DNA of 64,000 nucleotides, taken from the NCBI RefSeq assembly GCF_900105655.1, contig NZ_LT629787.1, positions 2,852,001 to 2,916,000 on the forward strand. The letters are read 5' to 3'. This document shows, in pieces, positions 1 to 64,000 of this stretch. Each line of letters begins with the position of its first letter. The first letter of the stretch is position 1. The notes under the pieces are model-generated. The model saw only the letters and a list, made by a program, of their open reading frames with translations, ran no database searches and was not told the DNA's origin. A program made the position numbers and the translations under genes. This DNA is from Halopseudomonas salegens (lineage in GTDB: Bacteria; Pseudomonadota; Gammaproteobacteria; Pseudomonadales; Pseudomonadaceae).

Positions 1-1
1 G

Positions 2-817
2 ATGATTGATGCCCATGGCGAAGCGGCCAAACAGAGCGGCGCACGCATCGTGTTTTCCTGTGGTTTTGATTCCATTCCTTTCGACCTTGGCGTCTGGTTC
101 CTGCAACAGGCCGCCAAGCAAAAACTCGGCACTACCCTGCCGCGGGTCAAAGGCCGGGTACGCAAAATGAAGGGCACCTTCTCCGGCGGCACCGCCGCCA
201 GCCTCAAGGCGACCCTGGTTGCAGCCAAAAAAGACCCGAAAATATATCAGCTATTGAGCGATCACTTTGCTTTGGCACCCGGATTCAGCGGTCCCGAACA
301 ACCGCCAGCAGACAAGCCGCAACACGAAGACGAACTGAACAGCTGGGCAGCACCCTTCGTCATGGCAGCAATCAACACGCGCAACGTTCATCGCTCCAAC
401 TTCCTGCTTGGCCATGAATACGGCAAGGATTTCGTATACGACGAAATGATCCTTACCGGTCCCGGCGAGCAAGGCAAGGCGACAGCCGAGCATGTCGGCA
501 ATGACCGCTCACTGGCCAGTGACAAGGCACCCAAGCCGGGTGAAGGGCCGAGCAAGGAAGAACGAGAGAACGGTTTCTATGACGTGCTCTTTATTGGCGA
601 AGGTGAAGGCGGCAAGAAGCTCAAGGCCAGTGTATCCGGCAAGCGCGATCCCGGTTATGGCTCGACCTCACGCATGATCGCTGAAAGCGCACTCTGCCTG
701 CTGCGCGATGCCACTGACACCCCCGGCGGTATCTGGACCACCGCACCGGCCATGGGCGACAAGCTGATCAAGCGCCTGCAAGAACATGCCGGCCTGACGT
801 TCAAGCTGGAAGACTGA
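2..817 (+). CDS. Saccharopine dehydrogenase-like (trans-acting enoyl reductase family) protein, 5' end missing
   Basis: This is the C-terminal part of a saccharopine-dehydrogenase-like NAD(P)-binding protein of the kind often annotated as trans-acting enoyl reductase or putative integral membrane oxidoreductase. The visible 271 residues open with the family stretch MIDAHGEAAKQSGARIVFSC followed by GFDSIPFDLGV, which in homologues lies well inside the protein just after the Rossmann domain. The ATG at base 2 is therefore an internal Met and the true start is upstream of the window. The ending TFKLED and a strong terminator just downstream show a complete 3' end. The substrate cannot be read from the sequence; family members act on fatty-acyl or polyketide-like substrates. 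Confidence 0.8.
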   Translation: MIDAHGEAAKQSGARIVFSCGFDSIPFDLGVWFLQQAAKQKLGTTLPRVKGRVRKMKGTFSGGTAASLKATLVAAKKDPKIYQLLSDHFALAPGFSGPEQPPADKPQHEDELNSWAAPFVMAAINTRNVHRSNFLLGHEYGKDFVYDEMILTGPGEQGKATAEHVGNDRSLASDKAPKPGEGPSKEERENGFYDVLFIGEGEGGKKLKASVSGKRDPGYGSTSRMIAESALCLLRDATDTPGGIWTTAPAMGDKLIKRLQEHAGLTFKLED

Positions 818-829
818 TCACCCGACAGC

Positions 830-868
830 AAAAAGCCCCGCCAGCCTTGCGGCTGGCGGGGCTTTTTG
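830..868. terminator. Bidirectional intrinsic terminator
   Basis: A 13-bp GC-rich stem (834-846 with 851-863) and a TTGC loop are flanked by A5 on the left and T5 on the right. It can therefore stop transcripts arriving from the plus-strand oxidoreductase gene and from the minus-strand porin gene that converge here. Confidence 0.9.
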
Positions 869-884
869 TTCGCCTTGCCTCCGA

Positions 885-2180
885 CTAAAGCAGCTTGAAG
901 CTATAGGTCAGATAGATGCGAGCTTCGTCGATATCGCGCTGGCTCGGGACGCTGCTGCGCAAACTGGCATGGCGCACTGACAACCCCAGGTTCTTCAGCA
1001 ACCCCTCTTGCACCGTGTAATCCACCCGCAAGTCACGCTCCCTTTCCTTGTCCTGTCCCGAAGGCTGCCCGCTGACATTGTCACCACGGAGATACTTGGC
1101 ACTGGCACGCAGGCCGGGAATGCCCGCCTCGGCAAAGTCATAGGCATACTCCGCCACCCAGGTGCGTTGACCGGCACGCAGGAACTTGCCGATCTGCGAG
1201 TCGGTAATCAGGTAAGCGATAGCACCGTCACCATTATTGACGAACGGAAAGCTGCTGTTGCCACTCATGTGCTGACGCCCCAACCCCAGGCTATGACCCG
1301 AGCGGTGATAGGTAAACAGGGCGCTGACTGCACGGTTATCCACCTTGCCACCAAAGCCGGGCGCTCCATTGCGGTTGGCGCCGTAGGCATTACTGTCGAA
1401 GTAACGCAAGTCAGTATCAAGACGCCCGTCACCCAGGGGCAACCGATGACGCACGCCAAGAAAATGCTGGCGATAGTAGTCCTGCAACTGGCCAAAGTAG
1501 TAACTGGTGGTCAGGTTCTCGTTGAGCTGATAATCACCCCCGACAAAGCGGAACTGATTGACCCGTTCGCTGCCACCGGCAATGCGCAGGTTCTCGTAAT
1601 CGGTCGACGCACGGCCGCTGGCGCGCTCGATCTGGCCCAGCTGCAGGGTCAACCCATCGACATCCCTGGATACCAACTGGCCGCCACGAAAGGTCTGCGG
1701 CAGCAAGCGACCATCGTTGCTGGCCAGCACTGGCAGGCGCGGACGCAAGACACCAACATGCACGGTCGTCTCGGCAACCTGCACCTTGCCTGTCAGATCA
1801 AAACGACCGAACTCACTGGCTGCACGGCCGTCACTCTCCAGCGGAAACAACTGCCCAGGTCGGCGAGTAATCCCGCTCTTGCCGGCACGCCCACCACCAT
1901 CCAGACGCAGGCCATACTGCCCCAGGGCATCGAGCCCCAGTTTCACACTACCAACGTCCACCCAACCCGACTGGAACTGCAGCAAAAAACCCTGCCCCCA
2001 CTCCTCGCTGCGGGAAAATCCCGGATTGCCGCTGCGCTGATCCTGGTTGTGGTAAAAATTGCGCAGCCCCAGAGTCAGCGAACTGTCGCTGATAAATCCA
2101 TTGCCGGCGTGCGCCTGAGCGCTGAGGGTTGTTGCCAACAGGCTGGCGGTAATAGCCCCGGCCAGGGTGGTCTTGTTCAT
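885..2180 (-). CDS. OprD-family outer-membrane porin
   Basis: A 431-aa outer-membrane beta-barrel of the OprD/OpdP specificity-porin family, which takes up small substrates such as basic amino acids, peptides or carboxylates. It starts with a Sec signal peptide (MNKTTLAGAITASLLATTLS, cleaved near AQAHA). The mature N-terminus has the family pattern FISDSSLTLGLRNFYHNQD, and the protein ends in the typical beta-strand YLTYSFKLL. An in-frame GTG lies 3 bases further up, but the ATG at 2180 is chosen because AGGAG sits 8 bases before it. The length fits the family (about 420-440 aa). It is monocistronic between two convergent neighbours. The substrate cannot be assigned from sequence alone. Confidence 0.9.
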   Translation of the reverse strand: MNKTTLAGAITASLLATTLSAQAHAGNGFISDSSLTLGLRNFYHNQDQRSGNPGFSRSEEWGQGFLLQFQSGWVDVGSVKLGLDALGQYGLRLDGGGRAGKSGITRRPGQLFPLESDGRAASEFGRFDLTGKVQVAETTVHVGVLRPRLPVLASNDGRLLPQTFRGGQLVSRDVDGLTLQLGQIERASGRASTDYENLRIAGGSERVNQFRFVGGDYQLNENLTTSYYFGQLQDYYRQHFLGVRHRLPLGDGRLDTDLRYFDSNAYGANRNGAPGFGGKVDNRAVSALFTYHRSGHSLGLGRQHMSGNSSFPFVNNGDGAIAYLITDSQIGKFLRAGQRTWVAEYAYDFAEAGIPGLRASAKYLRGDNVSGQPSGQDKERERDLRVDYTVQEGLLKNLGLSVRHASLRSSVPSQRDIDEARIYLTYSFKLL

Positions 2181-2345
2181 CACGCGTGCTCCTGAATAAT
2201 CATTGTTGTATCCCGCTGCCGAGTACAGGGGCGGTAATATAAATGAAACATCAGGGGAAACATAAAAGAACAGGCGACTGACGCGTTATTCGACCATGGT
2301 ATGAGACGTGACCGAGCAGTCATGCCGGAAGGCGGAAAAGGCCCG

Positions 2346-3635
2346 TTACAGAGCCTTTTCGAACACTTTCGAATTACGCTGATAATTGTACAGAGAAGCG
2401 CGTTTGGCGGGTAACCGCTCCACTGTGCTGGGCACAAAACCCCGCTCACGGAACCAGTGCGCAGTCCGCGTGGTGAGCACAAACAGAGTGTCCAGCCCCA
2501 ACTGCTTGCACTGCCGCTCGATATGCGTCAGCAACTGATCGCCACGCTGACCGTGGCGGTATGCCGGATCAATCGCCACGCACGCCAGCTCCCCTGCCGT
2601 CGAGCCCTCCAACGGATACAGGGCGGCGCAACCAATCAATGCACCGTCACGCTCAATCAGCGTGAACTGGCCAATCTCGGTCTCCAACATCTCGCGCGAG
2701 CGGCGCACCAGAATCCCGGCCTCTTCCAGCGGCCGCAGCAACTCGACCAGCCCGGCAACATCATCAATGGTCGCCGGGCGAATACTCTCGAAAGCTTCCT
2801 GACTGACCAGCGTACCGCCGCCATCCCGGGTGAACAGTTCGGTCAGGATGGCACCATCTTCGGCAAAGCTGACTATATGGCTGCGCCGCACGCCATTGGC
2901 GCAGGCCTTGCACGCTGCTTGCAGCAGGTTGCCGGGCAAGCTGTGCCCCAGCTGCTGCAGCAAAGGCGTCGCCTGGGTGGTCCGCAATTCCCGCTGCAGG
3001 TTACCCTCGCCATCAAGAATACCGATATCCGGCCCCAGCAGGATCAACTTGTCTGCCCCCAACGCAGCCGCCGCACTGGTCGCCACATCTTCACAGGCCA
3101 GATTGAACACCTCGCCAGTCGGCGAATAGCCCAGAGACGACAAGAGCACTATCGCCTGCTCGTCCAGATGCTGACTGATCGCCTTGCGATCAATCCGCCG
3201 CACCTCACCGGTATGATGATAATCCACACCCTCGACCACCCCGATAGGCTTGGCCGTGACCAGGTTGCCGCTGACCACGCGCAAGCGCGAGCGCTGTCCG
3301 GACGGTGCCGTACACAGTTGCGCCTCGATACTGATGCGCAAACTGCCCACCGCCTCCATGACGGCGGCCAGGGTATCCATATCGGTTATCCGCAGATCAT
3401 CATGGTAACGCGATGGCAAACCACGCAGGCTCAAGCGCTCCTCGATCTGTGGGCGCGAGCCATGAACCAATACCAGGCGCACACCCAGGCTGTTGAGCAG
3501 CATGATGTCATGGATGATATTGGTAAAATTCGGGTGCGCCATGGCCTCACCCGGCAACAGCACAACGAACGTGCAATCCCGATGGGTGTTGATATAAGGC
3601 GTAGAGTGACGAAACCAGTTGACGTAATCAGGCAT
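2346..3635 (-). CDS. argA: Amino-acid N-acetyltransferase (N-acetylglutamate synthase)
   Basis: The first enzyme of arginine synthesis: acetyl-CoA + glutamate to N-acetylglutamate, normally feedback-inhibited by arginine. The 429-aa protein has an N-terminal amino-acid-kinase-like regulatory domain (roughly residues 1-285, opening MPDYVNWFRHSTPYINTHRD) and a C-terminal GNAT acetyltransferase domain with an acetyl-CoA loop in CVAIDPAYRHGQRGDQLL. The open frame runs 101 codons further upstream, but MPDYVNWFRH is the conserved family start and gives the usual length. It is transcribed divergently from amn, with argE close by, so arginine genes cluster here without forming one operon. The short upstream SD-like GGAACG is weak. 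Confidence 0.95.
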   Translation of the reverse strand: MPDYVNWFRHSTPYINTHRDCTFVVLLPGEAMAHPNFTNIIHDIMLLNSLGVRLVLVHGSRPQIEERLSLRGLPSRYHDDLRITDMDTLAAVMEAVGSLRISIEAQLCTAPSGQRSRLRVVSGNLVTAKPIGVVEGVDYHHTGEVRRIDRKAISQHLDEQAIVLLSSLGYSPTGEVFNLACEDVATSAAAALGADKLILLGPDIGILDGEGNLQRELRTTQATPLLQQLGHSLPGNLLQAACKACANGVRRSHIVSFAEDGAILTELFTRDGGGTLVSQEAFESIRPATIDDVAGLVELLRPLEEAGILVRRSREMLETEIGQFTLIERDGALIGCAALYPLEGSTAGELACVAIDPAYRHGQRGDQLLTHIERQCKQLGLDTLFVLTTRTAHWFRERGFVPSTVERLPAKRASLYNYQRNSKVFEKAL

Positions 3636-3746
3636 TCGCTGCGTTCCGGGCAAAAACGCAGTGTAGGGAGTTTTCACCCTGCGCAGCAAGCCCGCGCTAG
3701 CTGCTAGTATCGGGTAATCATCAATGAAACAGTTAGAGATGCCTGC

Positions 3747-5216
3747 ATGTCGACACCCGATCTCGATTTCCAACCCGTTACCACCGCCAGCGCAGCGGTC
3801 GACCGTCTGGCCGAGCTGTACCAATTTGCCACCGAGGCACTGGAACAGGCCCTGCACGATTATTTGCGCCAGCGCAGCCAGCCCGACGCCGAACAACTCC
3901 GCCAATTCTGCTACCCCGAACTCCGTCTGGACTACCATGCCCAGGGCGAAGCCCCCAGCACCGTGCGCGCCTTCGCCCGCGTACAGTTAGCCGGCACCTA
4001 CAGCCTGACCGTGACCCATCCACAGGCGTTTCGCAAGTATCTGCTGGAACAGCTTGAACCCCTGCTGCGCGACTTCAGCATTGAACTCAGCGTCGGCCTG
4101 AGCGACCAGCCAATCCCATATCCCTATGTGCTGCCCCACGATGAACTGGCCCGCTCAGGGATTACCGCCGGCGAATTGTCCCGCGTTTTTGCCGGCACCG
4201 ACCTCGCCGCCATCACCGACCGCTCCGCCGATGGTCAACACAGCTGGGAAAACCTCGACACCCTGCCGCTGGCCCTGTTCGACGCCGCCCGCGTCGACTT
4301 CTCCCTGCGCCGCCTGGTGCATTACACCGGCAGCGACTGGCAGCACGTACAACCCTGGATACTGCTGACCAACTACCACCGCTATGTGGATCAGTTCATC
4401 CGTTACAGCATGGACATGCTGCTCAGCGAATCACGCTTTGAACGCCTGGTGTTGCCCGGCAACGTCATGCTTGAACGCGGCATGGCCGAAGACGACATGC
4501 AGGCCGTGGTCGACAGCGTCGCCTGGCACCGCTTCCAGATGCCCGCCTATCATCTGCTGGCTGCCGATGGCGACGGCATTACCCTGGTCAATATCGGCGT
4601 CGGCCCCTCCAATGCCAAGAACATCACCGACCATCTGGCCGTACTGCGTCCACACTGCTGGCTGATGATTGGCCACTGCGGTGGCCTGCGCCAGTCACAA
4701 ACCATCGGCGACTATGTACTCGCCCACGCCTACATGCGCCGCGATGGCATCCTCGACCGGGTACTGCCGCCCAATATTCCCTTGCCCGCACTGGCAGAGG
4801 TGCAGCAGGCGCTGCAAGTCGCCGCTGCAGAGGTCACCGGCGATCAGGGCGATGCGCTGAAACGCCGCCTGCGCACCGGCACGGTATTGACCTACGACGA
4901 TCGCAACTGGGAACTGCGCTGGGCGCAGGAACGGCCACTGATCAATCAGGCCCGGGCGATTGCCGTAGATATGGAAAGCGGCACCATCGCCGCCCAGGGC
5001 TACCGCTTCCGCGTGCCCTACGGCACCCTGCTCTGCGTCTCCGACAAACCCCTGCACAGTGAAATCAAACTGCCCGGCGCCGCCGGCGCCTTCTACCAAC
5101 GCGCCGTCACCCAGCACCTGCATATCGGCATCGCTGCGCTGGACTTGCTGCGCAGCCAGCTGAATGCATTGCACTCACGCAAATTGCGCAGCTTTGATGA
5201 GCCGCCGTTTAGGTAA
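3747..5216 (+). CDS. amn: AMP nucleosidase
   Basis: Hydrolyses AMP to adenine and ribose 5-phosphate, helping to set the adenylate pool. The 489-aa length matches bacterial Amn. It has the N-terminal Amn-specific domain and a C-terminal nucleoside-phosphorylase-like fold with the stretches VNIGVGPSNAKNITDHLAVL, MIGHCGGLRQSQTIGDYVLA, and the nucleotide-site segment AIAVDMESGTIAAQGYRFRV. The MSTPDLDFQP start follows a modest SD. It diverges from argA with about 110 bases between starts. The same window also carries a second, different AMP-breaking route (the AMP-phosphorylase-type gene near 44 kb). Confidence 0.93.
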   Translation: MSTPDLDFQPVTTASAAVDRLAELYQFATEALEQALHDYLRQRSQPDAEQLRQFCYPELRLDYHAQGEAPSTVRAFARVQLAGTYSLTVTHPQAFRKYLLEQLEPLLRDFSIELSVGLSDQPIPYPYVLPHDELARSGITAGELSRVFAGTDLAAITDRSADGQHSWENLDTLPLALFDAARVDFSLRRLVHYTGSDWQHVQPWILLTNYHRYVDQFIRYSMDMLLSESRFERLVLPGNVMLERGMAEDDMQAVVDSVAWHRFQMPAYHLLAADGDGITLVNIGVGPSNAKNITDHLAVLRPHCWLMIGHCGGLRQSQTIGDYVLAHAYMRRDGILDRVLPPNIPLPALAEVQQALQVAAAEVTGDQGDALKRRLRTGTVLTYDDRNWELRWAQERPLINQARAIAVDMESGTIAAQGYRFRVPYGTLLCVSDKPLHSEIKLPGAAGAFYQRAVTQHLHIGIAALDLLRSQLNALHSRKLRSFDEPPFR

Positions 5217-5281
5217 ATCAAACACGATGGGAGCAATTTGCATGGTTTGGGTTGTCGTGACAGCTACGCAATTGCCAGTGA

Positions 5282-5389
5282 GGGGTGTTGCCAGCCACCT
5301 GCCCCAGACCGTCGATGTACAGGGATGTACATCGACGAGCCCCAGGGAAGGCTTGTAGCGTGTCTGGGGCAGGTGGCTGGCAATGCCCC
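5282..5389 (+). repeat. Structured intergenic element, copy A (long variable stem with conserved GGA-loop hairpins)
   Basis: This element fills the gap between convergent amn and argE. Outer arms 5288-5309 and 5362-5383 pair perfectly for 22 bp; two G-U pairs and four more G-C pairs extend this to 5282/5389. Inside is an 11-bp hairpin (5310-5320 with 5327-5337) with loop AGGGAU, then a second small hairpin (5338-5353; AGCC/GGCT stem) with GGGA in its loop, then the conserved GCGTGTC that enters the right arm. Two other copies lie at 29958-30066 and 30170-30272. The inner loop region reads GUACAGGGAUGU as RNA. Orientation is assigned by the consensus order arm, CGTC-hairpin, AGC...GCGTGTC, arm. 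Confidence 0.85.
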
Positions 5390-5420
5390 GCAGACACAAG
5401 ACTAAACTAATCAAGGCCAC

Positions 5421-6569
5421 CTACTTCAAACAAAACTCCCGAATCAACCCACGCAAAATCTCCACCGTCGGATTGATCCGCTCCATCTCCAGAAACTCAT
5501 CCGGCTGGTGCGCCTGGTCAATATCACCCGGCCCCAGAATCAACGTCTGCATACCAATCTGATTCAGATAGGGCCCCTCAGTCGCAAAAGCCACACTACC
5601 GGCTGTATGCCCAGTCAAACGCTCACAGGCCGCCACCAAAGGCGCATCGGCAGCAGTATCCAACGGTGGCACGCCAGGGAACAGCGGCGTCAGCTGGATA
5701 TCCACCGCCCTCTCCGCCGCAATCAACGCCAGACGCTGGCGAATCTGAGCACGCAACTCATCCGGATCCATCCCCGGCAACGGCCGAATATCAAACTCCA
5801 GCGCACACTTGGCGCAAATCCGGTTCGGATTGTCGCCGCCATGAATGCACCCCAGATTCAACGTCGGCGTCGGCACCCCGAATAACGGATTATTCCAGCG
5901 CTTCTGCCACTCGGTACGCAAGGCCATCAGATCACTGATCACATAATGCATCGCCTCCAGCGCATTGTTGCCCAGCGCCGGATCGGATGAATGCCCCGCC
6001 TGGCCGATAATATCCACCCGCTCCATCATGATGCCCTTGTGCACCCGGATCGGCTTCAGCCCGGTCGGCTCACCGATGACCGCATGCCTTGCCTTCGGCT
6101 GCCCACTGGCGACCAGCGCCCGCGCACCACTCATGGTGCTTTCCTCATCCGCCGTAGCAAGAATAATCAGGGGCTGCTTGAAAGGTTGATCCAGATAGCC
6201 TTTAACCGCCTCGATAATCAGCGGAAAAAAGCCCTTCATATCGCAGCTTCCAAGCCCGTACCAGCGGCCATCCGCCTCGGTCAGCTTCATCGGGTCATGC
6301 TGCCAACGCTCCGGATTGCAGGGAACGGTATCCGTATGCCCCGCCATCACCAGCCCACCGGGGCCACTGCCATAGGTCGCAATCAGATTGGCCTTGCCCG
6401 GATGGTCGGCAATCGGCTGGATATCACAGGCAAAGCCCAGATCGCCGAGCCAATCCGCCAACAAATGCACCACGCCCAGGTTGGACTGGTCCCAGTCCGG
6501 CTGGGTACAGCTGATCGACGGACTTTGCAGCAACTCGGCAAACTGGGTTTTCAGATCAGGCACAGCCAT
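5421..6569 (-). CDS. argE: Acetylornithine deacetylase
   Basis: A 382-aa M20-family metallopeptidase that removes the acetyl group from N-acetylornithine to give ornithine. Visible M20 zinc-site elements are MAGHTDTVPC (first ligand), GSCDMKGFFP (bridging Asp) and ATADEESTMSG (catalytic Glu pair), plus the lid-domain VHKGIMMERVDIIGQAGHSS. The length is typical. The start MAVPDLKTQF is preceded by GGAG at good spacing. It sits near argA, as it does in Pseudomonas, with amn inserted between. In pseudomonads argJ usually supplies the cyclic acetyl-recycling route, so argE may be partly redundant; that is inference. Confidence 0.92.
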   Translation of the reverse strand: MAVPDLKTQFAELLQSPSISCTQPDWDQSNLGVVHLLADWLGDLGFACDIQPIADHPGKANLIATYGSGPGGLVMAGHTDTVPCNPERWQHDPMKLTEADGRWYGLGSCDMKGFFPLIIEAVKGYLDQPFKQPLIILATADEESTMSGARALVASGQPKARHAVIGEPTGLKPIRVHKGIMMERVDIIGQAGHSSDPALGNNALEAMHYVISDLMALRTEWQKRWNNPLFGVPTPTLNLGCIHGGDNPNRICAKCALEFDIRPLPGMDPDELRAQIRQRLALIAAERAVDIQLTPLFPGVPPLDTAADAPLVAACERLTGHTAGSVAFATEGPYLNQIGMQTLILGPGDIDQAHQPDEFLEMERINPTVEILRGLIREFCLK

Positions 6570-6731
6570 AGCAGGACTCCGGCAACAGAATTCGATTCCA
6601 GCTTACGCGCTCCGTGCAGCTGCGTCAGCCGCCACGCCACATACAGTAAAGAATCCGCCCCTTGCACTGGCGACTCCGGTAAACTGGGCGGCAGCAGATT
6701 TACCGTTCGCAACCACACCCTTGTGAGGCCT

Positions 6732-8135
6732 ATGTTCAAGGAAACCGAAATCAAACTGCGTATCAGTGACGACACCCTGACCGCCCTTCGCGAACATCCA
6801 CTGGTGCAAGAACGTCAGCAGACCACCTGGCAAACCAAACAGCTGATCAACCAGTATTTCGACACCCCACAGCAGTCACTGGCGGCCGCCAAAGTCGCCT
6901 TGCGATTGCGCCGTGATGGCGATCAGATCATCCAGACACTGAAAACCCGGGGCAACAGCGTGGCCGGGCTGTCCGAGCGCAATGAATGGGAATGGCATCT
7001 GGACAAGATGCAGCTCGATACCAGCGTATTGCACGGTGAATACTGGCCGGAAGCACTGGCCGGCTGTGACCTGGCCAGCCTGCAGCCGCTGTTCAGCAAC
7101 GACTTCAGCCGTCAGCATTGCCTGCTGGCTTGGCAACGTGACGGCGAACAGGTAGTGGTGGATATGGCGCTGGACCAAGGCGCGGTAAAAACCGCCAATG
7201 GCGAAGAACCGATCAGCGAGCTGGAACTGGAAATGCGTGAGGGCAGCAGCCAGGCACTGTTCGAGCTGGCCGCCGAGCTGGCCGAAGACCTGCCGCTGAT
7301 GCCCTGTGACATCAGCAAGGCCGAGCGCGGTTACCGGTTACTGGATGCCGGCAGCTATCAATTGCGCCCTGCACACCTGGGATGGTCCGCCGAACTGCCG
7401 GTGGACGAGGTCATTGCCCGCGCCGGCTGGACCCTGCTGGGCCACAGCCAGCGACTGGCCGAGCAATTCCGTTTCAGCGGTCAATGGCGCCACTTCCGCG
7501 AACTGGTAGTACAGCTGGATCACCTGCGCGCCTACTTCAGCGTCTTTGATCTGGCTCTGCCGCGCAGTGCCGGACAGCCCTTTGTCACCGCACTGGATGA
7601 CATGCTGAATTATCTGCACCCATTGTATCTGGCCGGCTGGGCTGATGATGCCCAGGGACAGGACGCCCGGGCCGAAGCACCAGAAATATTTGCCCGCCTG
7701 AGCAATGAGCTGGCCTGGGGGCAACTGTTCATCGGCCTTGCCCTCTGGCTGCAACAAAAGCGTTGGACAGAAAACCGGCCACCCCGTGGTGAGCGCGTCG
7801 CCGCCCTCCCCATGGAACGTTGGCTGCTGGGTGCCGTCAGCAAGGAAATTCAGGCTCTGCGGGTACCGCACAACAATGATGGAGACGAACGCGTCAGTGA
7901 ATGGTGTGACCAGCTGCCACGTTTGCAACGCCTGCATTTTCTGCTCAACCAGTTCCGCCGCCAACTCAAGGTTGCCGAAGCTGATCGTCTGTTTGGTGAG
8001 CTGAGCAAGCTGCAAGAACTCTTGCAACAGACCAGTCAGGTAGATGCCTCGCAACGCGATGCGCTGCTTGCTACCCTGCGCAAACAGGGACTACGCATCA
8101 GACGCCTGTCCGCCTGGCGAGAGCTGAACGGCTGA
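6732..8135 (+). CDS. CYTH-CHAD domain inorganic triphosphatase
   Basis: A 467-aa YgiF-like protein. The N-terminal CYTH domain (about residues 1-205) carries the diagnostic ExExK motif as ETEIK at residues 4-8. It also has the alternating charged strands LRLRRDGDQIIQTLKTRG, NEWEW and ELELEMREG that line the triphosphate tunnel. The C-terminal CHAD domain (about 215-467) is helical and rich in conserved His/Arg, and is thought to bind polyphosphate. The predicted activity is hydrolysis of tripolyphosphate. The open frame extends far upstream, but the ATG at 6732 has GAGG 5 bases before it and places the CYTH signature at the N-terminus. It diverges from argE and is followed by the GspE-like ATPase. 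Confidence 0.9.
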   Translation: MFKETEIKLRISDDTLTALREHPLVQERQQTTWQTKQLINQYFDTPQQSLAAAKVALRLRRDGDQIIQTLKTRGNSVAGLSERNEWEWHLDKMQLDTSVLHGEYWPEALAGCDLASLQPLFSNDFSRQHCLLAWQRDGEQVVVDMALDQGAVKTANGEEPISELELEMREGSSQALFELAAELAEDLPLMPCDISKAERGYRLLDAGSYQLRPAHLGWSAELPVDEVIARAGWTLLGHSQRLAEQFRFSGQWRHFRELVVQLDHLRAYFSVFDLALPRSAGQPFVTALDDMLNYLHPLYLAGWADDAQGQDARAEAPEIFARLSNELAWGQLFIGLALWLQQKRWTENRPPRGERVAALPMERWLLGAVSKEIQALRVPHNNDGDERVSEWCDQLPRLQRLHFLLNQFRRQLKVAEADRLFGELSKLQELLQQTSQVDASQRDALLATLRKQGLRIRRLSAWRELNG

Positions 8136-8196
8136 CACGCGTCCAGCAGCTCAAGGACAGACAGGAACAAGGGCATTCAGCCCACAAGGAGAGGCA

Positions 8197-9999
8197 ATGA
8201 ACTCACTGGCAGACCTGGCTATAACCGGTCAGGATTGGCCGCTGGAGCTGGCCGACATTCTCAAAGTCCTGGTGGCGCAAAACCGGCTGACTCTGGATAG
8301 CGCCGAGCACTTGAGCACCCTGAGGCGCTCGGCTACCGGTGACACTGCACGTCTGCATCCCCTCGAATTCATTGCCAGCCAGGCCCCTGCCGATCTCAGC
8401 CGGCCGGGCAAACTGCTCGACCTGGAAACCCTCAGCCGCTGGCTGGCACTGGAAGCCAATCAACCTTATTACCGCATCGACCCCTTGAAGATTGACGTCG
8501 CCACCGTCACTCCGCTGATGTCCTTTGCCTTCGCCCAGCGGCACAAGATCCTTGCGCTGGAACTGACCGAACGCGATGTCGTGGTGGCCAGTGCGCAGCC
8601 CTTCGTCAACAGCTGGGAAGTCAACCTGACCCATGTGCTCAAACGCGAGATTCGCCGGGTGGTAGCCAATCCCGCGGATATCCAGCGTTACACCATGGAG
8701 TTCTACCGCCTGGCGCGCTCGGTACGTGGTGCCACGGCCGGCGGCCCCCAGGGCAACAGCAGCATTGCCAACTTCGAGCAATTGCTCAACCTGGGCAGCA
8801 TGAGCCAGGAGCCGGATGCCAACGACGCCCATGTGGTCAACATCGTCGACTGGTTGTTCCAGTATGCCTTCGAGCAGCGAGCCAGCGATATTCATATCGA
8901 ACCCCGCCGTGACAGTGGCAACGTACGCTTGCGTATTGATGGCGTGCTGCATACCGTTTACCAGTTCCCCTTGCAGGTATCCGTTGCCATCGTCAGCCGG
9001 TTGAAAAGCCTGGGGCGAATGAATGTCGCGGAAAAACGCAAGCCACAGGATGGCCGGATCAAGACCAAGTCACCGCAAGGCAGCGAAATCGAACTGCGCC
9101 TGTCGACTCTGCCGACCGCCTTTGGCGAAAAAATGGTCATGCGGATTTTCGACCCCGATGTCCTGTTGCGCAGCTTTGACCAGCTGGGCTTTTCCAGCGA
9201 GGACCAGCGCCGCTGGCAAAGTATGGTGCAGCAGCCCAACGGCATCGTCCTGGTCACCGGGCCAACCGGCTCGGGCAAGACCACCACGCTGTACACCACG
9301 CTCAAGCAATTGGCCACGCCCGAAGTCAACGTCTGCACCATTGAAGACCCGATTGAAATGGTCGAGGACAGCTTCAACCAGATGCAGGTACGGCACAATA
9401 TCGAACTGGATTTTGCCAGTGGTGTTCGCGCCCTGATGCGCCAGGACCCGGACATCATCATGATCGGCGAGATTCGCGACCTGGAAACGGCGGAAATGGC
9501 CATTCAGGCCGCACTCACCGGGCACCTGGTACTCTCGACCCTGCACACCAATGATGCACCGACCGCCATCAGTCGCCTGATCGAGCTTGGCGTTCCCGCT
9601 TACCTGATTCGCGCCACCGTACTCGGCGTTATGGCCCAGCGTCTGGTGCGCACCCTGTGCCCGCACTGCAAGACCCCGGCGACACTCGATCAAGAAGCCT
9701 GGGGCGAGCTGGTCCGGCCCTGGAATGCCCCGCTGCCCAGCCAGGCGCAACAACCGGTCGGCTGCAACGAATGCCGCGACACTGGTTACCGTGGCCGCGC
9801 CGGGGTTTACGAACTCATGCCAATGAGTGACAACCTGCGCGACATGATCCGCACCGATACCGATTTCAGCGCCCTGCGCCGGCAGGCCTACAAGGACGGC
9901 ATGCACAGCCTGCGACTGTCCGGCGCACAGAAAGTCGCCGCCGGGCTGACCACCATCGAGGAAGTACTGCGCGTGACGCCCAATAGTCAGCAGAAGTAG
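8197..9999 (+). CDS. GspE/PilB-type secretion ATPase (orphan)
   Basis: A 600-aa cytoplasmic assembly ATPase of the type II secretion/type IV pilus superfamily. An N-terminal MshEN-like region (about 1-190) is followed by the catalytic core with Walker A GPTGSGKTTT, the Asp box TIEDPIEMVED, Walker B DIIMIGEIRDLETAEMA and the His box LSTLHTNDAPTA. There is a four-Cys zinc motif, CPHCKT with CNECRDTGYRGRAG. The start has a strong SD (AAGGAGAGG). No other secretion or pilus gene is nearby, so its partner machine is elsewhere or it acts alone. From memory, P. aeruginosa keeps the same CYTH-ATPase pair (PA5209-PA5210). Confidence 0.93.
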   Translation: MNSLADLAITGQDWPLELADILKVLVAQNRLTLDSAEHLSTLRRSATGDTARLHPLEFIASQAPADLSRPGKLLDLETLSRWLALEANQPYYRIDPLKIDVATVTPLMSFAFAQRHKILALELTERDVVVASAQPFVNSWEVNLTHVLKREIRRVVANPADIQRYTMEFYRLARSVRGATAGGPQGNSSIANFEQLLNLGSMSQEPDANDAHVVNIVDWLFQYAFEQRASDIHIEPRRDSGNVRLRIDGVLHTVYQFPLQVSVAIVSRLKSLGRMNVAEKRKPQDGRIKTKSPQGSEIELRLSTLPTAFGEKMVMRIFDPDVLLRSFDQLGFSSEDQRRWQSMVQQPNGIVLVTGPTGSGKTTTLYTTLKQLATPEVNVCTIEDPIEMVEDSFNQMQVRHNIELDFASGVRALMRQDPDIIMIGEIRDLETAEMAIQAALTGHLVLSTLHTNDAPTAISRLIELGVPAYLIRATVLGVMAQRLVRTLCPHCKTPATLDQEAWGELVRPWNAPLPSQAQQPVGCNECRDTGYRGRAGVYELMPMSDNLRDMIRTDTDFSALRRQAYKDGMHSLRLSGAQKVAAGLTTIEEVLRVTPNSQQK

Positions 10000-10069
10000 C
10001 TATCCCGGACTTCAGGCTGTCGTCCCCGGTCCAGCCTGCTAGAATGCCGGCCTGTTACCGGAGTCCCGC

Positions 10070-10912
10070 ATGAATTACCGCCATAGTTTTCACGCCGGCA
10101 ACCATGCCGATGTTTTCAAGCACGCCGTGTTGCTGCGTATGCTGCAGCTGATGCAGCGCAAGGAGACACCGCTGTGCTACCTGGATAGCCACGCCGGCAC
10201 CTCACTGTATGATTTGCTGGGTGAGCAAGCCGGAAAGACCGGGGAGTACCGCGAGGGTATTGGTCGTCTCTGGCAGGCCGGGAATGTACCGCCGTTGCTG
10301 GCTGATTATCGTGCCGCTGTCGCCCGTCACAACCCCGACGGCGATCTGCAGCTGTACCCCGGATCGCCACAACTGATCGCTGACGCCCTGCGCGAGCAGG
10401 ACCGCATGATCCTGAGTGAGCTGCACCCACAGGATGCCGATACCCTGAAAGTGCATTTTGCCGGGCAGGACGCTATCGCCGTACACCATCGCGATGGCTA
10501 TGAACTGGGCAAGGCGTTTCTCCCGGTGGCGGAAAAACGCGCGCTCTGGTTGCTCGACCCGCCTTTTGAGCAGCCGGATGACTTGCTGCGCTGCCTGCAG
10601 GCGATGGATGCCGGCTTGCAACGCATGCGTCATTGCGTGATTGCGCTCTGGTACCCGATCAAGGATACCCGTGCGCTCAAGTCCTTTTACCAGCAGGTAG
10701 CCCAACGCGACTGGCCCAAGGTGCTGCGGATCGAATTCAATGTGCGCCCGGCGGATACCTCGCTGGGGCTGAATGGCTCCGGACTGATCCTGGTCAACCC
10801 GCCGTGGCCACTGTGGGAAGAACTGGAAACGGTATTGCCCTGGCTGAACAAGCTATTGACTCAGTCTGCCGGTGCCGATTGGCGCATGGACTGGCTGGTT
10901 GGTGCACCCTGA
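10070..10912 (+). CDS. rlmJ: 23S rRNA (adenine2030-N6)-methyltransferase
   Basis: A 280-aa SAM-dependent methyltransferase that modifies A2030 of 23S rRNA. Family marks are the N-terminal MNYRHSFHAGNHADVFKHAV, the SAM-site region YLDSHAGTSLYDL, and the catalytic DPPF in WLLDPPFEQPDDLL, typical of N6-adenine methylases. The length is as expected. It is a single gene whose 3' end lies 3 bases from the converging AraC-type gene. Confidence 0.93.
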   Translation: MNYRHSFHAGNHADVFKHAVLLRMLQLMQRKETPLCYLDSHAGTSLYDLLGEQAGKTGEYREGIGRLWQAGNVPPLLADYRAAVARHNPDGDLQLYPGSPQLIADALREQDRMILSELHPQDADTLKVHFAGQDAIAVHHRDGYELGKAFLPVAEKRALWLLDPPFEQPDDLLRCLQAMDAGLQRMRHCVIALWYPIKDTRALKSFYQQVAQRDWPKVLRIEFNVRPADTSLGLNGSGLILVNPPWPLWEELETVLPWLNKLLTQSAGADWRMDWLVGAP

Positions 10913-10915
10913 CTC

Positions 10916-11995
10916 TCAGCGCCCCGTTCGCAAGGCGCTGATTGGCTGGCCGGTTGCCTGCTTGACGGTACGGCGCAGACTGGACACCGCACCGAAACCG
11001 GTCAGTTCGGCAATCGCTTCGACGGATAGCGGTGACACCCGCAACTGATAGAGACAGAAGCGCAAACGCACCTGATGCAGCAACTGTCGAAAACTGGTGC
11101 CCTCAGCGCTCAGACGCCGGCTCAGGACTCGCGGGCTCACATGCAGAGCAGCCGCCACGCTAGCCAGATCCGGCGGTCCGCAAGGTCGCTGGGTAGCTGC
11201 TCGCGCCAGCTCGCGATTGAAATGCAGGCTGATCTGGCTGCGTACCGCATCGCTTTGCGTCGGCACCAGCCCGGCCGCCTGAAGCTCGACCTCGCATTGA
11301 TTAACCAGGTGCTGAAACGCCTGTGCTCGCCAGGGCCGCGAAGGTTGGTTGCGAAAGTCCTGATGTATCGATAACAGCGATTGCCGCGCACCAAAACGTA
11401 CTGGCTCGCAGGGCAACTCACGAAATAGCGCAGCATAGGCCGGACGCGGACAGGCGAGTTCGGCCAGAATACGGTTGTCGTCGACCTGGTGATTGCCGCA
11501 GGCATCCCAATGCCGCACGGTTATAGCGAGACGAAATTCCAGCTCGAACTGCAGCATGTCCTGATCGGCATCCGGGGACGGAAAGCAACGCAACGGATAG
11601 ACATAACGTTCGTTATTGCCGATGTAGCCCAGTGGCCTGCCAACCGAGAGCGCATAGAAGGGTTGCGCAATCATCTGGTAGCGCAGGAAGGCTTCTTCTG
11701 CCTCACGCAGACTGGGGCTGCAATGCACCGCATAACCAACGCTGCCATGAAAGCACCAGTCCAGCTCCAGGCCAATACGCAAACCGATTCCGGGCACCTG
11801 GCAGTGCCGCAAACCGTTTTGCAACAACCGTCGCTGCTGGGCATAGGAAATACATTGATCAGGCCGGGAAAACTGCTGTTCGCTGATGCCCGTACCCTGT
11901 AAAAGCTGTTTAAGGCCAACCCCGTGACGCAGAAAACCTTCGGCAAAACCGGCCGGGTATAACTGCAGCGGAATCACCTTGAGTGACGCATCCAT
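10916..11995 (-). CDS. AraC-family transcriptional regulator
   Basis: A 359-aa regulator with an N-terminal arabinose-binding-like domain (OruR/ArgR-type, about residues 1-230) and a C-terminal double helix-turn-helix. The latter is visible as DLASVAAALHVSPRVLSRRL (first HTH) and AIAELTGFGAVSSLRRTVKQ (second HTH), ending in TGQPISALR. An upstream GTG is in frame, but the ATG at 11995 is preceded by AAAGGTG at 6 bases. The neighbouring esterase lies upstream in the same orientation, behind its own terminator, so they are probably separate units, though it could still regulate the esterase. The effector is unknown. Confidence 0.85.
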   Translation of the reverse strand: MDASLKVIPLQLYPAGFAEGFLRHGVGLKQLLQGTGISEQQFSRPDQCISYAQQRRLLQNGLRHCQVPGIGLRIGLELDWCFHGSVGYAVHCSPSLREAEEAFLRYQMIAQPFYALSVGRPLGYIGNNERYVYPLRCFPSPDADQDMLQFELEFRLAITVRHWDACGNHQVDDNRILAELACPRPAYAALFRELPCEPVRFGARQSLLSIHQDFRNQPSRPWRAQAFQHLVNQCEVELQAAGLVPTQSDAVRSQISLHFNRELARAATQRPCGPPDLASVAAALHVSPRVLSRRLSAEGTSFRQLLHQVRLRFCLYQLRVSPLSVEAIAELTGFGAVSSLRRTVKQATGQPISALRTGR

Positions 11996-12034
11996 CTGGC
12001 ACACCTTTACTGCATGGTTGTGTGCAGTCTACAA

Positions 12035-12067
12035 AAGACAACGCCGGCTGGGGAGCCGGCGTTGTTC
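12035..12067 (-). terminator. Intrinsic terminator after the carboxylesterase gene
   Basis: A perfect 12-bp stem (12038-12049 with 12054-12065) with a 4-base loop. Read on the minus strand it is followed by CTTTTG, just past the esterase stop codon. Confidence 0.8.
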
Positions 12068-12088
12068 ATTCAGTCAGACAATCCGGAA

Positions 12089-13687
12089 TCAGCTTTCCGG
12101 TGCCCAAACTGCGCAACGATGTGCAGCACGGAATCCGGCACGGTTCAGTGGTTGTACATCAGGGGTTTCAAAGGAGGTGATCTCCCCGGTGCCCGAGACG
12201 TAAGGCACCCAGTTCAAGGTGCTTGAGCGCGGATCATCGCCGTGAGCGAAATCCGCCCAGGCACGGGTCATGGTCTGCGCCAACTCTACCTGTTCATCGC
12301 TGGCCCGAGCCCCGAAGCCTGCATCCGAGCCGAAGATATACTGAATCTCGGAAGCATGGGTCGCACCCAGCGTCAGCCAGCTCGGTGCATCAATGATCGG
12401 CGGCGCATTGCGGTCGGCGAACTCATACACATAAACCGGTGCGTTCGAATTGGCCGCAACCAGATCCGCCTGCACACTGGCCGGGCAAGAGAAGACGTAG
12501 TCAGTCATCACCGCTACGGCACGCTTGGCATAGTCATTGTCGAAGGCTGCCAGTGGATACAGCACATCGGCATTGGCGCCGAGTGCTGCCAACACCGGAG
12601 CGGCAGCAAGCTGGTTTGCAGCGGTAATCGGATTTTCCTCACCACGACTGGCAAAGAAGTAGCTCCACTCCTCGGTATTGGTACCCATGATCATCGGCAC
12701 CTTGGCAAAGTTGCCCGATTGCAGCGCGGCGTTGACCGGTAGTGGCAGGATATCCGGACGCAGATTGGGCGTCAGGGTCGTCGGCAAACCCGCGGCCTGA
12801 AGGTCAGACACTGATTTACTGCGCAAACATGCTACCTGCTCGGCCGCCGTGCCAGCGCCACAGCCAGCAGTTTCGGCAAAATCAGTGCCCGTTGCTTCAG
12901 CGGCTGCCAGCGGTGTCTGCGCCGCGCTGTAGGAACCGCTTTGCACGATAGCCTTGTCAAACAAGCCATTGGAGGCCGGTGAGACCAGATGCGACAGCAC
13001 ACTCAAACCGCCGGCAGATTCGCCGAAGATGGTCACGTTGTCAGGATCGCCGCCAAAAGCCTCAATGTTGTCTTGTACCCATTTCAGCGCCAGCTGCTGG
13101 TCCATGATGCCCTGACTGCCGGAGGCTGGCTGAGCACCTGTTGCATTCGCCGTTTCGGCGCTCAGGCCTGGATGGGCGAGGAAGCCGAAACGGCCGAGGC
13201 GGTAATTGATCGAGACCACGACCACATCTTCACTGACCAGACGATTGGGCACATAGGTCTCACCCCCGGTACCGAAAACGAAGGCACCACCGTGAATCCA
13301 GACCATCACCGGATGTGGGCCTTCGTTCAGCGGCGAGTAGACATTCAGGTAAAGACAATCTTCGTTGGTGACCCCGGTTTGCGGACAGTCACTGGCATAG
13401 CTGTCAGCCTCCAGCACATCAGTCCAGGCGGCCGCTGGCTGAGGAGCAGCAAAGCGCAGATCACCCAAAGGTGGCTGAGCATAGGGGATACCCTTGAAAG
13501 AAACGAAGTCACTTTCCTTAACGCCCTTTACGTCACCCTGCAAGGTGGTGCGCACCAGAGGTGGCTCATAAGCGGTTTCGCTGGAGCCGCCACCGCCACC
13601 TGACAGACAGGCAGTCAAACCAGTGGCCATAACGGCAATCGCTGCTACGCGTACGGCGTTGGGCAGCAGGTGATCCATGGTCGGCAT
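12089..13687 (-). CDS. Type-B carboxylesterase, predicted lipoprotein
   Basis: A 532-aa alpha/beta-hydrolase of the carboxylesterase type B family (para-nitrobenzyl-esterase-like). Evidence is the oxyanion-hole segment VWIHGGAFVFGTGGE, the nucleophile elbow TIFGESAGGLSVL, and the disulfide-type motif DCLYLNVY. The N-terminus is a lipoprotein signal with lipobox LTAC followed by LSGGGGGSS, so it should be exported and lipid-anchored. The start at 13687 has GAGGA 8 bases upstream. Probable substrates are short-chain esters. It carries its own terminator and appears monocistronic. Confidence 0.88.
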   Translation of the reverse strand: MPTMDHLLPNAVRVAAIAVMATGLTACLSGGGGGSSETAYEPPLVRTTLQGDVKGVKESDFVSFKGIPYAQPPLGDLRFAAPQPAAAWTDVLEADSYASDCPQTGVTNEDCLYLNVYSPLNEGPHPVMVWIHGGAFVFGTGGETYVPNRLVSEDVVVVSINYRLGRFGFLAHPGLSAETANATGAQPASGSQGIMDQQLALKWVQDNIEAFGGDPDNVTIFGESAGGLSVLSHLVSPASNGLFDKAIVQSGSYSAAQTPLAAAEATGTDFAETAGCGAGTAAEQVACLRSKSVSDLQAAGLPTTLTPNLRPDILPLPVNAALQSGNFAKVPMIMGTNTEEWSYFFASRGEENPITAANQLAAAPVLAALGANADVLYPLAAFDNDYAKRAVAVMTDYVFSCPASVQADLVAANSNAPVYVYEFADRNAPPIIDAPSWLTLGATHASEIQYIFGSDAGFGARASDEQVELAQTMTRAWADFAHGDDPRSSTLNWVPYVSGTGEITSFETPDVQPLNRAGFRAAHRCAVWAPES

Positions 13688-13911
13688 GTTACATCCTCAT
13701 ATTTTTATGCTTGTGTTGGGCCAAACACTGGCACATGGCCAGAGCTCGCACAGAACCATGCTAGAACCTTGGCGCAGCGTTGGATATGACCTGAGACACC
13801 ATTTAGCCGGCTGTCTGGCAGAACCCGAATCAAAGTCATCACCCGTTCGGGTGAGCGTTGTTTTCACCCCGCCGTTCACAGCCTTGGTCGGCTGAATGAA
13901 AGCCCGAGCGG

Positions 13912-15264
13912 CTATAGAGGCAACAGGTAACTGTGCAGCAAACCGAGCACCGCGCAGACGCCCAACACATGCAGAATGCTGGCATTGAAGTGCCACAGGG
14001 CAATGAATGCAGCCAGCGCAACCAGGGCAGCAAACCACTCGAAACCGCCGGCAAAGGGTTGTGCCGCGTTGGCTTCCGGCCACAGCACATGCCAACCGAA
14101 AAACAACGCCAGGTTGAGGATTACCCCGACCACCGCGGCAGTAATTGCCGACAATGGGGCAGTGAACTTGAGATCGCCATGGGTCGATTCCACCAGCGGC
14201 CCACCGGCCAGAATAAATACGAACGATGGCAGAAAGGTGAAGAAAGTGGCCACGCAGGCGGCGACAAAGCCGGCGAGAAACAGGTGATCGGAGCCGAAGA
14301 TGGCATGGGTCCAGCCCCCCACATAACCGACAAAAGCCACCACCATGATCAGCGGACCGGGGGTACTTTCACCCAGCGCCAGACCATCCACCATTTGAGC
14401 CCCACTCAACCAGCCATAGGTTTCCACACCGCCCTGGTAGACATAAGGCAGCACAGCGTAAGCCCCACCGAAAGTCACCAGCGCCGCCTTGGAAAAGAAA
14501 ATCGCCATGTCGGTCAGGGTGCCAGCCGGCAGCAGCAGGATGACCAGACTCCAGAGCGCCACTGCAATCGCCACCAGCTTGAACAGATGAAGATGGCTGT
14601 GCCGGGTATGTGCCAACGGTGGCGTATCGTCATCGATCACCGCGGCACCGAAATGCTGGTCCGCCGCGCCATGGCCTCCGCCGAGCTGGAATTTACCCGG
14701 CAGCCATCGCCCACCCAGCATACCCAGGAGCGCGGCGCCGATAACGATAAAGGGAAAGGGCACATCGAACACGAAGATGGCAACAAAGGCTGCTGCTGCC
14801 AGGAGCCACATAACGTTGTTTTTCAGTGCCCGATTGCCTATGCGCCAGGCAGCAAAGAGCACGATGGCGACGACCGCTGGCTTGATGCCGGCAAACACAC
14901 CTTGCACCAGAGTCAGGTCACCAAAGTCCAGATAGATCCAGGTCAACCCGGCCAGAATGAACAGGGAAGGCAAAACGAAGAGCACCCCGGCCACAATGCC
15001 TCCCCAGGTTCGGTGTAACAACCAGCCGAGATAGATTGCCAGCTGCTGAGCTTCCGGGCCGGGCAACAGCATGCAAAAGTTCAGCGCATGCAAAAAACGC
15101 CGTTCGGAAATCCAGCGCCGTTTCTCAACCAGCTCCTGATGCATGATGGAAATCTGCCCCGCCGGTCCGCCGAAACTGATAAAGCCCAGTTTGAGCCAGT
15201 ACCAGAAGGCTTCGCGGAAGCCTGGGTGCTCGGGCCTGTCGGTTGGTGTCCCGGCTTCATTCAT
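13912..15264 (-). CDS. chrA: Chromate efflux transporter
   Basis: A 450-aa inner-membrane protein of the CHR family, which expels chromate. Both homologous halves are visible: half one with LGFISFGGPAGQISIMHQEL and NFCMLLPGPEAQQLAIYLGW, half two with ALVTFGGAYAVLPYVYQGG and LALGESTPGPLIMVVAFVGY. The PGPEAQ and TPGPL motifs are typical. The frame opens 16 codons further upstream, but ATG 15264 has AAGGAG 9 bases before it. A His-rich loop (GGHGAADQH to HTRHSHLHLF) lies between the halves. It is divergent from ilvD, with no chrB-type regulator next to it. Confidence 0.9.
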   Translation of the reverse strand: MNEAGTPTDRPEHPGFREAFWYWLKLGFISFGGPAGQISIMHQELVEKRRWISERRFLHALNFCMLLPGPEAQQLAIYLGWLLHRTWGGIVAGVLFVLPSLFILAGLTWIYLDFGDLTLVQGVFAGIKPAVVAIVLFAAWRIGNRALKNNVMWLLAAAAFVAIFVFDVPFPFIVIGAALLGMLGGRWLPGKFQLGGGHGAADQHFGAAVIDDDTPPLAHTRHSHLHLFKLVAIAVALWSLVILLLPAGTLTDMAIFFSKAALVTFGGAYAVLPYVYQGGVETYGWLSGAQMVDGLALGESTPGPLIMVVAFVGYVGGWTHAIFGSDHLFLAGFVAACVATFFTFLPSFVFILAGGPLVESTHGDLKFTAPLSAITAAVVGVILNLALFFGWHVLWPEANAAQPFAGGFEWFAALVALAAFIALWHFNASILHVLGVCAVLGLLHSYLLPL

Positions 15265-15522
15265 GCGTTTGAGCTCCTTGTCACTGATTGAATCAGGCTG
15301 GCTGCAGTTCACCAGCGGGGCACAGCATAGCCCAAATGCATGACACGATTAAGGCAGCTGCCGATCTCAGGCCTTGGGGCAGCCATTCCCCGGTTGTCAG
15401 ACTTCGCTCTGAACGGATCGGGCTTCTGCTCGATCCCTGGTTTTACGCATGTCATCTGGCTGCGACAGCGCCGCCAAATTGGTATGATGGTCGGCTACTG
15501 CAACGCACACGAGATCATCGCC

Positions 15523-17361
15523 ATGCCTGATTACCGCTCGAAAACCTCCACCTTTGGCCGCAATATGGCGGGTGCCCGCGCACTCTGGCGTGCCACCGGC
15601 ATGAAAGATGAGGATTTCCAGAAGCCGATCATCGCCATTGCCAACTCCTTTACCCAGTTCGTACCCGGTCATGTACACCTGAAAGACCTGGGGCAACTGG
15701 TGGCGCGCGAGATCGAAAGAGCGGGCGGCGTGGCCAAGGAATTCAATACCATCGCCGTGGATGACGGCATTGCCATGGGGCATGACGGCATGCTCTATTC
15801 CCTGCCCAGCCGCGAGATCATTGCCGACTCGGTCGAGTACATGGTCAACGCCCACTGCGCCGATGCCATTGTGTGTATCTCCAATTGCGACAAGATCACC
15901 CCTGGTATGCTGATGGCTGCGTTGCGGTTGAATGTACCCGTGGTCTTTGTTTCCGGCGGGCCGATGGAAGCGGGCAAGACCAAGCTGGCCAGCCACGGGC
16001 TGGATCTGGTCGATGCCATGGTGGTTGCTGCTGACGAATCCGTTTCGGATGAAACAGTGGCTGAATACGAGCGCAGCGCCTGCCCGACCTGTGGCAGCTG
16101 CTCGGGTATGTTTACCGCCAACTCGATGAACTGCCTGACTGAAGCACTGGGGCTGTCATTACCCGGCAACGGCTCCACCCTGGCGACCCACAGCGACCGT
16201 GAACAACTGTTCCTGCGCGCCGGTCGTACCATTGTCGACCTGTGCAAGCAGTATTACGGTGAAGGCAACGAGAATGTACTGCCGCGTAATATCGCCAACT
16301 TCAAGGCGTTCGAAAATGCCATGACCCTGGATATCGCCATGGGTGGCTCGACCAATACCATCCTGCACCTGCTGGCCGCCGCCCAGGAAGCCGAGCTGGC
16401 CTTTGATCTGCGCGATATCGACCGCCTCTCACGCAAGGTGCCGCAACTGTGCAAAGTGGCGCCGAATATCCAGAAATACCATATGGAAGACGTGCACCGC
16501 GCTGGCGGTATTTTTTCCATCCTTGGATCACTGGCCCGGGGCGGCTTGCTGCACACCGAAGTGCCTACGGTGCACAGTGCGAGCATGGCCGAGGCGATTG
16601 CCCAGTGGGATATTACCCAGACCCAGGACGAAGCCGTGCACACCTTCTTCAAGGCGGGTCCGGCCGGCATCCCCAGCCAGGTTGCCTTCAGCCAGAGCAC
16701 GCGCTGGGACACCCTGGATGATGACCGCGAAAACGGCTGTATCCGCAGTGTCGAGCATGCCTATTCACAAGAGGGTGGCCTGGCCGTGCTCTACGGCAAT
16801 ATTGCCGAAGATGGCTGCGTGGTGAAGACCGCAGGGGTTGATGAGTCCATTCACGTCTTTGAGGGCCGAGCGAAGATTTTCGAGAGTCAGGACAGCGCGG
16901 TCAAAGGCATTCTGGCTGATGAAGTCAAACCCGGCGACGTGGTGATTATTCGTTACGAAGGCCCGAAAGGCGGCCCCGGCATGCAGGAAATGCTGTACCC
17001 GACCAGCTACCTGAAATCCAAAGGCCTGGGCAAGGATTGTGCGTTGCTGACCGATGGCCGCTTCTCCGGCGGCACCTCGGGCCTGTCGATTGGTCATGCC
17101 TCGCCCGAGGCAGCCGCTGGCGGCGCCATTGGTCTGGTACGTGATGGCGACAAGATCCTTATCGACATTCCTCAGCGCAGCATCAATCTGCTGGTCAGCG
17201 ACGAGGAGCTGGCTGCGCGTCGCGCCGAGCAGGACCAGAAAGGCTGGAAACCGGTTGAAGTGCGCCCGCGCAAGGTATCCGGTGCACTCAAGGCCTACGC
17301 CCTGCTGGCAACCAGCGCGGACAAGGGTGCCGTCCGCAACCTGGCGATGCTGGACGACTGA
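15523..17361 (+). CDS. ilvD: Dihydroxy-acid dehydratase
   Basis: A 612-aa Fe-S dehydratase for branched-chain amino acid synthesis, converting dihydroxyisovalerate and its homologue to the keto acids. It has the cluster cysteines in [13 protein letters not shown] and [19 protein letters not shown], the Mg-site [10 protein letters not shown], and the C-terminal [20 protein letters not shown]. The open frame starts earlier, but [20 protein letters not shown] is the conserved start and gives the standard length. It is monocistronic, with a terminator just downstream. No leader-peptide attenuator is evident upstream. Confidence 0.97.
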
Positions 17362-17377
17362 CATCCGGGAAAGCACG

Positions 17378-17404
17378 TTGACGGGGCCTGGCCCCGTCAA
17401 TTTC
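17378..17404 (+). terminator. Intrinsic terminator after ilvD
   Basis: A 10-bp stem (17378-17387 with 17391-17400), a 3-base loop and TTTCT right after it, 16 bases past the ilvD stop. Confidence 0.75.
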
Positions 17405-17581
17405 TCGCCAGAACAGCAATCCCGCCACCCTTATAACCTTTTTATGTCAGTTTCAAGTCGACTTTGGCCATTCGTCGGAAATAACCAGCACTTGGCCATC
17501 ACCCGACTCCTACCCCCTGTACAAGCGCGTTAAGATGCGAGCAAGTTGAAGTTAAATTTCTTGCGCGCAGCGGTGCTTCAT

Positions 17582-19258
17582 ATGGATAGTGGCTGCCCCA
17601 AACTTTTGTTGGTCGAACCCGACCCGGTCAAGCGGCAACAGTTACTGGCAACTTGCCAGCCTGCCGGTGCGCCAGCCGATTTTGTCATCGACCTCTGTAC
17701 CCGCCGCAGCGAAGCACTCAAGCGATTGAGTACGGAAAACTTCGATGCCTGCCTGATCCCTGCTGACCTGGACCTGTTGCGCGGCATTCGCCGAGGCGTG
17801 AATGACACCTTGTGTCTGGTCATCAGTGACAAAACCGGCCATCACGCAGATGCCGAGGCCATTGAGGCTGGCGCGGACGATGTACTGCCGCGCAACGATA
17901 TCTGCCCCAGCAGCCTCACCCGGGCATTGGTTCACGGCCGTTGCCGACGCCTGCGAGGCGATCAGCTGGCTCTTGAGGCCCGTCAGGATCCGCTGACTGG
18001 TCTGGCCAATCGGGCGCGTCTGGAAGAAGAGCTCGACCGCATGCTGCTGCACAGTGCACGTAGCCACACCGGTTTTGCCCTGCTGTATATCGACCTCGAC
18101 TATTTCAAGCAGATCAATGACAGCTTCGGTCACGGCCTGGGCGATTTGTTGCTGGCGGTCATTGCCAACCGCCTGCGCCGCACCATGCGCCAGAATGACC
18201 TGATTGCTCGCGTCGGTGGTGACGAGTTTGTCGCCTTGCTGAGTGACTTGCATGACCCCAATGATGCGGCACTGATAGCCAGCAAGATCATTCACACGCT
18301 GAGCGAACCCATTACCCTGAACAGCCATCACCTGCTGATTTCCGCCAGCGTTGGCATAGCCACCCACCCGTCCCACGGGCAAACCGCTACCGAGCTGTTG
18401 CAACATGCCGATCAGGCGCTCTATCGCGCCAAAGCCGCCGGGCGCAATGGCTACAGCTTTTACTCGCCACAAGATGATACGTACACGCGGCAGAATCTGG
18501 ATATCGAGCAAGGCTTGCGCACTGGCCTGCTGGAAGGCGAGTTCCGTCTGCATTACCAACCCATCGTGGATACCCGGCATGGTGATACCGTGGCCTGGGA
18601 AGCTTTGCTGCGCTGGCAGCATCCACGACTGGGCCTGCTGACGCCGGATGACTTTCTTCAGTTGGCAGAACACAGTGGGTTGATTCTGCCCATGGGTCAC
18701 TGGGTTATCGGCCAGGCCCTACAGGCGCTGCGGCAATGGCAGGCGGCCGGCATTGACTGCCGGCTGGCAATCAATATCAGTGACCGTGAGCTCAAGCAAC
18801 CGCGGTTTGCCGATCAGTTGCAGCAATTACTGGTCAAGAGCAAGGTCCCGGCGCATATGCTGCAACTGGAGTTGCGCGAATCAACGCTGCTGCGGCACAG
18901 CCAGCAGGCCAGCAAACTCTGTCATGCATTGAGCGCACTGGGCGTATCCATCTGGCTGGATCGCTTTGGTGAGGAATACGGTGCCTTCGGCTACCTCTCA
19001 CGCTTGCCGATTCAGGGCATCAAACTGGACGGGCGCTTTATCGAGGAAGACAGCGCAAGCGGCGATTACGTGCGCAACCTGATCAGCCTGTCACGCAGCA
19101 TGGACAAGCGCATCACCGCGTCTTACATCGAAACGGCCGACAGCGCGCGCCAGGTATCACACTACGGGGGCGATTTCCTGCAAGGTTTCTGGATCGGACA
19201 ACCACGACCGATTGACCAGGTGCTGAATCAGTCGCCTCGGCGGTCCCAGATCTGGTAG
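17582..19258 (+). CDS. Receiver-like / GGDEF / EAL protein with degenerate receiver and EAL
   Basis: A 558-aa cyclic-di-GMP protein. Domain order is a receiver-like domain (about 1-120), GGDEF (about 140-300) and EAL (about 320-555). The GGDEF site is intact (RVGGDEFVALL), so diguanylate cyclase activity is plausible. The EAL opens correctly (WEALLRWQHP) and keeps LELRES and KLDGRF. However, the metal-binding DDFG motif reads DRFG, which argues against normal phosphodiesterase activity. In the receiver, the usual phospho-acceptor Asp position reads FDACLIPADL with no clear acceptor. ATG 17582 is chosen over a TTG 12 codons earlier; neither has a good SD. Its 3' end overlaps folA by 31 bases, tail to tail. 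Confidence 0.85.
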   Translation: MDSGCPKLLLVEPDPVKRQQLLATCQPAGAPADFVIDLCTRRSEALKRLSTENFDACLIPADLDLLRGIRRGVNDTLCLVISDKTGHHADAEAIEAGADDVLPRNDICPSSLTRALVHGRCRRLRGDQLALEARQDPLTGLANRARLEEELDRMLLHSARSHTGFALLYIDLDYFKQINDSFGHGLGDLLLAVIANRLRRTMRQNDLIARVGGDEFVALLSDLHDPNDAALIASKIIHTLSEPITLNSHHLLISASVGIATHPSHGQTATELLQHADQALYRAKAAGRNGYSFYSPQDDTYTRQNLDIEQGLRTGLLEGEFRLHYQPIVDTRHGDTVAWEALLRWQHPRLGLLTPDDFLQLAEHSGLILPMGHWVIGQALQALRQWQAAGIDCRLAINISDRELKQPRFADQLQQLLVKSKVPAHMLQLELRESTLLRHSQQASKLCHALSALGVSIWLDRFGEEYGAFGYLSRLPIQGIKLDGRFIEEDSASGDYVRNLISLSRSMDKRITASYIETADSARQVSHYGGDFLQGFWIGQPRPIDQVLNQSPRRSQIW

Positions 19259-19749
19259 CTGTGCGCGGGATAATCGTCGCCGGCAGGTTTATTCTCGGCT
19301 TCCTGCAACTGCCATTGGCGTGAATCCCACTCGGGAAACCAGGCATCCCCCTGCGGTTCCAGCTCAACCTGGGTCAGATACAACCGATCAGCCTGCGCCA
19401 GTAACTGGGTATACAGGTTCTCCCCGCCAATGATCATCACTTCATCAACATCATCCAGAGCGGCCTGGGCGCGTGCCCTGTCCAGAGCATCTTCGATCGA
19501 GGCAACCACGACGGCGCCCGGCAATGACAGGCCTGCCTGATGACTCAGCACGATATTGGTTCGACCCGGCAGCGGGCGCCCCAGGGACTCAAAGGTCTTG
19601 CGCCCCATCACAATCGGCTTGCCCCAGGTACGCGCACGAAAATATTTGAGATCTTCCGGCAGATGCCAGGGCAACTGGTTATCCCGACCGATCACCCGGT
19701 TGCGCCCCAGCGCGGCAATCATCGCCAGACGGGGTTGGGCCTCACTCAT
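19228..19749 (-). CDS. folA: Dihydrofolate reductase
   Basis: A 173-aa NADPH-dependent enzyme that regenerates tetrahydrofolate, in particular after thymidylate synthase. Motifs are [40 protein letters not shown] and [20 protein letters not shown]. It is the last gene of a four-gene minus-strand operon. Its ATG overlaps the thyA stop by 4 bases (ATGA), which fits translational coupling of the two functionally linked enzymes. Its last 31 bases overlap the convergent GGDEF/EAL gene. Confidence 0.96.
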
Positions 19750-20540
19750 ACCGCCACCGGAGCTTTGATATGAGGGTGGGCCTGATAGTTTTCCAGCGTG
19801 AAGTCAGCAAAGGAAAAGGCAAACAGATCCTTGATCTCTGGATTCAGGCGCATCGTAGGCAATGGCAGAGGCTCACGGCTCAGCTGCAGGTCGGCCTGTT
19901 CCAGGTGATTGCTGTACAGATGGCAATCGCCGCCGGTCCAGATGAACTCACCGGGCTGCAGATCACATACCTGCGCGACCATCAGGGTCAATAATGCATA
20001 GCTGGCAATATTGAAAGGCACGCCGAGAAAAATATCCGCAGAGCGCTGATACAACTGACAGCTCAGCTTGCCGTCAGCCACATAGAACTGAAACAGCGCA
20101 TGACAGGGCGGCAACGCCATCTGATCAACCAGTGCCGGATTCCAGGCCGACACCATCAGCCGGCGCGAATCCGGATGGGTGCGGATCATCTCGAGCAACT
20201 TGCTGATCTGGTCGATCGACTCGCCATTGGGTGCCGGCCAACTGCGCCACTGGTAACCGTATACCGGCCCCAGATCACCGTTCTCGTCGGCCCAGTCATC
20301 CCAGATCGAGACACCGTTTTCCTTCAGATAACGGATATTGGTATCGCCCTGCAGAAACCAGAGCAATTCATGAATGATGGATTTCAGGTGACATTTCTTG
20401 GTGGTGACCAGGGGGAAGCCCGCCGCCAGATCAAAACGCATCTGATAACCGAAAACACTCCGGGTGCCGGTACCCGTCCGGTCAGACTTGACGGCGCCGT
20501 TTTCGCGCACGTGGCGCATCAGATCCAGGTACTCTTTCAT
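19746..20540 (-). CDS. thyA: Thymidylate synthase
   Basis: A 264-aa enzyme making dTMP from dUMP with methylene-THF. It has the catalytic Cys in [12 protein letters not shown], the dUMP-binding [19 protein letters not shown], the N-terminal [18 protein letters not shown], and ends in KAPVAV as is usual for the E. coli-type enzyme. It sits between lgt and folA with ATGA overlaps at both ends. The order lgt-thyA is widespread in gammaproteobacteria. Confidence 0.97.
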
Positions 20541-21328
20541 TGCTTGTGTCCTTCACGCTGGTAGGCCACCAGCATCATGATGGCCCCGAGCAGAATCATC
20601 GGCAGGCTGAGCACCTGCCCCATGGTAAGCCAGCCAAAAGCCAGATAACCAATATGCGCGTCGGGCTCGCGAACAAACTCGACGAGAAAACGAAAAATGC
20701 CATAAAACACGGCAAACAAACCACTGACGGCCATCATCGGCCGTGGTTTGCTGGAATACAGCCAGAGAATGACAAACAGGGCTACCCCTTCCAGGGCAAA
20801 TTGATACAGCTGCGAAGGGTGGCGGGCAAGTTGCAGCGGATCGGTGGGAAACACCATGGCCCAGGGCACGTCACTGGCACGCCCCCACAGCTCGGCATTG
20901 ATGAAATTGCCGATTCGGCCGGCCCCCAGGCCAATAGGCACCAGCGGTGCGACAAAATCCATCAACTGGAAAAACGGCTTGCCATTGCGACGGGCAAACC
21001 ACCAGACCGCCAGCAACACACCAATCAGGCCGCCATGGAAAGACATACCGCCACGCCAGATTTGCAATATCAGACCTGGGTCGTTGAAGTAGGACGCCAG
21101 ATCGTAGAACAACACATAGCCGAGGCGGCCACCGGCAATCACCCCCAACGCGACCCAGAATACCAGGTCAGACAGCTTGTCCTGGTTCCACTGCGGATCC
21201 AGCCGATGCAGCCGCAAGCTGGCCAACCACCAGGCCCCACCAATACCCACCAGATACATCAGGCCATACCAATATATCTGGATGGGGCCGAGACTGAGCG
21301 CTACTGGATCAATCGCAGGGTAATTCAT
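20537..21328 (-). CDS. lgt: Phosphatidylglycerol-prolipoprotein diacylglyceryl transferase
   Basis: A 263-aa multi-pass inner-membrane enzyme that attaches diacylglycerol to the lipobox Cys of prolipoproteins. The signature [16 protein letters not shown] and the segment [20 protein letters not shown] (catalytic His region) are intact. Start ATG 21328 has AGGGA before it. It should process the lipoproteins encoded in this window (carboxylesterase, DUF4397 protein). Its stop overlaps the thyA start by 4 bases. Confidence 0.96.
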
Positions 21329-21337
21329 CGGCTATCC

Positions 21338-22129
21338 CTAAAAGAGTAGAAAGTTGATACCTACGCACAACAGCAGTACAGCAAACAGTCGCTTGAGCAA
21401 CTGTTGCGACAGGCGGTGGGCCAGACGCGCACCAAAACCGGCGAACAGCATACTGGTTGCAGCAATACCCACCATGGCGGGCAAGTATACATAGCCCAGA
21501 CTCCATTCAGGCAGCGGTGACGCTGACCATCCGGTCCAGATAAAACTGATTGCTCCAGCCACCGCAATCGGCAAACCGCAGGCTGATGAGGTAGCGACCG
21601 CCTGTTGCATGGGCACACTGCGCCAGACCAGAAAAGGCACGGTCAAGGACCCACCCCCAATGCCAAAGATGGCCGAAGCCCAGCCAATCACACCGCCTGC
21701 GGCGGTCAGACCCGGCTTGCCGGGCACATCCAGCGCGGCTTTGGGCTGCAGCCTGAAACCCATCTGGATCGCTACGCAAATGGCAAACACGCCAATGATT
21801 TTTTGCAGCAGAGGACCGCTCAGCCAGGCTGCTGTCAACGCCCCAAGCACAGTACCAAAGACGATCCCCAGCGTCATCCAGACAAACAGCGGCCAACGCA
21901 CCGCACCCTTGAGGTGGTGCGCGCGAATCGCATTGATCGAGGTAAAGGCAATGGTTGCCAACGAGGTGCCTACGGCCATATGCGTCAACACGCCGACATC
22001 GAAGCCTTGCAGGGCAAAACTGTAGACCAGCACCGGCACGATGATCATGCCGCCACCCACGCCAAACAGCCCGGCCAGGGTACCCGCGAAACCGCCCAGA
22101 ATCAGATACAGCAGGAATTCCACACTCAC
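21338..22129 (-). CDS. TauE/SafE-family sulfite exporter-like membrane protein
   Basis: A 263-aa protein with about eight transmembrane segments from the TauE/SafE (DUF81) family of anion exporters. Family marks are the repeated glycine motifs LFGVGGGMIIVPVL (N half) and SAIFGIGGGSLTVPFLVW (C half). Transported anions in the family include sulfite and sulfoacetate; the substrate here is unknown. It starts at GTG 22129, with GAG only just upstream, so the exact start is uncertain. It is the first gene of the operon that continues with lgt (9-base gap), thyA and folA. Confidence 0.85.
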   Translation of the reverse strand: MSVEFLLYLILGGFAGTLAGLFGVGGGMIIVPVLVYSFALQGFDVGVLTHMAVGTSLATIAFTSINAIRAHHLKGAVRWPLFVWMTLGIVFGTVLGALTAAWLSGPLLQKIIGVFAICVAIQMGFRLQPKAALDVPGKPGLTAAGGVIGWASAIFGIGGGSLTVPFLVWRSVPMQQAVATSSACGLPIAVAGAISFIWTGWSASPLPEWSLGYVYLPAMVGIAATSMLFAGFGARLAHRLSQQLLKRLFAVLLLCVGINFLLF

Positions 22130-22251
22130 CTCGGTAAACGCGCAGGCAGCAGCCCGCTAGAGAACAGCCGGTTAGTTTACCTGTTCTGACGGCTTTTGCC
22201 TGTACCCCTGAGGCAACCAAAGCAGAGCCCGTGGCGCATCTGGAAACATTA

Positions 22252-22268
22252 TATACAACTTTTGTATA
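22252..22268. promoter_or_regulatory. AT-rich inverted repeat upstream of the DUF4397 gene
   Basis: The 7-bp arms TATACAA and TTGTATA are separated by CTT and followed by GCTTTTTT. The site lies in the 228-base gap between the divergent tauE-like and DUF4397 genes. It could be an operator or a weak terminator-like hairpin, and I cannot name a regulator. The rest of the gap shows nothing clear. Confidence 0.35.
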
Positions 22269-22363
22269 GCTTTTTTCGTGATCTGCACAAGAAAGAAGAC
22301 TATTTTCGCTAAGGCTGTATTGAAACTTTCCAATCTTGCAACCCTGATCAAGAGGAATTGACA

Positions 22364-23683
22364 GTGAGAGCCCTTACCCTGTTTCTGGTGGCCACGGCCA
22401 TCATACTGAGCGGCTGCCTTGGTGGTAGTGGTGGCAGCAGTTCAACTCCGGTCCCACCGGCCGGTGCCAGTGCCGATGTACGCGTTCTGCACGCAGCAGC
22501 TGATGCACCGTCAGTGGATATTTACATCAATGATGAACTTGCCATTCCCGATCTTGCTCGCTTCGAGGCCACCAGCTTCACCAGTGTGCCGGCAGAACTC
22601 CTGACTATCGATGTCCGCGCCTCAGGTAGCCCGGCGGACTCGGCACCGGTATTCAGTTCTGAGGTCACCCCGACTGCAGATGGCTTCTTTACCCTGGTTG
22701 CTTATGGTCTGCTCGACGACGACAGCTTTGACCTGCTGGTGATTGCCGATGACATCCAGACGCCGCCGACGGATACCGCCCGTGCCTTTGTGCTGCATGC
22801 CGCCCCGGCAACAGGCAATGTGGATGTGTATGTCGATGCCACGGACGAACTGGGAGCAGAGCCGCTGCTGGCTGATTTTGCTCCCGCTGCTGACAGTGCC
22901 GACTACGTCGAAGTCCCGGCCGGGGACTACCGTATCCGCATCACTCCGGCCGGCGACCGCGACACCATAGCCTACGACTCCGGCTTCGTGTCCCTGGAGA
23001 GCGGTCCATCGTATTTCCTCGCAGCCCTGGATCGTGCGTCGGGATTTGCCCCGGCCTCGGTGATCGCTCTGCTGGACAATCCGTCTTTTGTCCAGCTGGA
23101 AGACCAGCGTACGCGGGTTCGCGCCATGCACCTGTCTCCGGATGCGCCCAACGTAGACGTTCTGGTCGATGGTGCTGCGGCCGTGCCTGATGTTGCTTTC
23201 AGGGATGTCAGTGATTACCTGACGGTGCTTGCCGGTGAGTATGATATTGCGGTTGCTGCGGGAGGTAACGAAGTAGCCTCCCTGACCGTCAACGCTGAAG
23301 CCGGGGTTGCCTACAGCATTCTGGCAACCGGCTTTGTGTCCGTCACTGGCGAACAAGGCTTTGCCCTGCGCCCCCTGGTGGATGACCTGACCCCCGGCGA
23401 AGGTGCCAAGGTTCGGGTAATCCATGCTTCACCGGATGCACCGAATGTCGATGTACTGGTCAACGGTGCCATGTTTGCCGGACTCGCGGGTGTGCCCTAC
23501 TTCACCGCGTCCGACTACGTTGAAGCACCCGCCGACACCTACGACATCGCCGTCAACGTGGCGGATACCCTGACCACGGTGATTGACCTGCCCGGCACCG
23601 GTTTGAACGCCGGTTCGAACTACACGGTCATTGCCATCAACGATGTGGCCAATATCGAACCACTGTTGGTGGTCGATCCCTGA
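22364..23683 (+). CDS. DUF4397-repeat lipoprotein
   Basis: A 439-aa exported protein with a lipoprotein signal peptide (lipobox LSGC, then LGGSGGSSS). The mature part is built of four related units of about 100 residues: VRVLHAAADAPSVDIYIND, AFVLHAAPATGNVDVYVDA, VRAMHLSPDAPNVDVLVDGA and VRVIHASPDAPNVDVLVNGA. These are DUF4397 beta-sandwich repeats. It is strongly acidic, as is common for marine surface proteins. Start GTG 22364 is chosen over TTG 22358 because AGAGGA lies 7 bases before it. The function is unknown; a role in surface adhesion or binding is inference only. It has its own terminator. Confidence 0.85.
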   Translation: MRALTLFLVATAIILSGCLGGSGGSSSTPVPPAGASADVRVLHAAADAPSVDIYINDELAIPDLARFEATSFTSVPAELLTIDVRASGSPADSAPVFSSEVTPTADGFFTLVAYGLLDDDSFDLLVIADDIQTPPTDTARAFVLHAAPATGNVDVYVDATDELGAEPLLADFAPAADSADYVEVPAGDYRIRITPAGDRDTIAYDSGFVSLESGPSYFLAALDRASGFAPASVIALLDNPSFVQLEDQRTRVRAMHLSPDAPNVDVLVDGAAAVPDVAFRDVSDYLTVLAGEYDIAVAAGGNEVASLTVNAEAGVAYSILATGFVSVTGEQGFALRPLVDDLTPGEGAKVRVIHASPDAPNVDVLVNGAMFAGLAGVPYFTASDYVEAPADTYDIAVNVADTLTTVIDLPGTGLNAGSNYTVIAINDVANIEPLLVVDP

Positions 23684-23698
23684 TAGACACGTGGCGGA

Positions 23699-23728
23699 AA
23701 AGGGCCAGTCATGGCTGGCCCTTTTTGT
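23699..23728 (+). terminator. Intrinsic terminator after the DUF4397 gene
   Basis: An 8-bp stem (23701-23708 with 23715-23722), a 6-base loop and T5, with an A-run on the left side. Confidence 0.88.
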
Positions 23729-23808
23729 TTAACACAGCTTGATTTGCACGAAAGACACGATGCAGCAGCTTGACCAGCAACTGATCTACTGGTCAGCACC
23801 CGAGCCCC

Positions 23809-25443
23809 TTACGGCGTAAACGCCCGCACGCAGCGTGTTCTATTGCTAAGATACTTTAAATTTATAAAACTGTTCCCGTCGACGAAAAATTGAGCCCAGC
23901 TAGATAATGCTGGGTCAACGGAAAACTCGCTGGAGCTCCAGTAAAATCCTTCACTAAATCCACCAATAGCCACTCGACTGGTGTAAAGCGCATTCAGCTG
24001 ATCGCGGGACGGCAGAAACCAGTCGTCATAACAGGCATTGCCGACCTGGCATGGTGTGTTGCCCTGCGAATCCACCTCGAAATCATTGCACTGCTGCGCT
24101 GCATAGGGCGTGCCACCATTGTTCCCGAGGGCCACAACAATCGCGGCCGTGTTACTGGCCCCGTCGCTGTCACTCTGTGCAACGACACCGACCGCAGTGC
24201 CATATCCGCCCCATTCAATCCCGGTAGAGTTGTCCGCCGCCGCCGCAATCAGATTTTCAAACCCGCCGTTCAGCGCGGCAATGGTGCCACCGAACGCGAT
24301 TTGCCCCACTGCGGTAGGCTCGAACGTGTAGCCATCGACCAACGAAGCAGGGCCGGCCGGCGTGTCAATAACGACGTCAACCACGCCCGCTGCATGAACG
24401 GGCGTCACCGCGGTTACGACGGTGGAATTGACCACATTCACACTGGTGGCGGCGACGCCGTCAAAGGTAATGCCGGTGGCCCCTGTCAGGCCGGTACCGG
24501 TCAGGGTAATACCCGTGCCACCCGAGGCAGTGCCCAGCGTCGGGTTGATCGCCGTCAGCGTCGACCCCGACTGCACTTCGATTGTCGCCGTTAACGTATT
24601 GGTATTGTCGCCACTGATGGTCAAATCGGTGGCCGGCACTACGGCATTACCCGGGGTAAAGGTCAGGGTGCAGCTGCTGCCCGGCGCTACCGTGGCACAA
24701 GTGTTGCCCGTCTCGGAGACAGTGCCATCCAGCGCCGACCCGGTGAGGTTCGCGGCAATGTTGCTGGCGGTGACCTGGCTGGAAGTGTTGGTGATCGTCA
24801 TTGCCGCCGCCGAGCCGTTGAAGGTAAGCGTCAGCGGCGAGCCGCTGAGCTCAAGCATGGCCAGACCAGCCTCGGCCGCGGCCCGGCAGATACTGTCCAC
24901 ATCCACTCGGCAGCTGGCCCCGTCAGCCAACACCCCGGTACAAGCGCCCGGCGACGCTCCGCCACCACCGCCAGCCGGCAACAGGTTGCCGCTCAGACCG
25001 CCCGGGAAACAGTCTTCGAGCACGGGCGGATCCAGGCTGACTATCAGCAAGGGAACACCGGAGTCGTTGCTGAAGTCAGCCAGCTCAAAACCAGCCACAT
25101 CGCCGCCAGCGGGAATCTGCACAACGGGAATCGGCAGCGTCTCCCCCGCAGGATTGGTGAAGGCTGCCAGCAACTGCGCGCGCAGCGCCGGGCTCTGCCA
25201 GGTCGCAGCGACGACCGCTCCGACCAGCAGTAGAGACATCAGCGTGCGTTGTCGCCGCCCCGTGCGCAATATCCACAGCGCCAACGCCAGCAGCAATACC
25301 GCCATCAGCACCAACGCAACCGGACTGCTGACGGGTATCGGGGTTGGCTCCGCACCGGTCGTGATGCTCTGCGCAAATACCGGCCCGGCCAGCACCAGCA
25401 TAAAAGCCCCTACCCCGCGGTGCAATAATCGACCTGATTCCAT
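23809..25443 (-). CDS. TIG and DUF1566 domain surface protein with N-proximal IPTL-like sorting motif (midcut-by-XrtH-like)
   Basis: A 544-aa exported protein. A signal peptide (about 1-24, ending VFAQS) is followed closely by PTPIPVSSPVALVLMAVLLL and a basic stop (RTGRRQR) at about residues 33-66. This is a short motif, hydrophobic helix and Arg cluster like a C-terminal IPTL/PEP-CTERM signal, but near the N-terminus. Next come Ser/Thr/Gly-rich Ig-like repeats with paired Cys, an IPT/TIG domain (NPTLGTASGGTGITLTGTGL) and a C-terminal DUF1566 domain (YDDWFLPSRDQLNALY, WSSSE, TRCVRAFTP). The layout resembles proteins named midcut-by-XrtH. No exosortase is in the window. The start has AAGGGGG at 7 bases. 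Confidence 0.75.
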   Translation of the reverse strand: MESGRLLHRGVGAFMLVLAGPVFAQSITTGAEPTPIPVSSPVALVLMAVLLLALALWILRTGRRQRTLMSLLLVGAVVAATWQSPALRAQLLAAFTNPAGETLPIPVVQIPAGGDVAGFELADFSNDSGVPLLIVSLDPPVLEDCFPGGLSGNLLPAGGGGGASPGACTGVLADGASCRVDVDSICRAAAEAGLAMLELSGSPLTLTFNGSAAAMTITNTSSQVTASNIAANLTGSALDGTVSETGNTCATVAPGSSCTLTFTPGNAVVPATDLTISGDNTNTLTATIEVQSGSTLTAINPTLGTASGGTGITLTGTGLTGATGITFDGVAATSVNVVNSTVVTAVTPVHAAGVVDVVIDTPAGPASLVDGYTFEPTAVGQIAFGGTIAALNGGFENLIAAAADNSTGIEWGGYGTAVGVVAQSDSDGASNTAAIVVALGNNGGTPYAAQQCNDFEVDSQGNTPCQVGNACYDDWFLPSRDQLNALYTSRVAIGGFSEGFYWSSSEFSVDPALSSWAQFFVDGNSFINLKYLSNRTRCVRAFTP

Positions 25444-25618
25444 TCGGTGTCCCCCTTGCTTGTTGTGTGTACTTCGAGTAAGTCATCACAGACTAATCTA
25501 TACCTCGCCTGAGCGTCGCTACAAGATACAATTTTTGCCATGCGCGACATTCTGCAGAGGCAGAACGCCAAGGTCGTGCCGATGACTGCTAGACTGCAGG
25601 CTGAATAAAGGAGCCACC

Positions 25619-26377
25619 ATGTGCCTGATTGCCTTTGCCTGGCAGGTCAATGACCAGCCCTTGCTGTTGCTCGGCAACCGCGATGAATTTCACGCCCGCC
25701 CTACCCGTGCCGCGCAGTTCTGGACCGACGAGGGTCACCCCGACCTGCTCGCCGGCAAGGACCTGCAAGCAGGGGGCAGCTGGCTGGGAGTGACCCGAAG
25801 CGGACGCTTTGCCGCACTGACCAATGTGCGCGCACCCGGCGCCCAGCGTGACGGCAAATCACGCGGCCATCTGATTCACCGCTATCTGACCGGTGAATCG
25901 GGGCCGGAAGATTACCTGCATGAACTGCAGGCCGAGCTCGGCGCCTATGCCGACTTCAACCTGCTGGTCGGCAACCGCGAAGAACTCTGGCATTTGCACA
26001 GCCGTGACGGTCAGCTATTGCCAGTGCCACCGGGCATCCATGGTTTGTCGAACGCCAGCCTGGACAGTCCCTGGCCGAAGACCCGACGCCTGTGTCAGGA
26101 CCTGGAAGCACATCTGGATGCGGATGACGCCAGCCTTTTGCAGCTTTTGGCCCGCCGTGAACGTTATCCGGACAAGCAGCTACCGGATACCGGTATCAGT
26201 CAGAATTGGGAACGCATGCTCTCGGCGGCCTTTATTGTCAGTGCCGACTACGGCACGCGGGCCAGCACCCTTGTGCGGCTGCAACCCGGCGGAGCAACAA
26301 GCTTCCGCGAGCGTCAATTCAATCCGGCTGGCGAGACGGTAGGCGAAAGTGCCTGGAGCCTCAGCGCGTCTGGCTGA
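25619..26377 (+). CDS. NRDE-family (TANGO2-like) protein
   Basis: A 252-aa protein of the NRDE/TANGO2 family, defined by the N-terminal MCLIAFAW and the motif LLGNRDEFHARPTRAAQFW. The Cys at position 2 suggests an N-terminal-nucleophile-like fold. Eukaryotic TANGO2 is linked to heme or lipid handling; the bacterial function is not established. It has a strong SD, AAGGAG, 6 bases before the ATG. Its 3' end overlaps convergent ptsP by 17 bases. Confidence 0.85.
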   Translation: MCLIAFAWQVNDQPLLLLGNRDEFHARPTRAAQFWTDEGHPDLLAGKDLQAGGSWLGVTRSGRFAALTNVRAPGAQRDGKSRGHLIHRYLTGESGPEDYLHELQAELGAYADFNLLVGNREELWHLHSRDGQLLPVPPGIHGLSNASLDSPWPKTRRLCQDLEAHLDADDASLLQLLARRERYPDKQLPDTGISQNWERMLSAAFIVSADYGTRASTLVRLQPGGATSFRERQFNPAGETVGESAWSLSASG

Positions 26378-28628
26378 GCACCTTGCCCAGGCCCATATTG
26401 CGCAGTGCCATATGCAGGGTGCTTTGCACCAGGAAGGGGTTATCGATTTCCAGCGCCTCGTTGAGCAGCGCCCGGGCATCGCTAAGTCGAATCTGACGCA
26501 ACAGCCATTTCACCTTGGGCAGGTTGGTCGCGTTCATCGACAGCACATCACATCCCATGGCCATCAAGAGTACGGCCGCCGCCGGATCACCGGCCATTTC
26601 ACCACAGACGCTCATCGGCTTGCCCGCATCACGGCAAGCGGTGGCAATCTTCATCAGTGCCTGCAGCACCGCTGGATGCAGTGAGTGATAGATATCCGCG
26701 ACACGCGGATTGTTGCGATCCACAGCCAGCAGATACTGGGTCAGGTCGTTGGTACCCACCGACAGAAAATCAACCATCTGCACCAGTTCGCGCGCCTGGT
26801 AAACCGCTGCCGGCACCTCGATCATCACCCCAACCGGCGGCATCGGCACATCAAAGCCTTCGTCGCAGATTTCACTGTGCGCACGATGGATCAGATGCAA
26901 TGCCTCTTCCACTTCATACACGCTGCTGATCATCGGCAGCATGATGCGCAGATTGTTCAGTCCCTGACTGGCCTTGAGCATGGCCCGCACCTGAACCAGA
27001 AAGATTTCCGGATGGTCCAGCGTTACCCGGATGCCGCGCCAGCCAAGGAAGGGGTTATCTTCTTTGATCGGGAAATAGGTCAACGCCTTGTCACCGCCGA
27101 TATCCAGGGTTCGCATGGTTACCGGTAGCGGATGGAAAGCTTCAAGCTGTTCGCGGTAGGTGGCCTGCTGTTCCTTTTCACTGGGGAAGCGGTCCTGCAC
27201 CATAAAAGGAACTTCGGTTCGATACAGACCAACGCCCTCGGCACCCCGGTCCAGCGAGCGGGCAACATCGGCAAACAACCCGGTATTCACCCACAGCGGC
27301 ATCCGATGACCGTCAACGGTAACGCAGGGCACTTCACGGAGTTTTTCCAGCCCCTGGATCAGCTCTTTCTCTTCCTGGACCAGGTCAAGATAATGCCGAC
27401 GCAATTCAGCCGACGGGTTGGAGTACACCTCGCCCTGGCTGCCGTCAACAATCAGCTCCATGCCGTCCATACGGGTATAGGGCAGGTCGACTGCACCCAT
27501 CACTGTCGGCACGCCCATGGCACGGGCCAGGATGGCCACGTGGGAACTGCCGGAACCCAGAACCGAGACCAGGCCGACCAGCTTTTCCTTGGGCACTTCG
27601 CCAAGCATTGCCGGGGAGATTTCCTCGCTGACAAGAACCGTCTGATCGGGGTAGACACGATCCTCCTGACCTGATTCCTGCAAGTAGGCGAGAATGCGTC
27701 GCCCCAGATCCTTCACATCCGAGGCGCGCTCACGCAGGTAGGGGTCATCCATCATTTCAAAGCGATTGACGTGATCGCTTATCACCTGGCGCAAGGCCCC
27801 CTGGGCCCATTGACCGCTGCGGATAATGTCCACCACTTCACGGCCCAGCGCAGCGTCATCCAGCATCATCAGGTAAACGTCAAACAGCGCCAACTCTTCC
27901 GGACGCAACTGGGTCGAGAGCTTGCTCGACAGGTCCTGCATATCTCCGCGCACGGAACTGATGGCGCTGCGGAACAGTTCCAGCTCGGCAGTCACATCAC
28001 TGACGGTTTTATCCGGGACGGCACCCAGGTCGGCGGGCGGCAGGATAACCACCGCCTGGCCAATGGCAAAGCCGGGGGCCCCGGGGACAGCGTCAAAGCG
28101 GGTATCCTGCACCGCTTCACCACCCCAACCGAGCCCGCCAATCGAGCCGGTCGCTTCGGCATGCGCAATCACCCCGGCCAGCTGGGCGCTCATGGTAACC
28201 AGGAACGACTCTTCCCCTTCGTCAAACTGGCGGCGCTCTTTCTGCTGCACCACCAGGACGCCCATGACCCGACGATGGTGAATGATGGGAACGCCAAGGA
28301 AAGAGGCAAAACGTTCTTCGCCCGTTTCGGCGAAATAACGGAAGCGCGGGTGCATGGCGGCATCTTCCAGGTTGACCGGCTCTTCGCGCGCGCCAACATA
28401 GCCGATCAGACCCTCATTGGAAGCCAGGCTGACAAGACCCACCGCATCCTTGTTGAGACCTTCAGTGGCCATCAACACATAACGTGCAGTATCCGGGTTG
28501 TACAGATAAACCGAGCATACCTCGGTCCCCATGGCCTCCTTGACCCGCTGCACGATAATGTCCAGGGCTGCTGTCAGATCTCTGGCAACATTGACTTCCT
28601 GAACGATACGACGCAGCGTATTCAGCAT
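26361..28628 (-). CDS. ptsP: Phosphoenolpyruvate-protein phosphotransferase PtsP (nitrogen PTS enzyme I)
   Basis: A 755-aa enzyme I of the nitrogen-related PTS. It passes phosphate from PEP to NPr and links nitrogen state to regulation. Domains: GAF (about 1-165), EI N-terminal helical domain (180-330), phospho-His domain with GSGSSHVAILARAMGVPTVMG (active His in SSHVAI), and the PEP-binding barrel with GVGLYRTEVPFMVQDRFPSE, GSNDLTQ-like SVGTNDLTQYLLAVDRNNP and the catalytic Cys in SVCGEMAGDP. ATG 28628 (MLNTLRRIVQEVN) is the family start; an upstream TTG is less likely. It follows rppH after 2 bases in one operon. Confidence 0.95.
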   Translation of the reverse strand: MLNTLRRIVQEVNVARDLTAALDIIVQRVKEAMGTEVCSVYLYNPDTARYVLMATEGLNKDAVGLVSLASNEGLIGYVGAREEPVNLEDAAMHPRFRYFAETGEERFASFLGVPIIHHRRVMGVLVVQQKERRQFDEGEESFLVTMSAQLAGVIAHAEATGSIGGLGWGGEAVQDTRFDAVPGAPGFAIGQAVVILPPADLGAVPDKTVSDVTAELELFRSAISSVRGDMQDLSSKLSTQLRPEELALFDVYLMMLDDAALGREVVDIIRSGQWAQGALRQVISDHVNRFEMMDDPYLRERASDVKDLGRRILAYLQESGQEDRVYPDQTVLVSEEISPAMLGEVPKEKLVGLVSVLGSGSSHVAILARAMGVPTVMGAVDLPYTRMDGMELIVDGSQGEVYSNPSAELRRHYLDLVQEEKELIQGLEKLREVPCVTVDGHRMPLWVNTGLFADVARSLDRGAEGVGLYRTEVPFMVQDRFPSEKEQQATYREQLEAFHPLPVTMRTLDIGGDKALTYFPIKEDNPFLGWRGIRVTLDHPEIFLVQVRAMLKASQGLNNLRIMLPMISSVYEVEEALHLIHRAHSEICDEGFDVPMPPVGVMIEVPAAVYQARELVQMVDFLSVGTNDLTQYLLAVDRNNPRVADIYHSLHPAVLQALMKIATACRDAGKPMSVCGEMAGDPAAAVLLMAMGCDVLSMNATNLPKVKWLLRQIRLSDARALLNEALEIDNPFLVQSTLHMALRNMGLGKVLSQTR

Positions 28629-28630
28629 AT

Positions 28631-29122
28631 TCAACCGCTCCGGGGACAGTTCAGTGGCAGGCGGGGTGCCAGCTCTTTCATTGCCCGCCGGTAGACATCG
28701 CGCTTGAAGGCGACCACCTGACCGAGCGGGTACCAGTAACTGACCCAGCGCCAGCCATCAAATTCAGGCTTGGGCGTGCGTGTCATGCACACCTGCTCGT
28801 CGGCCGTTTTCAGCTGCAGCAGAAACCACTTCTGCTTCTGGCCAATGCACACGGGTTGCGAATGATTGCGCACCAGGCGCTGTGGCAGACGGTAACGCAA
28901 CCAGCCGCGGGTACAGGCGAGAATATCGACATCTTCAGGCATCAACCCGACTTCTTCATGCAGTTCACGAAACAGCGCCTGTTCAGGACTTTCATTGCGC
29001 TGAATACCACCCTGCGGAAATTGCCAGGCGTCCTGCCCGATGCGTCGCGCCCACAGCACCTGACCCAACCCGTTGGTCAGGATAATGCCTACATTGGGAC
29101 GAAAACCATCGGAGTCGATCAC
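28631..29122 (-). CDS. rppH: RNA pyrophosphohydrolase (Nudix)
   Basis: A 163-aa Nudix hydrolase that removes pyrophosphate from the 5' triphosphate of mRNA, opening it to RNase E decay. The Nudix box is complete ([23 protein letters not shown]). I place the start at GTG 29122 ([17 protein letters not shown]), the conserved family N-terminus, with AAGGG 8 bases upstream. The open frame runs 26 codons further up without family similarity. It is co-transcribed with ptsP, as in other gammaproteobacteria. Confidence 0.93.
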
Positions 29123-29250
29123 AACCGCCACCCTTCTTTTATATATCTTCTGCATTGTTCCACAAAGACGCGCGGCGCAGCAATTGCATATAATGCCCAC
29201 TGGGTCACAACCTGCGATTTATTCCCCTTCCCTTACCAACGGAGTCTGCC

Positions 29251-29904
29251 GTGGCGCTTGCTATTTTCGATCTCGACAACACCCTGCTAGGCGGTGACAG
29301 CGATCATCTGTGGGGCGAGTTCATTGTTGAACAACGGATTGTCGATCCGGCTGTCTACAAGGAGCGCAATGATGCTTTCTTCAATGATTACCTGGCCGGC
29401 CGGCTGGATATTCAGATCTATCTGAGTTTCTGTCTGCAGCCCCTGGCGGAGCACTCCGCCGAGCAACTGGTAGCCTGGCATGCGCAATTCATGCGCGAGA
29501 AAATCGAGCCCATCATGCTGCCGGCGGCACGTGAACTGATCCGGAAACACCGCGATGCCGGCGATACGCTGATGATCATTACCGCGACCAACCGCTTCAT
29601 CACCGCTCCGATTGCCAGGGCGTTCGGTATTGATATCCTGCTGGCAACAGAGTGCGAAAAGGCTGACGGCCGCTATACCGGTCACAGCACCGACATCCCC
29701 TGCTTTCGCGACGGCAAGGTCACGCGTCTGGACCGCTGGATGCTGGAGAATAGCCAGTCTCTGGATGACAGCTGGTTCTACAGTGACTCGATCAACGACC
29801 TGCCCCTGCTCTCCCTGGTCGACCACCCCGTCGCCGTCGACCCCGACGACAAACTCCGCGCCCACGCTGAAGCCAATGGTTGGCAGGTGTTGAGTTTGCG
29901 TTGA
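29251..29904 (+). CDS. HAD-IB family hydrolase (SerB-like phosphatase)
   Basis: A 217-aa HAD-superfamily phosphatase. Motif I is IFDLDNTLLGGDSD, motif II is the Thr in MIITATNRFITAP, and motifs III/IV are in KVTRLDRW and FYSDSINDLPLLSLVDHPVA. It belongs to the subfamily IB group near SerB and phosphatidylglycerophosphatase-like enzymes; the substrate is unresolved. It starts at GTG 29251, with GGAG 6 bases upstream. It is divergent from rppH-ptsP and convergent toward rlmI. Its 3' flank holds two copies of the structured repeat. Confidence 0.88.
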   Translation: MALAIFDLDNTLLGGDSDHLWGEFIVEQRIVDPAVYKERNDAFFNDYLAGRLDIQIYLSFCLQPLAEHSAEQLVAWHAQFMREKIEPIMLPAARELIRKHRDAGDTLMIITATNRFITAPIARAFGIDILLATECEKADGRYTGHSTDIPCFRDGKVTRLDRWMLENSQSLDDSWFYSDSINDLPLLSLVDHPVAVDPDDKLRAHAEANGWQVLSLR

Positions 29905-29957
29905 TCTTCGGTTTTTAGTTTCCAAGCGAACACCGATGACTTCTGGCTTTGTGCCTT

Positions 29958-30066
29958 GGCGGCATCAGGGCGGGCCCTGGCTGGACACGCGGTGAATACG
30001 TCCCTGTAGCTCGTCTGCGGCGTCCCTGCCGCAGACGGTCCAGCCAGGGCCCGCCCCGACACCGCC
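29958..30066 (-). repeat. Structured intergenic element, copy B
   Basis: Read on the minus strand this has the same plan as copies A and C. Outer arms 29968-29986 and 30038-30056 pair perfectly for 19 bp; a further GGCGG/CCGCC stretch pairs after a few mismatches. The inner 10-bp hairpin (30012-30021 with 30028-30037) has minus-strand loop AGGGAC. A short second hairpin (29997-30008) has stem UAC/GUA and also loop AGGGAC. The conserved GCGTGTC enters the outer arm. The outer-arm sequence is unrelated to that of copies A and C, and the middle inner-stem bases differ from C with compensating changes. Confidence 0.85.
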
Positions 30067-30169
30067 TTGCCAGATTTGTGCGCGCCGCACCCAAACCCAA
30101 GTAGAAACCAGAGCATAACTCCGCGCCTACCTAAAGGTTTAGAAAATCGGCACACAAAAACGATCCGGG

Positions 30170-30272
30170 TATGGCGGGGTTGCCCACTACGGGACCGTCG
30201 ATGGCAGGGACGCCATCGACGAGCTACATGGACGTACTTGCCGCGTGTCCTGTAGTGGGCAACCCCGCCATA
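30170..30272 (+). repeat. Structured intergenic element, copy C
   Basis: Outer arms 30170-30195 and 30247-30272 pair over 26 bp with a single G-U. The inner 10-bp hairpin (30196-30205 with 30212-30221) has loop AGGGAC. The second hairpin (30225-30236) has stem UAC/GUA and loop AUGGAC. It is followed by CTTGCCGCGT and the outer arm. An additional 10-base inverted pair (30142-30151 with 30293-30302) lies further out. Copies B and C, in opposite orientation, occupy most of the 446-base gap between the HAD gene and rlmI; nothing else is evident in that gap. Confidence 0.85.
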
Positions 30273-30350
30273 GCGAGCTCACAAATCAAAACGCCGATTT
30301 TCAGCCGGGCAACGACCGGCCGCTTTAAACAGAGGACGACGGAACAAGAG

Positions 30351-31544
30351 CTAAACCGGCAACACCCGACAAAACAGCGACTTGATATAACCTGTTTCCG
30401 GAATAGCCGGATGCAGCGGGTGATCCGGGCCCTGGAAGCCGCGTTCGGTAATGACCAGGTGGCGGTCGAGATGACGCGCTGAGGCATTGAGGATGTCGCG
30501 CAGGGTATTTTCTTCCAGGTGCATGGAGCAGGAGGCGGACACCAGAATGCCGTCCTTGTTGAGCAAGCGCATGGCCTGCTCGTTCAGGCGCCGGTAAGCC
30601 TGCTCACCGTTGCGCTTGTCCTTGCGTTTCTTGATGAAGGCAGGCGGGTCAGCAATGATCACGTCGAACTTCTCATCGGCCTGTTTCAGCTCGCGCAGGG
30701 CGTCCAGCACATTGCCCTCAACCACCGCCATCCTGTCTGCCACACCATTGAGCGCCGCATTGTGCTCCACCAGATCCAGTGCGGGTGCCGAACTGTCCAC
30801 GCACATCACCTCGGAGGCACCAAAGACCGCCGCCTGCACACCCCAGCCACCGATGTAGCTGAACAGATCCAGCACCCGCTTGCCCTCAACATAAGGCGCC
30901 AGACGTGCACGGTTCATGCGGTGATCGTAGAACCAGCCGGTTTTCTGCCCGCTCCAGACTGGCGCCTCAAAGCGTACACCATTCTCTTCCAGCGCTACCC
31001 GTTCCGGCACCTCACCATAAGCGGCTTCAACATAGCTGGGCAGATCTTCTTGTGCTCGCGCACCGCTATCGTTCTTGAACAGAATGCCCACCGGCTTCAG
31101 CACCTGTACCAAAGCCTCAGTGATCTCGGCCCGCACCCGCTCCATCCCCGGCGTCGCAATCTGCACCACCAGATAGTCGCCAAAACGATCGACGACCAGG
31201 CCGGGTAGCAGATCGGCATCGCCATAGACCAAGCGATAGAACGGCTGCGGGAATAAACGCTCGCGCAGTGCCAGCGCCACCTTGAAGCGGTGCACCAGCA
31301 ACGGCTTGTCCAGCGGGTGACGCACATCGCGGTTGTGCACGCGGGCGCAGATCAGGTTGTTCGGGCTCATGCAGGCCAGACCCAGCGGTTTGCCGCTGGC
31401 GGTTTCAACCTGCACTTCCTGACCGGCCGTGAAAGCCGTCAGCGGCGTCTGGGCAATGTCGACCTCATTGCTGAACACCCACAGGTGGCCTCCTTTGAGA
31501 CGGCGATCGCTGTTGGCTTTCAAACGCAAACTGGGCAAGCTCAT
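30351..31544 (-). CDS. rlmI: 23S rRNA (cytosine1962-C5)-methyltransferase
   Basis: A 397-aa SAM-dependent m5C methyltransferase. It has an N-terminal PUA-like RNA-binding domain (about 1-75, GGHLWVFSNEVD) and a Rossmann core with VLDLFSYIGGWGVQAAVFGA and DVIIADPPAFIKKRKD. The C-terminal catalytic Cys is in LVSASCSMHLEE. The length and the start (GGAG at 6 bases) fit RlmI. It is divergent from the HDOD gene. Confidence 0.93.
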   Translation of the reverse strand: MSLPSLRLKANSDRRLKGGHLWVFSNEVDIAQTPLTAFTAGQEVQVETASGKPLGLACMSPNNLICARVHNRDVRHPLDKPLLVHRFKVALALRERLFPQPFYRLVYGDADLLPGLVVDRFGDYLVVQIATPGMERVRAEITEALVQVLKPVGILFKNDSGARAQEDLPSYVEAAYGEVPERVALEENGVRFEAPVWSGQKTGWFYDHRMNRARLAPYVEGKRVLDLFSYIGGWGVQAAVFGASEVMCVDSSAPALDLVEHNAALNGVADRMAVVEGNVLDALRELKQADEKFDVIIADPPAFIKKRKDKRNGEQAYRRLNEQAMRLLNKDGILVSASCSMHLEENTLRDILNASARHLDRHLVITERGFQGPDHPLHPAIPETGYIKSLFCRVLPV

Positions 31545-31662
31545 AACACACTCCGGAATCTGTCAGACCGAGAAATTCGACTGCATCGGCATTATACAGG
31601 GTGCCAAGGCAGTCAGTCTGCGGCTACACTCAGAGGCTAAGTCCAATTCAATGGAAGCAGTC

Positions 31663-32547
31663 ATGATCGAGGACCTGACCGAAGAACAGATCCGCAATGC
31701 CCTGCAGGGCATCAGTGTGCCGCCACAGCCCCAGATCATGGTCGACCTGCAAATGGAGCAGGTGATGCCCGACCCGGACCTGAAGGCCATTGCCCGACTG
31801 ATCAGCCAGGATCCGGGGCTGTCCGGCAGCCTGCTTAAAATCGTCAACTCACCCTTTTTCGGCCTGGCCAACAAGATCAGTTCGATCCAGCAGGCAGTCA
31901 ATCTGCTGGGCGCCAACAAGGTAGTAAACATCGTCAATGCCCAGTCGATTCGTGGCGAACTGACCGACGAAAACATCGTCAACCTGAACCGTTTCTGGGA
32001 CAGCGCGCAGGACATTGCCATGACCTGCATGACACTGGCCAAGCAGCTCGGCTGCCTGCCTCCGGATGAAGCCTATGCCCTTGGCCTGTTTCATAACTGC
32101 GGCATCCCGCTGATGCTCAGCCGTTTCCCCGGCTATATTCAGGTCGTGGAAGATTCCTATGCCCAGAGTGATGCCCGCATCGTCGATGTGGAGAATCAGC
32201 GACTGAACACCAACCATGCCGTAGTGGGTTATTTCACCGCCAAGTCCTGGCTTCTGCCACGTCACCTGTGCGAAGCCATTGCCAGTCATCACAACGCACG
32301 ACAGATCTTTCTGGAAGAGGGCAGCAAGGATGCGGCACTGAAAAACCAGTTGGCCGTACTGAAAATGGCCGAACATATTTGCCGGGCTTACCGCACACTC
32401 GGCAACCAGTCGGTTGACCATGAATGGAACCTGGTCGGCAACAGCATTCTGGAATACATCGGCCTGTCCGAGTACGACTTTGAAAATCTTGAAGCCACTT
32501 GCCGCGAGATGATGGCCAGTGGCGACGGCCTTTATTATCAAGACTGA
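31663..32547 (+). CDS. HDOD-domain protein
   Basis: A 294-aa cytoplasmic protein dominated by an HDOD domain (about residues 10-215), a degenerate HD-like output module. Diagnostic segments are LISQDPGLSGSLLKIVNSPF, SSIQQAVNLLGANKVVNIV and LGLFHNCGIPLMLSRFPGY. HDOD proteins act in signalling and stress control, often without catalytic activity. I choose ATG 31663 (GGAAG at 5 bases) over ATG 31651 (SD too far). A GcvR-like ACT gene follows after 44 bases and may be co-transcribed. Confidence 0.85.
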   Translation: MIEDLTEEQIRNALQGISVPPQPQIMVDLQMEQVMPDPDLKAIARLISQDPGLSGSLLKIVNSPFFGLANKISSIQQAVNLLGANKVVNIVNAQSIRGELTDENIVNLNRFWDSAQDIAMTCMTLAKQLGCLPPDEAYALGLFHNCGIPLMLSRFPGYIQVVEDSYAQSDARIVDVENQRLNTNHAVVGYFTAKSWLLPRHLCEAIASHHNARQIFLEEGSKDAALKNQLAVLKMAEHICRAYRTLGNQSVDHEWNLVGNSILEYIGLSEYDFENLEATCREMMASGDGLYYQD

Positions 32548-32591
32548 CAGCCTACAAGGTTGACTGCGCCCACTGCGCCAAGGAGATATAC

Positions 32592-33113
32592 ATGACCACC
32601 CCATTGGTACTCACCGTCATATCCGCCGACAAACCCGGCCTGGTGGAAAGCATCGCTCAGGTCATTACCCAACATGGCGGCAACTGGCTGGAAAGCCGCA
32701 TGGCGCGCATGGCCGGTCAGTTTGCCGGGATTTTGCGAGTCGATATCGCCGCTGATGCCGTCGAAGCCTTGCGGGTCGATCTGGAAAACCTGACCAGCCT
32801 GGGCATCAACGTGCAGGTAGCAATCAGTGGTCAAGCGGACGAGCCGGCCCAGCAGCATCTGCTGATGACCCTGCTGGGCAATGACCGGCCGGGGATTGTG
32901 CATGAGGTATCACAGGTTCTTGCGCGCCACGGGGTCAACGTAGAACAGCTGGAAACGGAATGTACTGCCGCCCCGATGAGTGCTGACACGCTGTTCAAGG
33001 CCCGTGCGCAACTGGGTATCTGGCCGCAGACCGATCTGGACAGTCTGCGCGCTGATCTGGAAGGCCTGGCAGATGACCTGATGGTTGAACTGCTCGATTT
33101 CGAACTCGACTGA
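32592..33113 (+). CDS. GcvR-like tandem ACT-domain protein
   Basis: A 173-aa protein with two ACT domains: residues about 3-75 (LVLTVISADKPGLVESIAQV) and 85-165 (LLMTLLGNDRPGIVHEVSQV). It is related to the glycine cleavage repressor GcvR and to PA2-type ACT regulators. ACT domains bind amino acids, commonly glycine or serine in this group. ATG 32592 has a strong AAGGAG. A full gcvTHP set lies 20 kb away in the window, so a link to glycine control is possible but not shown. Confidence 0.83.
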   Translation: MTTPLVLTVISADKPGLVESIAQVITQHGGNWLESRMARMAGQFAGILRVDIAADAVEALRVDLENLTSLGINVQVAISGQADEPAQQHLLMTLLGNDRPGIVHEVSQVLARHGVNVEQLETECTAAPMSADTLFKARAQLGIWPQTDLDSLRADLEGLADDLMVELLDFELD

Positions 33114-33239
33114 CCTGCTGACATTGCTGGTAGACCCCGGTACGGCCAGACTCAACCCGTTGCGTTTGATCTCGGTCAGTATCGGGTCAGGCACTTTGGT
33201 TACCATTAGCAAACTGCTCTGGATTGGCTTGTCAATACC

Positions 33240-34760
33240 GTGAAACCACTGCTTGCGTTCTGGCACACCTTGCGCCACTCGTTCAACAATCTGCTACCCA
33301 TCATACTGGTAGTGGGCGTTTTTCAGGCCCTGGTCATTCGACAGGTGCCCGATGGACTGGTCGGCATGGTAATCGGCCTGGGCATTGTAGTGTTCGGAGT
33401 GGCGATTTTCCTGCAAGGACTGGAACTGGGGATTTTCCCGGTCGGCAAGAACCTGTCGAACAGCTTTGCTCGTCGTGGCTCGCTGCCACTGCTGATGATC
33501 TTCGGCTTCAGCCTCGGCTTTGCTGCGGTGATCGCCGAACCGGCACTGATTGCCGTCGCCGAACAGGCAGAGAGTATCAGTGAAGGACGAATCAACGCCT
33601 TTACATTACGCCTGCTGGTGGCTTTTTCTGTCGGTCTGGTCGTGGCACTGGGGGTTGTCCGCACCCTGCTCGGCCAACCCCTGCACTGGTACATGATCAT
33701 TGGCTACTTGCTGGTGGTCACCGTGACCTTCTTTGCCCCGGAAGAAATTGTCGGCCTGGCCTATGACTCCGGCGGCGTGACCACCAACATTGTCACCGTG
33801 CCCCTGATTGCCGCGTTGGGTATTGGACTGGCAACCTCAATCAAGGGCCGCAACGCGCTGGCCCACGGCTTTGGCCTGGTCGCCCTGGCGGTGATGGTGC
33901 CCATGATCGCCGTGCAGTTCTACGGCATTGTCGTCTACACCCTCTTCCCGTCAGACCCCGGCCTGGTCAATGCCGCCGGCGGCATGGCACAGGTAAAGGA
34001 TGTCGATACGGCCGTGCAGACAAACGCCGGCAGCTATATGCTGGGCATGCTCAAGGATCTCGCATTGATGCTGCGCGATGTCCTGCCGATCATCGCTGTC
34101 ATTCTGTTTTTCCAGTATGCGGTGATTCGCAAGAAGCTGCCTTATCTGCAGCGCACCGTGATCGGTTTCAGCATGGTCATCATCGGCCTCTACGCCTTTG
34201 TCGTTGGGCTCAAGCTGGGTTTGTTTCCAGTTGGCACCAGCATGGCCGAGCAATTGATCGAGCTGGATAACCTGCTTTTCGTCTATCTGTTTGCCTTTTG
34301 CATCGGTTTTGCCACCACCATGGCAGAACCAGCGCTGATCGCCATCGGCGAGCAAGCCGAGGAAGCCGCCAACGGCAAACTGGCCGGCAGTCATATCCGG
34401 CTGCTGGTTGCCGGTGGGGTCGCTATCGGCATCACCATCGGGGTGCACCGAATCATCACCGGTGACTCGATCCATTACTACATCATGGGCGGCTATGCCT
34501 TGGTCATCCTGCTTACCTTGCTGGCCCCCAAGTTCATCGTCCCGCTGGCCTTTGATCTCGGCGGGGTAACCACCTCGGAGGTGACCGTCCCCCTGGTGAC
34601 AGCGCTGGGCATTGGCCTGGCGACGCAGATTGAAGGCCGTAACGTACTGATCGACGGCTTTGGCCTGATTGCCTTCGCCTCGATATTTCCCATTGTGACC
34701 GTATTGCTCTATGCCATCATCATGGAGCATTTCAACCCAGCCAAAGGAGCAAGCTCATGA
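33240..34760 (+). CDS. DUF1538 family membrane protein (putative transporter)
   Basis: A 506-aa inner-membrane protein with about 12-14 transmembrane helices arranged as two homologous DUF1538 halves. The repeat is clear: GLELGIFPVGKNLSNSFARR / AVIAEPALIAVAEQAE / LAYDSGGVTTNIVTVPLIAA in the first half, and GLKLGLFPVGTSMAEQLIEL / TTMAEPALIAIGEQAE / LAFDLGGVTTSEVTVPLVTA in the second. The pseudo-twofold AEPAL and GGVTT motifs suggest a substrate path as in inverted-repeat transporters. The substrate is unknown. It starts at GTG 33240 with no good SD, so the start is uncertain. Its stop overlaps the PII-like gene (ATGA). Confidence 0.85.
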   Translation: MKPLLAFWHTLRHSFNNLLPIILVVGVFQALVIRQVPDGLVGMVIGLGIVVFGVAIFLQGLELGIFPVGKNLSNSFARRGSLPLLMIFGFSLGFAAVIAEPALIAVAEQAESISEGRINAFTLRLLVAFSVGLVVALGVVRTLLGQPLHWYMIIGYLLVVTVTFFAPEEIVGLAYDSGGVTTNIVTVPLIAALGIGLATSIKGRNALAHGFGLVALAVMVPMIAVQFYGIVVYTLFPSDPGLVNAAGGMAQVKDVDTAVQTNAGSYMLGMLKDLALMLRDVLPIIAVILFFQYAVIRKKLPYLQRTVIGFSMVIIGLYAFVVGLKLGLFPVGTSMAEQLIELDNLLFVYLFAFCIGFATTMAEPALIAIGEQAEEAANGKLAGSHIRLLVAGGVAIGITIGVHRIITGDSIHYYIMGGYALVILLTLLAPKFIVPLAFDLGGVTTSEVTVPLVTALGIGLATQIEGRNVLIDGFGLIAFASIFPIVTVLLYAIIMEHFNPAKGASS

Positions 34761-35104
34761 AGTTCTCGGTACTGGTGGCCATGCTGGCCGAGGATCTGGA
34801 AGAAGATGCCATTGCCTCGGCCAAAGCTGCTGGCGCGGGTGGCGTGACCATTCTCAACGGTCGCGGCCTTGGCGCAGAACGGAAAAAGACCTTTTTCGGT
34901 CTCACCTACGAAGGCAGCCAGACAGTGATGATATTCGTACTCGAGCGCAAACTGTCGCTGCGGGTGATGAAACAGCTGGTCAAGGATCTGGACCTGAAGA
35001 ACCACACCCGTGGTGTGGTATTTACCCTGCCGCTGGAACATATCGCCGGCATTGACCATTTACAGATTGAGCAGTTCGAAGAACTGATCAAAGACGACAT
35101 CTGA
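34757..35104 (+). CDS. PII-like signalling protein
   Basis: A 115-aa protein of the GlnB/PII superfamily, from the small ferredoxin-like trimer fold: MKFSVLVAMLAEDLEEDAIASA, then the T-loop-like region NGRGLGAERKKTFFGLTYEG, then TVMIFVLERKLSLRVMKQLV. The uridylylated Tyr of classical PII and the ATP-binding B-loop are not recognisable, so it is a divergent PII-like protein and not GlnB or GlnK. Its start overlaps the DUF1538 stop by 4 bases, and a CBS gene follows after 16 bases. The context suggests that it gates the membrane protein in response to a small ligand. Confidence 0.83.
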   Translation: MKFSVLVAMLAEDLEEDAIASAKAAGAGGVTILNGRGLGAERKKTFFGLTYEGSQTVMIFVLERKLSLRVMKQLVKDLDLKNHTRGVVFTLPLEHIAGIDHLQIEQFEELIKDDI

Positions 35105-35120
35105 CCCTGGAGAGCCAACC

Positions 35121-35516
35121 ATGCTGGTCAAAGACATCATGAAACCACAGGTAGTCACTATTGCTGCCCGCGCTACTGTGCGTGAAGCCATGACTGCCAT
35201 GCGCAAACAAGGCATCAAATCGCTGGTAGTCGAGAAGGGCAATGAGCACGATGCCTACGGTCTGATTACCTACAACGACATCCTCAAGACCATCGTCGCC
35301 GAGGAAGGTGATATCGACCTGCTCAACGTCTATGACATCTGTGCCAAACCGGCACTGATCGTTTCCCGTGAGCTTGAGGTCAAACATGTAGCCCGTTTGA
35401 TGGTAAACATGAATATCCACCGGATCGTGGTGACCAATGCCAATGAACTGGCCGGCCTGATCACCATGAACGACATCGTCAGCGCCATTCTCGAGCTTGC
35501 AGACGGGGAAGAGTGA
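35121..35516 (+). CDS. Tandem CBS-domain protein
   Basis: A 131-aa protein consisting only of a CBS pair: CBS1 VKDIMKPQVVTIAARATVREAMTAM with VEKGNEHDAYGLITYNDILK, and CBS2 ICAKPALIVSRELEVKHVARLM with VVTNANELAGLITMNDIV. CBS pairs (Bateman modules) bind AMP, ATP, SAM or similar. It is the third gene of the DUF1538-PII operon, so it probably provides a second nucleotide input. It has SD GGAGAG before the ATG. Confidence 0.87.
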   Translation: MLVKDIMKPQVVTIAARATVREAMTAMRKQGIKSLVVEKGNEHDAYGLITYNDILKTIVAEEGDIDLLNVYDICAKPALIVSRELEVKHVARLMVNMNIHRIVVTNANELAGLITMNDIVSAILELADGEE

Positions 35517-35552
35517 CCCTCCCCGCGGTAACAAGCCATGACTGACTGATGT

Positions 35553-36386
35553 TTACTGGCGTCCGATATAGCCCGGGTTGAACACCACATCGTCGCCCTG
35601 AATCATATCGAAGATGTCACGCGCCGGGATTGCCGGATCTTCCCAGTTGGCGGCGCGGTCCTCTTCCGGATTGGCTGCAGGACCTACCGAATGCTTGCTG
35701 ATGTGGGTACGCATGCCTGCCGGAGCAGCCACGAAGACCTTGATATTGTCGTCCGCCACTTCCTGAGCAGTGCTCTGGAACAGACCATGCAAGGCATGCT
35801 TGGTCGCTGCGTAATGGCCCATGTTTGCCGGCGCGGCACGCATGCCAAGAATGGAAGAGACGTTGAGAATAGTGCCGCCACCCTGCTCGCGCATGTGCGG
35901 AATGACCCGCTGTGCCAGATCGGCATAGGCCCAGTAGTTCACTTCCATCAAGCGCTTGGCCGCATCAACGTCCATCTCTTCCAGCGTGGCCAGGTAGGAA
36001 TAACCAGCGTTGTTGAACAGGTAATCAATGCGGCCATATTCTTCCAGCGTGCGCTCGACAATCTGTGGTCGCTGATCCGCTTCAGCCAGATCAGCCTCAA
36101 TCACGATGGCGTCTACACCCTGCGAGCGCAACTGTTCGGCCAGTTCATGCGACGGGTCGGGGCGATAATCCACCATGACCAGTTTCATCTCTTTGGCTGC
36201 CGCCAATAACGCCAACTCACGACCAAGGCCGTAACTGGTGCCGGTGATGATGGCCACCTTGTCCTTGAACACATGCTCATCGGCCTGGGCCGGCTTGCTG
36301 ACAGACAACAAATAGATGCAGGCAACCACGGACATAACCAACAGCGCCAGGCTGCGACGCGAGGCTAACCAACGAATAGACGACAT
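35553..36386 (-). CDS. Short-chain dehydrogenase/reductase with N-terminal membrane anchor
   Basis: A 277-aa classical SDR. It has a cofactor motif TGTSYGLG, active-site Ser in NVSSILGMRAAP, and YAATKHALHG with catalytic Tyr and Lys. Asp in VMVDYRPD after beta-2 suggests an NAD preference. Unusually, the SDR is preceded by a hydrophobic segment, SLALLVMSVVACIYLLSV then SKPAQADEH, that looks like a signal peptide or membrane anchor. Start ATG 36386 is supported by AAGGAG 7 bases upstream, so this extension is translated. The substrate is unknown. It is divergent from the MFS gene. Confidence 0.82.
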   Translation of the reverse strand: MSSIRWLASRRSLALLVMSVVACIYLLSVSKPAQADEHVFKDKVAIITGTSYGLGRELALLAAAKEMKLVMVDYRPDPSHELAEQLRSQGVDAIVIEADLAEADQRPQIVERTLEEYGRIDYLFNNAGYSYLATLEEMDVDAAKRLMEVNYWAYADLAQRVIPHMREQGGGTILNVSSILGMRAAPANMGHYAATKHALHGLFQSTAQEVADDNIKVFVAAPAGMRTHISKHSVGPAANPEEDRAANWEDPAIPARDIFDMIQGDDVVFNPGYIGRQ

Positions 36387-36583
36387 GACAGGGCTCCTTG
36401 TGGGATTCACGAGAACAAAAGGGGTACTGTACTGGTAAACAGAGTTACCAATGCAGCATTGAAACATCTCGCAGCAGTTCCATCCACAGGACTATGCCGC
36501 ATGATTTCTGGCCTGAATGGCCATGACCGGATATACAGCGAATAGCGTAAACTGCGACAGCACCCACAGTACAGGCTTGATCC

Positions 36584-37762
36584 ATGTTCTCACGCAGCTT
36601 GTTGGCGTTAACCACGGCTACCTGTGCCGTCGGTACCCAGACGTTTGTATTCGCCGGACTGTTGATCGAGCTGGCCGCCGATCTGGACGTCAGCGTTGCA
36701 GTCGCCGGTTATCTGGCCGTCGCCTATGCCATTACCTATGCCTTTACCGCCCCCCTGATTGCGTTGAAAACGGGCCGCCTGGAGCGTCGTCGGCTGCTGT
36801 GGATGGCCATGCTGGCGTTGGCAGCCATCAATTTGCTGGCGGCGCTGGCGAGCAGCTTTTCCGGCTTGATCATCCTGCGAATCGTCGCCGGACTGACCGC
36901 CACGCTGATCATGCCCGTGGTGCCCGCGGTAATCGGCAGTTTGTTGCCGGTGGAAAAACGTGGTCCGGCACTGGCTCTGGTCACCGGCGGTATGGTTGTC
37001 GCCTTTCTGTTCGGCATGCCATTGGGCAGCCTGGTGGGCGCGGCTTTCGACTGGCGTGCGACCTTCTTGCTGGCTGCTGGCATCTGCCTGTTCTCAGCGA
37101 TTGCCATTCGCATGACCTTGCCGCCCATCCGCAGCGAGGATGGCGTCGGCTGGCACTTGCTCATGCAGGGCTGGAAACCCGAAATCCGGCGCTTGCTGTT
37201 GATGACCGCCACGGCCTTTTGCGCCACTTTCTGCGTTATTCCGTTTATTGCCCCGGTGATGGAATTGATCGTCGGCAATACCCGTCAGGTTGCGCTGATC
37301 CAGATGCTGGTCGGGGTTGGCGCCTTGCTGGGCATTCTGGTTGCCGGCAAGCTGGGTAGTCCAAGCCACCCGCGGCAGGTATTGATCGCGATCTTTGCCG
37401 TACTGGCCCTGACCCAGGTGCTCTATACCCTGGCCATGTTGGTATTGCCGCAACAGGGTGCTATCAGCTGGGTGCTGCTGGGCAGCGCCGTATTGCTCAG
37501 TTCCGCCGCTCTGTTTGCCTTGACGCCGTTGATTCAGGCGCAGTTGCTGGAAGCCGCACCCCACGCCCGCCAGGTGGCGATCGCCTTGAACGGTTCGATG
37601 ATGTTTCTCGGCCAGGGGAGTGGAGCAGCACTTGGAGCCTGGATTACCCAGAGCCTGTCTCTGTCATTCATTGCCCTGGCTGGACTGACCGTTGCCGCGC
37701 TTGGCGGCTTCAGTGCCTGGCACCTGCACGACCGCGCGCCGAGTGCGCAGCCTCAAGCCTGA
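36584..37762 (+). CDS. MFS transporter (drug/sugar efflux type)
   Basis: A 392-aa, 12-TM major facilitator of the DHA1-like group. It has the N-terminal FAGLLIELAADLDVSVAVAG and VAYAITYAFTAPLIALKTGR, LERRRLLWMAMLAL (motif-A region), and GPALALVTGGMVVAFLFGMPLG (motif C-like). The substrate is unknown. Its 3' end overlaps convergent arsJ by 10 bases. No strong SD is seen, but the ATG is the conserved start position. Confidence 0.85.
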   Translation: MFSRSLLALTTATCAVGTQTFVFAGLLIELAADLDVSVAVAGYLAVAYAITYAFTAPLIALKTGRLERRRLLWMAMLALAAINLLAALASSFSGLIILRIVAGLTATLIMPVVPAVIGSLLPVEKRGPALALVTGGMVVAFLFGMPLGSLVGAAFDWRATFLLAAGICLFSAIAIRMTLPPIRSEDGVGWHLLMQGWKPEIRRLLLMTATAFCATFCVIPFIAPVMELIVGNTRQVALIQMLVGVGALLGILVAGKLGSPSHPRQVLIAIFAVLALTQVLYTLAMLVLPQQGAISWVLLGSAVLLSSAALFALTPLIQAQLLEAAPHARQVAIALNGSMMFLGQGSGAALGAWITQSLSLSFIALAGLTVAALGGFSAWHLHDRAPSAQPQA

Positions 37763-38979
37763 TCCTGTACGCTGGCCCGCGGCAAGGCGAGGGAAATCAG
37801 TGTTGCCGAGAGCAGGAAAGCCGCGGAAACCCAGAGGCAGGCCTCCAGCCCGTAAGCCTGATAAACCCAGCCGGACAGTACCGTACCCAACAGCCGACCC
37901 AGCGCATTGGACATATAGTAAAATCCGACATCCAGTGACACGCCATCAGCCTTGGCATAAGACACAATCAGATAACTGTGCAAGGACGAGTTCACCGCAA
38001 AGAGCACACCGAACACCAGCAAGCCCCCGAGCAAGACCACATAGGGATTGGCCCCCTGCCACAGGCCCAGAGCAATGGCCGCCGGCAACAGGGCCAGAGC
38101 GCCGGCCCAGGCACTGGCCGCCAGACCACCGGGCACCCGCCCGCTGCGCTTGCCGGTAAAGGCCGGGGCCTGCGATTGCACCACCCCGTAGCCAATCACC
38201 CAGACCGCCATAAAGCCGCCGACCAGCCAGAAATCCCAACCGAACACCGAACTCAGATACACCGGCAAGGCAATCACGAACCAGACATCGCGGGCGGCAA
38301 ACAGGAACATCCGCGCAGCCGAGAGAATATTGATCTGCCGACTCTTGGAGAGTATCTCCCGGAACTTCGGCTTGGCCCTGGCCTTGCCCAGATCTCGCTT
38401 GAGCAGAAACAGGCTGGCCAGCCAGACGAGCCCCAATACCAGGGCCATGGCCAGCACCGCACCGGCAAAACCGAGTAGCGCCAGCAAGCCACCACCAAGA
38501 AAGAAACCCACCCCTTTGAGCGCATTCTTCGACCCGGTCAGAACGGCCACCCAGTGATACAACTGGCTTTGCTGGTTATCCGGCACCAGTAACTTGATCG
38601 AGCTTTTTGCGCTCATCTTGTTCAGGTCCTTGGCGACCCCCGACAAGGCCTGCGCTGCCATCACCCAGACCACCGTCAGCCAGGCCGCCGGCACCGTCAG
38701 CATCAAGAGCGCGATCACCTGCAGGGCCAGACCGATATTCATGGTCCGGTTCAGCCCGATGCGCGCGCCCAGATAACCGCCCACCAGATTGGTGATCACG
38801 CCAAAGATTTCGTAGAACAGGAACAGCGCCGCAATCTGCAGTGGGCTATACCCCAGGCTATGAAAATGCAGCACCACCAACATGCGCAGCGCGCCATCGG
38901 TCAGGGTAAAGGCCCAGTAATTCCCGGTCACCACCAGATACTGGCGAATATCGGGCGACAGATTTTTCAATGCCTGCAT
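37753..38979 (-). CDS. arsJ: Organoarsenical efflux MFS transporter ArsJ
   Basis: A 408-aa MFS permease. It expels 1-arseno-3-phosphoglycerate, the unstable product that the neighbouring GAPDH forms from arsenate and glyceraldehyde 3-phosphate. Recognition rests on the N-terminus LSPDIRQYLVVTGNYWAFTL, then TDGALRMLVVLHFHSLGYSP, the segment GVAKDLNKMSAKSSIKLLVP, and the gene order arsR-gapdh-arsJ, which is diagnostic. I place the start at ATG 38979 and not at the TTG five codons upstream. It lies 32 bases after the GAPDH stop, in one operon. Confidence 0.92.
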   Translation of the reverse strand: MQALKNLSPDIRQYLVVTGNYWAFTLTDGALRMLVVLHFHSLGYSPLQIAALFLFYEIFGVITNLVGGYLGARIGLNRTMNIGLALQVIALLMLTVPAAWLTVVWVMAAQALSGVAKDLNKMSAKSSIKLLVPDNQQSQLYHWVAVLTGSKNALKGVGFFLGGGLLALLGFAGAVLAMALVLGLVWLASLFLLKRDLGKARAKPKFREILSKSRQINILSAARMFLFAARDVWFVIALPVYLSSVFGWDFWLVGGFMAVWVIGYGVVQSQAPAFTGKRSGRVPGGLAASAWAGALALLPAAIALGLWQGANPYVVLLGGLLVFGVLFAVNSSLHSYLIVSYAKADGVSLDVGFYYMSNALGRLLGTVLSGWVYQAYGLEACLWVSAAFLLSATLISLALPRASVQDQA

Positions 38980-39011
38980 CAGGATTCCGCTCAAGATTGT
39001 GCGTTAAAGCC

Positions 39012-40016
39012 TCAGCTCGCGACACCCACCAGGCGCGCCAACTCCACGGTCCGGTTGGCATAGCCCCATTCATTGTCATACCAGGTATAGATCTTCACCT
39101 GAGTGCCGTTCACCACCAGGGTCGACAGCGCATCGACAATGGAGGAGCGCGGGTCGGTGCGGTAATCGATCGATACCAGGGGGCGCTCTTCATAGCCGAG
39201 AATATCTTTCATCTCGCCTTCAGCCGCCGCCTTGAGCATGGCATTCACCTCCTCCACAGTGGTTGGCTGTTCAACTTCGAACACGCAATCGGTGAGGGAG
39301 GCATTGGCCAGGGGTACCCGCACGGCATGACCGTCCAGCTTGCCGCGCAGCTCGGGGAAAATTTCCGCAATGGCCGTTGCCGACCCGGTGGTCGTCGGAA
39401 TCAGGCTCATGCCGCAGGCCCGGGCCCGGCGCAGATCCTTGTGCGGCTGATCCAGAATGCTCTGGGTGTTGGTGACATCATGAATGGTGGTAATCGACCC
39501 ATGGCGAATGCGCAGCTTCTCGTGAATCACCTTGACCACCGGAGCCAGACAGTTGGTAGTGCAGGAGGCGGCAGTCACAATCGGGTGTTTTTCCGGGTCG
39601 TACAGATGCTGATTGACGCCCATAACCACATTGAGTACACCCGCCTCCTTGACCGGCGCACTGACCACCACGCGTTTGACACCCTGATCCAGGTAGGCCT
39701 GCAATGCCTTGCTGGTCTTGTTCACCCCACTGGCTTCAATCACCAGATCACAGCCCGACCAGTCGGTGTCAGCGATTGCGCGATTGGCGGTCAGGGCCAG
39801 GCGCTGATCGCCTATGACAATGTCATTGCCCTCGGCTCGCGCCTCATGCTGCCAGCGGCCGTGAACAGAATCGAAGTTAAGCAAATGTGCGTGGGTTGCC
39901 GCATCGCCCGCTGGATCATTGATCTGCACAAACGTCAGCTCCGGCCAGTCCCAGGCGGCACGAATCAGCAGCTTGCCGATACGTCCAAAACCGTTGATAC
40001 CTACCTTGATAGTCAT
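39012..40016 (-). CDS. ArsJ-associated glyceraldehyde-3-phosphate dehydrogenase
   Basis: A 334-aa GAPDH with the NAD site [18 protein letters not shown] and catalytic Cys in [19 protein letters not shown]. Next to ArsJ, such enzymes use arsenate in place of phosphate to make 1-arseno-3-phosphoglycerate for export. Start ATG 40016 is supported by GGGAGAG and by [14 protein letters not shown] as the conserved N-terminus. It lies between arsR (117-base gap) and arsJ. A housekeeping GAPDH probably exists elsewhere in the genome. Confidence 0.92.
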
Positions 40017-40133
40017 AGTGCTCTCCCAGATTGATTTGCCCTGACCAGCGCAGCGCACATGGTCTGTAAACTTTCAGTATGGCAGCTGGATGCTGCGCTG
40101 GTTGACGCGGGCAGACAGCCGCTCAAACGAGTA

Positions 40134-40490
40134 TCAGCAGCAGCGGGATAGTCGAACGGGGCGATCACCCATGTCCTGCAACTGCTGCAGATTAGTGGCC
40201 AGCCAGTCGCTATTGGCCGCCAGGCTGGTGTGCAGTACCTCGCTTACCCAGTCCGGCAGATCCGCTGGCAAGCTGTAATACACCCATTGCCCCTGCCTGC
40301 GGTCCTGTAACAACCCGCACTGGCGCAGCTCGGCCAGATGCCGGGAAATCTTCGGTTGGCTGGCTTGCAGCGCGCAGGTCAGCTCGCAGACACAGAGCTC
40401 CTGCTCACGGGTAACCAGCAGCATCACGCGGGCGCGGGTCTCGTCAGCCAGACATTTGAACAATACCGGTGGGGTCAGAGCAGTTGGCAT
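40134..40490 (-). CDS. arsR: ArsR-family metalloregulatory repressor
   Basis: A 118-aa winged-helix SmtB/ArsR repressor. The arsenite-binding motif ELCVCEL lies in the recognition-helix region, followed by QASQPKISRHLAELRQCGLL and the wing DRRQGQWVYYSLP. A further CC ends the protein. It should repress its own operon (arsR-gapdh-arsJ) and release DNA on As(III) binding. A perfect 36-bp palindrome lies 31 bases upstream of the start and is the likely operator. Confidence 0.93.
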   Translation of the reverse strand: MPTALTPPVLFKCLADETRARVMLLVTREQELCVCELTCALQASQPKISRHLAELRQCGLLQDRRQGQWVYYSLPADLPDWVSEVLHTSLAANSDWLATNLQQLQDMGDRPVRLSRCC

Positions 40491-40520
40491 GGGTCATCAT
40501 TCCTCTGTGATGACGACAGC

Positions 40521-40556
40521 ATATACGCTATTCCATATATATGGAATAGCGTATAT
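40521..40556. promoter_or_regulatory. Perfect 36-bp palindrome, likely ArsR operator/promoter
   Basis: 18-base arms (40521-40538 and 40539-40556) are exact reverse complements with no spacer. The core is ATTCCATATATATGGAAT with outer ATACGCT arms. It sits directly upstream of arsR (minus strand) and just past the mgtE 3' end. Position and symmetry point to the ars operator; that ArsR is the binder is inference. Central TATAT sequences may double as the -10 region. Confidence 0.8.
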
Positions 40557-40579
40557 CTCGACAGTCGATTACCGCTCGG

Positions 40580-42202
40580 TCAGAGCAGGATCAGGGTTGC
40601 CAGCCCAAGGAAGGCGGAAAAGCCGATTACATCGGTGACTGCCATCAGCACCATGCTGCCCGCCAGGGCAGGGTCAATGCCAAAACGCTTGAGAATCATG
40701 GGGATCGACAGCCCGGCGAGCGCAGCGCACAGCAGATTGATGCAGATAGCCATGGCAATGATGCCGCCAATCGCCCAGCTACCGAACCAGACGATCGCCA
40801 GTGCAGCAATAACCGTGGCCCAGAGCATGCCGTTGAGCACCGCAATGCCGACCTCCTTGACCAGCAGGACACGAAAGTTACCGGTTTCCACCTGCCCCAG
40901 CGCCATGCCGCGAATCACCAGGGTCAGCGTCTGGCTGCCGGCAATCCCACCCATGCTGGCAACAATCGGCATGAGTACGGCCAGGGCAACGATTTGCTCC
41001 AGTGAGGCCTGGAACTGACCGATCACCGATGCCGCCAGGAACGCCGTAATCAGGTTGACCCCCAGCCACACCGAGCGACGGCGCGTGCTGGTCAGGATCG
41101 GCGCAAACATGTCCGCCTCATCATCCAGACCGGCCATATTCATCAGCGTACGCTCGGAATCCTCACGGATGATATCGACCACATCATCCACCGTGATGCG
41201 CCCCAGCAGCTCACCTTCGTCGTTCACTACCGCTGCCGAGAGCATATCCAGGTCCTCGAACTGCCGGGCGACTTCAAGGCTGGTCATGGTCACCGGCAAG
41301 GCGGCAAAGTCGGTATCCATGACCTCACTGATTTTGGTATCAGCGGCGGTAGTTACCAGTCGGCTCAGCCGCAGCACACCCTGATAGCGGTTCTTGCGGT
41401 CAACCACCATGACCTTGTCAGTCTGATCAGGCAGGTCTTCCAGCAGCCGCAGGTACCTGAGGATAGAGCCCGCCTTGATATCGGCCCGAACGGAAATATG
41501 GTCGGTATTCATCAGGCCGCCCGCGCTGTCTTCCGGATAGGCCAACATGGCCACCAGTTGCTGGCGTTTTATTTCATCCATGGATAACAGCAGTTGCCGG
41601 CCCGGTCCGGTCGGCAATGCCTGAATGAGGTCGACCAGATCATCCAGCGCGAGCGTGCGCGCCGCTGTCAGCAGCCGGTCTTCGTCCATCTCCAGCGCCA
41701 GCTTGGCACGCACTTCCTCATGCAGGTGCACCAGCACCCTGGCCGCCCGCTCGGTATCCAGTGTCTGCCAGACGGTGCTGCGCTCATCCGGCGGCAAAGC
41801 CTCCAAAAGGCCTGCCGCCTTGGCCGGATGCATGCTCCGGAAAACCTTGCCAACACGCTTCAGTTTGCCCGCTGCAAGGGCCTCACGCACGTTACCGGTG
41901 TGGGTGAAGACCTGTTCACCCCCTGCGTCCAGCTCTGAACCGACCGCCTCGGCGTCGCGCTGCAGCAGTGCTGCCAGCTGCGGATCCAGGTGACGCAATA
42001 CGGCTTGCTCTCGCTCATCCGCGACTTCTTGCCATACCGCCTGGCGCTGCTGGCTATCCAGCGCTTCCAGCAGGCTGGCCAGTTTGCCCGGGTGCATGGA
42101 GCGCGCCAGTTTGCGCAGCTTCTTGCGCTTGCCCTTGGCCAGCGCATCAAGCACCGCATTCTGGGCAGTGTGAACGTTGTTGCCACTGTCTTTACTGCTC
42201 AA
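40580..42202 (-). CDS. mgtE: Magnesium transporter MgtE with extended N-terminal domain
   Basis: A 540-aa Mg2+ channel/transporter. It has an N-terminal MgtE_N superhelix, a CBS pair (MNTDHISVRADIKAGSILRY, then VVNDEGELLGRITVDDVVDI) and a five-helix membrane domain with PIVASMGGIAGSQTLTLVIR and a C-terminal DVIGFSAFLGLATLILL. The N-terminal part is longer than usual: two similar units, KLRKLARSMHPGKLASLLEA and RVGKVFRSMHPAKAAGLLEA, look like a duplication. I place the start at TTG 42202 (MSSKDSGNN), with AGGAG 8 bases upstream; the ATG-type start further up has no SD. Confidence 0.88.
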   Translation of the reverse strand: MSSKDSGNNVHTAQNAVLDALAKGKRKKLRKLARSMHPGKLASLLEALDSQQRQAVWQEVADEREQAVLRHLDPQLAALLQRDAEAVGSELDAGGEQVFTHTGNVREALAAGKLKRVGKVFRSMHPAKAAGLLEALPPDERSTVWQTLDTERAARVLVHLHEEVRAKLALEMDEDRLLTAARTLALDDLVDLIQALPTGPGRQLLLSMDEIKRQQLVAMLAYPEDSAGGLMNTDHISVRADIKAGSILRYLRLLEDLPDQTDKVMVVDRKNRYQGVLRLSRLVTTAADTKISEVMDTDFAALPVTMTSLEVARQFEDLDMLSAAVVNDEGELLGRITVDDVVDIIREDSERTLMNMAGLDDEADMFAPILTSTRRRSVWLGVNLITAFLAASVIGQFQASLEQIVALAVLMPIVASMGGIAGSQTLTLVIRGMALGQVETGNFRVLLVKEVGIAVLNGMLWATVIAALAIVWFGSWAIGGIIAMAICINLLCAALAGLSIPMILKRFGIDPALAGSMVLMAVTDVIGFSAFLGLATLILL

Positions 42203-42404
42203 GCATGCGTCTCCTGACCTGACGGTTAGAATGGAAGTGCACAGCGCTATGCTGTAAGCACAACACAATCAAGCACTGTACTCGCGAAGTTCATCGGGCT
42301 GCCTGATGATCAATCACAGCATACGGGATATTGATGACCGCCGATTGACTATCGCCACCTGAAGCCGGCCGCTGCCTGATTCGCTGTGACCGACACTATG
42401 CAGC

Positions 42405-43304
42405 TTAGCTGACCAGTAGCGGTCGCAAAACCTCAGCAAGCATAGGCGCCATGGCGATGGCATTACTCGGATGGGCAATGCAGTCGGTACTCCAGACCTC
42501 ACCGACGCCAGCCTCCCTGATGACCACCAGTGCATCGCCGGCAAAGAGCGCGTGAGTCACCGCCACATCCACCGAGGTGGCACCCGCCTCGAGCAGCAAA
42601 GTAGCGGCCCCGGCGAGCGTTCGCCCGGAACTGGCAACATCATCCATCAATACCACCGCCCGCCCGCGCACATCCCTATCCGGCAACTGGATCTGCACCT
42701 GGGTATCGCCGCTGCGTACCTTGGTGCACACCGCATAGTCAAAGCCGTGCGCCTGGGCAGCGCTTTCCACCCATTGCAGGGATTCGGCGTCCGGGCCCAT
42801 CAGGATCGGGTTAGCAGTTTTTTCCGCGATCAGGTCTGCCAGGCGCTCGGCGCCCGATAGCGCAATGGCGTGTTCAATGGGTATCGCCTGCTGCAAATGA
42901 CTGATGCGATGCAGGTGCGGATCAACGGTGATAACCGCACTGAACAGCTCTCCGAGGAAATTACCGATAATGGTCTGGCTGACAATTTCCCCCGGATTGA
43001 AAGCGATATCCTGGCGCATGTAGGCCAGATAGGGCGCAACCAGAATCAGCGTCTTGATACCCAGCTGCTGCGCGTGGCGGGCTATCAGCAAGAGTTCGAC
43101 CAACTTGTCATTTGGCCGGTCGAGGCTGCGATACAGCACCAGAGTGTCCGGTATTGACGTCTCCGTGGCAAAAGGCAGCGTCAATCGCAGCTCATCGTCC
43201 GGAAAGCGATGACTCACAACCTGTGCCGCTGTCAGGTTCAGACTGTCGGCCAGACGCTTGGCCGGTTCAGCTTCATCGGCAAAGTGCAGCAACCAGGCAG
43301 CCAT
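42405..43304 (-). CDS. Ribose-phosphate pyrophosphokinase-like protein
   Basis: A 299-aa PRPP-synthetase-family protein. Visible are the N-terminal HRFPDDELRLTL, the catalytic loop APYLAYMRQDIAFNPGE, the metal site TVDPHLHR and the PRPP loop VVLMDDVASSGRTLAGAA. It is shorter and clearly different from the housekeeping Prs (about 313 aa). It lies 2 bases after an AMP-phosphorylase-type gene in one operon. It probably interconverts ribose phosphates and PRPP in nucleotide salvage. Whether it uses ribose 5-phosphate or ribose 1,5-bisphosphate cannot be told from sequence. Confidence 0.85.
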   Translation of the reverse strand: MAAWLLHFADEAEPAKRLADSLNLTAAQVVSHRFPDDELRLTLPFATETSIPDTLVLYRSLDRPNDKLVELLLIARHAQQLGIKTLILVAPYLAYMRQDIAFNPGEIVSQTIIGNFLGELFSAVITVDPHLHRISHLQQAIPIEHAIALSGAERLADLIAEKTANPILMGPDAESLQWVESAAQAHGFDYAVCTKVRSGDTQVQIQLPDRDVRGRAVVLMDDVASSGRTLAGAATLLLEAGATSVDVAVTHALFAGDALVVIREAGVGEVWSTDCIAHPSNAIAMAPMLAEVLRPLLVS

Positions 43305-43306
43305 GA

Positions 43307-44875
43307 TCAGAACTCCACGTTGAGGGTTTGCAATTGTTCTGCGCCGCCAAGGGTGAATCCGCTATGCCGCTCAGAAGCCTGCCGAGCAAAATTCTGCTCT
43401 GATCGGTAAGCGGCATAGACCCGATACAACGGCTGCCCTGCACTCACCGTATCACCAATTCGCGCCAGCATATCGACCCCGGCACCGGCGGCCTTGGGCG
43501 CACCGGCAACGCGCGCAATACGCGCCAGTTTGAGATTGTCGATGCCCAGCACCACACCATCCTCCGGGGCCAGCACGTCAAAACTGTGCGGTGCCAAGGG
43601 TGGATTCTCCGGATCAAAGGGTTTTCCGCCCTGGGCCTGGATAATCGCCTGCATTTTCTCCAGCGCACGGCCGGAATCAAGGATATCGCGGGCAATGGCA
43701 AAGCCGTCACCACCGCGCACATCGGGATCAAATTCAAGCATGCGCCCTGCTAGTCGCAGGGATTTCTGTCGAAGATCCATCGGGGCCTCCGGATGATTTT
43801 GCAGCACACGCATGACATCACGCGCCTCGAGCACGGGCCCGATACCCCGGCCAATCGGCTGGCGGCCATCGGTAACCACCACTTCGATCACCAGGCCCAT
43901 ACATCCGGCGACATATTCGAACAACTTACGCAAACGCCTTGCCTCGGGCATGCTGCGCACCTTGGCATGCGGTCCAACCGGAATATCCAGCAGCAAATGG
44001 GTGGAACCGGCAGCGACCTTTTTTGACAGGATGGAAGCGACCATCTGGCCCGGCGAGTCGATCGACAGCGGGCGCTCAACGGCAATCAGTACATCATCGG
44101 CCGGCGACAGGTCACTGGTGCCGCCCCAGGCCAGACACCCCCGGTGCGTGCGCACCAGCGCGTTCAAATCGTCAAAGGGCAACTCGACATTGGCCAGTAC
44201 TTCCATGGTATCCGCCGTACCGGCGGGCGACGTAATCGCCCGCGAAGAGGTCTTCGGGCAGAGCATGCCGTGGGCGGCAACAATAGGCACCACCAGCATT
44301 GAGGTGCGATTACCGGGGATACCGCCAATACAGTGCTTGTCGACCACGGGATGTTCCTGCCAATCCAGCCGCCGACCGACCCGACTCATGGCATCACTGA
44401 GATAGAACACTTCTTCACGGTCGAGCTCGCCCTGGTTGCAGGCAACCACAAAGGCGGTCAGTTCGATTTTCGAGTAACGATGCTCGGCAATGTCCTGCAC
44501 GATGCGACGAAAGTCATCCCGCGTCAGGCGTTCGCCGGCTATCTTGCGGTGCAGGGCCGGAATCGAACTGGCCGGCTCAGCCTGCGAAACGCTGACTGCA
44601 AAGCCCTCCTGCAGCCCAAGCTGGGCGAAGGCGTCTTCAGACAGGCCCAGCTGATCGCCCTCGACGATGCTGCTGTCGTCCACCACATTCAGGCTGGCGA
44701 GAATACGCTGCCCATTGCCACGCACCTCGACCTTGGCCAGCGCCTGGAAACCTTCAGCGCGATAGAGCGCACAATCACGATGCAGGTAGGCAACATTCTC
44801 CCGGTAGGTATCGATACCGATCCAGCGTAAACGCAACGTCTGAGCGGGTGCTTCGTTTGAATTGTTCGAGTCCAT
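43307..44875 (-). CDS. AMP phosphorylase / thymidine phosphorylase family protein
   Basis: A 522-aa nucleoside/nucleotide phosphorylase. Motifs [20 protein letters not shown] and [20 protein letters not shown] match the archaeal-type AMP phosphorylase/putative thymidine phosphorylase group. Classical DeoA has GGVGD and SGRGLGHTGGT at these positions. An N-terminal domain of about 90 residues ([20 protein letters not shown]) is as in that group. AMP phosphorylase makes a base and ribose 1,5-bisphosphate. ATG 44875 has GGAGAG before it. It is divergent from the sortase locus, with the PRPP-like gene directly downstream. Confidence 0.87.
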
Positions 44876-45013
44876 TGATGCTCTCCGGCCAATCAGACAC
44901 CACTCTAACTCCGCCTCCGGACGACGCCAATGACTTCGATCACACAGAAACCACATCAAGGTCACAAACAGCCCGGCGACACTGCATGCGTCAATTACTC
45001 AGGGAGATACACC

Positions 45014-47017
45014 ATGCAGACAAGATTCGGATGGCTATTGATCATTGTTGGCCTGTTTGCCGCAATGACGCAGGCACAGGCACAGGAGTCGCGTGCAGCG
45101 CTGCGCGACGCAGCAGGCACGGGCGTATTCCTGCTGCGCAGCGATACCCGGAGCGAGTGGGTTCCGGCCCTGCTGCTGAATACCGAGATGGACGTCGATA
45201 TCAGCGGCCCACTGGTTCAGGTACGCATTCGCCAGGAGTTTGCCAACCCTGGTCTGGCCTTTGCCGAAGGCCAGTATGTGCTGCCGATATCAGAACAGGC
45301 GGCCGTGCATGGCATGCTGCTGGAAATCGGCGAGCGGAAAATCCGTGGCCAGGTTCGCGAGCGTCAGGAGGCTCGGGCGCTATACCAGCAGGCGCGCGAC
45401 AGTGGCCAACGCACCGGCCTGGTGGAACAGAACCGACCCAACCTGTTCCGTACCTCGGTGGCCAATATCGGTGCCGGCGAAAGCATTGCCGTAACGCTCG
45501 AATATACCGAACTGCTGACGCCAGATGCCGGGCGCTTCAACCTGCGCCTGCCGCTGACCATGACACCGCGCTATACCCCGCAGCCCCAGCCCAGTGATTC
45601 GCCCGTTGCCGCCCCGGGACAACAACACGCCGTGGAGGGCCCGATAGTTGCCAACCTGCGACGGGAGGGTCCGTCACATCAGGCGCGACTGGATATCTAC
45701 CTGGATAGCGGCATGCAGCTCGACAACGTACATAGCCCCAGCCATCAGATCGAGCATGACTACGATGGGCGTGGCTATCAGGTTGAACTGACCCGAAACC
45801 CGGTGATCATGGACAGCGATTTTATTCTCGAGTGGGCATTGCCGGCTGACGCTGGCAACCAGGCCGCTCTGTTCAGTGAAACGCTTGATGACGGACACTA
45901 CGCGCTGTTGATGCTCTCTCCCGCTGACCGCCCGGTCAGTCAGGAGCGGCAGCCACGCGAGGTGCTATTGATCGTCGACACCTCCGGTTCCATGCAGGGC
46001 GAGCGTATGCGCCAGGCACGGCAAAGCCTGATCCATGCTCTGGGCCGGCTGCAACCGGACGATCGCTTCAACGTGCTGGAATTCAATCATCAGCATTCCC
46101 TGCTGTTCCGCCAACCGATGCCCGCCACCAGTGATCATCTCGCCGAGGCCCGCGACTGGATCACAGCCCTGCAAGCTGGTGGCGGTACCGAGATGCTGCC
46201 GGTGCTGCATGATGCACTGACCCAGCCGACTGAAGCCGGCTATCTGCGCCAGCTGGTCTTCATCACTGACGGCTCGGTGAGCAATGAGCAGGCCATTCTC
46301 AATTTGATTCAACGGCGTTTGCACAATGCCCGGGTGTTTACTGTCGGCATTGGTGCCGCACCCAACAGCTACCTGCTGCGCAAGGCAGCCGAAATGGGTC
46401 GCGGGCAGTTTACCCCGGTCAATGAGCGGGACGGCGTAGCCGACTCGATCAACCGCCTGTTCGACAAGCTCGAGGCTCCGGTCCTCACCGATTTGCGCAT
46501 CGAACTGGAAGAGGGTATCCAGGCAGACATCTGGCCCGAGCGCCTGCCCGACCTGTATGCCGGACAGCCTCTGGTGGTGGCACTGAAGCTCAACCGCCTG
46601 CCGGAATCCATCACGCTGCACGGTCACCAACCCGAGCCCTGGCAACAACAACTGTGGCTGCCCGAGTCGCAGCAGAACCCGGGAACGGCCAGGCTCTGGG
46701 CCCAGCGCAAGATCGATTCACTGATGGACCGCCTGACCCAGGGGACAGCCGAATCAGAGGTACGCGAAGCTGTACTTGACGTGGCGCTGCAGCACCAGTT
46801 GATGAGCCGCTATACCAGTTTTATCGCCATCGAAGAAACCCCGGTGCGCTCACCCGATGAGCCGCTACTGAGCCAGCAGGTCCCGAACCTCAACCCGGCG
46901 GACCATCATATGTATCCGCAAACTTCTCTGGGCTTGCTGCGCCTGTGGGTTTTGGCACTGGCCCTGTTTGCCGCTGCGCTGGCCCTGCTGCTCCACCGCC
47001 GGCCCAGCCATGCGTAA
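45014..47017 (+). CDS. VIT/vWA-domain sortase target protein
   Basis: A 667-aa exported protein of the marine proteobacterial sortase target group. A signal peptide (about 1-24, AMTQAQAQ) is followed by a VIT domain (about 40-170, VRIRQEFANPGLAFAEGQYV, REARALYQQARDSGQRTGLV-like) and a von Willebrand A domain with MIDAS DTSGSMQGERM. It ends with YPQTSLG, a hydrophobic helix and HRRPSHA. The C-terminal motif reads as a sortase signal, with YPQTS in place of LPxTG. AGGGAGA precedes ATG 45014. It overlaps the sortase gene by 8 bases, so enzyme and substrate are made together. Confidence 0.88.
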   Translation: MQTRFGWLLIIVGLFAAMTQAQAQESRAALRDAAGTGVFLLRSDTRSEWVPALLLNTEMDVDISGPLVQVRIRQEFANPGLAFAEGQYVLPISEQAAVHGMLLEIGERKIRGQVRERQEARALYQQARDSGQRTGLVEQNRPNLFRTSVANIGAGESIAVTLEYTELLTPDAGRFNLRLPLTMTPRYTPQPQPSDSPVAAPGQQHAVEGPIVANLRREGPSHQARLDIYLDSGMQLDNVHSPSHQIEHDYDGRGYQVELTRNPVIMDSDFILEWALPADAGNQAALFSETLDDGHYALLMLSPADRPVSQERQPREVLLIVDTSGSMQGERMRQARQSLIHALGRLQPDDRFNVLEFNHQHSLLFRQPMPATSDHLAEARDWITALQAGGGTEMLPVLHDALTQPTEAGYLRQLVFITDGSVSNEQAILNLIQRRLHNARVFTVGIGAAPNSYLLRKAAEMGRGQFTPVNERDGVADSINRLFDKLEAPVLTDLRIELEEGIQADIWPERLPDLYAGQPLVVALKLNRLPESITLHGHQPEPWQQQLWLPESQQNPGTARLWAQRKIDSLMDRLTQGTAESEVREAVLDVALQHQLMSRYTSFIAIEETPVRSPDEPLLSQQVPNLNPADHHMYPQTSLGLLRLWVLALALFAAALALLLHRRPSHA

Positions 47018-47573
47018 GTTGTTGATCGCCGCCCTGCTGCTCGCGGCTCTGGGACTGAGCGGTCAGGCCCTGTGGCTGCAGGCCAAAGCCGAAGTGGCGC
47101 AATGGCTGATCGCCCACGCCTGGCAGCAGCAACTGGTCGAAGGCCGGGTGGTGAAGCCCTGGTCCTGGGCTGACACCTGGCCAGTCGCGCGGCTGACCAC
47201 CCCGCAAGGTGAAGACCACTACGTCCTCGCCAGCCTCAGCGGTCAGGCGCTGGCATTCGGTCCGGGGCAACTCGACAATGGTGTCGCGCCCGGGCAGCTG
47301 GGCACTCTGCTGCTGGCGGGACACCAGGACAGCCACTTTGCTTTCCTGCAGCACCTCCAGCCCGGCGAGGTGCTGCAAGTCGAGGCACTTGACGGCCAAC
47401 GCTACCGCTACCGGGTCGGCCAGACCGACGTGGTCGACAGCCGCTACCGACAAATTGAATTGCAGCACGCCAGGGCTGAGCTGCGCCTGGTCACCTGCTA
47501 CCCATTTGCCGCCCTCAGCAGTGGCGGCCCGCTACGTTATGTGGTCAGCGCCTGGCTGGAGCACGAGGAATGA
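47010..47573 (+). CDS. Class GN sortase
   Basis: A 187-aa membrane-anchored transpeptidase of the proteobacterial (Gram-negative, class GN) sortase type. An N-terminal membrane helix (about 4-22) is followed by a sortase barrel with the catalytic triad His in LLLAGHQDSHF, Cys in LVTCYPF and Arg in GGPLRYVV. It should cleave the YPQTS-type signal of the upstream vWA protein. What the protein is joined to in a Gram-negative envelope is unknown. The start overlaps the end of the vWA gene, and its stop overlaps an in-frame upstream ATG of the regulator gene. Confidence 0.92.
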   Translation: MRKLLIAALLLAALGLSGQALWLQAKAEVAQWLIAHAWQQQLVEGRVVKPWSWADTWPVARLTTPQGEDHYVLASLSGQALAFGPGQLDNGVAPGQLGTLLLAGHQDSHFAFLQHLQPGEVLQVEALDGQRYRYRVGQTDVVDSRYRQIELQHARAELRLVTCYPFAALSSGGPLRYVVSAWLEHEE

Positions 47574-47632
47574 TTGCGCGCGTGCCGCCAATAGCGCCAC
47601 AATCGGGGCTCGCAGTTCAGGATGAGCAGCCC

Positions 47633-48334
47633 ATGGGCGATAGAATACTGATCATCGAGGATGAGCCGGCAATTGCCGATGCCCTGCTCTATGCCCTCGC
47701 TACCGAAGGTTTTGACACCCACTGGTGTGCATTGGCCGGTGACGGCATGGCCTGGCTGCAGCAGCAGCCGGTAGACTTGATCATGCTGGATGTGGGCCTG
47801 CCGGATGAAAGCGGCTTCGAGCTGTGTCGGCGCATTCGGCAATTTTCCAATGTCCCGGTGATGTTTCTGACCGCCCGCAAGGAAGAGGTCGACCGCATCG
47901 TCGGGCTGGAAATCGGCGCTGACGACTATGTCGTCAAGCCATTCAGCCCACGCGAGATATCTGCCCGGGTGCGTGCCATCCTGCGGCGTACCCGCGCACA
48001 GTCCCAACCGGAACACGAGCCTGACAGCGCCCTTTTCGAGCATGATGCCGAGCGTCGGCGTATCCGCTATCAGCAGCAGTGGCTGGAGTTGACCCGCTAC
48101 GAATACCTGATTCTCAGCGCCCTGTTGCGCCATCCCGAACATGTACTCAGTCGCGAGCAGTTGATGGATGCCGCCTGGGAAGATCCGGGCGCCAGCCTGG
48201 ACCGCGTGGTCGACACCCATATCAAGGGTATCCGAGTGAAGCTGAAAAAGATCCGCCCCGACCTCGACCCGATCATCACCCACCGAGGCCTCGGCTACAG
48301 CCTCGACCCACAGGCCGGCAGACAGCATCCATGA
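47633..48334 (+). CDS. creB: CreB-like response regulator
   Basis: A 233-aa OmpR/PhoB-type regulator. The receiver has acidic pocket EDE, phospho-Asp in LIMLDVGLPDESGFELCRRI, Thr in FLTARKEEVDR and Lys in VVKPFSPREISARVRAILRR. It has a C-terminal winged helix (LTRYEYLILSALLRHPEHVL). EVDRIVGLEIGADDYVVKPF and the whole layout match CreB. An ATG at 47570 would couple it to the sortase stop and add 21 residues; MGDRILIIEDEP at 47633 fits the family better. It is followed by a CreC-like kinase (ATGA overlap). Confidence 0.88.
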   Translation: MGDRILIIEDEPAIADALLYALATEGFDTHWCALAGDGMAWLQQQPVDLIMLDVGLPDESGFELCRRIRQFSNVPVMFLTARKEEVDRIVGLEIGADDYVVKPFSPREISARVRAILRRTRAQSQPEHEPDSALFEHDAERRRIRYQQQWLELTRYEYLILSALLRHPEHVLSREQLMDAAWEDPGASLDRVVDTHIKGIRVKLKKIRPDLDPIITHRGLGYSLDPQAGRQHP

Positions 48335-49779
48335 GCCTGAGCATCCGCATTCTGGTGGCCTGGTTCGTACTTGCCGGGCTGGCCACGGTGCTGTTCCTCA
48401 ACAGCATCCTCAACCAGCTGCCATCCTCGGTACGTCAGGCCAGTGAAGAGGTGCTGGTTGACAGCAGCAATCTGCTGGCCGAAGTTGCCGGCCTGCACTG
48501 GGATCAGGGCTTTGCCCAGGGTTCACCCTTTGCAGAAGCCGTCCAGCGCTATCAACAGCGTCAGCTGGACGCACTCATCTGGTCGCACCACAAAACCCGC
48601 CCCGAACTGCTAGTCTATCTCACCGACAGCCAGGGGCGGGTGCTGTTTCATACCGACCCGGCACTGATCGGTGAAGACTTCTCGAATTGGCGTGATGTTG
48701 CCCTGACCCTGCGCGGCGAATACGGTGCCCGCACTACCCGGACCACACCAGAGGACGAAAGCAGCAGTCACATGTATGTGGCTGCTCCGATCTACCATAA
48801 TGACGAGCTCAGGGGGGTAGTTGCCCTGGGCCAGCCAACCTCCAGCCTGCAACCCTTTATCACTCTGGCGCACGGTTATTTCTGGCAGCGCGGCGGGCTG
48901 ATTCTGCTCGGCGCCCTGCTACTGGGTGCGGCCCTGTCGATCTGGATCACCCGCTCTATCCGCCGCCTGGTCGAATACGTCGAACGGGTCCGAAATGGTG
49001 AACGGGTCAGTGCCCCCAGACTCGGCGAGCGGGAGCTTGATCGTCTGGCTCGGGCTACCGAAGCGATGCGCGCGGAAATTGATGGCAAGGCGTACGTCGA
49101 GCAGTACGTGCATACCCTGACCCATGAGATGAAGTCCCCCTTGTCGGCCATCCGCGGGGCCGCCGAATTGCTTCAGGAAGGGGATGTACCGGCTCTGGCA
49201 CGGGAACGCTTTCTGGCCAATATCGACAGTGAGTCTCAACGCCTGCAGCGGCTGGTTGAGCGGCTGCTGTCGCTGGCCAGCGTGGAAAAGCGACAGCATC
49301 TGGAGCAGGCCGAATCACTCGACCTGGCTGAGCTGGCCGCTCGCGAACTGGAGTCCAAGCAACCGTTGGCGGAAAAAAAACAGCTTGCTTTGCAATTGAT
49401 CCGGACTGATGACTGTCACCTGCGCGGCGAGGCGTTTCTGCTCGAACAAGCCATCAGCAACCTGCTCGACAACGCCATCGAATTCAGCCTGTCCGGCGGC
49501 CAGGTGACCTTGCGGATCAGCGCGCACGCTCAACAGTTACGCCTGACGGTCAGCAACGACGGCCCGCCGGTGCCGGACTACGCAATGGATCGGGTGTTCG
49601 AACGGTTCTACTCACTGCCGCGCCCGGACGGACAACGCAAGAGTACCGGGCTCGGGCTGAGCTTCGTCCGCGAAGTTGCCCAGCTGCATCAGGGATCCGT
49701 TGAGCTGCGCAATCGCCCTGAAGGGGGTGTGGAGGTCTGCCTGAACCTGCCACGCCAGCCACAGCAAGGCCGTCGCTAG
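48331..49779 (+). CDS. creC: CreC-like sensor histidine kinase
   Basis: A 482-aa inner-membrane sensor kinase. TM1 is about residues 5-25, then a periplasmic sensor (about 26-180) with the CreC-type stretch WRDVALTLRGEYGARTTRTT and HMYVAAPIYHNDELRGVVAL. TM2 is about 190-212, then HAMP, HisKA with phospho-His in HTLTHEMKSPLSAIRGAAEL, and an ATPase domain (NLLDNAIEF, STGLGLSFVREVAQLHQGSV). It overlaps creB by ATGA. In P. aeruginosa creBC is followed by creD; here creD is absent and creBC is preceded by vWA and sortase genes. Confidence 0.88.
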   Translation: MSLSIRILVAWFVLAGLATVLFLNSILNQLPSSVRQASEEVLVDSSNLLAEVAGLHWDQGFAQGSPFAEAVQRYQQRQLDALIWSHHKTRPELLVYLTDSQGRVLFHTDPALIGEDFSNWRDVALTLRGEYGARTTRTTPEDESSSHMYVAAPIYHNDELRGVVALGQPTSSLQPFITLAHGYFWQRGGLILLGALLLGAALSIWITRSIRRLVEYVERVRNGERVSAPRLGERELDRLARATEAMRAEIDGKAYVEQYVHTLTHEMKSPLSAIRGAAELLQEGDVPALARERFLANIDSESQRLQRLVERLLSLASVEKRQHLEQAESLDLAELAARELESKQPLAEKKQLALQLIRTDDCHLRGEAFLLEQAISNLLDNAIEFSLSGGQVTLRISAHAQQLRLTVSNDGPPVPDYAMDRVFERFYSLPRPDGQRKSTGLGLSFVREVAQLHQGSVELRNRPEGGVEVCLNLPRQPQQGRR

Positions 49780-49797
49780 GCGGGCAGAACAGACAGC

Positions 49798-49822
49798 AGC
49801 GCCACCCGGCGGATGGCGCTTT
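49798..49822. terminator. Possible hairpin terminator between creC and gcvP
   Basis: A 7-bp stem AGCGCCA/TGGCGCT (49798-49804 with 49814-49820) lies between the converging creC and gcvP ends. It is not followed by a clear T-run, so termination is uncertain. Confidence 0.35.
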
Positions 49823-49827
49823 GCGCT

Positions 49828-52710
49828 TCAGCCTTCGTAGGACTCGATCGGCGGGCAGGCGCAGAACAGGTTGCGATCGCCGTAGACGTTATCGATACGG
49901 TTCACCGACGGCCAGAATTTGTTGGCCGCCACCCAGGCTTGCGGAAATACCGCCTGTTGCCGGGAATAAGGCCGCTCCCAGTCACCAGTGATGTCGGCCA
50001 GGGTGTGCGGGGCATGGCGCAACGGATTATCGTCTTCCGGCCACTCGCCCTGCTCGACCTGGCTGATTTCACTGCGGATGCTCAACATGGCATCGACAAA
50101 ACGATCCAGCTCGGCCTTGGACTCGCTCTCGGTCGGCTCGATCATCAGCGTGCCGGCGACCGGGAAAGACATGGTCGGCGCGTGGAAGCCAAAATCCATC
50201 AGCCGTTTGGCAACATCTTCCTCGGTAATACCCGAGGCCGCCTTGAGCGGGCGAATATCAATGATGCATTCATGCGCTACACGTCCATTTCGACCGCTGT
50301 AGAGCACCGGATAGGCCTCGCCGAGCCGCTTGGCCAGGTAGTTGGCATTCAGAATCGCCACTTCGGTGGCCTGGCGCAGGCCAGACGCCCCCATCAACGC
50401 AATATAGGTCCAACTGATCGGCAGAATGCTCGCGCTGCCCCAGGGCGCGGCGCTGACTGCGCCATTGCCCGGGTGCGGACCGTCCAGCGGCACCACCGGA
50501 TGGTTGGCAACGAAGCGCGCCAGATGCGCCTTGACTCCGATCGGCCCCATACCCGGGCCGCCGCCGCCATGCGGGATACAGAACGTCTTGTGCAGGTTCA
50601 TGTGTGATACGTCGGCACCAATATCTGCCGGACGGGTCAGCGCGACCTGAGCATTCAGGTTGGCGCCATCCATGTACACCTGACCGCCATGCTCGTGGGT
50701 TATAGCGCAGATCTCACGGATTCCCTCTTCGTATACGCCGTGGGTCGACGGGTAGGTAATCATCAGACAGGACAGGTTGGCCGCGTTGTCAGCCGCTTTT
50801 TGCCGCAGGTCCGCAACATCCACATTGCCCTGCTCGTCGCAGTTGACCAGCACTACGCGCATGCTGGCCATCATCGCTGAAGCCGGGTTGGTGCCGTGCG
50901 CCGACGTCGGAATCAGACAGATATTGCGATGCCCTTCCCCGTTTGCCTCATGGAATTTCCGAATGGCCAACAGCCCGGCATACTCGCCCTGCGCGCCGGA
51001 ATTGGGTTGCATGCAAATGGCATCGAAACCGGTAATCTCGCGCAGCATGGCTTCCAGCTCGGCAATCATCACCTGATAGCCTTCAGCCTGGGCCAGTGGC
51101 GCGAAGGGGTGCAACTGACCGAACTCGGGCCAGGTAATCGGGATCATTTCCGTGGTCGCGTTCAACTTCATGGTGCAGGAACCGAGCGGAATCATCGAGT
51201 GGTTCAACGCCAGGTCCTTGTTTTCCAGCGACTTGATATAGCGCAGCATCTCGGTTTCCGAGTGATAGCTGTTGAACACCGGATGAGCGAGGAATGCAGA
51301 CTGGCGCTGCAACCCGGCCGGTATGCCCGGCTCGCCAGTGATCGCAGCATCCAGCTCGGCTACGGCCAGGCCGTGGCTATCACCAACGAAACAGGCCAGC
51401 AGGGTCTGGACCGTGCTGCGCGTGGTGCTTTCATCCAGGCTTGCGCCCAGCGTGTCGGCATCGATCAGCCGCAGGTTGATCCGGGCATTGCGAGCGCGCT
51501 CGACAATGGATCCGGCACGGCCTGGCACCTTGAGCGTCAAGGTATCGAAAAAGTGCTGATTGACGCGCTCGATGCCGGCCGCAGCCAGCCCCTCAGCCAG
51601 AATCGCAGTCAGCCGCTGGACCCGACGCGCAATGGTCCGCAAGCCTTCCGGGCCATGGTAGACCGCATAGAAGCTGGCAATATTGGCCAGCAGTACCTGG
51701 GCGGTACAGATATTCGAGTTGGCCTTCTCGCGGCGAATGTGCTGCTCGCGGGTTTGCAGTGCCATACGCAGTGCACGGTTGCCGCGGGTATCCACCGAAA
51801 CGCCGATGATCCGGCCGGGCATGGCCCGCTTGTAGGCATCACGGGTAGCAAAGAAAGCGGCGTGCGGGCCGCCGTACCCCATGGGCACACCGAAGCGCTG
51901 GGCACTGCCAAACACCACATCGGCCCCCAGCTCACCCGGCGGCGTCAGCAGGACCAGGCTGAGCAGATCCGCACCGACGCAAGCGAGGCCTTTCTGTGCC
52001 TGGACCTGCTCGATCAATGGTTTGAGATCACGAATGTCGCCCCATGTCGTCGGATACTGGAACAACGCCCCGAAGACCTCATGCTCACCCAGGGTCGACA
52101 CATCGGCAACCACGGTTTCGAAACCAAAAGCCTCGGCACGGTTGCAGACTACCGAGATGGTCTGCGGGTGGCAGTCATGGTCGACAAAGAACAGGTTGCT
52201 CTTGCTCTTGGCCACTCGCTTGGCCAGCGCCATCGCTTCGGCCGCAGCCGTGGCTTCATCCAGCAAGGAGGCGCTGGCCAGCTCCATGCCGGTGAGGTCG
52301 ATGGTCACCTGCTGGAAGTTCAGCAAGGCTTCCAGGCGGCCCTGGGCAATTTCCGGCTGATAAGGCGTGTAGGCGGTATACCAGCCCGGGTTTTCCAGCA
52401 CATTGCGCAGAATCACTGTCGGCGTCAGGGTGTTGTGATATCCCATACCAATGCACGAGGTGTACACCTGATTCTTGCTCGCGATCCCCTTCAGGTAGGT
52501 CAGCACCTCGGCTTCACTGCGGGGGCCAGCCAAACCGAGCAGGTCATCGCGCAGAATGCTCTGTGGCACCGTTTGTCGAATCAGCTCAGCCAGCGAGGGC
52601 GCACCCAGGGTGTCCAGCATGGCTTGTTGTTCGGCTGCATCCGGGCCGATATGGCGGCGAATGAAGTCGTCAGTCTGTTCGAGGTCAGTAAGGCTTGGGG
52701 TATGACTCAT
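49828..52710 (-). CDS. gcvP: Glycine dehydrogenase (decarboxylating), P-protein
   Basis: A 960-aa PLP enzyme of the glycine cleavage system. It decarboxylates glycine and passes aminomethyl to lipoyl-GcvH. Both homologous halves are present. The PLP-binding Lys lies in [20 protein letters not shown], with glycine-rich loop [23 protein letters not shown] 52710 ([20 protein letters not shown]) is the family start. It is the last gene of gcvT-gcvH-gcvP, but a terminator-like hairpin separates it from gcvH. Confidence 0.97.
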
Positions 52711-52738
52711 CGGGGTACCTGCTCGGGGTAATAAATAC

Positions 52739-52766
52739 AAAAGCCCTGAAATAGCTCAGGGCTTTG
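52739..52766 (-). terminator. Terminator-like hairpin between gcvH and gcvP
   Basis: A 9-bp stem (52741-52749 with 52756-52764) and 6-base loop. On the minus strand it is followed by TTGTATTTATT. It lies inside the gcvT-gcvH-gcvP series, so it may act as a partial terminator that lowers gcvP relative to gcvTH, or gcvP may have its own promoter. Confidence 0.65.
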
Positions 52767-52786
52767 CAGCAAGATCGGACCATGGA

Positions 52787-53167
52787 TCAGATCGAGGCGC
52801 CGTAGGCCTCGGCATCCAGCAACTTGTCCAGTTCACTACTGTCACTGGGCTTGATTCTGAAGAACCAGGCCTCGCCATAGGGGTCGCCATTGACGGCTTC
52901 CGGGGCCTCATCCAGGCTGTCATTGATGGCAATTACTTCGCCACTCACCGGTGCGTAGATGTCGGAAGCGGCTTTGACCGATTCCACTACCGCACACTCT
53001 TCACCAGCGCTGACCGTGCGGCCAACCTCGGGCAACTCGACAAAAACCACGTCACCGAGCAGATCCTGGGCATGGTCGGTAATGCCGATGGTCAGAGTGC
53101 CATCAGACTCTTCGCGTACCCATTCATGACTGCTGGCGTAGCGCAATTCGGCGGGAATAGTGCTCAT
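52787..53167 (-). CDS. gcvH: Glycine cleavage system H protein
   Basis: A 126-aa lipoyl carrier that shuttles the aminomethyl group between P, T and L proteins. Lipoylation Lys is in [19 protein letters not shown]; the N-terminal segment is [16 protein letters not shown]. Start ATG 53167 ([17 protein letters not shown]) is preceded by GAGGA. It lies 35 bases after gcvT. Confidence 0.96.
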
Positions 53168-53202
53168 GTTGATATCCTCGAAACAGTAAAAAAATACTTG
53201 GC

Positions 53203-54288
53203 TCAACCGTGCAACGGTTGCCCATGACGGACGAAACCGGGTTTGACCACCTGTACATCCAGTAATTTGCCGCGAATTTCGACCTGAGCCGTGCTGCCGG
53301 TTTCCCGCGGCACACGCGCCAGCGCAATCGAACAGCCCAGCGTCGGCGAGAAGCTGCCACTGGTGATTTCACCCTCGCCAACACCGGGCACAATCACTGT
53401 CTGGTGGCCGCGCAAAACCGCGCGCTGCTGCAGAATCAGCCCCACCTGTTTCGGCTGATCACCGGCGGCGCGCTGGGCTGCCAGTGCTTCCCGACCGATA
53501 AACTCGCGCTCGGCCGGTTCCCAGGCGATGGTCCAGGCCATATTGGCCGCCAGCGGCGAAACGCTTTCATCCATATCCGACCCGTACAGGTTCATACCGG
53601 CCTCCAACCGCAGGGTATCGCGAGCTCCCAGGCCACAAGGGGCACAACCCGCTTTCAGCAAAGCATCCCAGAACGCCGGCGCCTCCTCGGCAGGCAAGAT
53701 GATTTCCAGACCGTCTTCGCCGGTATAGCCGGTGCGCCCGATAAACCAGTCACCTTCCGGCAGCCCCTGGAAGGGTTTCAGATCATTGATCAAGGCGGCG
53801 CGCGCATCAGTCACCACGCTCTTGCATACATCCAGTGCGCGCGGCCCCTGCACAGCCAGCATGGCCAGATCATCCCGCTCGCGCAGGGTAACCGCAAAGC
53901 CCTCCGCCTGCTGCTGCATCCAGGCCAGGTCCTTGTCCCGCGTGGCGGCATTGACTACCACCCGATACCCGCTGGCGAACAGATAGACGATGAGATCATC
54001 AATCACCCCGCCCTGCTCATTGAGCATGCCACTGTACAGCGCCTTGCCGTCGATGCTCAGCCGCGCCACGTCATTGGCCAGCAAGTATTGCAGATAGGCT
54101 TTGGCCTCGCTGCCGCTGACATCCACCACCGTCATGTGCGACACATCGAACACGCCCAGTTCACGCCGTACCTGGTGATGTTCTTCCAGCTGTGAACCAT
54201 AGTGCAAAGGCATGTCCCAACCACCAAAATCAACCATTTTGCCGCCGGCGGCCAGGTGTTTGTCATACAGCGGAGTGCGCATACCCAT
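53203..54288 (-). CDS. gcvT: Aminomethyltransferase (glycine cleavage T protein)
   Basis: A 361-aa folate-dependent enzyme that releases ammonia and forms methylene-THF from the H-protein intermediate. Motifs are [40 protein letters not shown] and the C-terminal [20 protein letters not shown]. The frame is open 70 codons upstream, but [17 protein letters not shown] is the family start and AAGGA lies 7 bases before it. It is first of the gcv series; a leader hairpin lies upstream. Confidence 0.95.
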
Positions 54289-54343
54289 TCGGACATCCTT
54301 CAGATCGGGGGTCGGAAAGGCGCAATTGTAGCCGCATTCAGGG

Positions 54344-54384
54344 GGCTTTGTGCAGTCCGGCGTGACAGCCGGCGGTACAAAGCC
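54344..54384 (-). other. Hairpin in the leader region upstream of gcvT
   Basis: An 8-bp stem GGCTTTGT/ACAAAGCC (54344-54351 with 54377-54384) encloses a second stem around CCGGC/GCCGG. It lies between the fbpB stop and the gcvT start, with no T-run after it on the minus strand. It may be a 5' leader structure or a weak terminator. The 107-base gap is too short for a tandem glycine riboswitch, and I see no core motif of one. Confidence 0.4.
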
Positions 54385-54395
54385 GCATCCCGGGC

Positions 54396-56033
54396 CTAGC
54401 CGTTGTGCACGCTGCGGCCGGAACGCCGGATCAGAATGATCACCGGCAACAGGCCGACGACGACCAGCGTCAGCGCCGGCAGGGAGGCACGAGCCCACTG
54501 CCCTTCCACGGTCAGGCCGTGGATACGCACGGCCAGGGTGTCCCAGCCGAAAGGCCGCATCAGCAGGGTTGCCGGCATCTCCTTGAGTACATCGACAAAG
54601 ACCAGCAGGGCTGCACTGAGCACACCGGGCAGCAGCAACGGCAGGTAGACCCGCCAGAACACGGCAAAGCCCGACTGCCCCAGGCTCTGCGCCGCCTCCG
54701 GCAAAGATGGCCGAATGCGCGCCAGTGACGTATCCAGTGGACCGTAGGCAACCGCCATAAAACGGATCAGGTAGGCCAGCAACAAGGCAAACAGGCTTCC
54801 CATCAGCAAAGGGCCGGCTGCGTCATTGCCCAGCCACTGACGCAGCGGAATGAGCAACTGGTTGTCCAGAAAACTGAAGGCAAACATGATGCCTACTGCC
54901 AACACAGAGCCGGGTAACGCGTAGCCGAGGTTGGCTACCGAAACCGCGCTCTTCACCCGACGACTGGGCTGCAGGCGCCGGCCAAGCACCAGCAGAGTCG
55001 CTCCGAGCACGGTAATGAAGGCCGCAATAGCGCCCAGAATCAGCGTGTTGCGGATCAGTCGCAAATAACGCTGATCCAGCTCCTGCAAACCGCCTTCAAA
55101 CAGCCAGAAGATCAGTTGCGTCAGCGGAATGACAAAGGCAATCGCCAATATCAGCAGGCAATAGCCGGTAGCCAGCCAGGCTTTGGGCCCGCTCAGGCGA
55201 TAAAGCACGCCCTGACGAGGCTTGTCAGCTCCGGGGAAACGTTTGCTGCCCTGCGCACGGCGCTCGGCGAACAAGGCCAGGACCACGAACAGCAACAAGA
55301 CGCTGGCCAGCTGAGTGGCGGTAGACAAGCTGTAAAAGCCATACCAGGTCTTGTAGATAGCGGTGGTAAAGGTATCGAAATTGAATACCGAGACGGCACC
55401 GAAATCAGCCAGGGTCTCCATGATCGCCAGAGCCACGCCGGCACCTATGGCCGGACGCGCCATCGGCAAGGCCACTCGCCAAAAGGCTTTCCACGGAGTC
55501 ATGCCGAGAATTCGCGAGGCTTCCATCAGCCCGCGCCCCTGGGCCAGAAAGGCACTGCGCGCGAGCAAATAGACGTAAGGATAGAACACCAGAACCAGCA
55601 CACCGATGACGCCACCAGTGGAACGGATCGGCGGCAGCCCGGCCTGCGGGCCAAGCCACTCACGCATCAGGCTTTGCACCGGGCCGGAGAAGTCCAGCAG
55701 ACCGATCATGACAAAAGCCAGAACATAGGCGGGAATCGCAAAGGGCAGCATCAGCGCCCAATCCAGCCAGCGTCGACCGGGAAACTCACAGAGACTGACC
55801 AGCCAGGCGAGGCTGACCCCCAACAGGGTAACCCCGACCCCGACGCCCAATACCAGCACCACAGTATTGGTTACCAGCCGCCACAGCTGGGTTTGCAGCA
55901 GATGACTCCAAATCTGGTTGTCCACGCTTTGCCAACTCAGCAGTATCACTGCAATCGGCATCAGCACCAGTGCGGCCAGACCGTATACAGTCAGGCGCCA
56001 GCGGCGGTTAGAGGTCAGAGGGTGACGGGACAC
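54396..56033 (-). CDS. fbpB: Iron(III) ABC transporter permease (FbpB-type)
   Basis: A 545-aa inner-membrane permease with two fused permease units (about 12 TM). Each carries an EAA-type loop: [20 protein letters not shown] in the first half and [20 protein letters not shown] in the second, both contacts for the ATPase. It imports ferric iron delivered by FbpA. GTG 56033 is the start, with GGAGAG close upstream. The ATPase subunit gene is not adjacent, so it must be supplied from elsewhere. Confidence 0.9.
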
Positions 56034-56116
56034 AGGCTCTCCGCGTTAAATACAATCGCCCGGCGCATGGCCGGGCGAGCAGTATAGCGGAATTGATCAG
56101 CGGCTAGCAGCGTGAT

Positions 56117-57118
56117 TCAGTTCCAGTTCAGCCGATCCATCAGCATGATGGCTTCCGGCTGACGGCGACCGGCAACTTCGACATTGATGGTGTCAGCCTT
56201 GAATTCACCCCAGGCAGCAACATCTTCTGCAGGCGCCAGCGCCTCATTGGCGGGGAACTCCATGTTGACATCGGCAAAGACTCGCTGAGCCTCTTCAGTA
56301 GTCAACCACTCGAGGAACTTGACCGCTTCTTCCGGCTGCTTGGCATGACGGGTAACCCCGGCACCGGAAATGTTCACGTGGACGCCACGGTCATCCTGAT
56401 TGGGCCAGAACAGCGCGACATTGATATCCGGGTCGGCTTTTTCCAGACGACCGAAATAGTAGGTGTTGACGATGCCCAGGTCACACTGCCCAGCGTCAAT
56501 CGCCTCCAGCAGAGAGGTATCGTTGGAGAAAATCGGCACTGTCGTATTGGCCACCCAGCCGCCGATCACGTCAGCGGTTTTGTCTTCACCCAGCGTTTCC
56601 AGCATGGTGGCAGTCAGCGACTGGTTGTAGACCTTTTTCGAAGTGCGCAGACACAGGCGACCGTGCCACTGCTCGTCAGCCAGGGCTTCATAGGTACTCA
56701 ACATCTCCGGATCGACGCGTTCGGTAGAGTAGGCAATGGTCCGGGCGCGCAGTGACAGGCCGGTCCAATGTCCGTTGGAAGACCGGTACTGACTCGGGAT
56801 GTTGGACTCGATCACGTCCGACTTCACCGAACGCAACAGCCCCATTTCCTCAGCCTGCCAGAGGTTGCCGGCATCAACGGTTATGAACAGGTCAGCCGGG
56901 GTGTTGGCGCCTTCGGCACTCAAGCGAGCCATCAAAGGCGCCTCGCTGTCGGTGATGTAGTTGATTTCAACCCCGGTTTTCTCCGTATACAACTCGAACA
57001 CCGGCCGGATCAGGTGCTCCTGGCGCGACGAGTAGACCACCAGCTCCTTGGCTTGGGCAAAACCGGCAAAAGCAGTCAGGGCAAGCGTGGCGGCAGCGAC
57101 AACAGGTTTGCAAGACAT
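56117..57118 (-). CDS. fbpA: Iron(III) ABC transporter substrate-binding protein (FbpA-type)
   Basis: A 333-aa periplasmic ferric-binding protein. A signal peptide (about 1-23, [11 protein letters not shown]) is followed by [20 protein letters not shown]. The iron ligands are probably the paired Tyr in [13 protein letters not shown], typical of FbpA/FutA1. The C-terminal [20 protein letters not shown] fits the family. It is first of the fbpA-fbpB unit, with a Fur box in its promoter. GAGG precedes the ATG. Confidence 0.93.
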
Positions 57119-57153
57119 GGAAGAACCTCAGGTCAGATAAGCGATACACAGAT

Positions 57154-57172
57154 GATAATGATTGGCATTAAA
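57154..57172. promoter_or_regulatory. Fur box upstream of fbpA
   Basis: GATAATGATTGGCATTAAA agrees with the 19-base Fur consensus at 14 positions by my count. It lies 36 bases upstream of the fbpA start. It predicts repression of fbpAB when iron is plentiful. Confidence 0.8.
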
Positions 57173-57219
57173 ATTAGCAACAGCTTATCTTTTTGCAGTT
57201 CCGTCAGTTCTACCCATGT

Positions 57220-58476
57220 TCAGTATCCGCTGGCTACCGACAGTGCCGGGTCCCGCGCCAGCGGCGGCAAATCGCCCTGCAGCCCCATCGCCTGTCGCAT
57301 CAAACGGGCCTTGACCTGGCTATGCTGATCGACCAGGTTCATCCCCGCGTTGCGCAGCCAGCGCAACGGCAAGGCATCGGCATGAAAGAGTCGCTGAAAC
57401 CCTTCCATCGCCGCCATCATTGCCAGATTACTGCCCATCCGCTGCCGCTCGTAGCGTCGCAAAACGGCCAGCCCGGACAGTGCTTCGCCACGACGACCTG
57501 CCTGCATGAGCACATCGGCCAATACCGCCACGTCGAGAAACCCCAGATTCACCCCCTGCCCGGCCAGCGGGTGGATGCTGTGCGCAGCATCACCAATCAG
57601 TGCCAGCCCCGGCATCACATACGTTTTGGCATGCCGCTGGCGCAGCGCAATACGCTGACGCGGATCAGCCGATAAAACCGGTCCCAGACGCTGCTCAAAA
57701 GCATCACCCAGGGCGCGGCAGAACGCGGCATCATCCATTGCCATAACCGCATCCGCCGCATCCGGCAACAACGACCAGACTATCGAGCAATAATGCCGGC
57801 CGCCACGCGAAGGTAGTGGCAGAAAGGCCAACGGGCCACTAGGCAAAAAGCGCTGCCAGGCAGTCGCCTGATGGGCTTCGGTGGTTTCTACTGTGGTTAC
57901 CAGCGCGTGATGCAGATAATCCCACTCACGGGTGGCCATGCCGGCCAGGTCCCGCAGGCGCGAACGAGCACCATCGGCAGCAATGATCAGCGGTGCGCGC
58001 AGTGATTCTCCGGTCTCCAGATTGAGCCGCCATGCATCGTCCTCGCGCACCAGCGTGATGACCTTGCGCCCGCCCAGCAGGCTGACCCGGGTGTTATCGA
58101 TACTGGCCTGCAACGCCTGCTGTATATGTCGATTCTCAATGATATGGCCCAGCCGCGGCTCATTCAGCGCCGCCGCGGTAAAGCCGATATGCCCGGTACC
58201 CTCAGCATCCCATACCTGCATTTGCTGATAGGCGAAAGCGGTATCTGCCGGCAGACGCTGCCAGGCACCCAGGTGACGCAAGAGGTGCTCCGAGGCAGCG
58301 CTCAGGGCGCTGACCCGCGCATCGAATCCCGACGCCACCGCCGGCTCCGGGAAATCACTCGGCAGTGCTTGCGCGTCGAGCAGGGCCACCCGCAGGCGAG
58401 CATCCTGCAAGGCACTGGCCAGAGCACTACCGACCATGCCCGCTCCGACAATTATCAGATCATAGTCCGACGCCAT
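57220..58476 (-). CDS. ubiI: Ubiquinone biosynthesis FAD-dependent hydroxylase (UbiI/VisC-like)
   Basis: A 418-aa flavin monooxygenase of the UbiH/UbiF/UbiI family hydroxylating the ubiquinone ring. It has an FAD Rossmann motif DLIIVGAGMVGSALASAL, the DG motif IIAADGARSRLRDLAGMA and a second FAD motif GLALIGDAAHSIHPLAGQGV. ATG 58476 has AAGGAG 5 bases upstream; an in-frame start 6 codons earlier is less likely. It is last in ygfB-pepP-ubiH-ubiI. Position in the operon supports UbiI (C5 hydroxylation), but UbiF-type function cannot be excluded. Confidence 0.87.
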   Translation of the reverse strand: MASDYDLIIVGAGMVGSALASALQDARLRVALLDAQALPSDFPEPAVASGFDARVSALSAASEHLLRHLGAWQRLPADTAFAYQQMQVWDAEGTGHIGFTAAALNEPRLGHIIENRHIQQALQASIDNTRVSLLGGRKVITLVREDDAWRLNLETGESLRAPLIIAADGARSRLRDLAGMATREWDYLHHALVTTVETTEAHQATAWQRFLPSGPLAFLPLPSRGGRHYCSIVWSLLPDAADAVMAMDDAAFCRALGDAFEQRLGPVLSADPRQRIALRQRHAKTYVMPGLALIGDAAHSIHPLAGQGVNLGFLDVAVLADVLMQAGRRGEALSGLAVLRRYERQRMGSNLAMMAAMEGFQRLFHADALPLRWLRNAGMNLVDQHSQVKARLMRQAMGLQGDLPPLARDPALSVASGY

Positions 58477-58493
58477 ACGCGCTCCTTGAGTCA

Positions 58494-59684
58494 TCAGGCT
58501 TTCAGCCCCATTGCCTGACGCGCCAGCAGGTGCTTGACCGGCGGCAGCAAATCCAGGCCAAGCAGGCCAAGATTGCGCCCGGCAGTCAGCAGTGGCTGGC
58601 GATTGCTGAACAACCGGGTCAGACGATCACTGAAAGCCACTGTCAGTTGCTGGTCGCCTTGCTGCTGTTGCCAGTAGCTCTGCAGCAGGGACAAGTCACC
58701 AGGATTTTTTCTTTGGTCAGCGGCAGCCAACAAGTGCTCGGCCAGCGCAAGCGTATCGCGCAGTGACAGATTGAACCCCTGACCGGCAATTGGGTGCAGG
58801 CTGTGAGCGGCATTGCCGAGCACCACCAGGTGAGGGCGTACCTGCTCGGCAGCCTCAATCAGGCTGAGCGGATAGGCATGACGCTCGCCAACCCGGATCA
58901 GGCCGCCCAGGCGATAGCCAAAGGCTTGCTGCAGCTGCTGCAGGAATTCATTATCCGCCAGCGCCAGGACATCGTTCGCCTGATCTTCCGGCAGGGTCCA
59001 GACCAGCGCACTGCGCTGGTCACTGAGCGGCAACAAGGCCAGCGGCCCATTGGGAGTAAAGCGCTCATAGGCTACGCCCTGATGGCCCTTGCTGCTGGTG
59101 ATATTGGCGATGATCGCGGTCTGACCGTACCGGCGCTGGTGGCGGTGCACACCGAGGCTGTCGAGCAGGCCGGAGCGCCCGCCATCTGCGACGACCAGCA
59201 GGTCGGTTTCCAGGGTCTGCTCGCCCTCTGCGGCATTGAGCGTCAGCTGATAGCCTCCCGCCCGGGGCTGGGCAGCAGTCACCTGCATCGGTGCCAGCCA
59301 TTGAACCACCGAGGTATCCAGCGCCTGCAGCAGCACCTCGCCCAACCAGGTATTGTCCACTACATAGCCCAAGGCCGGCACACCTTCATCACGCGCGGCC
59401 AGCCGGGTAATGCCCGGATGGCCCTGGTCAGAGACGTGAATATGCGCAATCGGCTCGACACGCTCGGACAGTCGCTTCCAGATACCCAATTGCTCGAACA
59501 GGCGACAGCTACCCTGAGACAATGCCGTAGAGCGGGCATCGTAACTGGGCTGATAACCACCGGCTTTGGGTGGCTGTGCCTCAATCAGATTGATCTGCCA
59601 ACCTGCATCCCTGGCGCCGGCCTGCAGGGCCAGCGCCAGGCTGGCGCCGACCATGCCGCCACCGACGATACTGATGCTGGTCAC
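58494..59684 (-). CDS. ubiH: 2-octaprenyl-6-methoxyphenyl hydroxylase
   Basis: A 396-aa FAD-dependent ring hydroxylase of ubiquinone synthesis. FAD site SISIVGGGMVGASLALALQA, DG motif LLVVADGGRSGLLDSLGVHR, and VVLGNAAHSLHPIAGQGFNL (N in place of D in the usual GDAAH, as in UbiH). It overlaps pepP by ATGA and is followed by ubiI after 17 bases. This pepP-ubiH-ubiI order is standard in gammaproteobacteria. Confidence 0.94.
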   Translation of the reverse strand: MTSISIVGGGMVGASLALALQAGARDAGWQINLIEAQPPKAGGYQPSYDARSTALSQGSCRLFEQLGIWKRLSERVEPIAHIHVSDQGHPGITRLAARDEGVPALGYVVDNTWLGEVLLQALDTSVVQWLAPMQVTAAQPRAGGYQLTLNAAEGEQTLETDLLVVADGGRSGLLDSLGVHRHQRRYGQTAIIANITSSKGHQGVAYERFTPNGPLALLPLSDQRSALVWTLPEDQANDVLALADNEFLQQLQQAFGYRLGGLIRVGERHAYPLSLIEAAEQVRPHLVVLGNAAHSLHPIAGQGFNLSLRDTLALAEHLLAAADQRKNPGDLSLLQSYWQQQQGDQQLTVAFSDRLTRLFSNRQPLLTAGRNLGLLGLDLLPPVKHLLARQAMGLKA

Positions 59685-61009
59685 GCCGCCACCCCGGCAG
59701 CAGCCATGCTGGCCTCGACCTCGTCCGCCGTGCGCGGCAGCCCGCTCGTCAGCAGTTGATAGCCATCCCGGGTCACCAGCACATCATCTTCTATTCGCAC
59801 ACCGATGCCGCGCCACTTGCGCGGCACGGCCGTGTTATCGGGAGAAATATAGATACCCGGCTCGACCGTCATCACCATGCCGGGCTCCAGCACGCGCCAC
59901 TCTCCACCCACACGGTAGTCACCCACATCATGGACATCCATACCCAGCCAGTGGCCAGCACGGTGCATGTAAAAGGGCTTGTAGGCTTCGCTGGCGATCA
60001 GGTTATCCAGCTCGCCCTGCAGCAATCCCAGGTCAATCAGTCCCTGGGTAATGACCCGTACCGTGGCTTCATGGGATTCATTCCAGTGGCGCTCCGGCGC
60101 AATGGCCTCGAAGGCAGCTTCCTGGGCTGCCAGCACAATGTCATAGATAGCTCTCTGCTCGGCACTGAATCGGCCGCTGGCCGGAAAAGTCCGAGTTATG
60201 TCGCTGGCATAGCAATCCAGCTCGCAGCCGGCATCAATCAACACCAGATCGCCATCACGAAGTTGTCGGGTGTTTTCGGTGTAGTGCAGGATGCAGGCAT
60301 TGCGCCCGGAAGCGACAATCGAAGCATAGGCGGGGGAGCGGCTACCGTGGTGCATGAACGTATGTTGCAGCTCGGCCTCCAACTGATACTCGAAGAGGCC
60401 GGGGCGACAGATCTGCATGGCACGGATATGTGCTTCGACAGAAATCTGTGCTGCCGCCTGCATGACCTTGATCTCGTTGGCGCTTTTGTACAGGCGCATA
60501 TCATGCAGCAGATGGTCCAGCGCAACGAATTCGTTCGGCGGTTGAGCGCCCAGGCGCGCCTTGCTGCGAATGACATTGATCCAGCCGGTCAGGCGACGAT
60601 CGAAATCGGCATTGGCGCCCATGGCGTAATACACCCTTTCACGCCCTTCGATCAGACCGGGGAGAATGTCATCGATGTCATTGATCGGAAAGGCATCATC
60701 GGCGCCATACTCGGTCACCGCCCCCTCCTGACCAGCGCGATAGCCATCCCAGAGTTCACGCTCAATGTCTTTTTCCCGACAGAACAACACATACTCGCCA
60801 TGCTCACGACCAGGCAGCAAGACCGCGACGGCTTCCGGCTCGGGAAAACCGGTCATGTACTGGAAGTCGCTGTCCTGGCGGTAATTGTGCTCCACATCAC
60901 GGTTGCGAATATATACCGGTGCGGCTGGGAGCACAGCAATACTGTTGGGCTCCATCTGTTTCATCAACGCTTTGCGCCGGCGACTGAACTCCTGCTTGCT
61001 GATCTGCAT
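59681..61009 (-). CDS. pepP: Xaa-Pro aminopeptidase P
   Basis: A 442-aa M24 metallopeptidase that removes N-terminal residues preceding proline. Di-manganese ligands are in LIDAGCELDCYASDITRTFP (two Asp), HRAGHWLGMDVHDVG (His), VMTVEPGIYI (Glu) and GIGVRIEDDVLV (Glu). The N-terminal creatinase-like domain is intact. ATG 61009 (MQISKQEFSRRRKALM) is the family start, with GAGG before it. It is co-transcribed with ygfB and the ubi genes. Confidence 0.95.
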   Translation of the reverse strand: MQISKQEFSRRRKALMKQMEPNSIAVLPAAPVYIRNRDVEHNYRQDSDFQYMTGFPEPEAVAVLLPGREHGEYVLFCREKDIERELWDGYRAGQEGAVTEYGADDAFPINDIDDILPGLIEGRERVYYAMGANADFDRRLTGWINVIRSKARLGAQPPNEFVALDHLLHDMRLYKSANEIKVMQAAAQISVEAHIRAMQICRPGLFEYQLEAELQHTFMHHGSRSPAYASIVASGRNACILHYTENTRQLRDGDLVLIDAGCELDCYASDITRTFPASGRFSAEQRAIYDIVLAAQEAAFEAIAPERHWNESHEATVRVITQGLIDLGLLQGELDNLIASEAYKPFYMHRAGHWLGMDVHDVGDYRVGGEWRVLEPGMVMTVEPGIYISPDNTAVPRKWRGIGVRIEDDVLVTRDGYQLLTSGLPRTADEVEASMAAAGVAA

Positions 61010-61026
61010 GCGTACCTCGGTTTGTT

Positions 61027-61599
61027 TCAATGCAATGCGGCGGGCGGTTCTGGCTGCCCCTTGTCGGCTGGCTGGCACTCACTGAACAACATCAATGAGG
61101 CCATGCGCACGTACTCCATGACTTCCATGTAATCACTTTCATTGGCTTCACTGTCGTCAGCCTCGGCCTGAATCTGTGCTATGGCAGCAAAATCATGCAG
61201 CACACCATTGGCCTCTTCACTCAGTTCGGCTTCCCGCTCAACCAGTCCAAAGCCGCCGAGAAAACCATTACACCACTGCCCCAGTGCCTGGCTGCGCAAG
61301 GCAATGGGCGAATCATCATCAGGTAACAGCAGAGTAATCTCAAAGCCGCTGCCTGTCAGTTGCGCCAAAGTGGCATCATGTAACTGAATCAGCATGACCT
61401 TGCCGGCTTCTGCCAGACTGGCCCGGCCATCCAGCAGCTCTTGCGCCACGCGCAACCAGCTTGCATGATCCAGTCGCGTGCCGGCCGCCAGACGGCCAAC
61501 CAGGTGGCCGTGCAGCTCGGCCGGGTGACCAACTGCAGCCAGATCATTGCAGAGTTCAGCATAACGGTCATACTCGTAAACGGCGGGCATCAGTGCCAT
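61027..61599 (-). CDS. YgfB/UPF0149 family protein
   Basis: A 190-aa helical UPF0149 protein. Family marks are LAAVGHPAELHGHLVGRLAA and LGQWCNGFLGGFGLVERE near the middle, then DFAAIAQIQAEADDSEANES. It ends near YVRMASLMLFSEC. In P. aeruginosa the homologue has been linked to control of the ampDh3 cell-wall amidase and beta-lactam tolerance (from memory). I chose ATG 61599, with GAGAGG about 10 bases away; ATG 61590 is an alternative. First gene of the pepP-ubiH-ubiI operon, 17 bases before pepP. Confidence 0.88.
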   Translation of the reverse strand: MALMPAVYEYDRYAELCNDLAAVGHPAELHGHLVGRLAAGTRLDHASWLRVAQELLDGRASLAEAGKVMLIQLHDATLAQLTGSGFEITLLLPDDDSPIALRSQALGQWCNGFLGGFGLVEREAELSEEANGVLHDFAAIAQIQAEADDSEANESDYMEVMEYVRMASLMLFSECQPADKGQPEPPAALH

Positions 61600-61688
61600 A
61601 GGGTGCGGGCCTCTCATTGCCGGATGCATGGATAGGTGGATATTCTATAGGTCTGCCTCAACAATTGGCCAATTCCAGGGAAAACAAG

Positions 61689-61907
61689 ATGGCGCCAACG
61701 GATCAACCGGATATCAACACCCTGAGCCTGCGGGTGAGCGAACTGATTGCGCTATGCGATCGTCTGCAACAGCAGAATCAGCACTTGCTGGCGCAGGAAC
61801 GCAGTTGGCGTGAAGAACGATTGCAGTTAATTGAAAAGAACGATTTGGCCCGCCAGAAGGTCGAAGCCATGATTCTTCGTCTGAAATCTCTGGAGCATGA
61901 CTCATGA
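61689..61907 (+). CDS. Small ZapB-like coiled-coil protein (TIGR02449 family)
   Basis: A 72-aa, almost wholly coiled-coil protein: SLRVSELIALCDRLQQQNQH to KVEAMILRLKSLEHDS. It matches the small family always found just upstream of zapA in pseudomonads and relatives, and is likely a ZapB-like partner of ZapA at the division ring (inference). AGGG precedes ATG 61689 at 8 bases. Its stop overlaps the zapA start (ATGA). Confidence 0.88.
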   Translation: MAPTDQPDINTLSLRVSELIALCDRLQQQNQHLLAQERSWREERLQLIEKNDLARQKVEAMILRLKSLEHDS

Positions 61908-62206
61908 GCGAGCCACAAACCGTCATCCTGCATATCCTCGATAAAGAGTATCGCGTCAGCTGCCCGCCGGAAGAACGCAGCAACCTGGAACAGGCTGCCC
62001 GCCACCTGGACCAGACCATGCGTGACATTCGCAACAGCGGCAAAGTCATCGGCGTCGAACGCATTGCGGTCATGGCAGCCCTGAATATCAGCCATGACAT
62101 GCTCACTGGCGGACGGCAGAAAGACGTTGAACTGAACAGCCAGCAACAGCAGATTACCGACCTGGTCAGCCGTCTGGATCAGGCCCTGGCCCGCCATCAG
62201 GCGTGA
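61904..62206 (+). CDS. zapA: Cell division protein ZapA
   Basis: A 100-aa FtsZ-associated protein that bundles FtsZ filaments. The globular head contains VILHILDKEYRVSCPPEERS and LEQAARHLDQTMRDIRNSGK; the C-terminal half is a coiled coil (QQQQITDLVSRLDQALARHQ). It is coupled to the ZapB-like gene and lies upstream of 6S RNA, as in other gammaproteobacteria. Confidence 0.94.
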   Translation: MSEPQTVILHILDKEYRVSCPPEERSNLEQAARHLDQTMRDIRNSGKVIGVERIAVMAALNISHDMLTGGRQKDVELNSQQQQITDLVSRLDQALARHQA

Positions 62207-62248
62207 TGCGCACATGAATCCATGGTGAAAATGCTGTACAGTAACGCT

Positions 62249-62424
62249 TGTCCCTGGGGTGTTTGCCAGTCGGAGATGTCCCTGAGCCGATACTTCTGTA
62301 CCAGGGGGCTGCTTGCCACAGCCAGTGTGCATGTCCGCATGACGGAAAGCCTTAGGCCTGGCGGCATCCTCCGCCTTGAACTTTCGGGTTCAAGGGCTAA
62401 CCCGACAGCGGCATTCCCGGGGAC
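62249..62424 (+). ncRNA. ssrS: 6S RNA
   Basis: About 176 nt between zapA and the 5-formyl-THF cyclo-ligase gene, the conserved 6S position. The 5' end CTTGTCCCTGGGGTGTTTGC pairs with the 3' end GCATTCCCGGGGA to close the rod. The region GTTCAAGGGCTAACCCGACA with GCCTTGAACTTTCGGG is the typical gammaproteobacterial 3' part, with a large internal bulge where sigma70 RNA polymerase binds. A TACAGT -10-like box at 62237-62242 fits a start near 62249. Exact ends are estimates. Confidence 0.9.
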
Positions 62425-62430
62425 TCTTTC

Positions 62431-63048
62431 ATGACTCGCGGCCAATGGCGGCGCACCTTGCGCCAACGCCGACGCAGCCTGAGCAAGGCTCAGCAGGCAC
62501 GCGCCAGTCGCGACCTGTGTCGCCGCATTGCACAGCTGCCGAGCTTTCAGCGCAGCCGACGCATTGGCCTGTACCTGCCCAATGATGGCGAAATCGACCC
62601 CACTCCCTTGCTGTACCTGGCACAACGCCGGGGCAAACACTGCTACCTGCCGGTCGTCTCTGGATGGCCACGCCAGCAGATGCGCTTGCAGCGGTTGCGC
62701 CCGGGACAACGCTGGGCGCGCAACCGTTTCGGTATAAACGAACCCGCGTCTGCCCCGCACTGGCAAGTGAAGGCCTGGCAACTGGATTTACTGTTACTGC
62801 CACTGGTCGGTTTTGATCGGCAAGGCAATCGGCTGGGCATGGGTGGCGGCTTCTATGACCGCTGCCTGGCCTACAGGCAACGTCGGCGGCATTGGCGGCG
62901 CCCACAACTGCTGGGGCTGGCCCACCAATGCCAGGAAGTGCCGCAACTGCCAATTGCCGACTGGGATATTCCGCTGGACGGCATTGTTACCGACCGGTAC
63001 AGCCTGTTTTTACAAGAATCAGGGTTGGGCACTGATACCCGGCGGTGA
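62431..63048 (+). CDS. 5-formyltetrahydrofolate cyclo-ligase
   Basis: A 205-aa YgfA/Fau-type enzyme, ATP-dependent conversion of 5-formyl-THF to methenyl-THF. Motifs are RRSLSKAQQARASRDLCRRI, the substrate-site PNDGEIDPTPLLYLA and the nucleotide loop NRLGMGGGFYDRCL. It lies just 6 bases after the estimated 6S RNA 3' end, so it may be read from the same transcript. Its last 30 bases overlap a small antisense gene. Confidence 0.93.
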   Translation: MTRGQWRRTLRQRRRSLSKAQQARASRDLCRRIAQLPSFQRSRRIGLYLPNDGEIDPTPLLYLAQRRGKHCYLPVVSGWPRQQMRLQRLRPGQRWARNRFGINEPASAPHWQVKAWQLDLLLLPLVGFDRQGNRLGMGGGFYDRCLAYRQRRRHWRRPQLLGLAHQCQEVPQLPIADWDIPLDGIVTDRYSLFLQESGLGTDTRR

Positions 63049-63147
63049 GTCATTGCGATCCAGATAACTCTGGGTATATCCGGTTGTCACTACTCCCAGG
63101 GTAAAAACCAGTACGAGAATCCACATGGGATCCAACTTACGGCGCAT
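63019..63147 (-). CDS. Small single-pass membrane protein, 42 aa
   Basis: A 42-codon gene with a strong SD (AAGGAGAGG, 5 bases before ATG 63147). The product begins MRRKLDPMWILVLVFTLGVV, one hydrophobic helix after a basic N-terminus, then TTGYTQSYLDRNDSPPG. It is a plausible inner-membrane micro-protein of unknown function. Its 3' end overlaps the cyclo-ligase gene by 30 bases, tail to tail. I recall similar short MRRxLDPMW proteins in pseudomonads but cannot verify this here. Confidence 0.72.
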   Translation of the reverse strand: MRRKLDPMWILVLVFTLGVVTTGYTQSYLDRNDSPPGISAQP

Positions 63148-63336
63148 CGCTGCCTCTCCTTGCTAATATCAATGGGCAATCTTGTTGTGAATGCGAATGA
63201 CGCGTCAAATCAGGCCCGAACAGTTGCTTGCCAGTCAAATTGTCAGGCAACCCATGAGACTATTGACGCCGTTTCGCAAAACACTCTGTTTAAAACATGC
63301 AACAAAACATGTCAAATCTGATACAGGAATTTCCCC

Positions 63337-63807
63337 ATGGCCTACTGGCTACTCAAATCCGAGCCTGATGCATTTTCCATAGACGATCTGCACCAACAGG
63401 GCGAAGCCACGTGGGACGGGGTCCGCAACCATCAAGCAAAAAACTATATCGCCCGCATGCAACCGGGCGATCTGTTCCTGTTCTATCATTCCAGCTGTAC
63501 CCCACCAGGGCTGGCCGGTTGCGGCGAAATCATCAGCACGGCCTACCCCGACCTCAGCGCTCTTGATCCGCACAGCCCGGGTCATGACCCTCGCAGCAGC
63601 AAGAGCAAATTGCCCTGGTTATGTGTAGACGTACGTTGGCGCGAAAAGTTTCCGCGTTTTGTTTCACTGCAAACGCTGAAAGCATCCAGCGCCCTGCAAC
63701 ACCTGCCACTGCTCAAGCGCGGCAACCGGCTCTCGGTCATGCCTGTCAATAGCGAAGACTTTACCTGCATGGTCGAACTCGCCGGTGGCAAAACCCATGC
63801 CTGCTAG
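63337..63807 (+). CDS. EVE-domain protein
   Basis: A 156-aa protein formed by a single EVE (PUA-like) domain: MAYWLLKSEPDAFSIDDLHQ, TWDGVRNHQAKNYIARMQPG DLFLFYHS, and PWLCVDVRWREKFPRFVSL. EVE domains bind modified bases in DNA or RNA. In most bacteria this short form is a housekeeping protein of unknown role. The start MAYWLLKSEP is the conserved N-terminus. Only a short gap precedes the next gene. Confidence 0.9.
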   Translation: MAYWLLKSEPDAFSIDDLHQQGEATWDGVRNHQAKNYIARMQPGDLFLFYHSSCTPPGLAGCGEIISTAYPDLSALDPHSPGHDPRSSKSKLPWLCVDVRWREKFPRFVSLQTLKASSALQHLPLLKRGNRLSVMPVNSEDFTCMVELAGGKTHAC

Positions 63808-63873
63808 CAGAGCCAGCGCTGGCATGCCGACAAGCGATGTGCTATCACATAGGCAGTATCTCTGAGGCCATCC

Positions 63874-64000
63874 ATGCTACTTCGCACCTTTGCACGCAAT
63901 CCGGGGCTATCCCGGGTGCTGATCGCCACCCTATGCGGGCTGCTGATCGCGGCCAATCTGTTGATTTGGCAAGCCCTGACCAATGCGGAAAAGCAGCAGG
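63874..64000 (+). CDS. N-terminal fragment of a membrane protein, cut by the window end
   Basis: An open frame from ATG 63874 (GAGG 6 bases upstream) to the window edge. The 42 visible residues begin MLLRTFARNPGLSRVLIATL and contain one hydrophobic helix (VLIATLCGLLIAANLLIWQA), then charged TNAEKQQ. It looks like a signal anchor. Too little is visible to name a family. Confidence 0.6.
   Translation, partial: MLLRTFARNPGLSRVLIATLCGLLIAANLLIWQALTNAEKQQ

Follow-up and report, generated by a model that had tools for sequence, protein, structure and literature searches.

A dispersed, strongly structured intergenic element of Gammaproteobacteria with paired hexaloops resembling CsrA/RsmA sites

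What keeps the loops of an intergenic hairpin element constant while its stems vary from copy to copy? The question arises from a 64,000-nucleotide stretch of the Halopseudomonas salegens genome (NZ_LT629787.1, positions 2,852,001 to 2,916,000; hereafter the window, in which position 1 is the first letter), where an initial annotation had described three such copies and suggested either a functional RNA or a mobile hairpin whose arms are renewed at each site. All three are present, with their parts as described save for the corrections given below. Copy 1 (29958–30066, minus strand; matched by our covariance model at 29963–30061) has outer stem arms at 29958–29986 and 30038–30066, hairpin 1 at 30012–30037 with the hexaloop AGGGAC at 30022–30027 and hairpin 2 at 29997–30008 with AGGGAC at 30000–30005, all read on the minus strand. 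Copy 2 (30170–30272, plus strand; model match 30172–30270) has arms at 30170–30195 and 30247–30272, hairpin 1 at 30196–30221 (AGGGAC at 30206–30211) and hairpin 2 at 30225–30236 (ATGGAC at 30228–30233). Copy 3 (5282–5389, plus strand; model match 5286–5385) has arms at 5282–5309 and 5362–5389, hairpin 1 at 5310–5337 (AGGGAT at 5321–5326) and hairpin 2 within the approximate limits 5341–5352 (AGGGAA at 5344–5349).

Convergent gene pairs flank all three copies. Copies 1 and 2 lie between genes at 29251–29904 (plus), which by eye we take to encode a HAD-type hydrolase, and 30351–31544 (minus), presumably a SAM-dependent RNA methyltransferase, again by eye; copy 3 lies between 3747–5216 (plus) and 5421–6569 (minus), which by eye appear to be AMP nucleosidase-like and ArgE-like, respectively. 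The window contains the core AGGGAY-N-GACGAGC three times, where 0.05 occurrences would be expected. Whichever strand is taken, the three copies fold much better than dinucleotide shuffles, with z between −9.3 and −12.6.

The shared plan is a three-way junction, in which an outer stem of 24–28 bp encloses two hairpins, each with an ANGGAN hexaloop closed by a C-G pair. Hairpin 2 had been reported as a short GGA-loop hairpin; the hairpin exists, but its loop is a hexaloop of the same kind as that of hairpin 1. Searching the genome with the pattern CGTC-N-AGGGAY-N-GACGAGC gave nine matches, and the reversed control none. These nine, aligned without hand fitting (alignment A1), were used to build a covariance model, R1. 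Across the 24-bp outer stem and both hairpins of A1, 99.4% of cells are paired and 26 of 40 pairs show two-sided changes, a level reached by none of 500 shuffles; the covariation score is 0.724, whereas shuffling gives 0.226 and slid versions do not exceed 0.135. Larger alignments were fitted to the model, which biases the pairing figures in favour of the structure: A2 (127 rows) has 98.0% of cells paired, two-sided changes at 32 of 40 pairs and 1,347 two-sided cells, while A4 (48 rows from outside the genus) has 96.6% of cells paired and two-sided changes at 38 of 40 pairs, including all 24 of the outer stem, although one of five measures for A4 (further pair types) was matched by 18 of 500 shuffles. 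The earlier proposal that inner and outer stems are compensated, with selection acting on shape, is borne out by this strong covariation relative to shuffles.

Where three copies had been noted, R1 finds 41 matches in this genome at E ≤ 1, at least 37 of them at E < 1e-6; the copy count is a lower bound, as 150 of 450 first-look candidates were scored. Other matches are two opposite-strand shadows and two sites of degraded or hybrid appearance, at 569807 and 59288. The outer stems had been called unrelated in sequence, and they do differ among the three window copies, but over 151 copies (those of this genome and its relatives analysed below) a weak consensus emerges, with the majority bases AGCGGTGTTGCCGGCCACCTGTTCCG ahead of GAC. 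The best-preserved copies in this genome reach about 174 bp and are bounded on the outside by a further 15-bp inverted repeat, GGAAACACTGATTAA, the two arms of a given copy agreeing with each other as well; such MITE-like terminal arms, with 0–2 mismatches, were found in seven copies of this genome, where they were checked. By eye, copy 2 may retain a relic of this repeat, with a left arm AAAATCGGC at 30143–30151 and a right arm GCCGATTTT at 30293–30301 (plus strand).

Variants of the plan occur. A long hairpin-1 arm with further loops is present in five of 37 copies in this genome (L038 and L043–L046; 148–150 bp), and short derivatives that lack the inner part are also found. By eye, four of the long-arm copies (L043, L044, L046 and L038) add two hairpins to the plan; the loop of one is an ANGGAN-type GGA loop, that of the other AGGA. 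At two loci (L336, 2813–2889; L338, 1233–1310), hairpins 1 and 2 have merged into one with a single GGA loop, as though a deletion had removed the sequence between their loops. Two copies often lie close together in opposite orientations, the minus-strand copy preceding the plus-strand one along the contig, as at window positions 29958–30272, L013/L015 and L029/L040.

The initial annotation had recognised no named repeat family, and searches gave none. At gathering thresholds no Rfam family matches the element in the window or at 20 loci, among them TwoAYGGAY (RF01731); a search of the whole genome with RF01731 also gave no match, and its control likewise matched nowhere. A loose-threshold Rfam search of two central copies returned 15 matches, mostly microRNA precursors and all far under gathering scores, which were rejected. 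The sole Rfam match at gathering in the window is a 6S RNA at 62248–62427. A literature search on such repeats and on CsrA sites in repeats turned up no description of the family. Four papers were set aside: as far as their available text goes, three concern individual small RNAs of the CsrA/Rsm pathway and no repeats (PMC9788540, PMC5864184, PMC2375449), and one concerns TAACTGA repeats that its authors deem unlikely CsrA sites (PMC4679880). The family is real and strongly structured, and no description of it was found in the literature searched.

What had been overlooked is that the loops equal the recognition motif of CsrA/RsmA. In a high-affinity Csr/Rsm site an ANGGAX hexaloop sits immediately on top of a stem, and RsmZ stem-loops have a C-G closing pair with N and X looped out and variable (PMC4005645); the element has the same fixed and free positions as the motif given there, with at least two C-G-closed ANGGAN hexaloops per copy. 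Read from the model alignments and not via a GGA pattern, an exact C[ANGGAN]G is present at loop 1 in 113 and at loop 2 in 125 of the 127 A2 rows (one of which is an opposite-strand shadow); the corresponding counts are 33 and 39 of 43 in A3 (four shadows) and 40 and 45 of 48 in A4 (one shadow, two truncated copies). Most copies have G as the second base of the loop. In many copies hairpin 2 reads UACAGGGAYGUA, very near the SELEX consensus RUACARGGAUGU as quoted in PMC7937890.

Given this exact motif match, our best reading, somewhat more probable than not, is that the dispersed elements present paired putative CsrA/RsmA sites on RNA. The folded form would then be RNA, its two hexaloops bound by CsrA/RsmA, probably by both faces of one dimer, so that each transcribed copy might tether or titrate the regulator; long-arm variants would contribute additional GGA loops. 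The family may have spread as a non-autonomous repeat, with copies diverging in place largely by compensated stem substitution while the loops stayed fixed. More tentatively, the copies could together form a dispersed, genome-wide CsrA/RsmA sponge across Gammaproteobacteria, a mobile-like repeat that sets the level of free regulator and is possibly coupled to replication through the strand bias described below; a paired docking RNA would be kept foldable at each site regardless of the direction of neighbouring genes. If the loops do bind CsrA/RsmA, many gammaproteobacteria would hold tens of unannotated sites for a global regulator, and models of its titration would change.

Known systems offer partial parallels. 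The sponge RNAs CsrB/CsrC and RsmX/Y/Z resemble the element in having several stem-loops with ANGGA loops, but they come from a handful of dedicated genes, each equipped with a promoter and a terminator, whereas the element is dispersed in dozens of copies, has an outer stem of 24–28 bp and shows no promoter or U-tract that we could find. TwoAYGGAY RNA likewise consists of two hairpins with GGA loops; it differs from the element, in which the second loop base is mostly G and the architecture is another one, and its Rfam model is unmatched. That motif appears in PMC2864571. A possible precedent comes from Pseudomonas putida KT2440, where the three proteins RsmA, RsmE and RsmI bind RNAs in vivo, some of them from intergenic sequences linked to ISPpu8; these regions are described as insertion sites or remnants, or as adjoining ISPpu8, and one is called long palindromic (PMC7937890). 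ISPpu8 is listed as an IS4-family element in PMC3056050.

Which strand, if either, is maintained in foldable form can be read from the wobble pairs. A G-U pair on the GGA strand is an A-C pair on the other, so that mutation alone should yield the two equally. In the 24 outer pairs of the 37 copies from this genome, which are all its matches at E < 1e-6, there are 832 Watson-Crick, 44 G-U, six A-C and six other cells; these copies, like those of the next set, were found with a covariance model whose scoring favours G-U over A-C. A wider set of 151 copies includes 115 from relatives, at the best loci listed, and was filtered so that hairpin 2 had a GGA and no fewer than 13 of 18 pairs were standard; because of that filter, the hairpin-2 loops of this set are not used as evidence. 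Over 19 pairs it gives 2,725 Watson-Crick, 98 G-U, 10 A-C and 36 other cells; this count omits two positions where wobble is common, and with them the ratio of G-U to A-C is 192:13.

The same asymmetry is seen between orthologous copies, for which a flank comparison gave 109 same-orientation pairs over 27 sites. Differences between close orthologous copies comprise 129 changes from one Watson-Crick pair to another, 61 between Watson-Crick and G-U, three between Watson-Crick and A-C and 14 with other mismatches; orthologous pairs share sites and hence are not independent, and when each site position is counted once over the 27 sites there are 82 G-U, seven A-C and 29 other. By gene context, the ratio of Watson-Crick/G-U to Watson-Crick/A-C differences is 38:1 in antisense, 10:2 in convergent and 10:0 in sense copies. 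Of 144 copies, 131 also fold more stably as RNA from the GGA strand than from its complement, with a mean difference of 7 kcal/mol. Since G-U far exceeds A-C in the stems, foldability is preserved on the GGA strand, a conclusion we regard as well supported. The excess favours a functional single-stranded form with GGA loops.

The element is widespread. R1 matches 33 of 58 relatives (own genome included), namely 28 of 37 members of the genus and five of 21 from the order's other families; 62 of 369 genomes in an even draw of the class (own included), belonging to 56 of 272 genera; and 15 of 299 in a draw of the phylum, every one of the same class. Candidates scored per genome numbered 70 for relatives, 11 for the class draw and 13 for the phylum draw; with so few, copy counts are minima and some apparent negatives may be positive. 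Scanning named genomes with a sequence pattern found 50 stretches, including Halopseudomonas species, Pseudomonas saliphila, P. profundi, Marinobacter, Haliea and Exilibacterium. A metagenome bin titled Klebsiella pneumoniae (L299), possibly misnamed, has two copies. Tandem arrays also occur, with three copies at 365-bp spacing in Pseudomonas saliphila (L282, 5741–6503) and five at about 228-bp spacing in another genome (G599:C1, near 94420–95430). The core of copy 2 had no blastn match at E 0.01 in plasmid and phage collections, and the core pattern no exact match among viral contigs.

Of 67 element-positive genomes, 62 have csrA (PF02599), and so do 54 of the 55 of good quality; of 80 element-negative genomes, looked up among the 307 negatives of the class draw, 65 have it (59 of 69 good ones). 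Among good genomes the one-sided p is 0.012; this weak association may reflect genome size, small genomes perhaps being without both. The five positives in which csrA was not matched include G253, a genome that is 98% complete. The H. salegens genome has two CsrA matches, the stronger at 2406150. The second (G000:C1:1038677–1038814; 52 bits) is divergent and CsrA-like.

Could the element instead be mobile DNA, its GGA loops a feature of a DNA hairpin that a transposase recognises in the folded single strand, with the likeness to CsrA sites due to chance? Here REP/REPIN elements and the ends of IS200/IS605 serve as the comparison. REP/REPIN elements and MITEs are dispersed intergenic palindromes, as the element is; it departs from them in its three-way junction, in its two GGA hexaloops, in showing no consistent target duplication and in occurring at times in genomes with no Y1 transposase match. 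Besides dispersal, indifference to gene orientation and outermost inverted repeats, this explanation can draw on the fact that DNA, too, tolerates G-T pairs better than A-C, and on a bias relative to replication that an RNA role does not predict: in the genus Halopseudomonas the GGA strand runs against the fork. Sampled GC skew places the origin at about 3.41 Mb, where the sample contains four DnaA boxes, and the terminus at about 1.45 Mb. On this basis the GGA strand lies against the fork in 27 of 39 copies in this genome and with it in 12 (p 0.024), or in 26 and 11 of those at E < 1e-6 (p 0.020). For relatives, 77 of 115 copies have a negative local skew on the GGA strand, and the mean is negative in each of the four gene contexts. 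Counted by independent site cluster, the skew is negative in 57 of 75 (p 7e-6), and likewise in 26 of 43 clusters without copies from the H. salegens genome (mean −0.029, p 0.003).

The bias is absent in distant families, however, where skew is negative in 20 of 40 copies outside the genus, and a lagging-strand template would expose the complement, which folds worse (as RNA). Y1 transposases occur in 52 of 60 good element-positive genomes (60 of 72 of all positives), which leaves eight good positives with no Y1 match, including G405 with at least six elements and G296 with at least 11. Nine inverted-repeat pairs inspected by eye showed no consistent target-site duplication, although L141 has TTAA on both sides. 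Mobile DNA also gives no reason for an exact ANGGAN hexaloop with two free positions, and we think it an unlikely explanation.

The way the copies sit among genes bears on the paired-site reading. In this genome, 39 copies divide into 15 convergent, 10 sense, nine antisense and five divergent; the 151 copies divide into 47 sense, 51 antisense, 36 convergent and 15 divergent, with two at contig edges, and none lies within a called gene (the calls being those of a codon model trained on the window). For comparison, window gaps of at least 60 nt comprise 17 codirectional, 10 divergent and three convergent (a small sample). The median distance is 54 nt to gene 3′ ends and 105 nt to 5′ ends. There was no excess of sigma-70 promoters upstream (eight of 149 regions, against 13 after shuffling), nor in two further scans. 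In the 18 nt past the stem on the GGA strand, none of the 151 copies has a four-T run (15 of 151 in the next stretch), so that neither a sigma-70 consensus promoter nor the U-tract of a sponge gene of the CsrB/RsmZ type was found. A cis role in 3′UTRs was rejected, copies being equally sense and antisense to codirectional genes; a simple 3′UTR or small-RNA role is disfavoured because the element is orientation-neutral and neither promoter nor U-tract was found.

This context bears on a further possibility, namely that the elements are terminators or 3′-end stabilisers of flanking mRNAs, bidirectional because the stem is palindromic. They are intergenic and nearer to 3′ than to 5′ gene ends, the window copies all lie between convergent genes, and the other strand has a T run past the stem in 20 of 151 copies (seven in the next stretch). 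Yet the U-tract that defines an intrinsic terminator does not follow the GGA strand, and a terminator would neither conserve the loops nor favour G-U in antisense copies as seen here; we hold this role to be distinctly improbable.

How the copies change in place was followed at orthologous sites, fetched through the genes at 30351–31544 (copies 1 and 2) and 5421–6569 (copy 3). R1 matches at the site of the window pair in nine of 30 fetched loci and at the 5282 site in three of 30 (own included). In the two nearest relatives (G025 and G028) both elements of the window pair are present, with compensated differences in their stems. Some orthologous stems are identical; others differ at nearly half of their pairs while the core remains alike. 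The idea that arms are renewed at each site does not fit these observations, since many orthologous stems differ by single compensated changes around a like core and the arms share a weak consensus, but a residual part survives in that some orthologous sites do appear entirely replaced, as in L038/L227, whose flanks are 94% identical.

Compensation as a by-product of replication, with template switching between palindrome arms copying mutations from one to the other and no selection on folding, would suit the predominance of two-sided changes in close orthologues (129 against 78 others) and the near-equality of double transversions (57) and double transitions (50)—G-U intermediates are not required, double transversions being as frequent—but it predicts equal G-U and A-C where 61:3 and 44:6 are seen and leaves the conserved loops unaccounted for, so that we give it very little credence. 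Pure arm copying is disfavoured by the wobble asymmetry, and arm copying may add to the rate of compensation. The family also offers an unusually clean case of stem evolution, in which strand-specific wobble separates selection on folding from mechanical copying of arms.

In one farther relative a different kind of repeat occupies the orthologous site, by eye. Several others (loci L091, L092, L097, L088 and L090) have there a second subtype with the same plan and another core, its hairpins like UAACAGGGAUGUUA and UCCAGGGAUGGA and its tail UUCACGGCGUC. At the site orthologous to window 5282–5389, the element bearing the GCCAGCCACCTG stem has in G025 (L109) the opposite orientation to that in the H. 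salegens genome.
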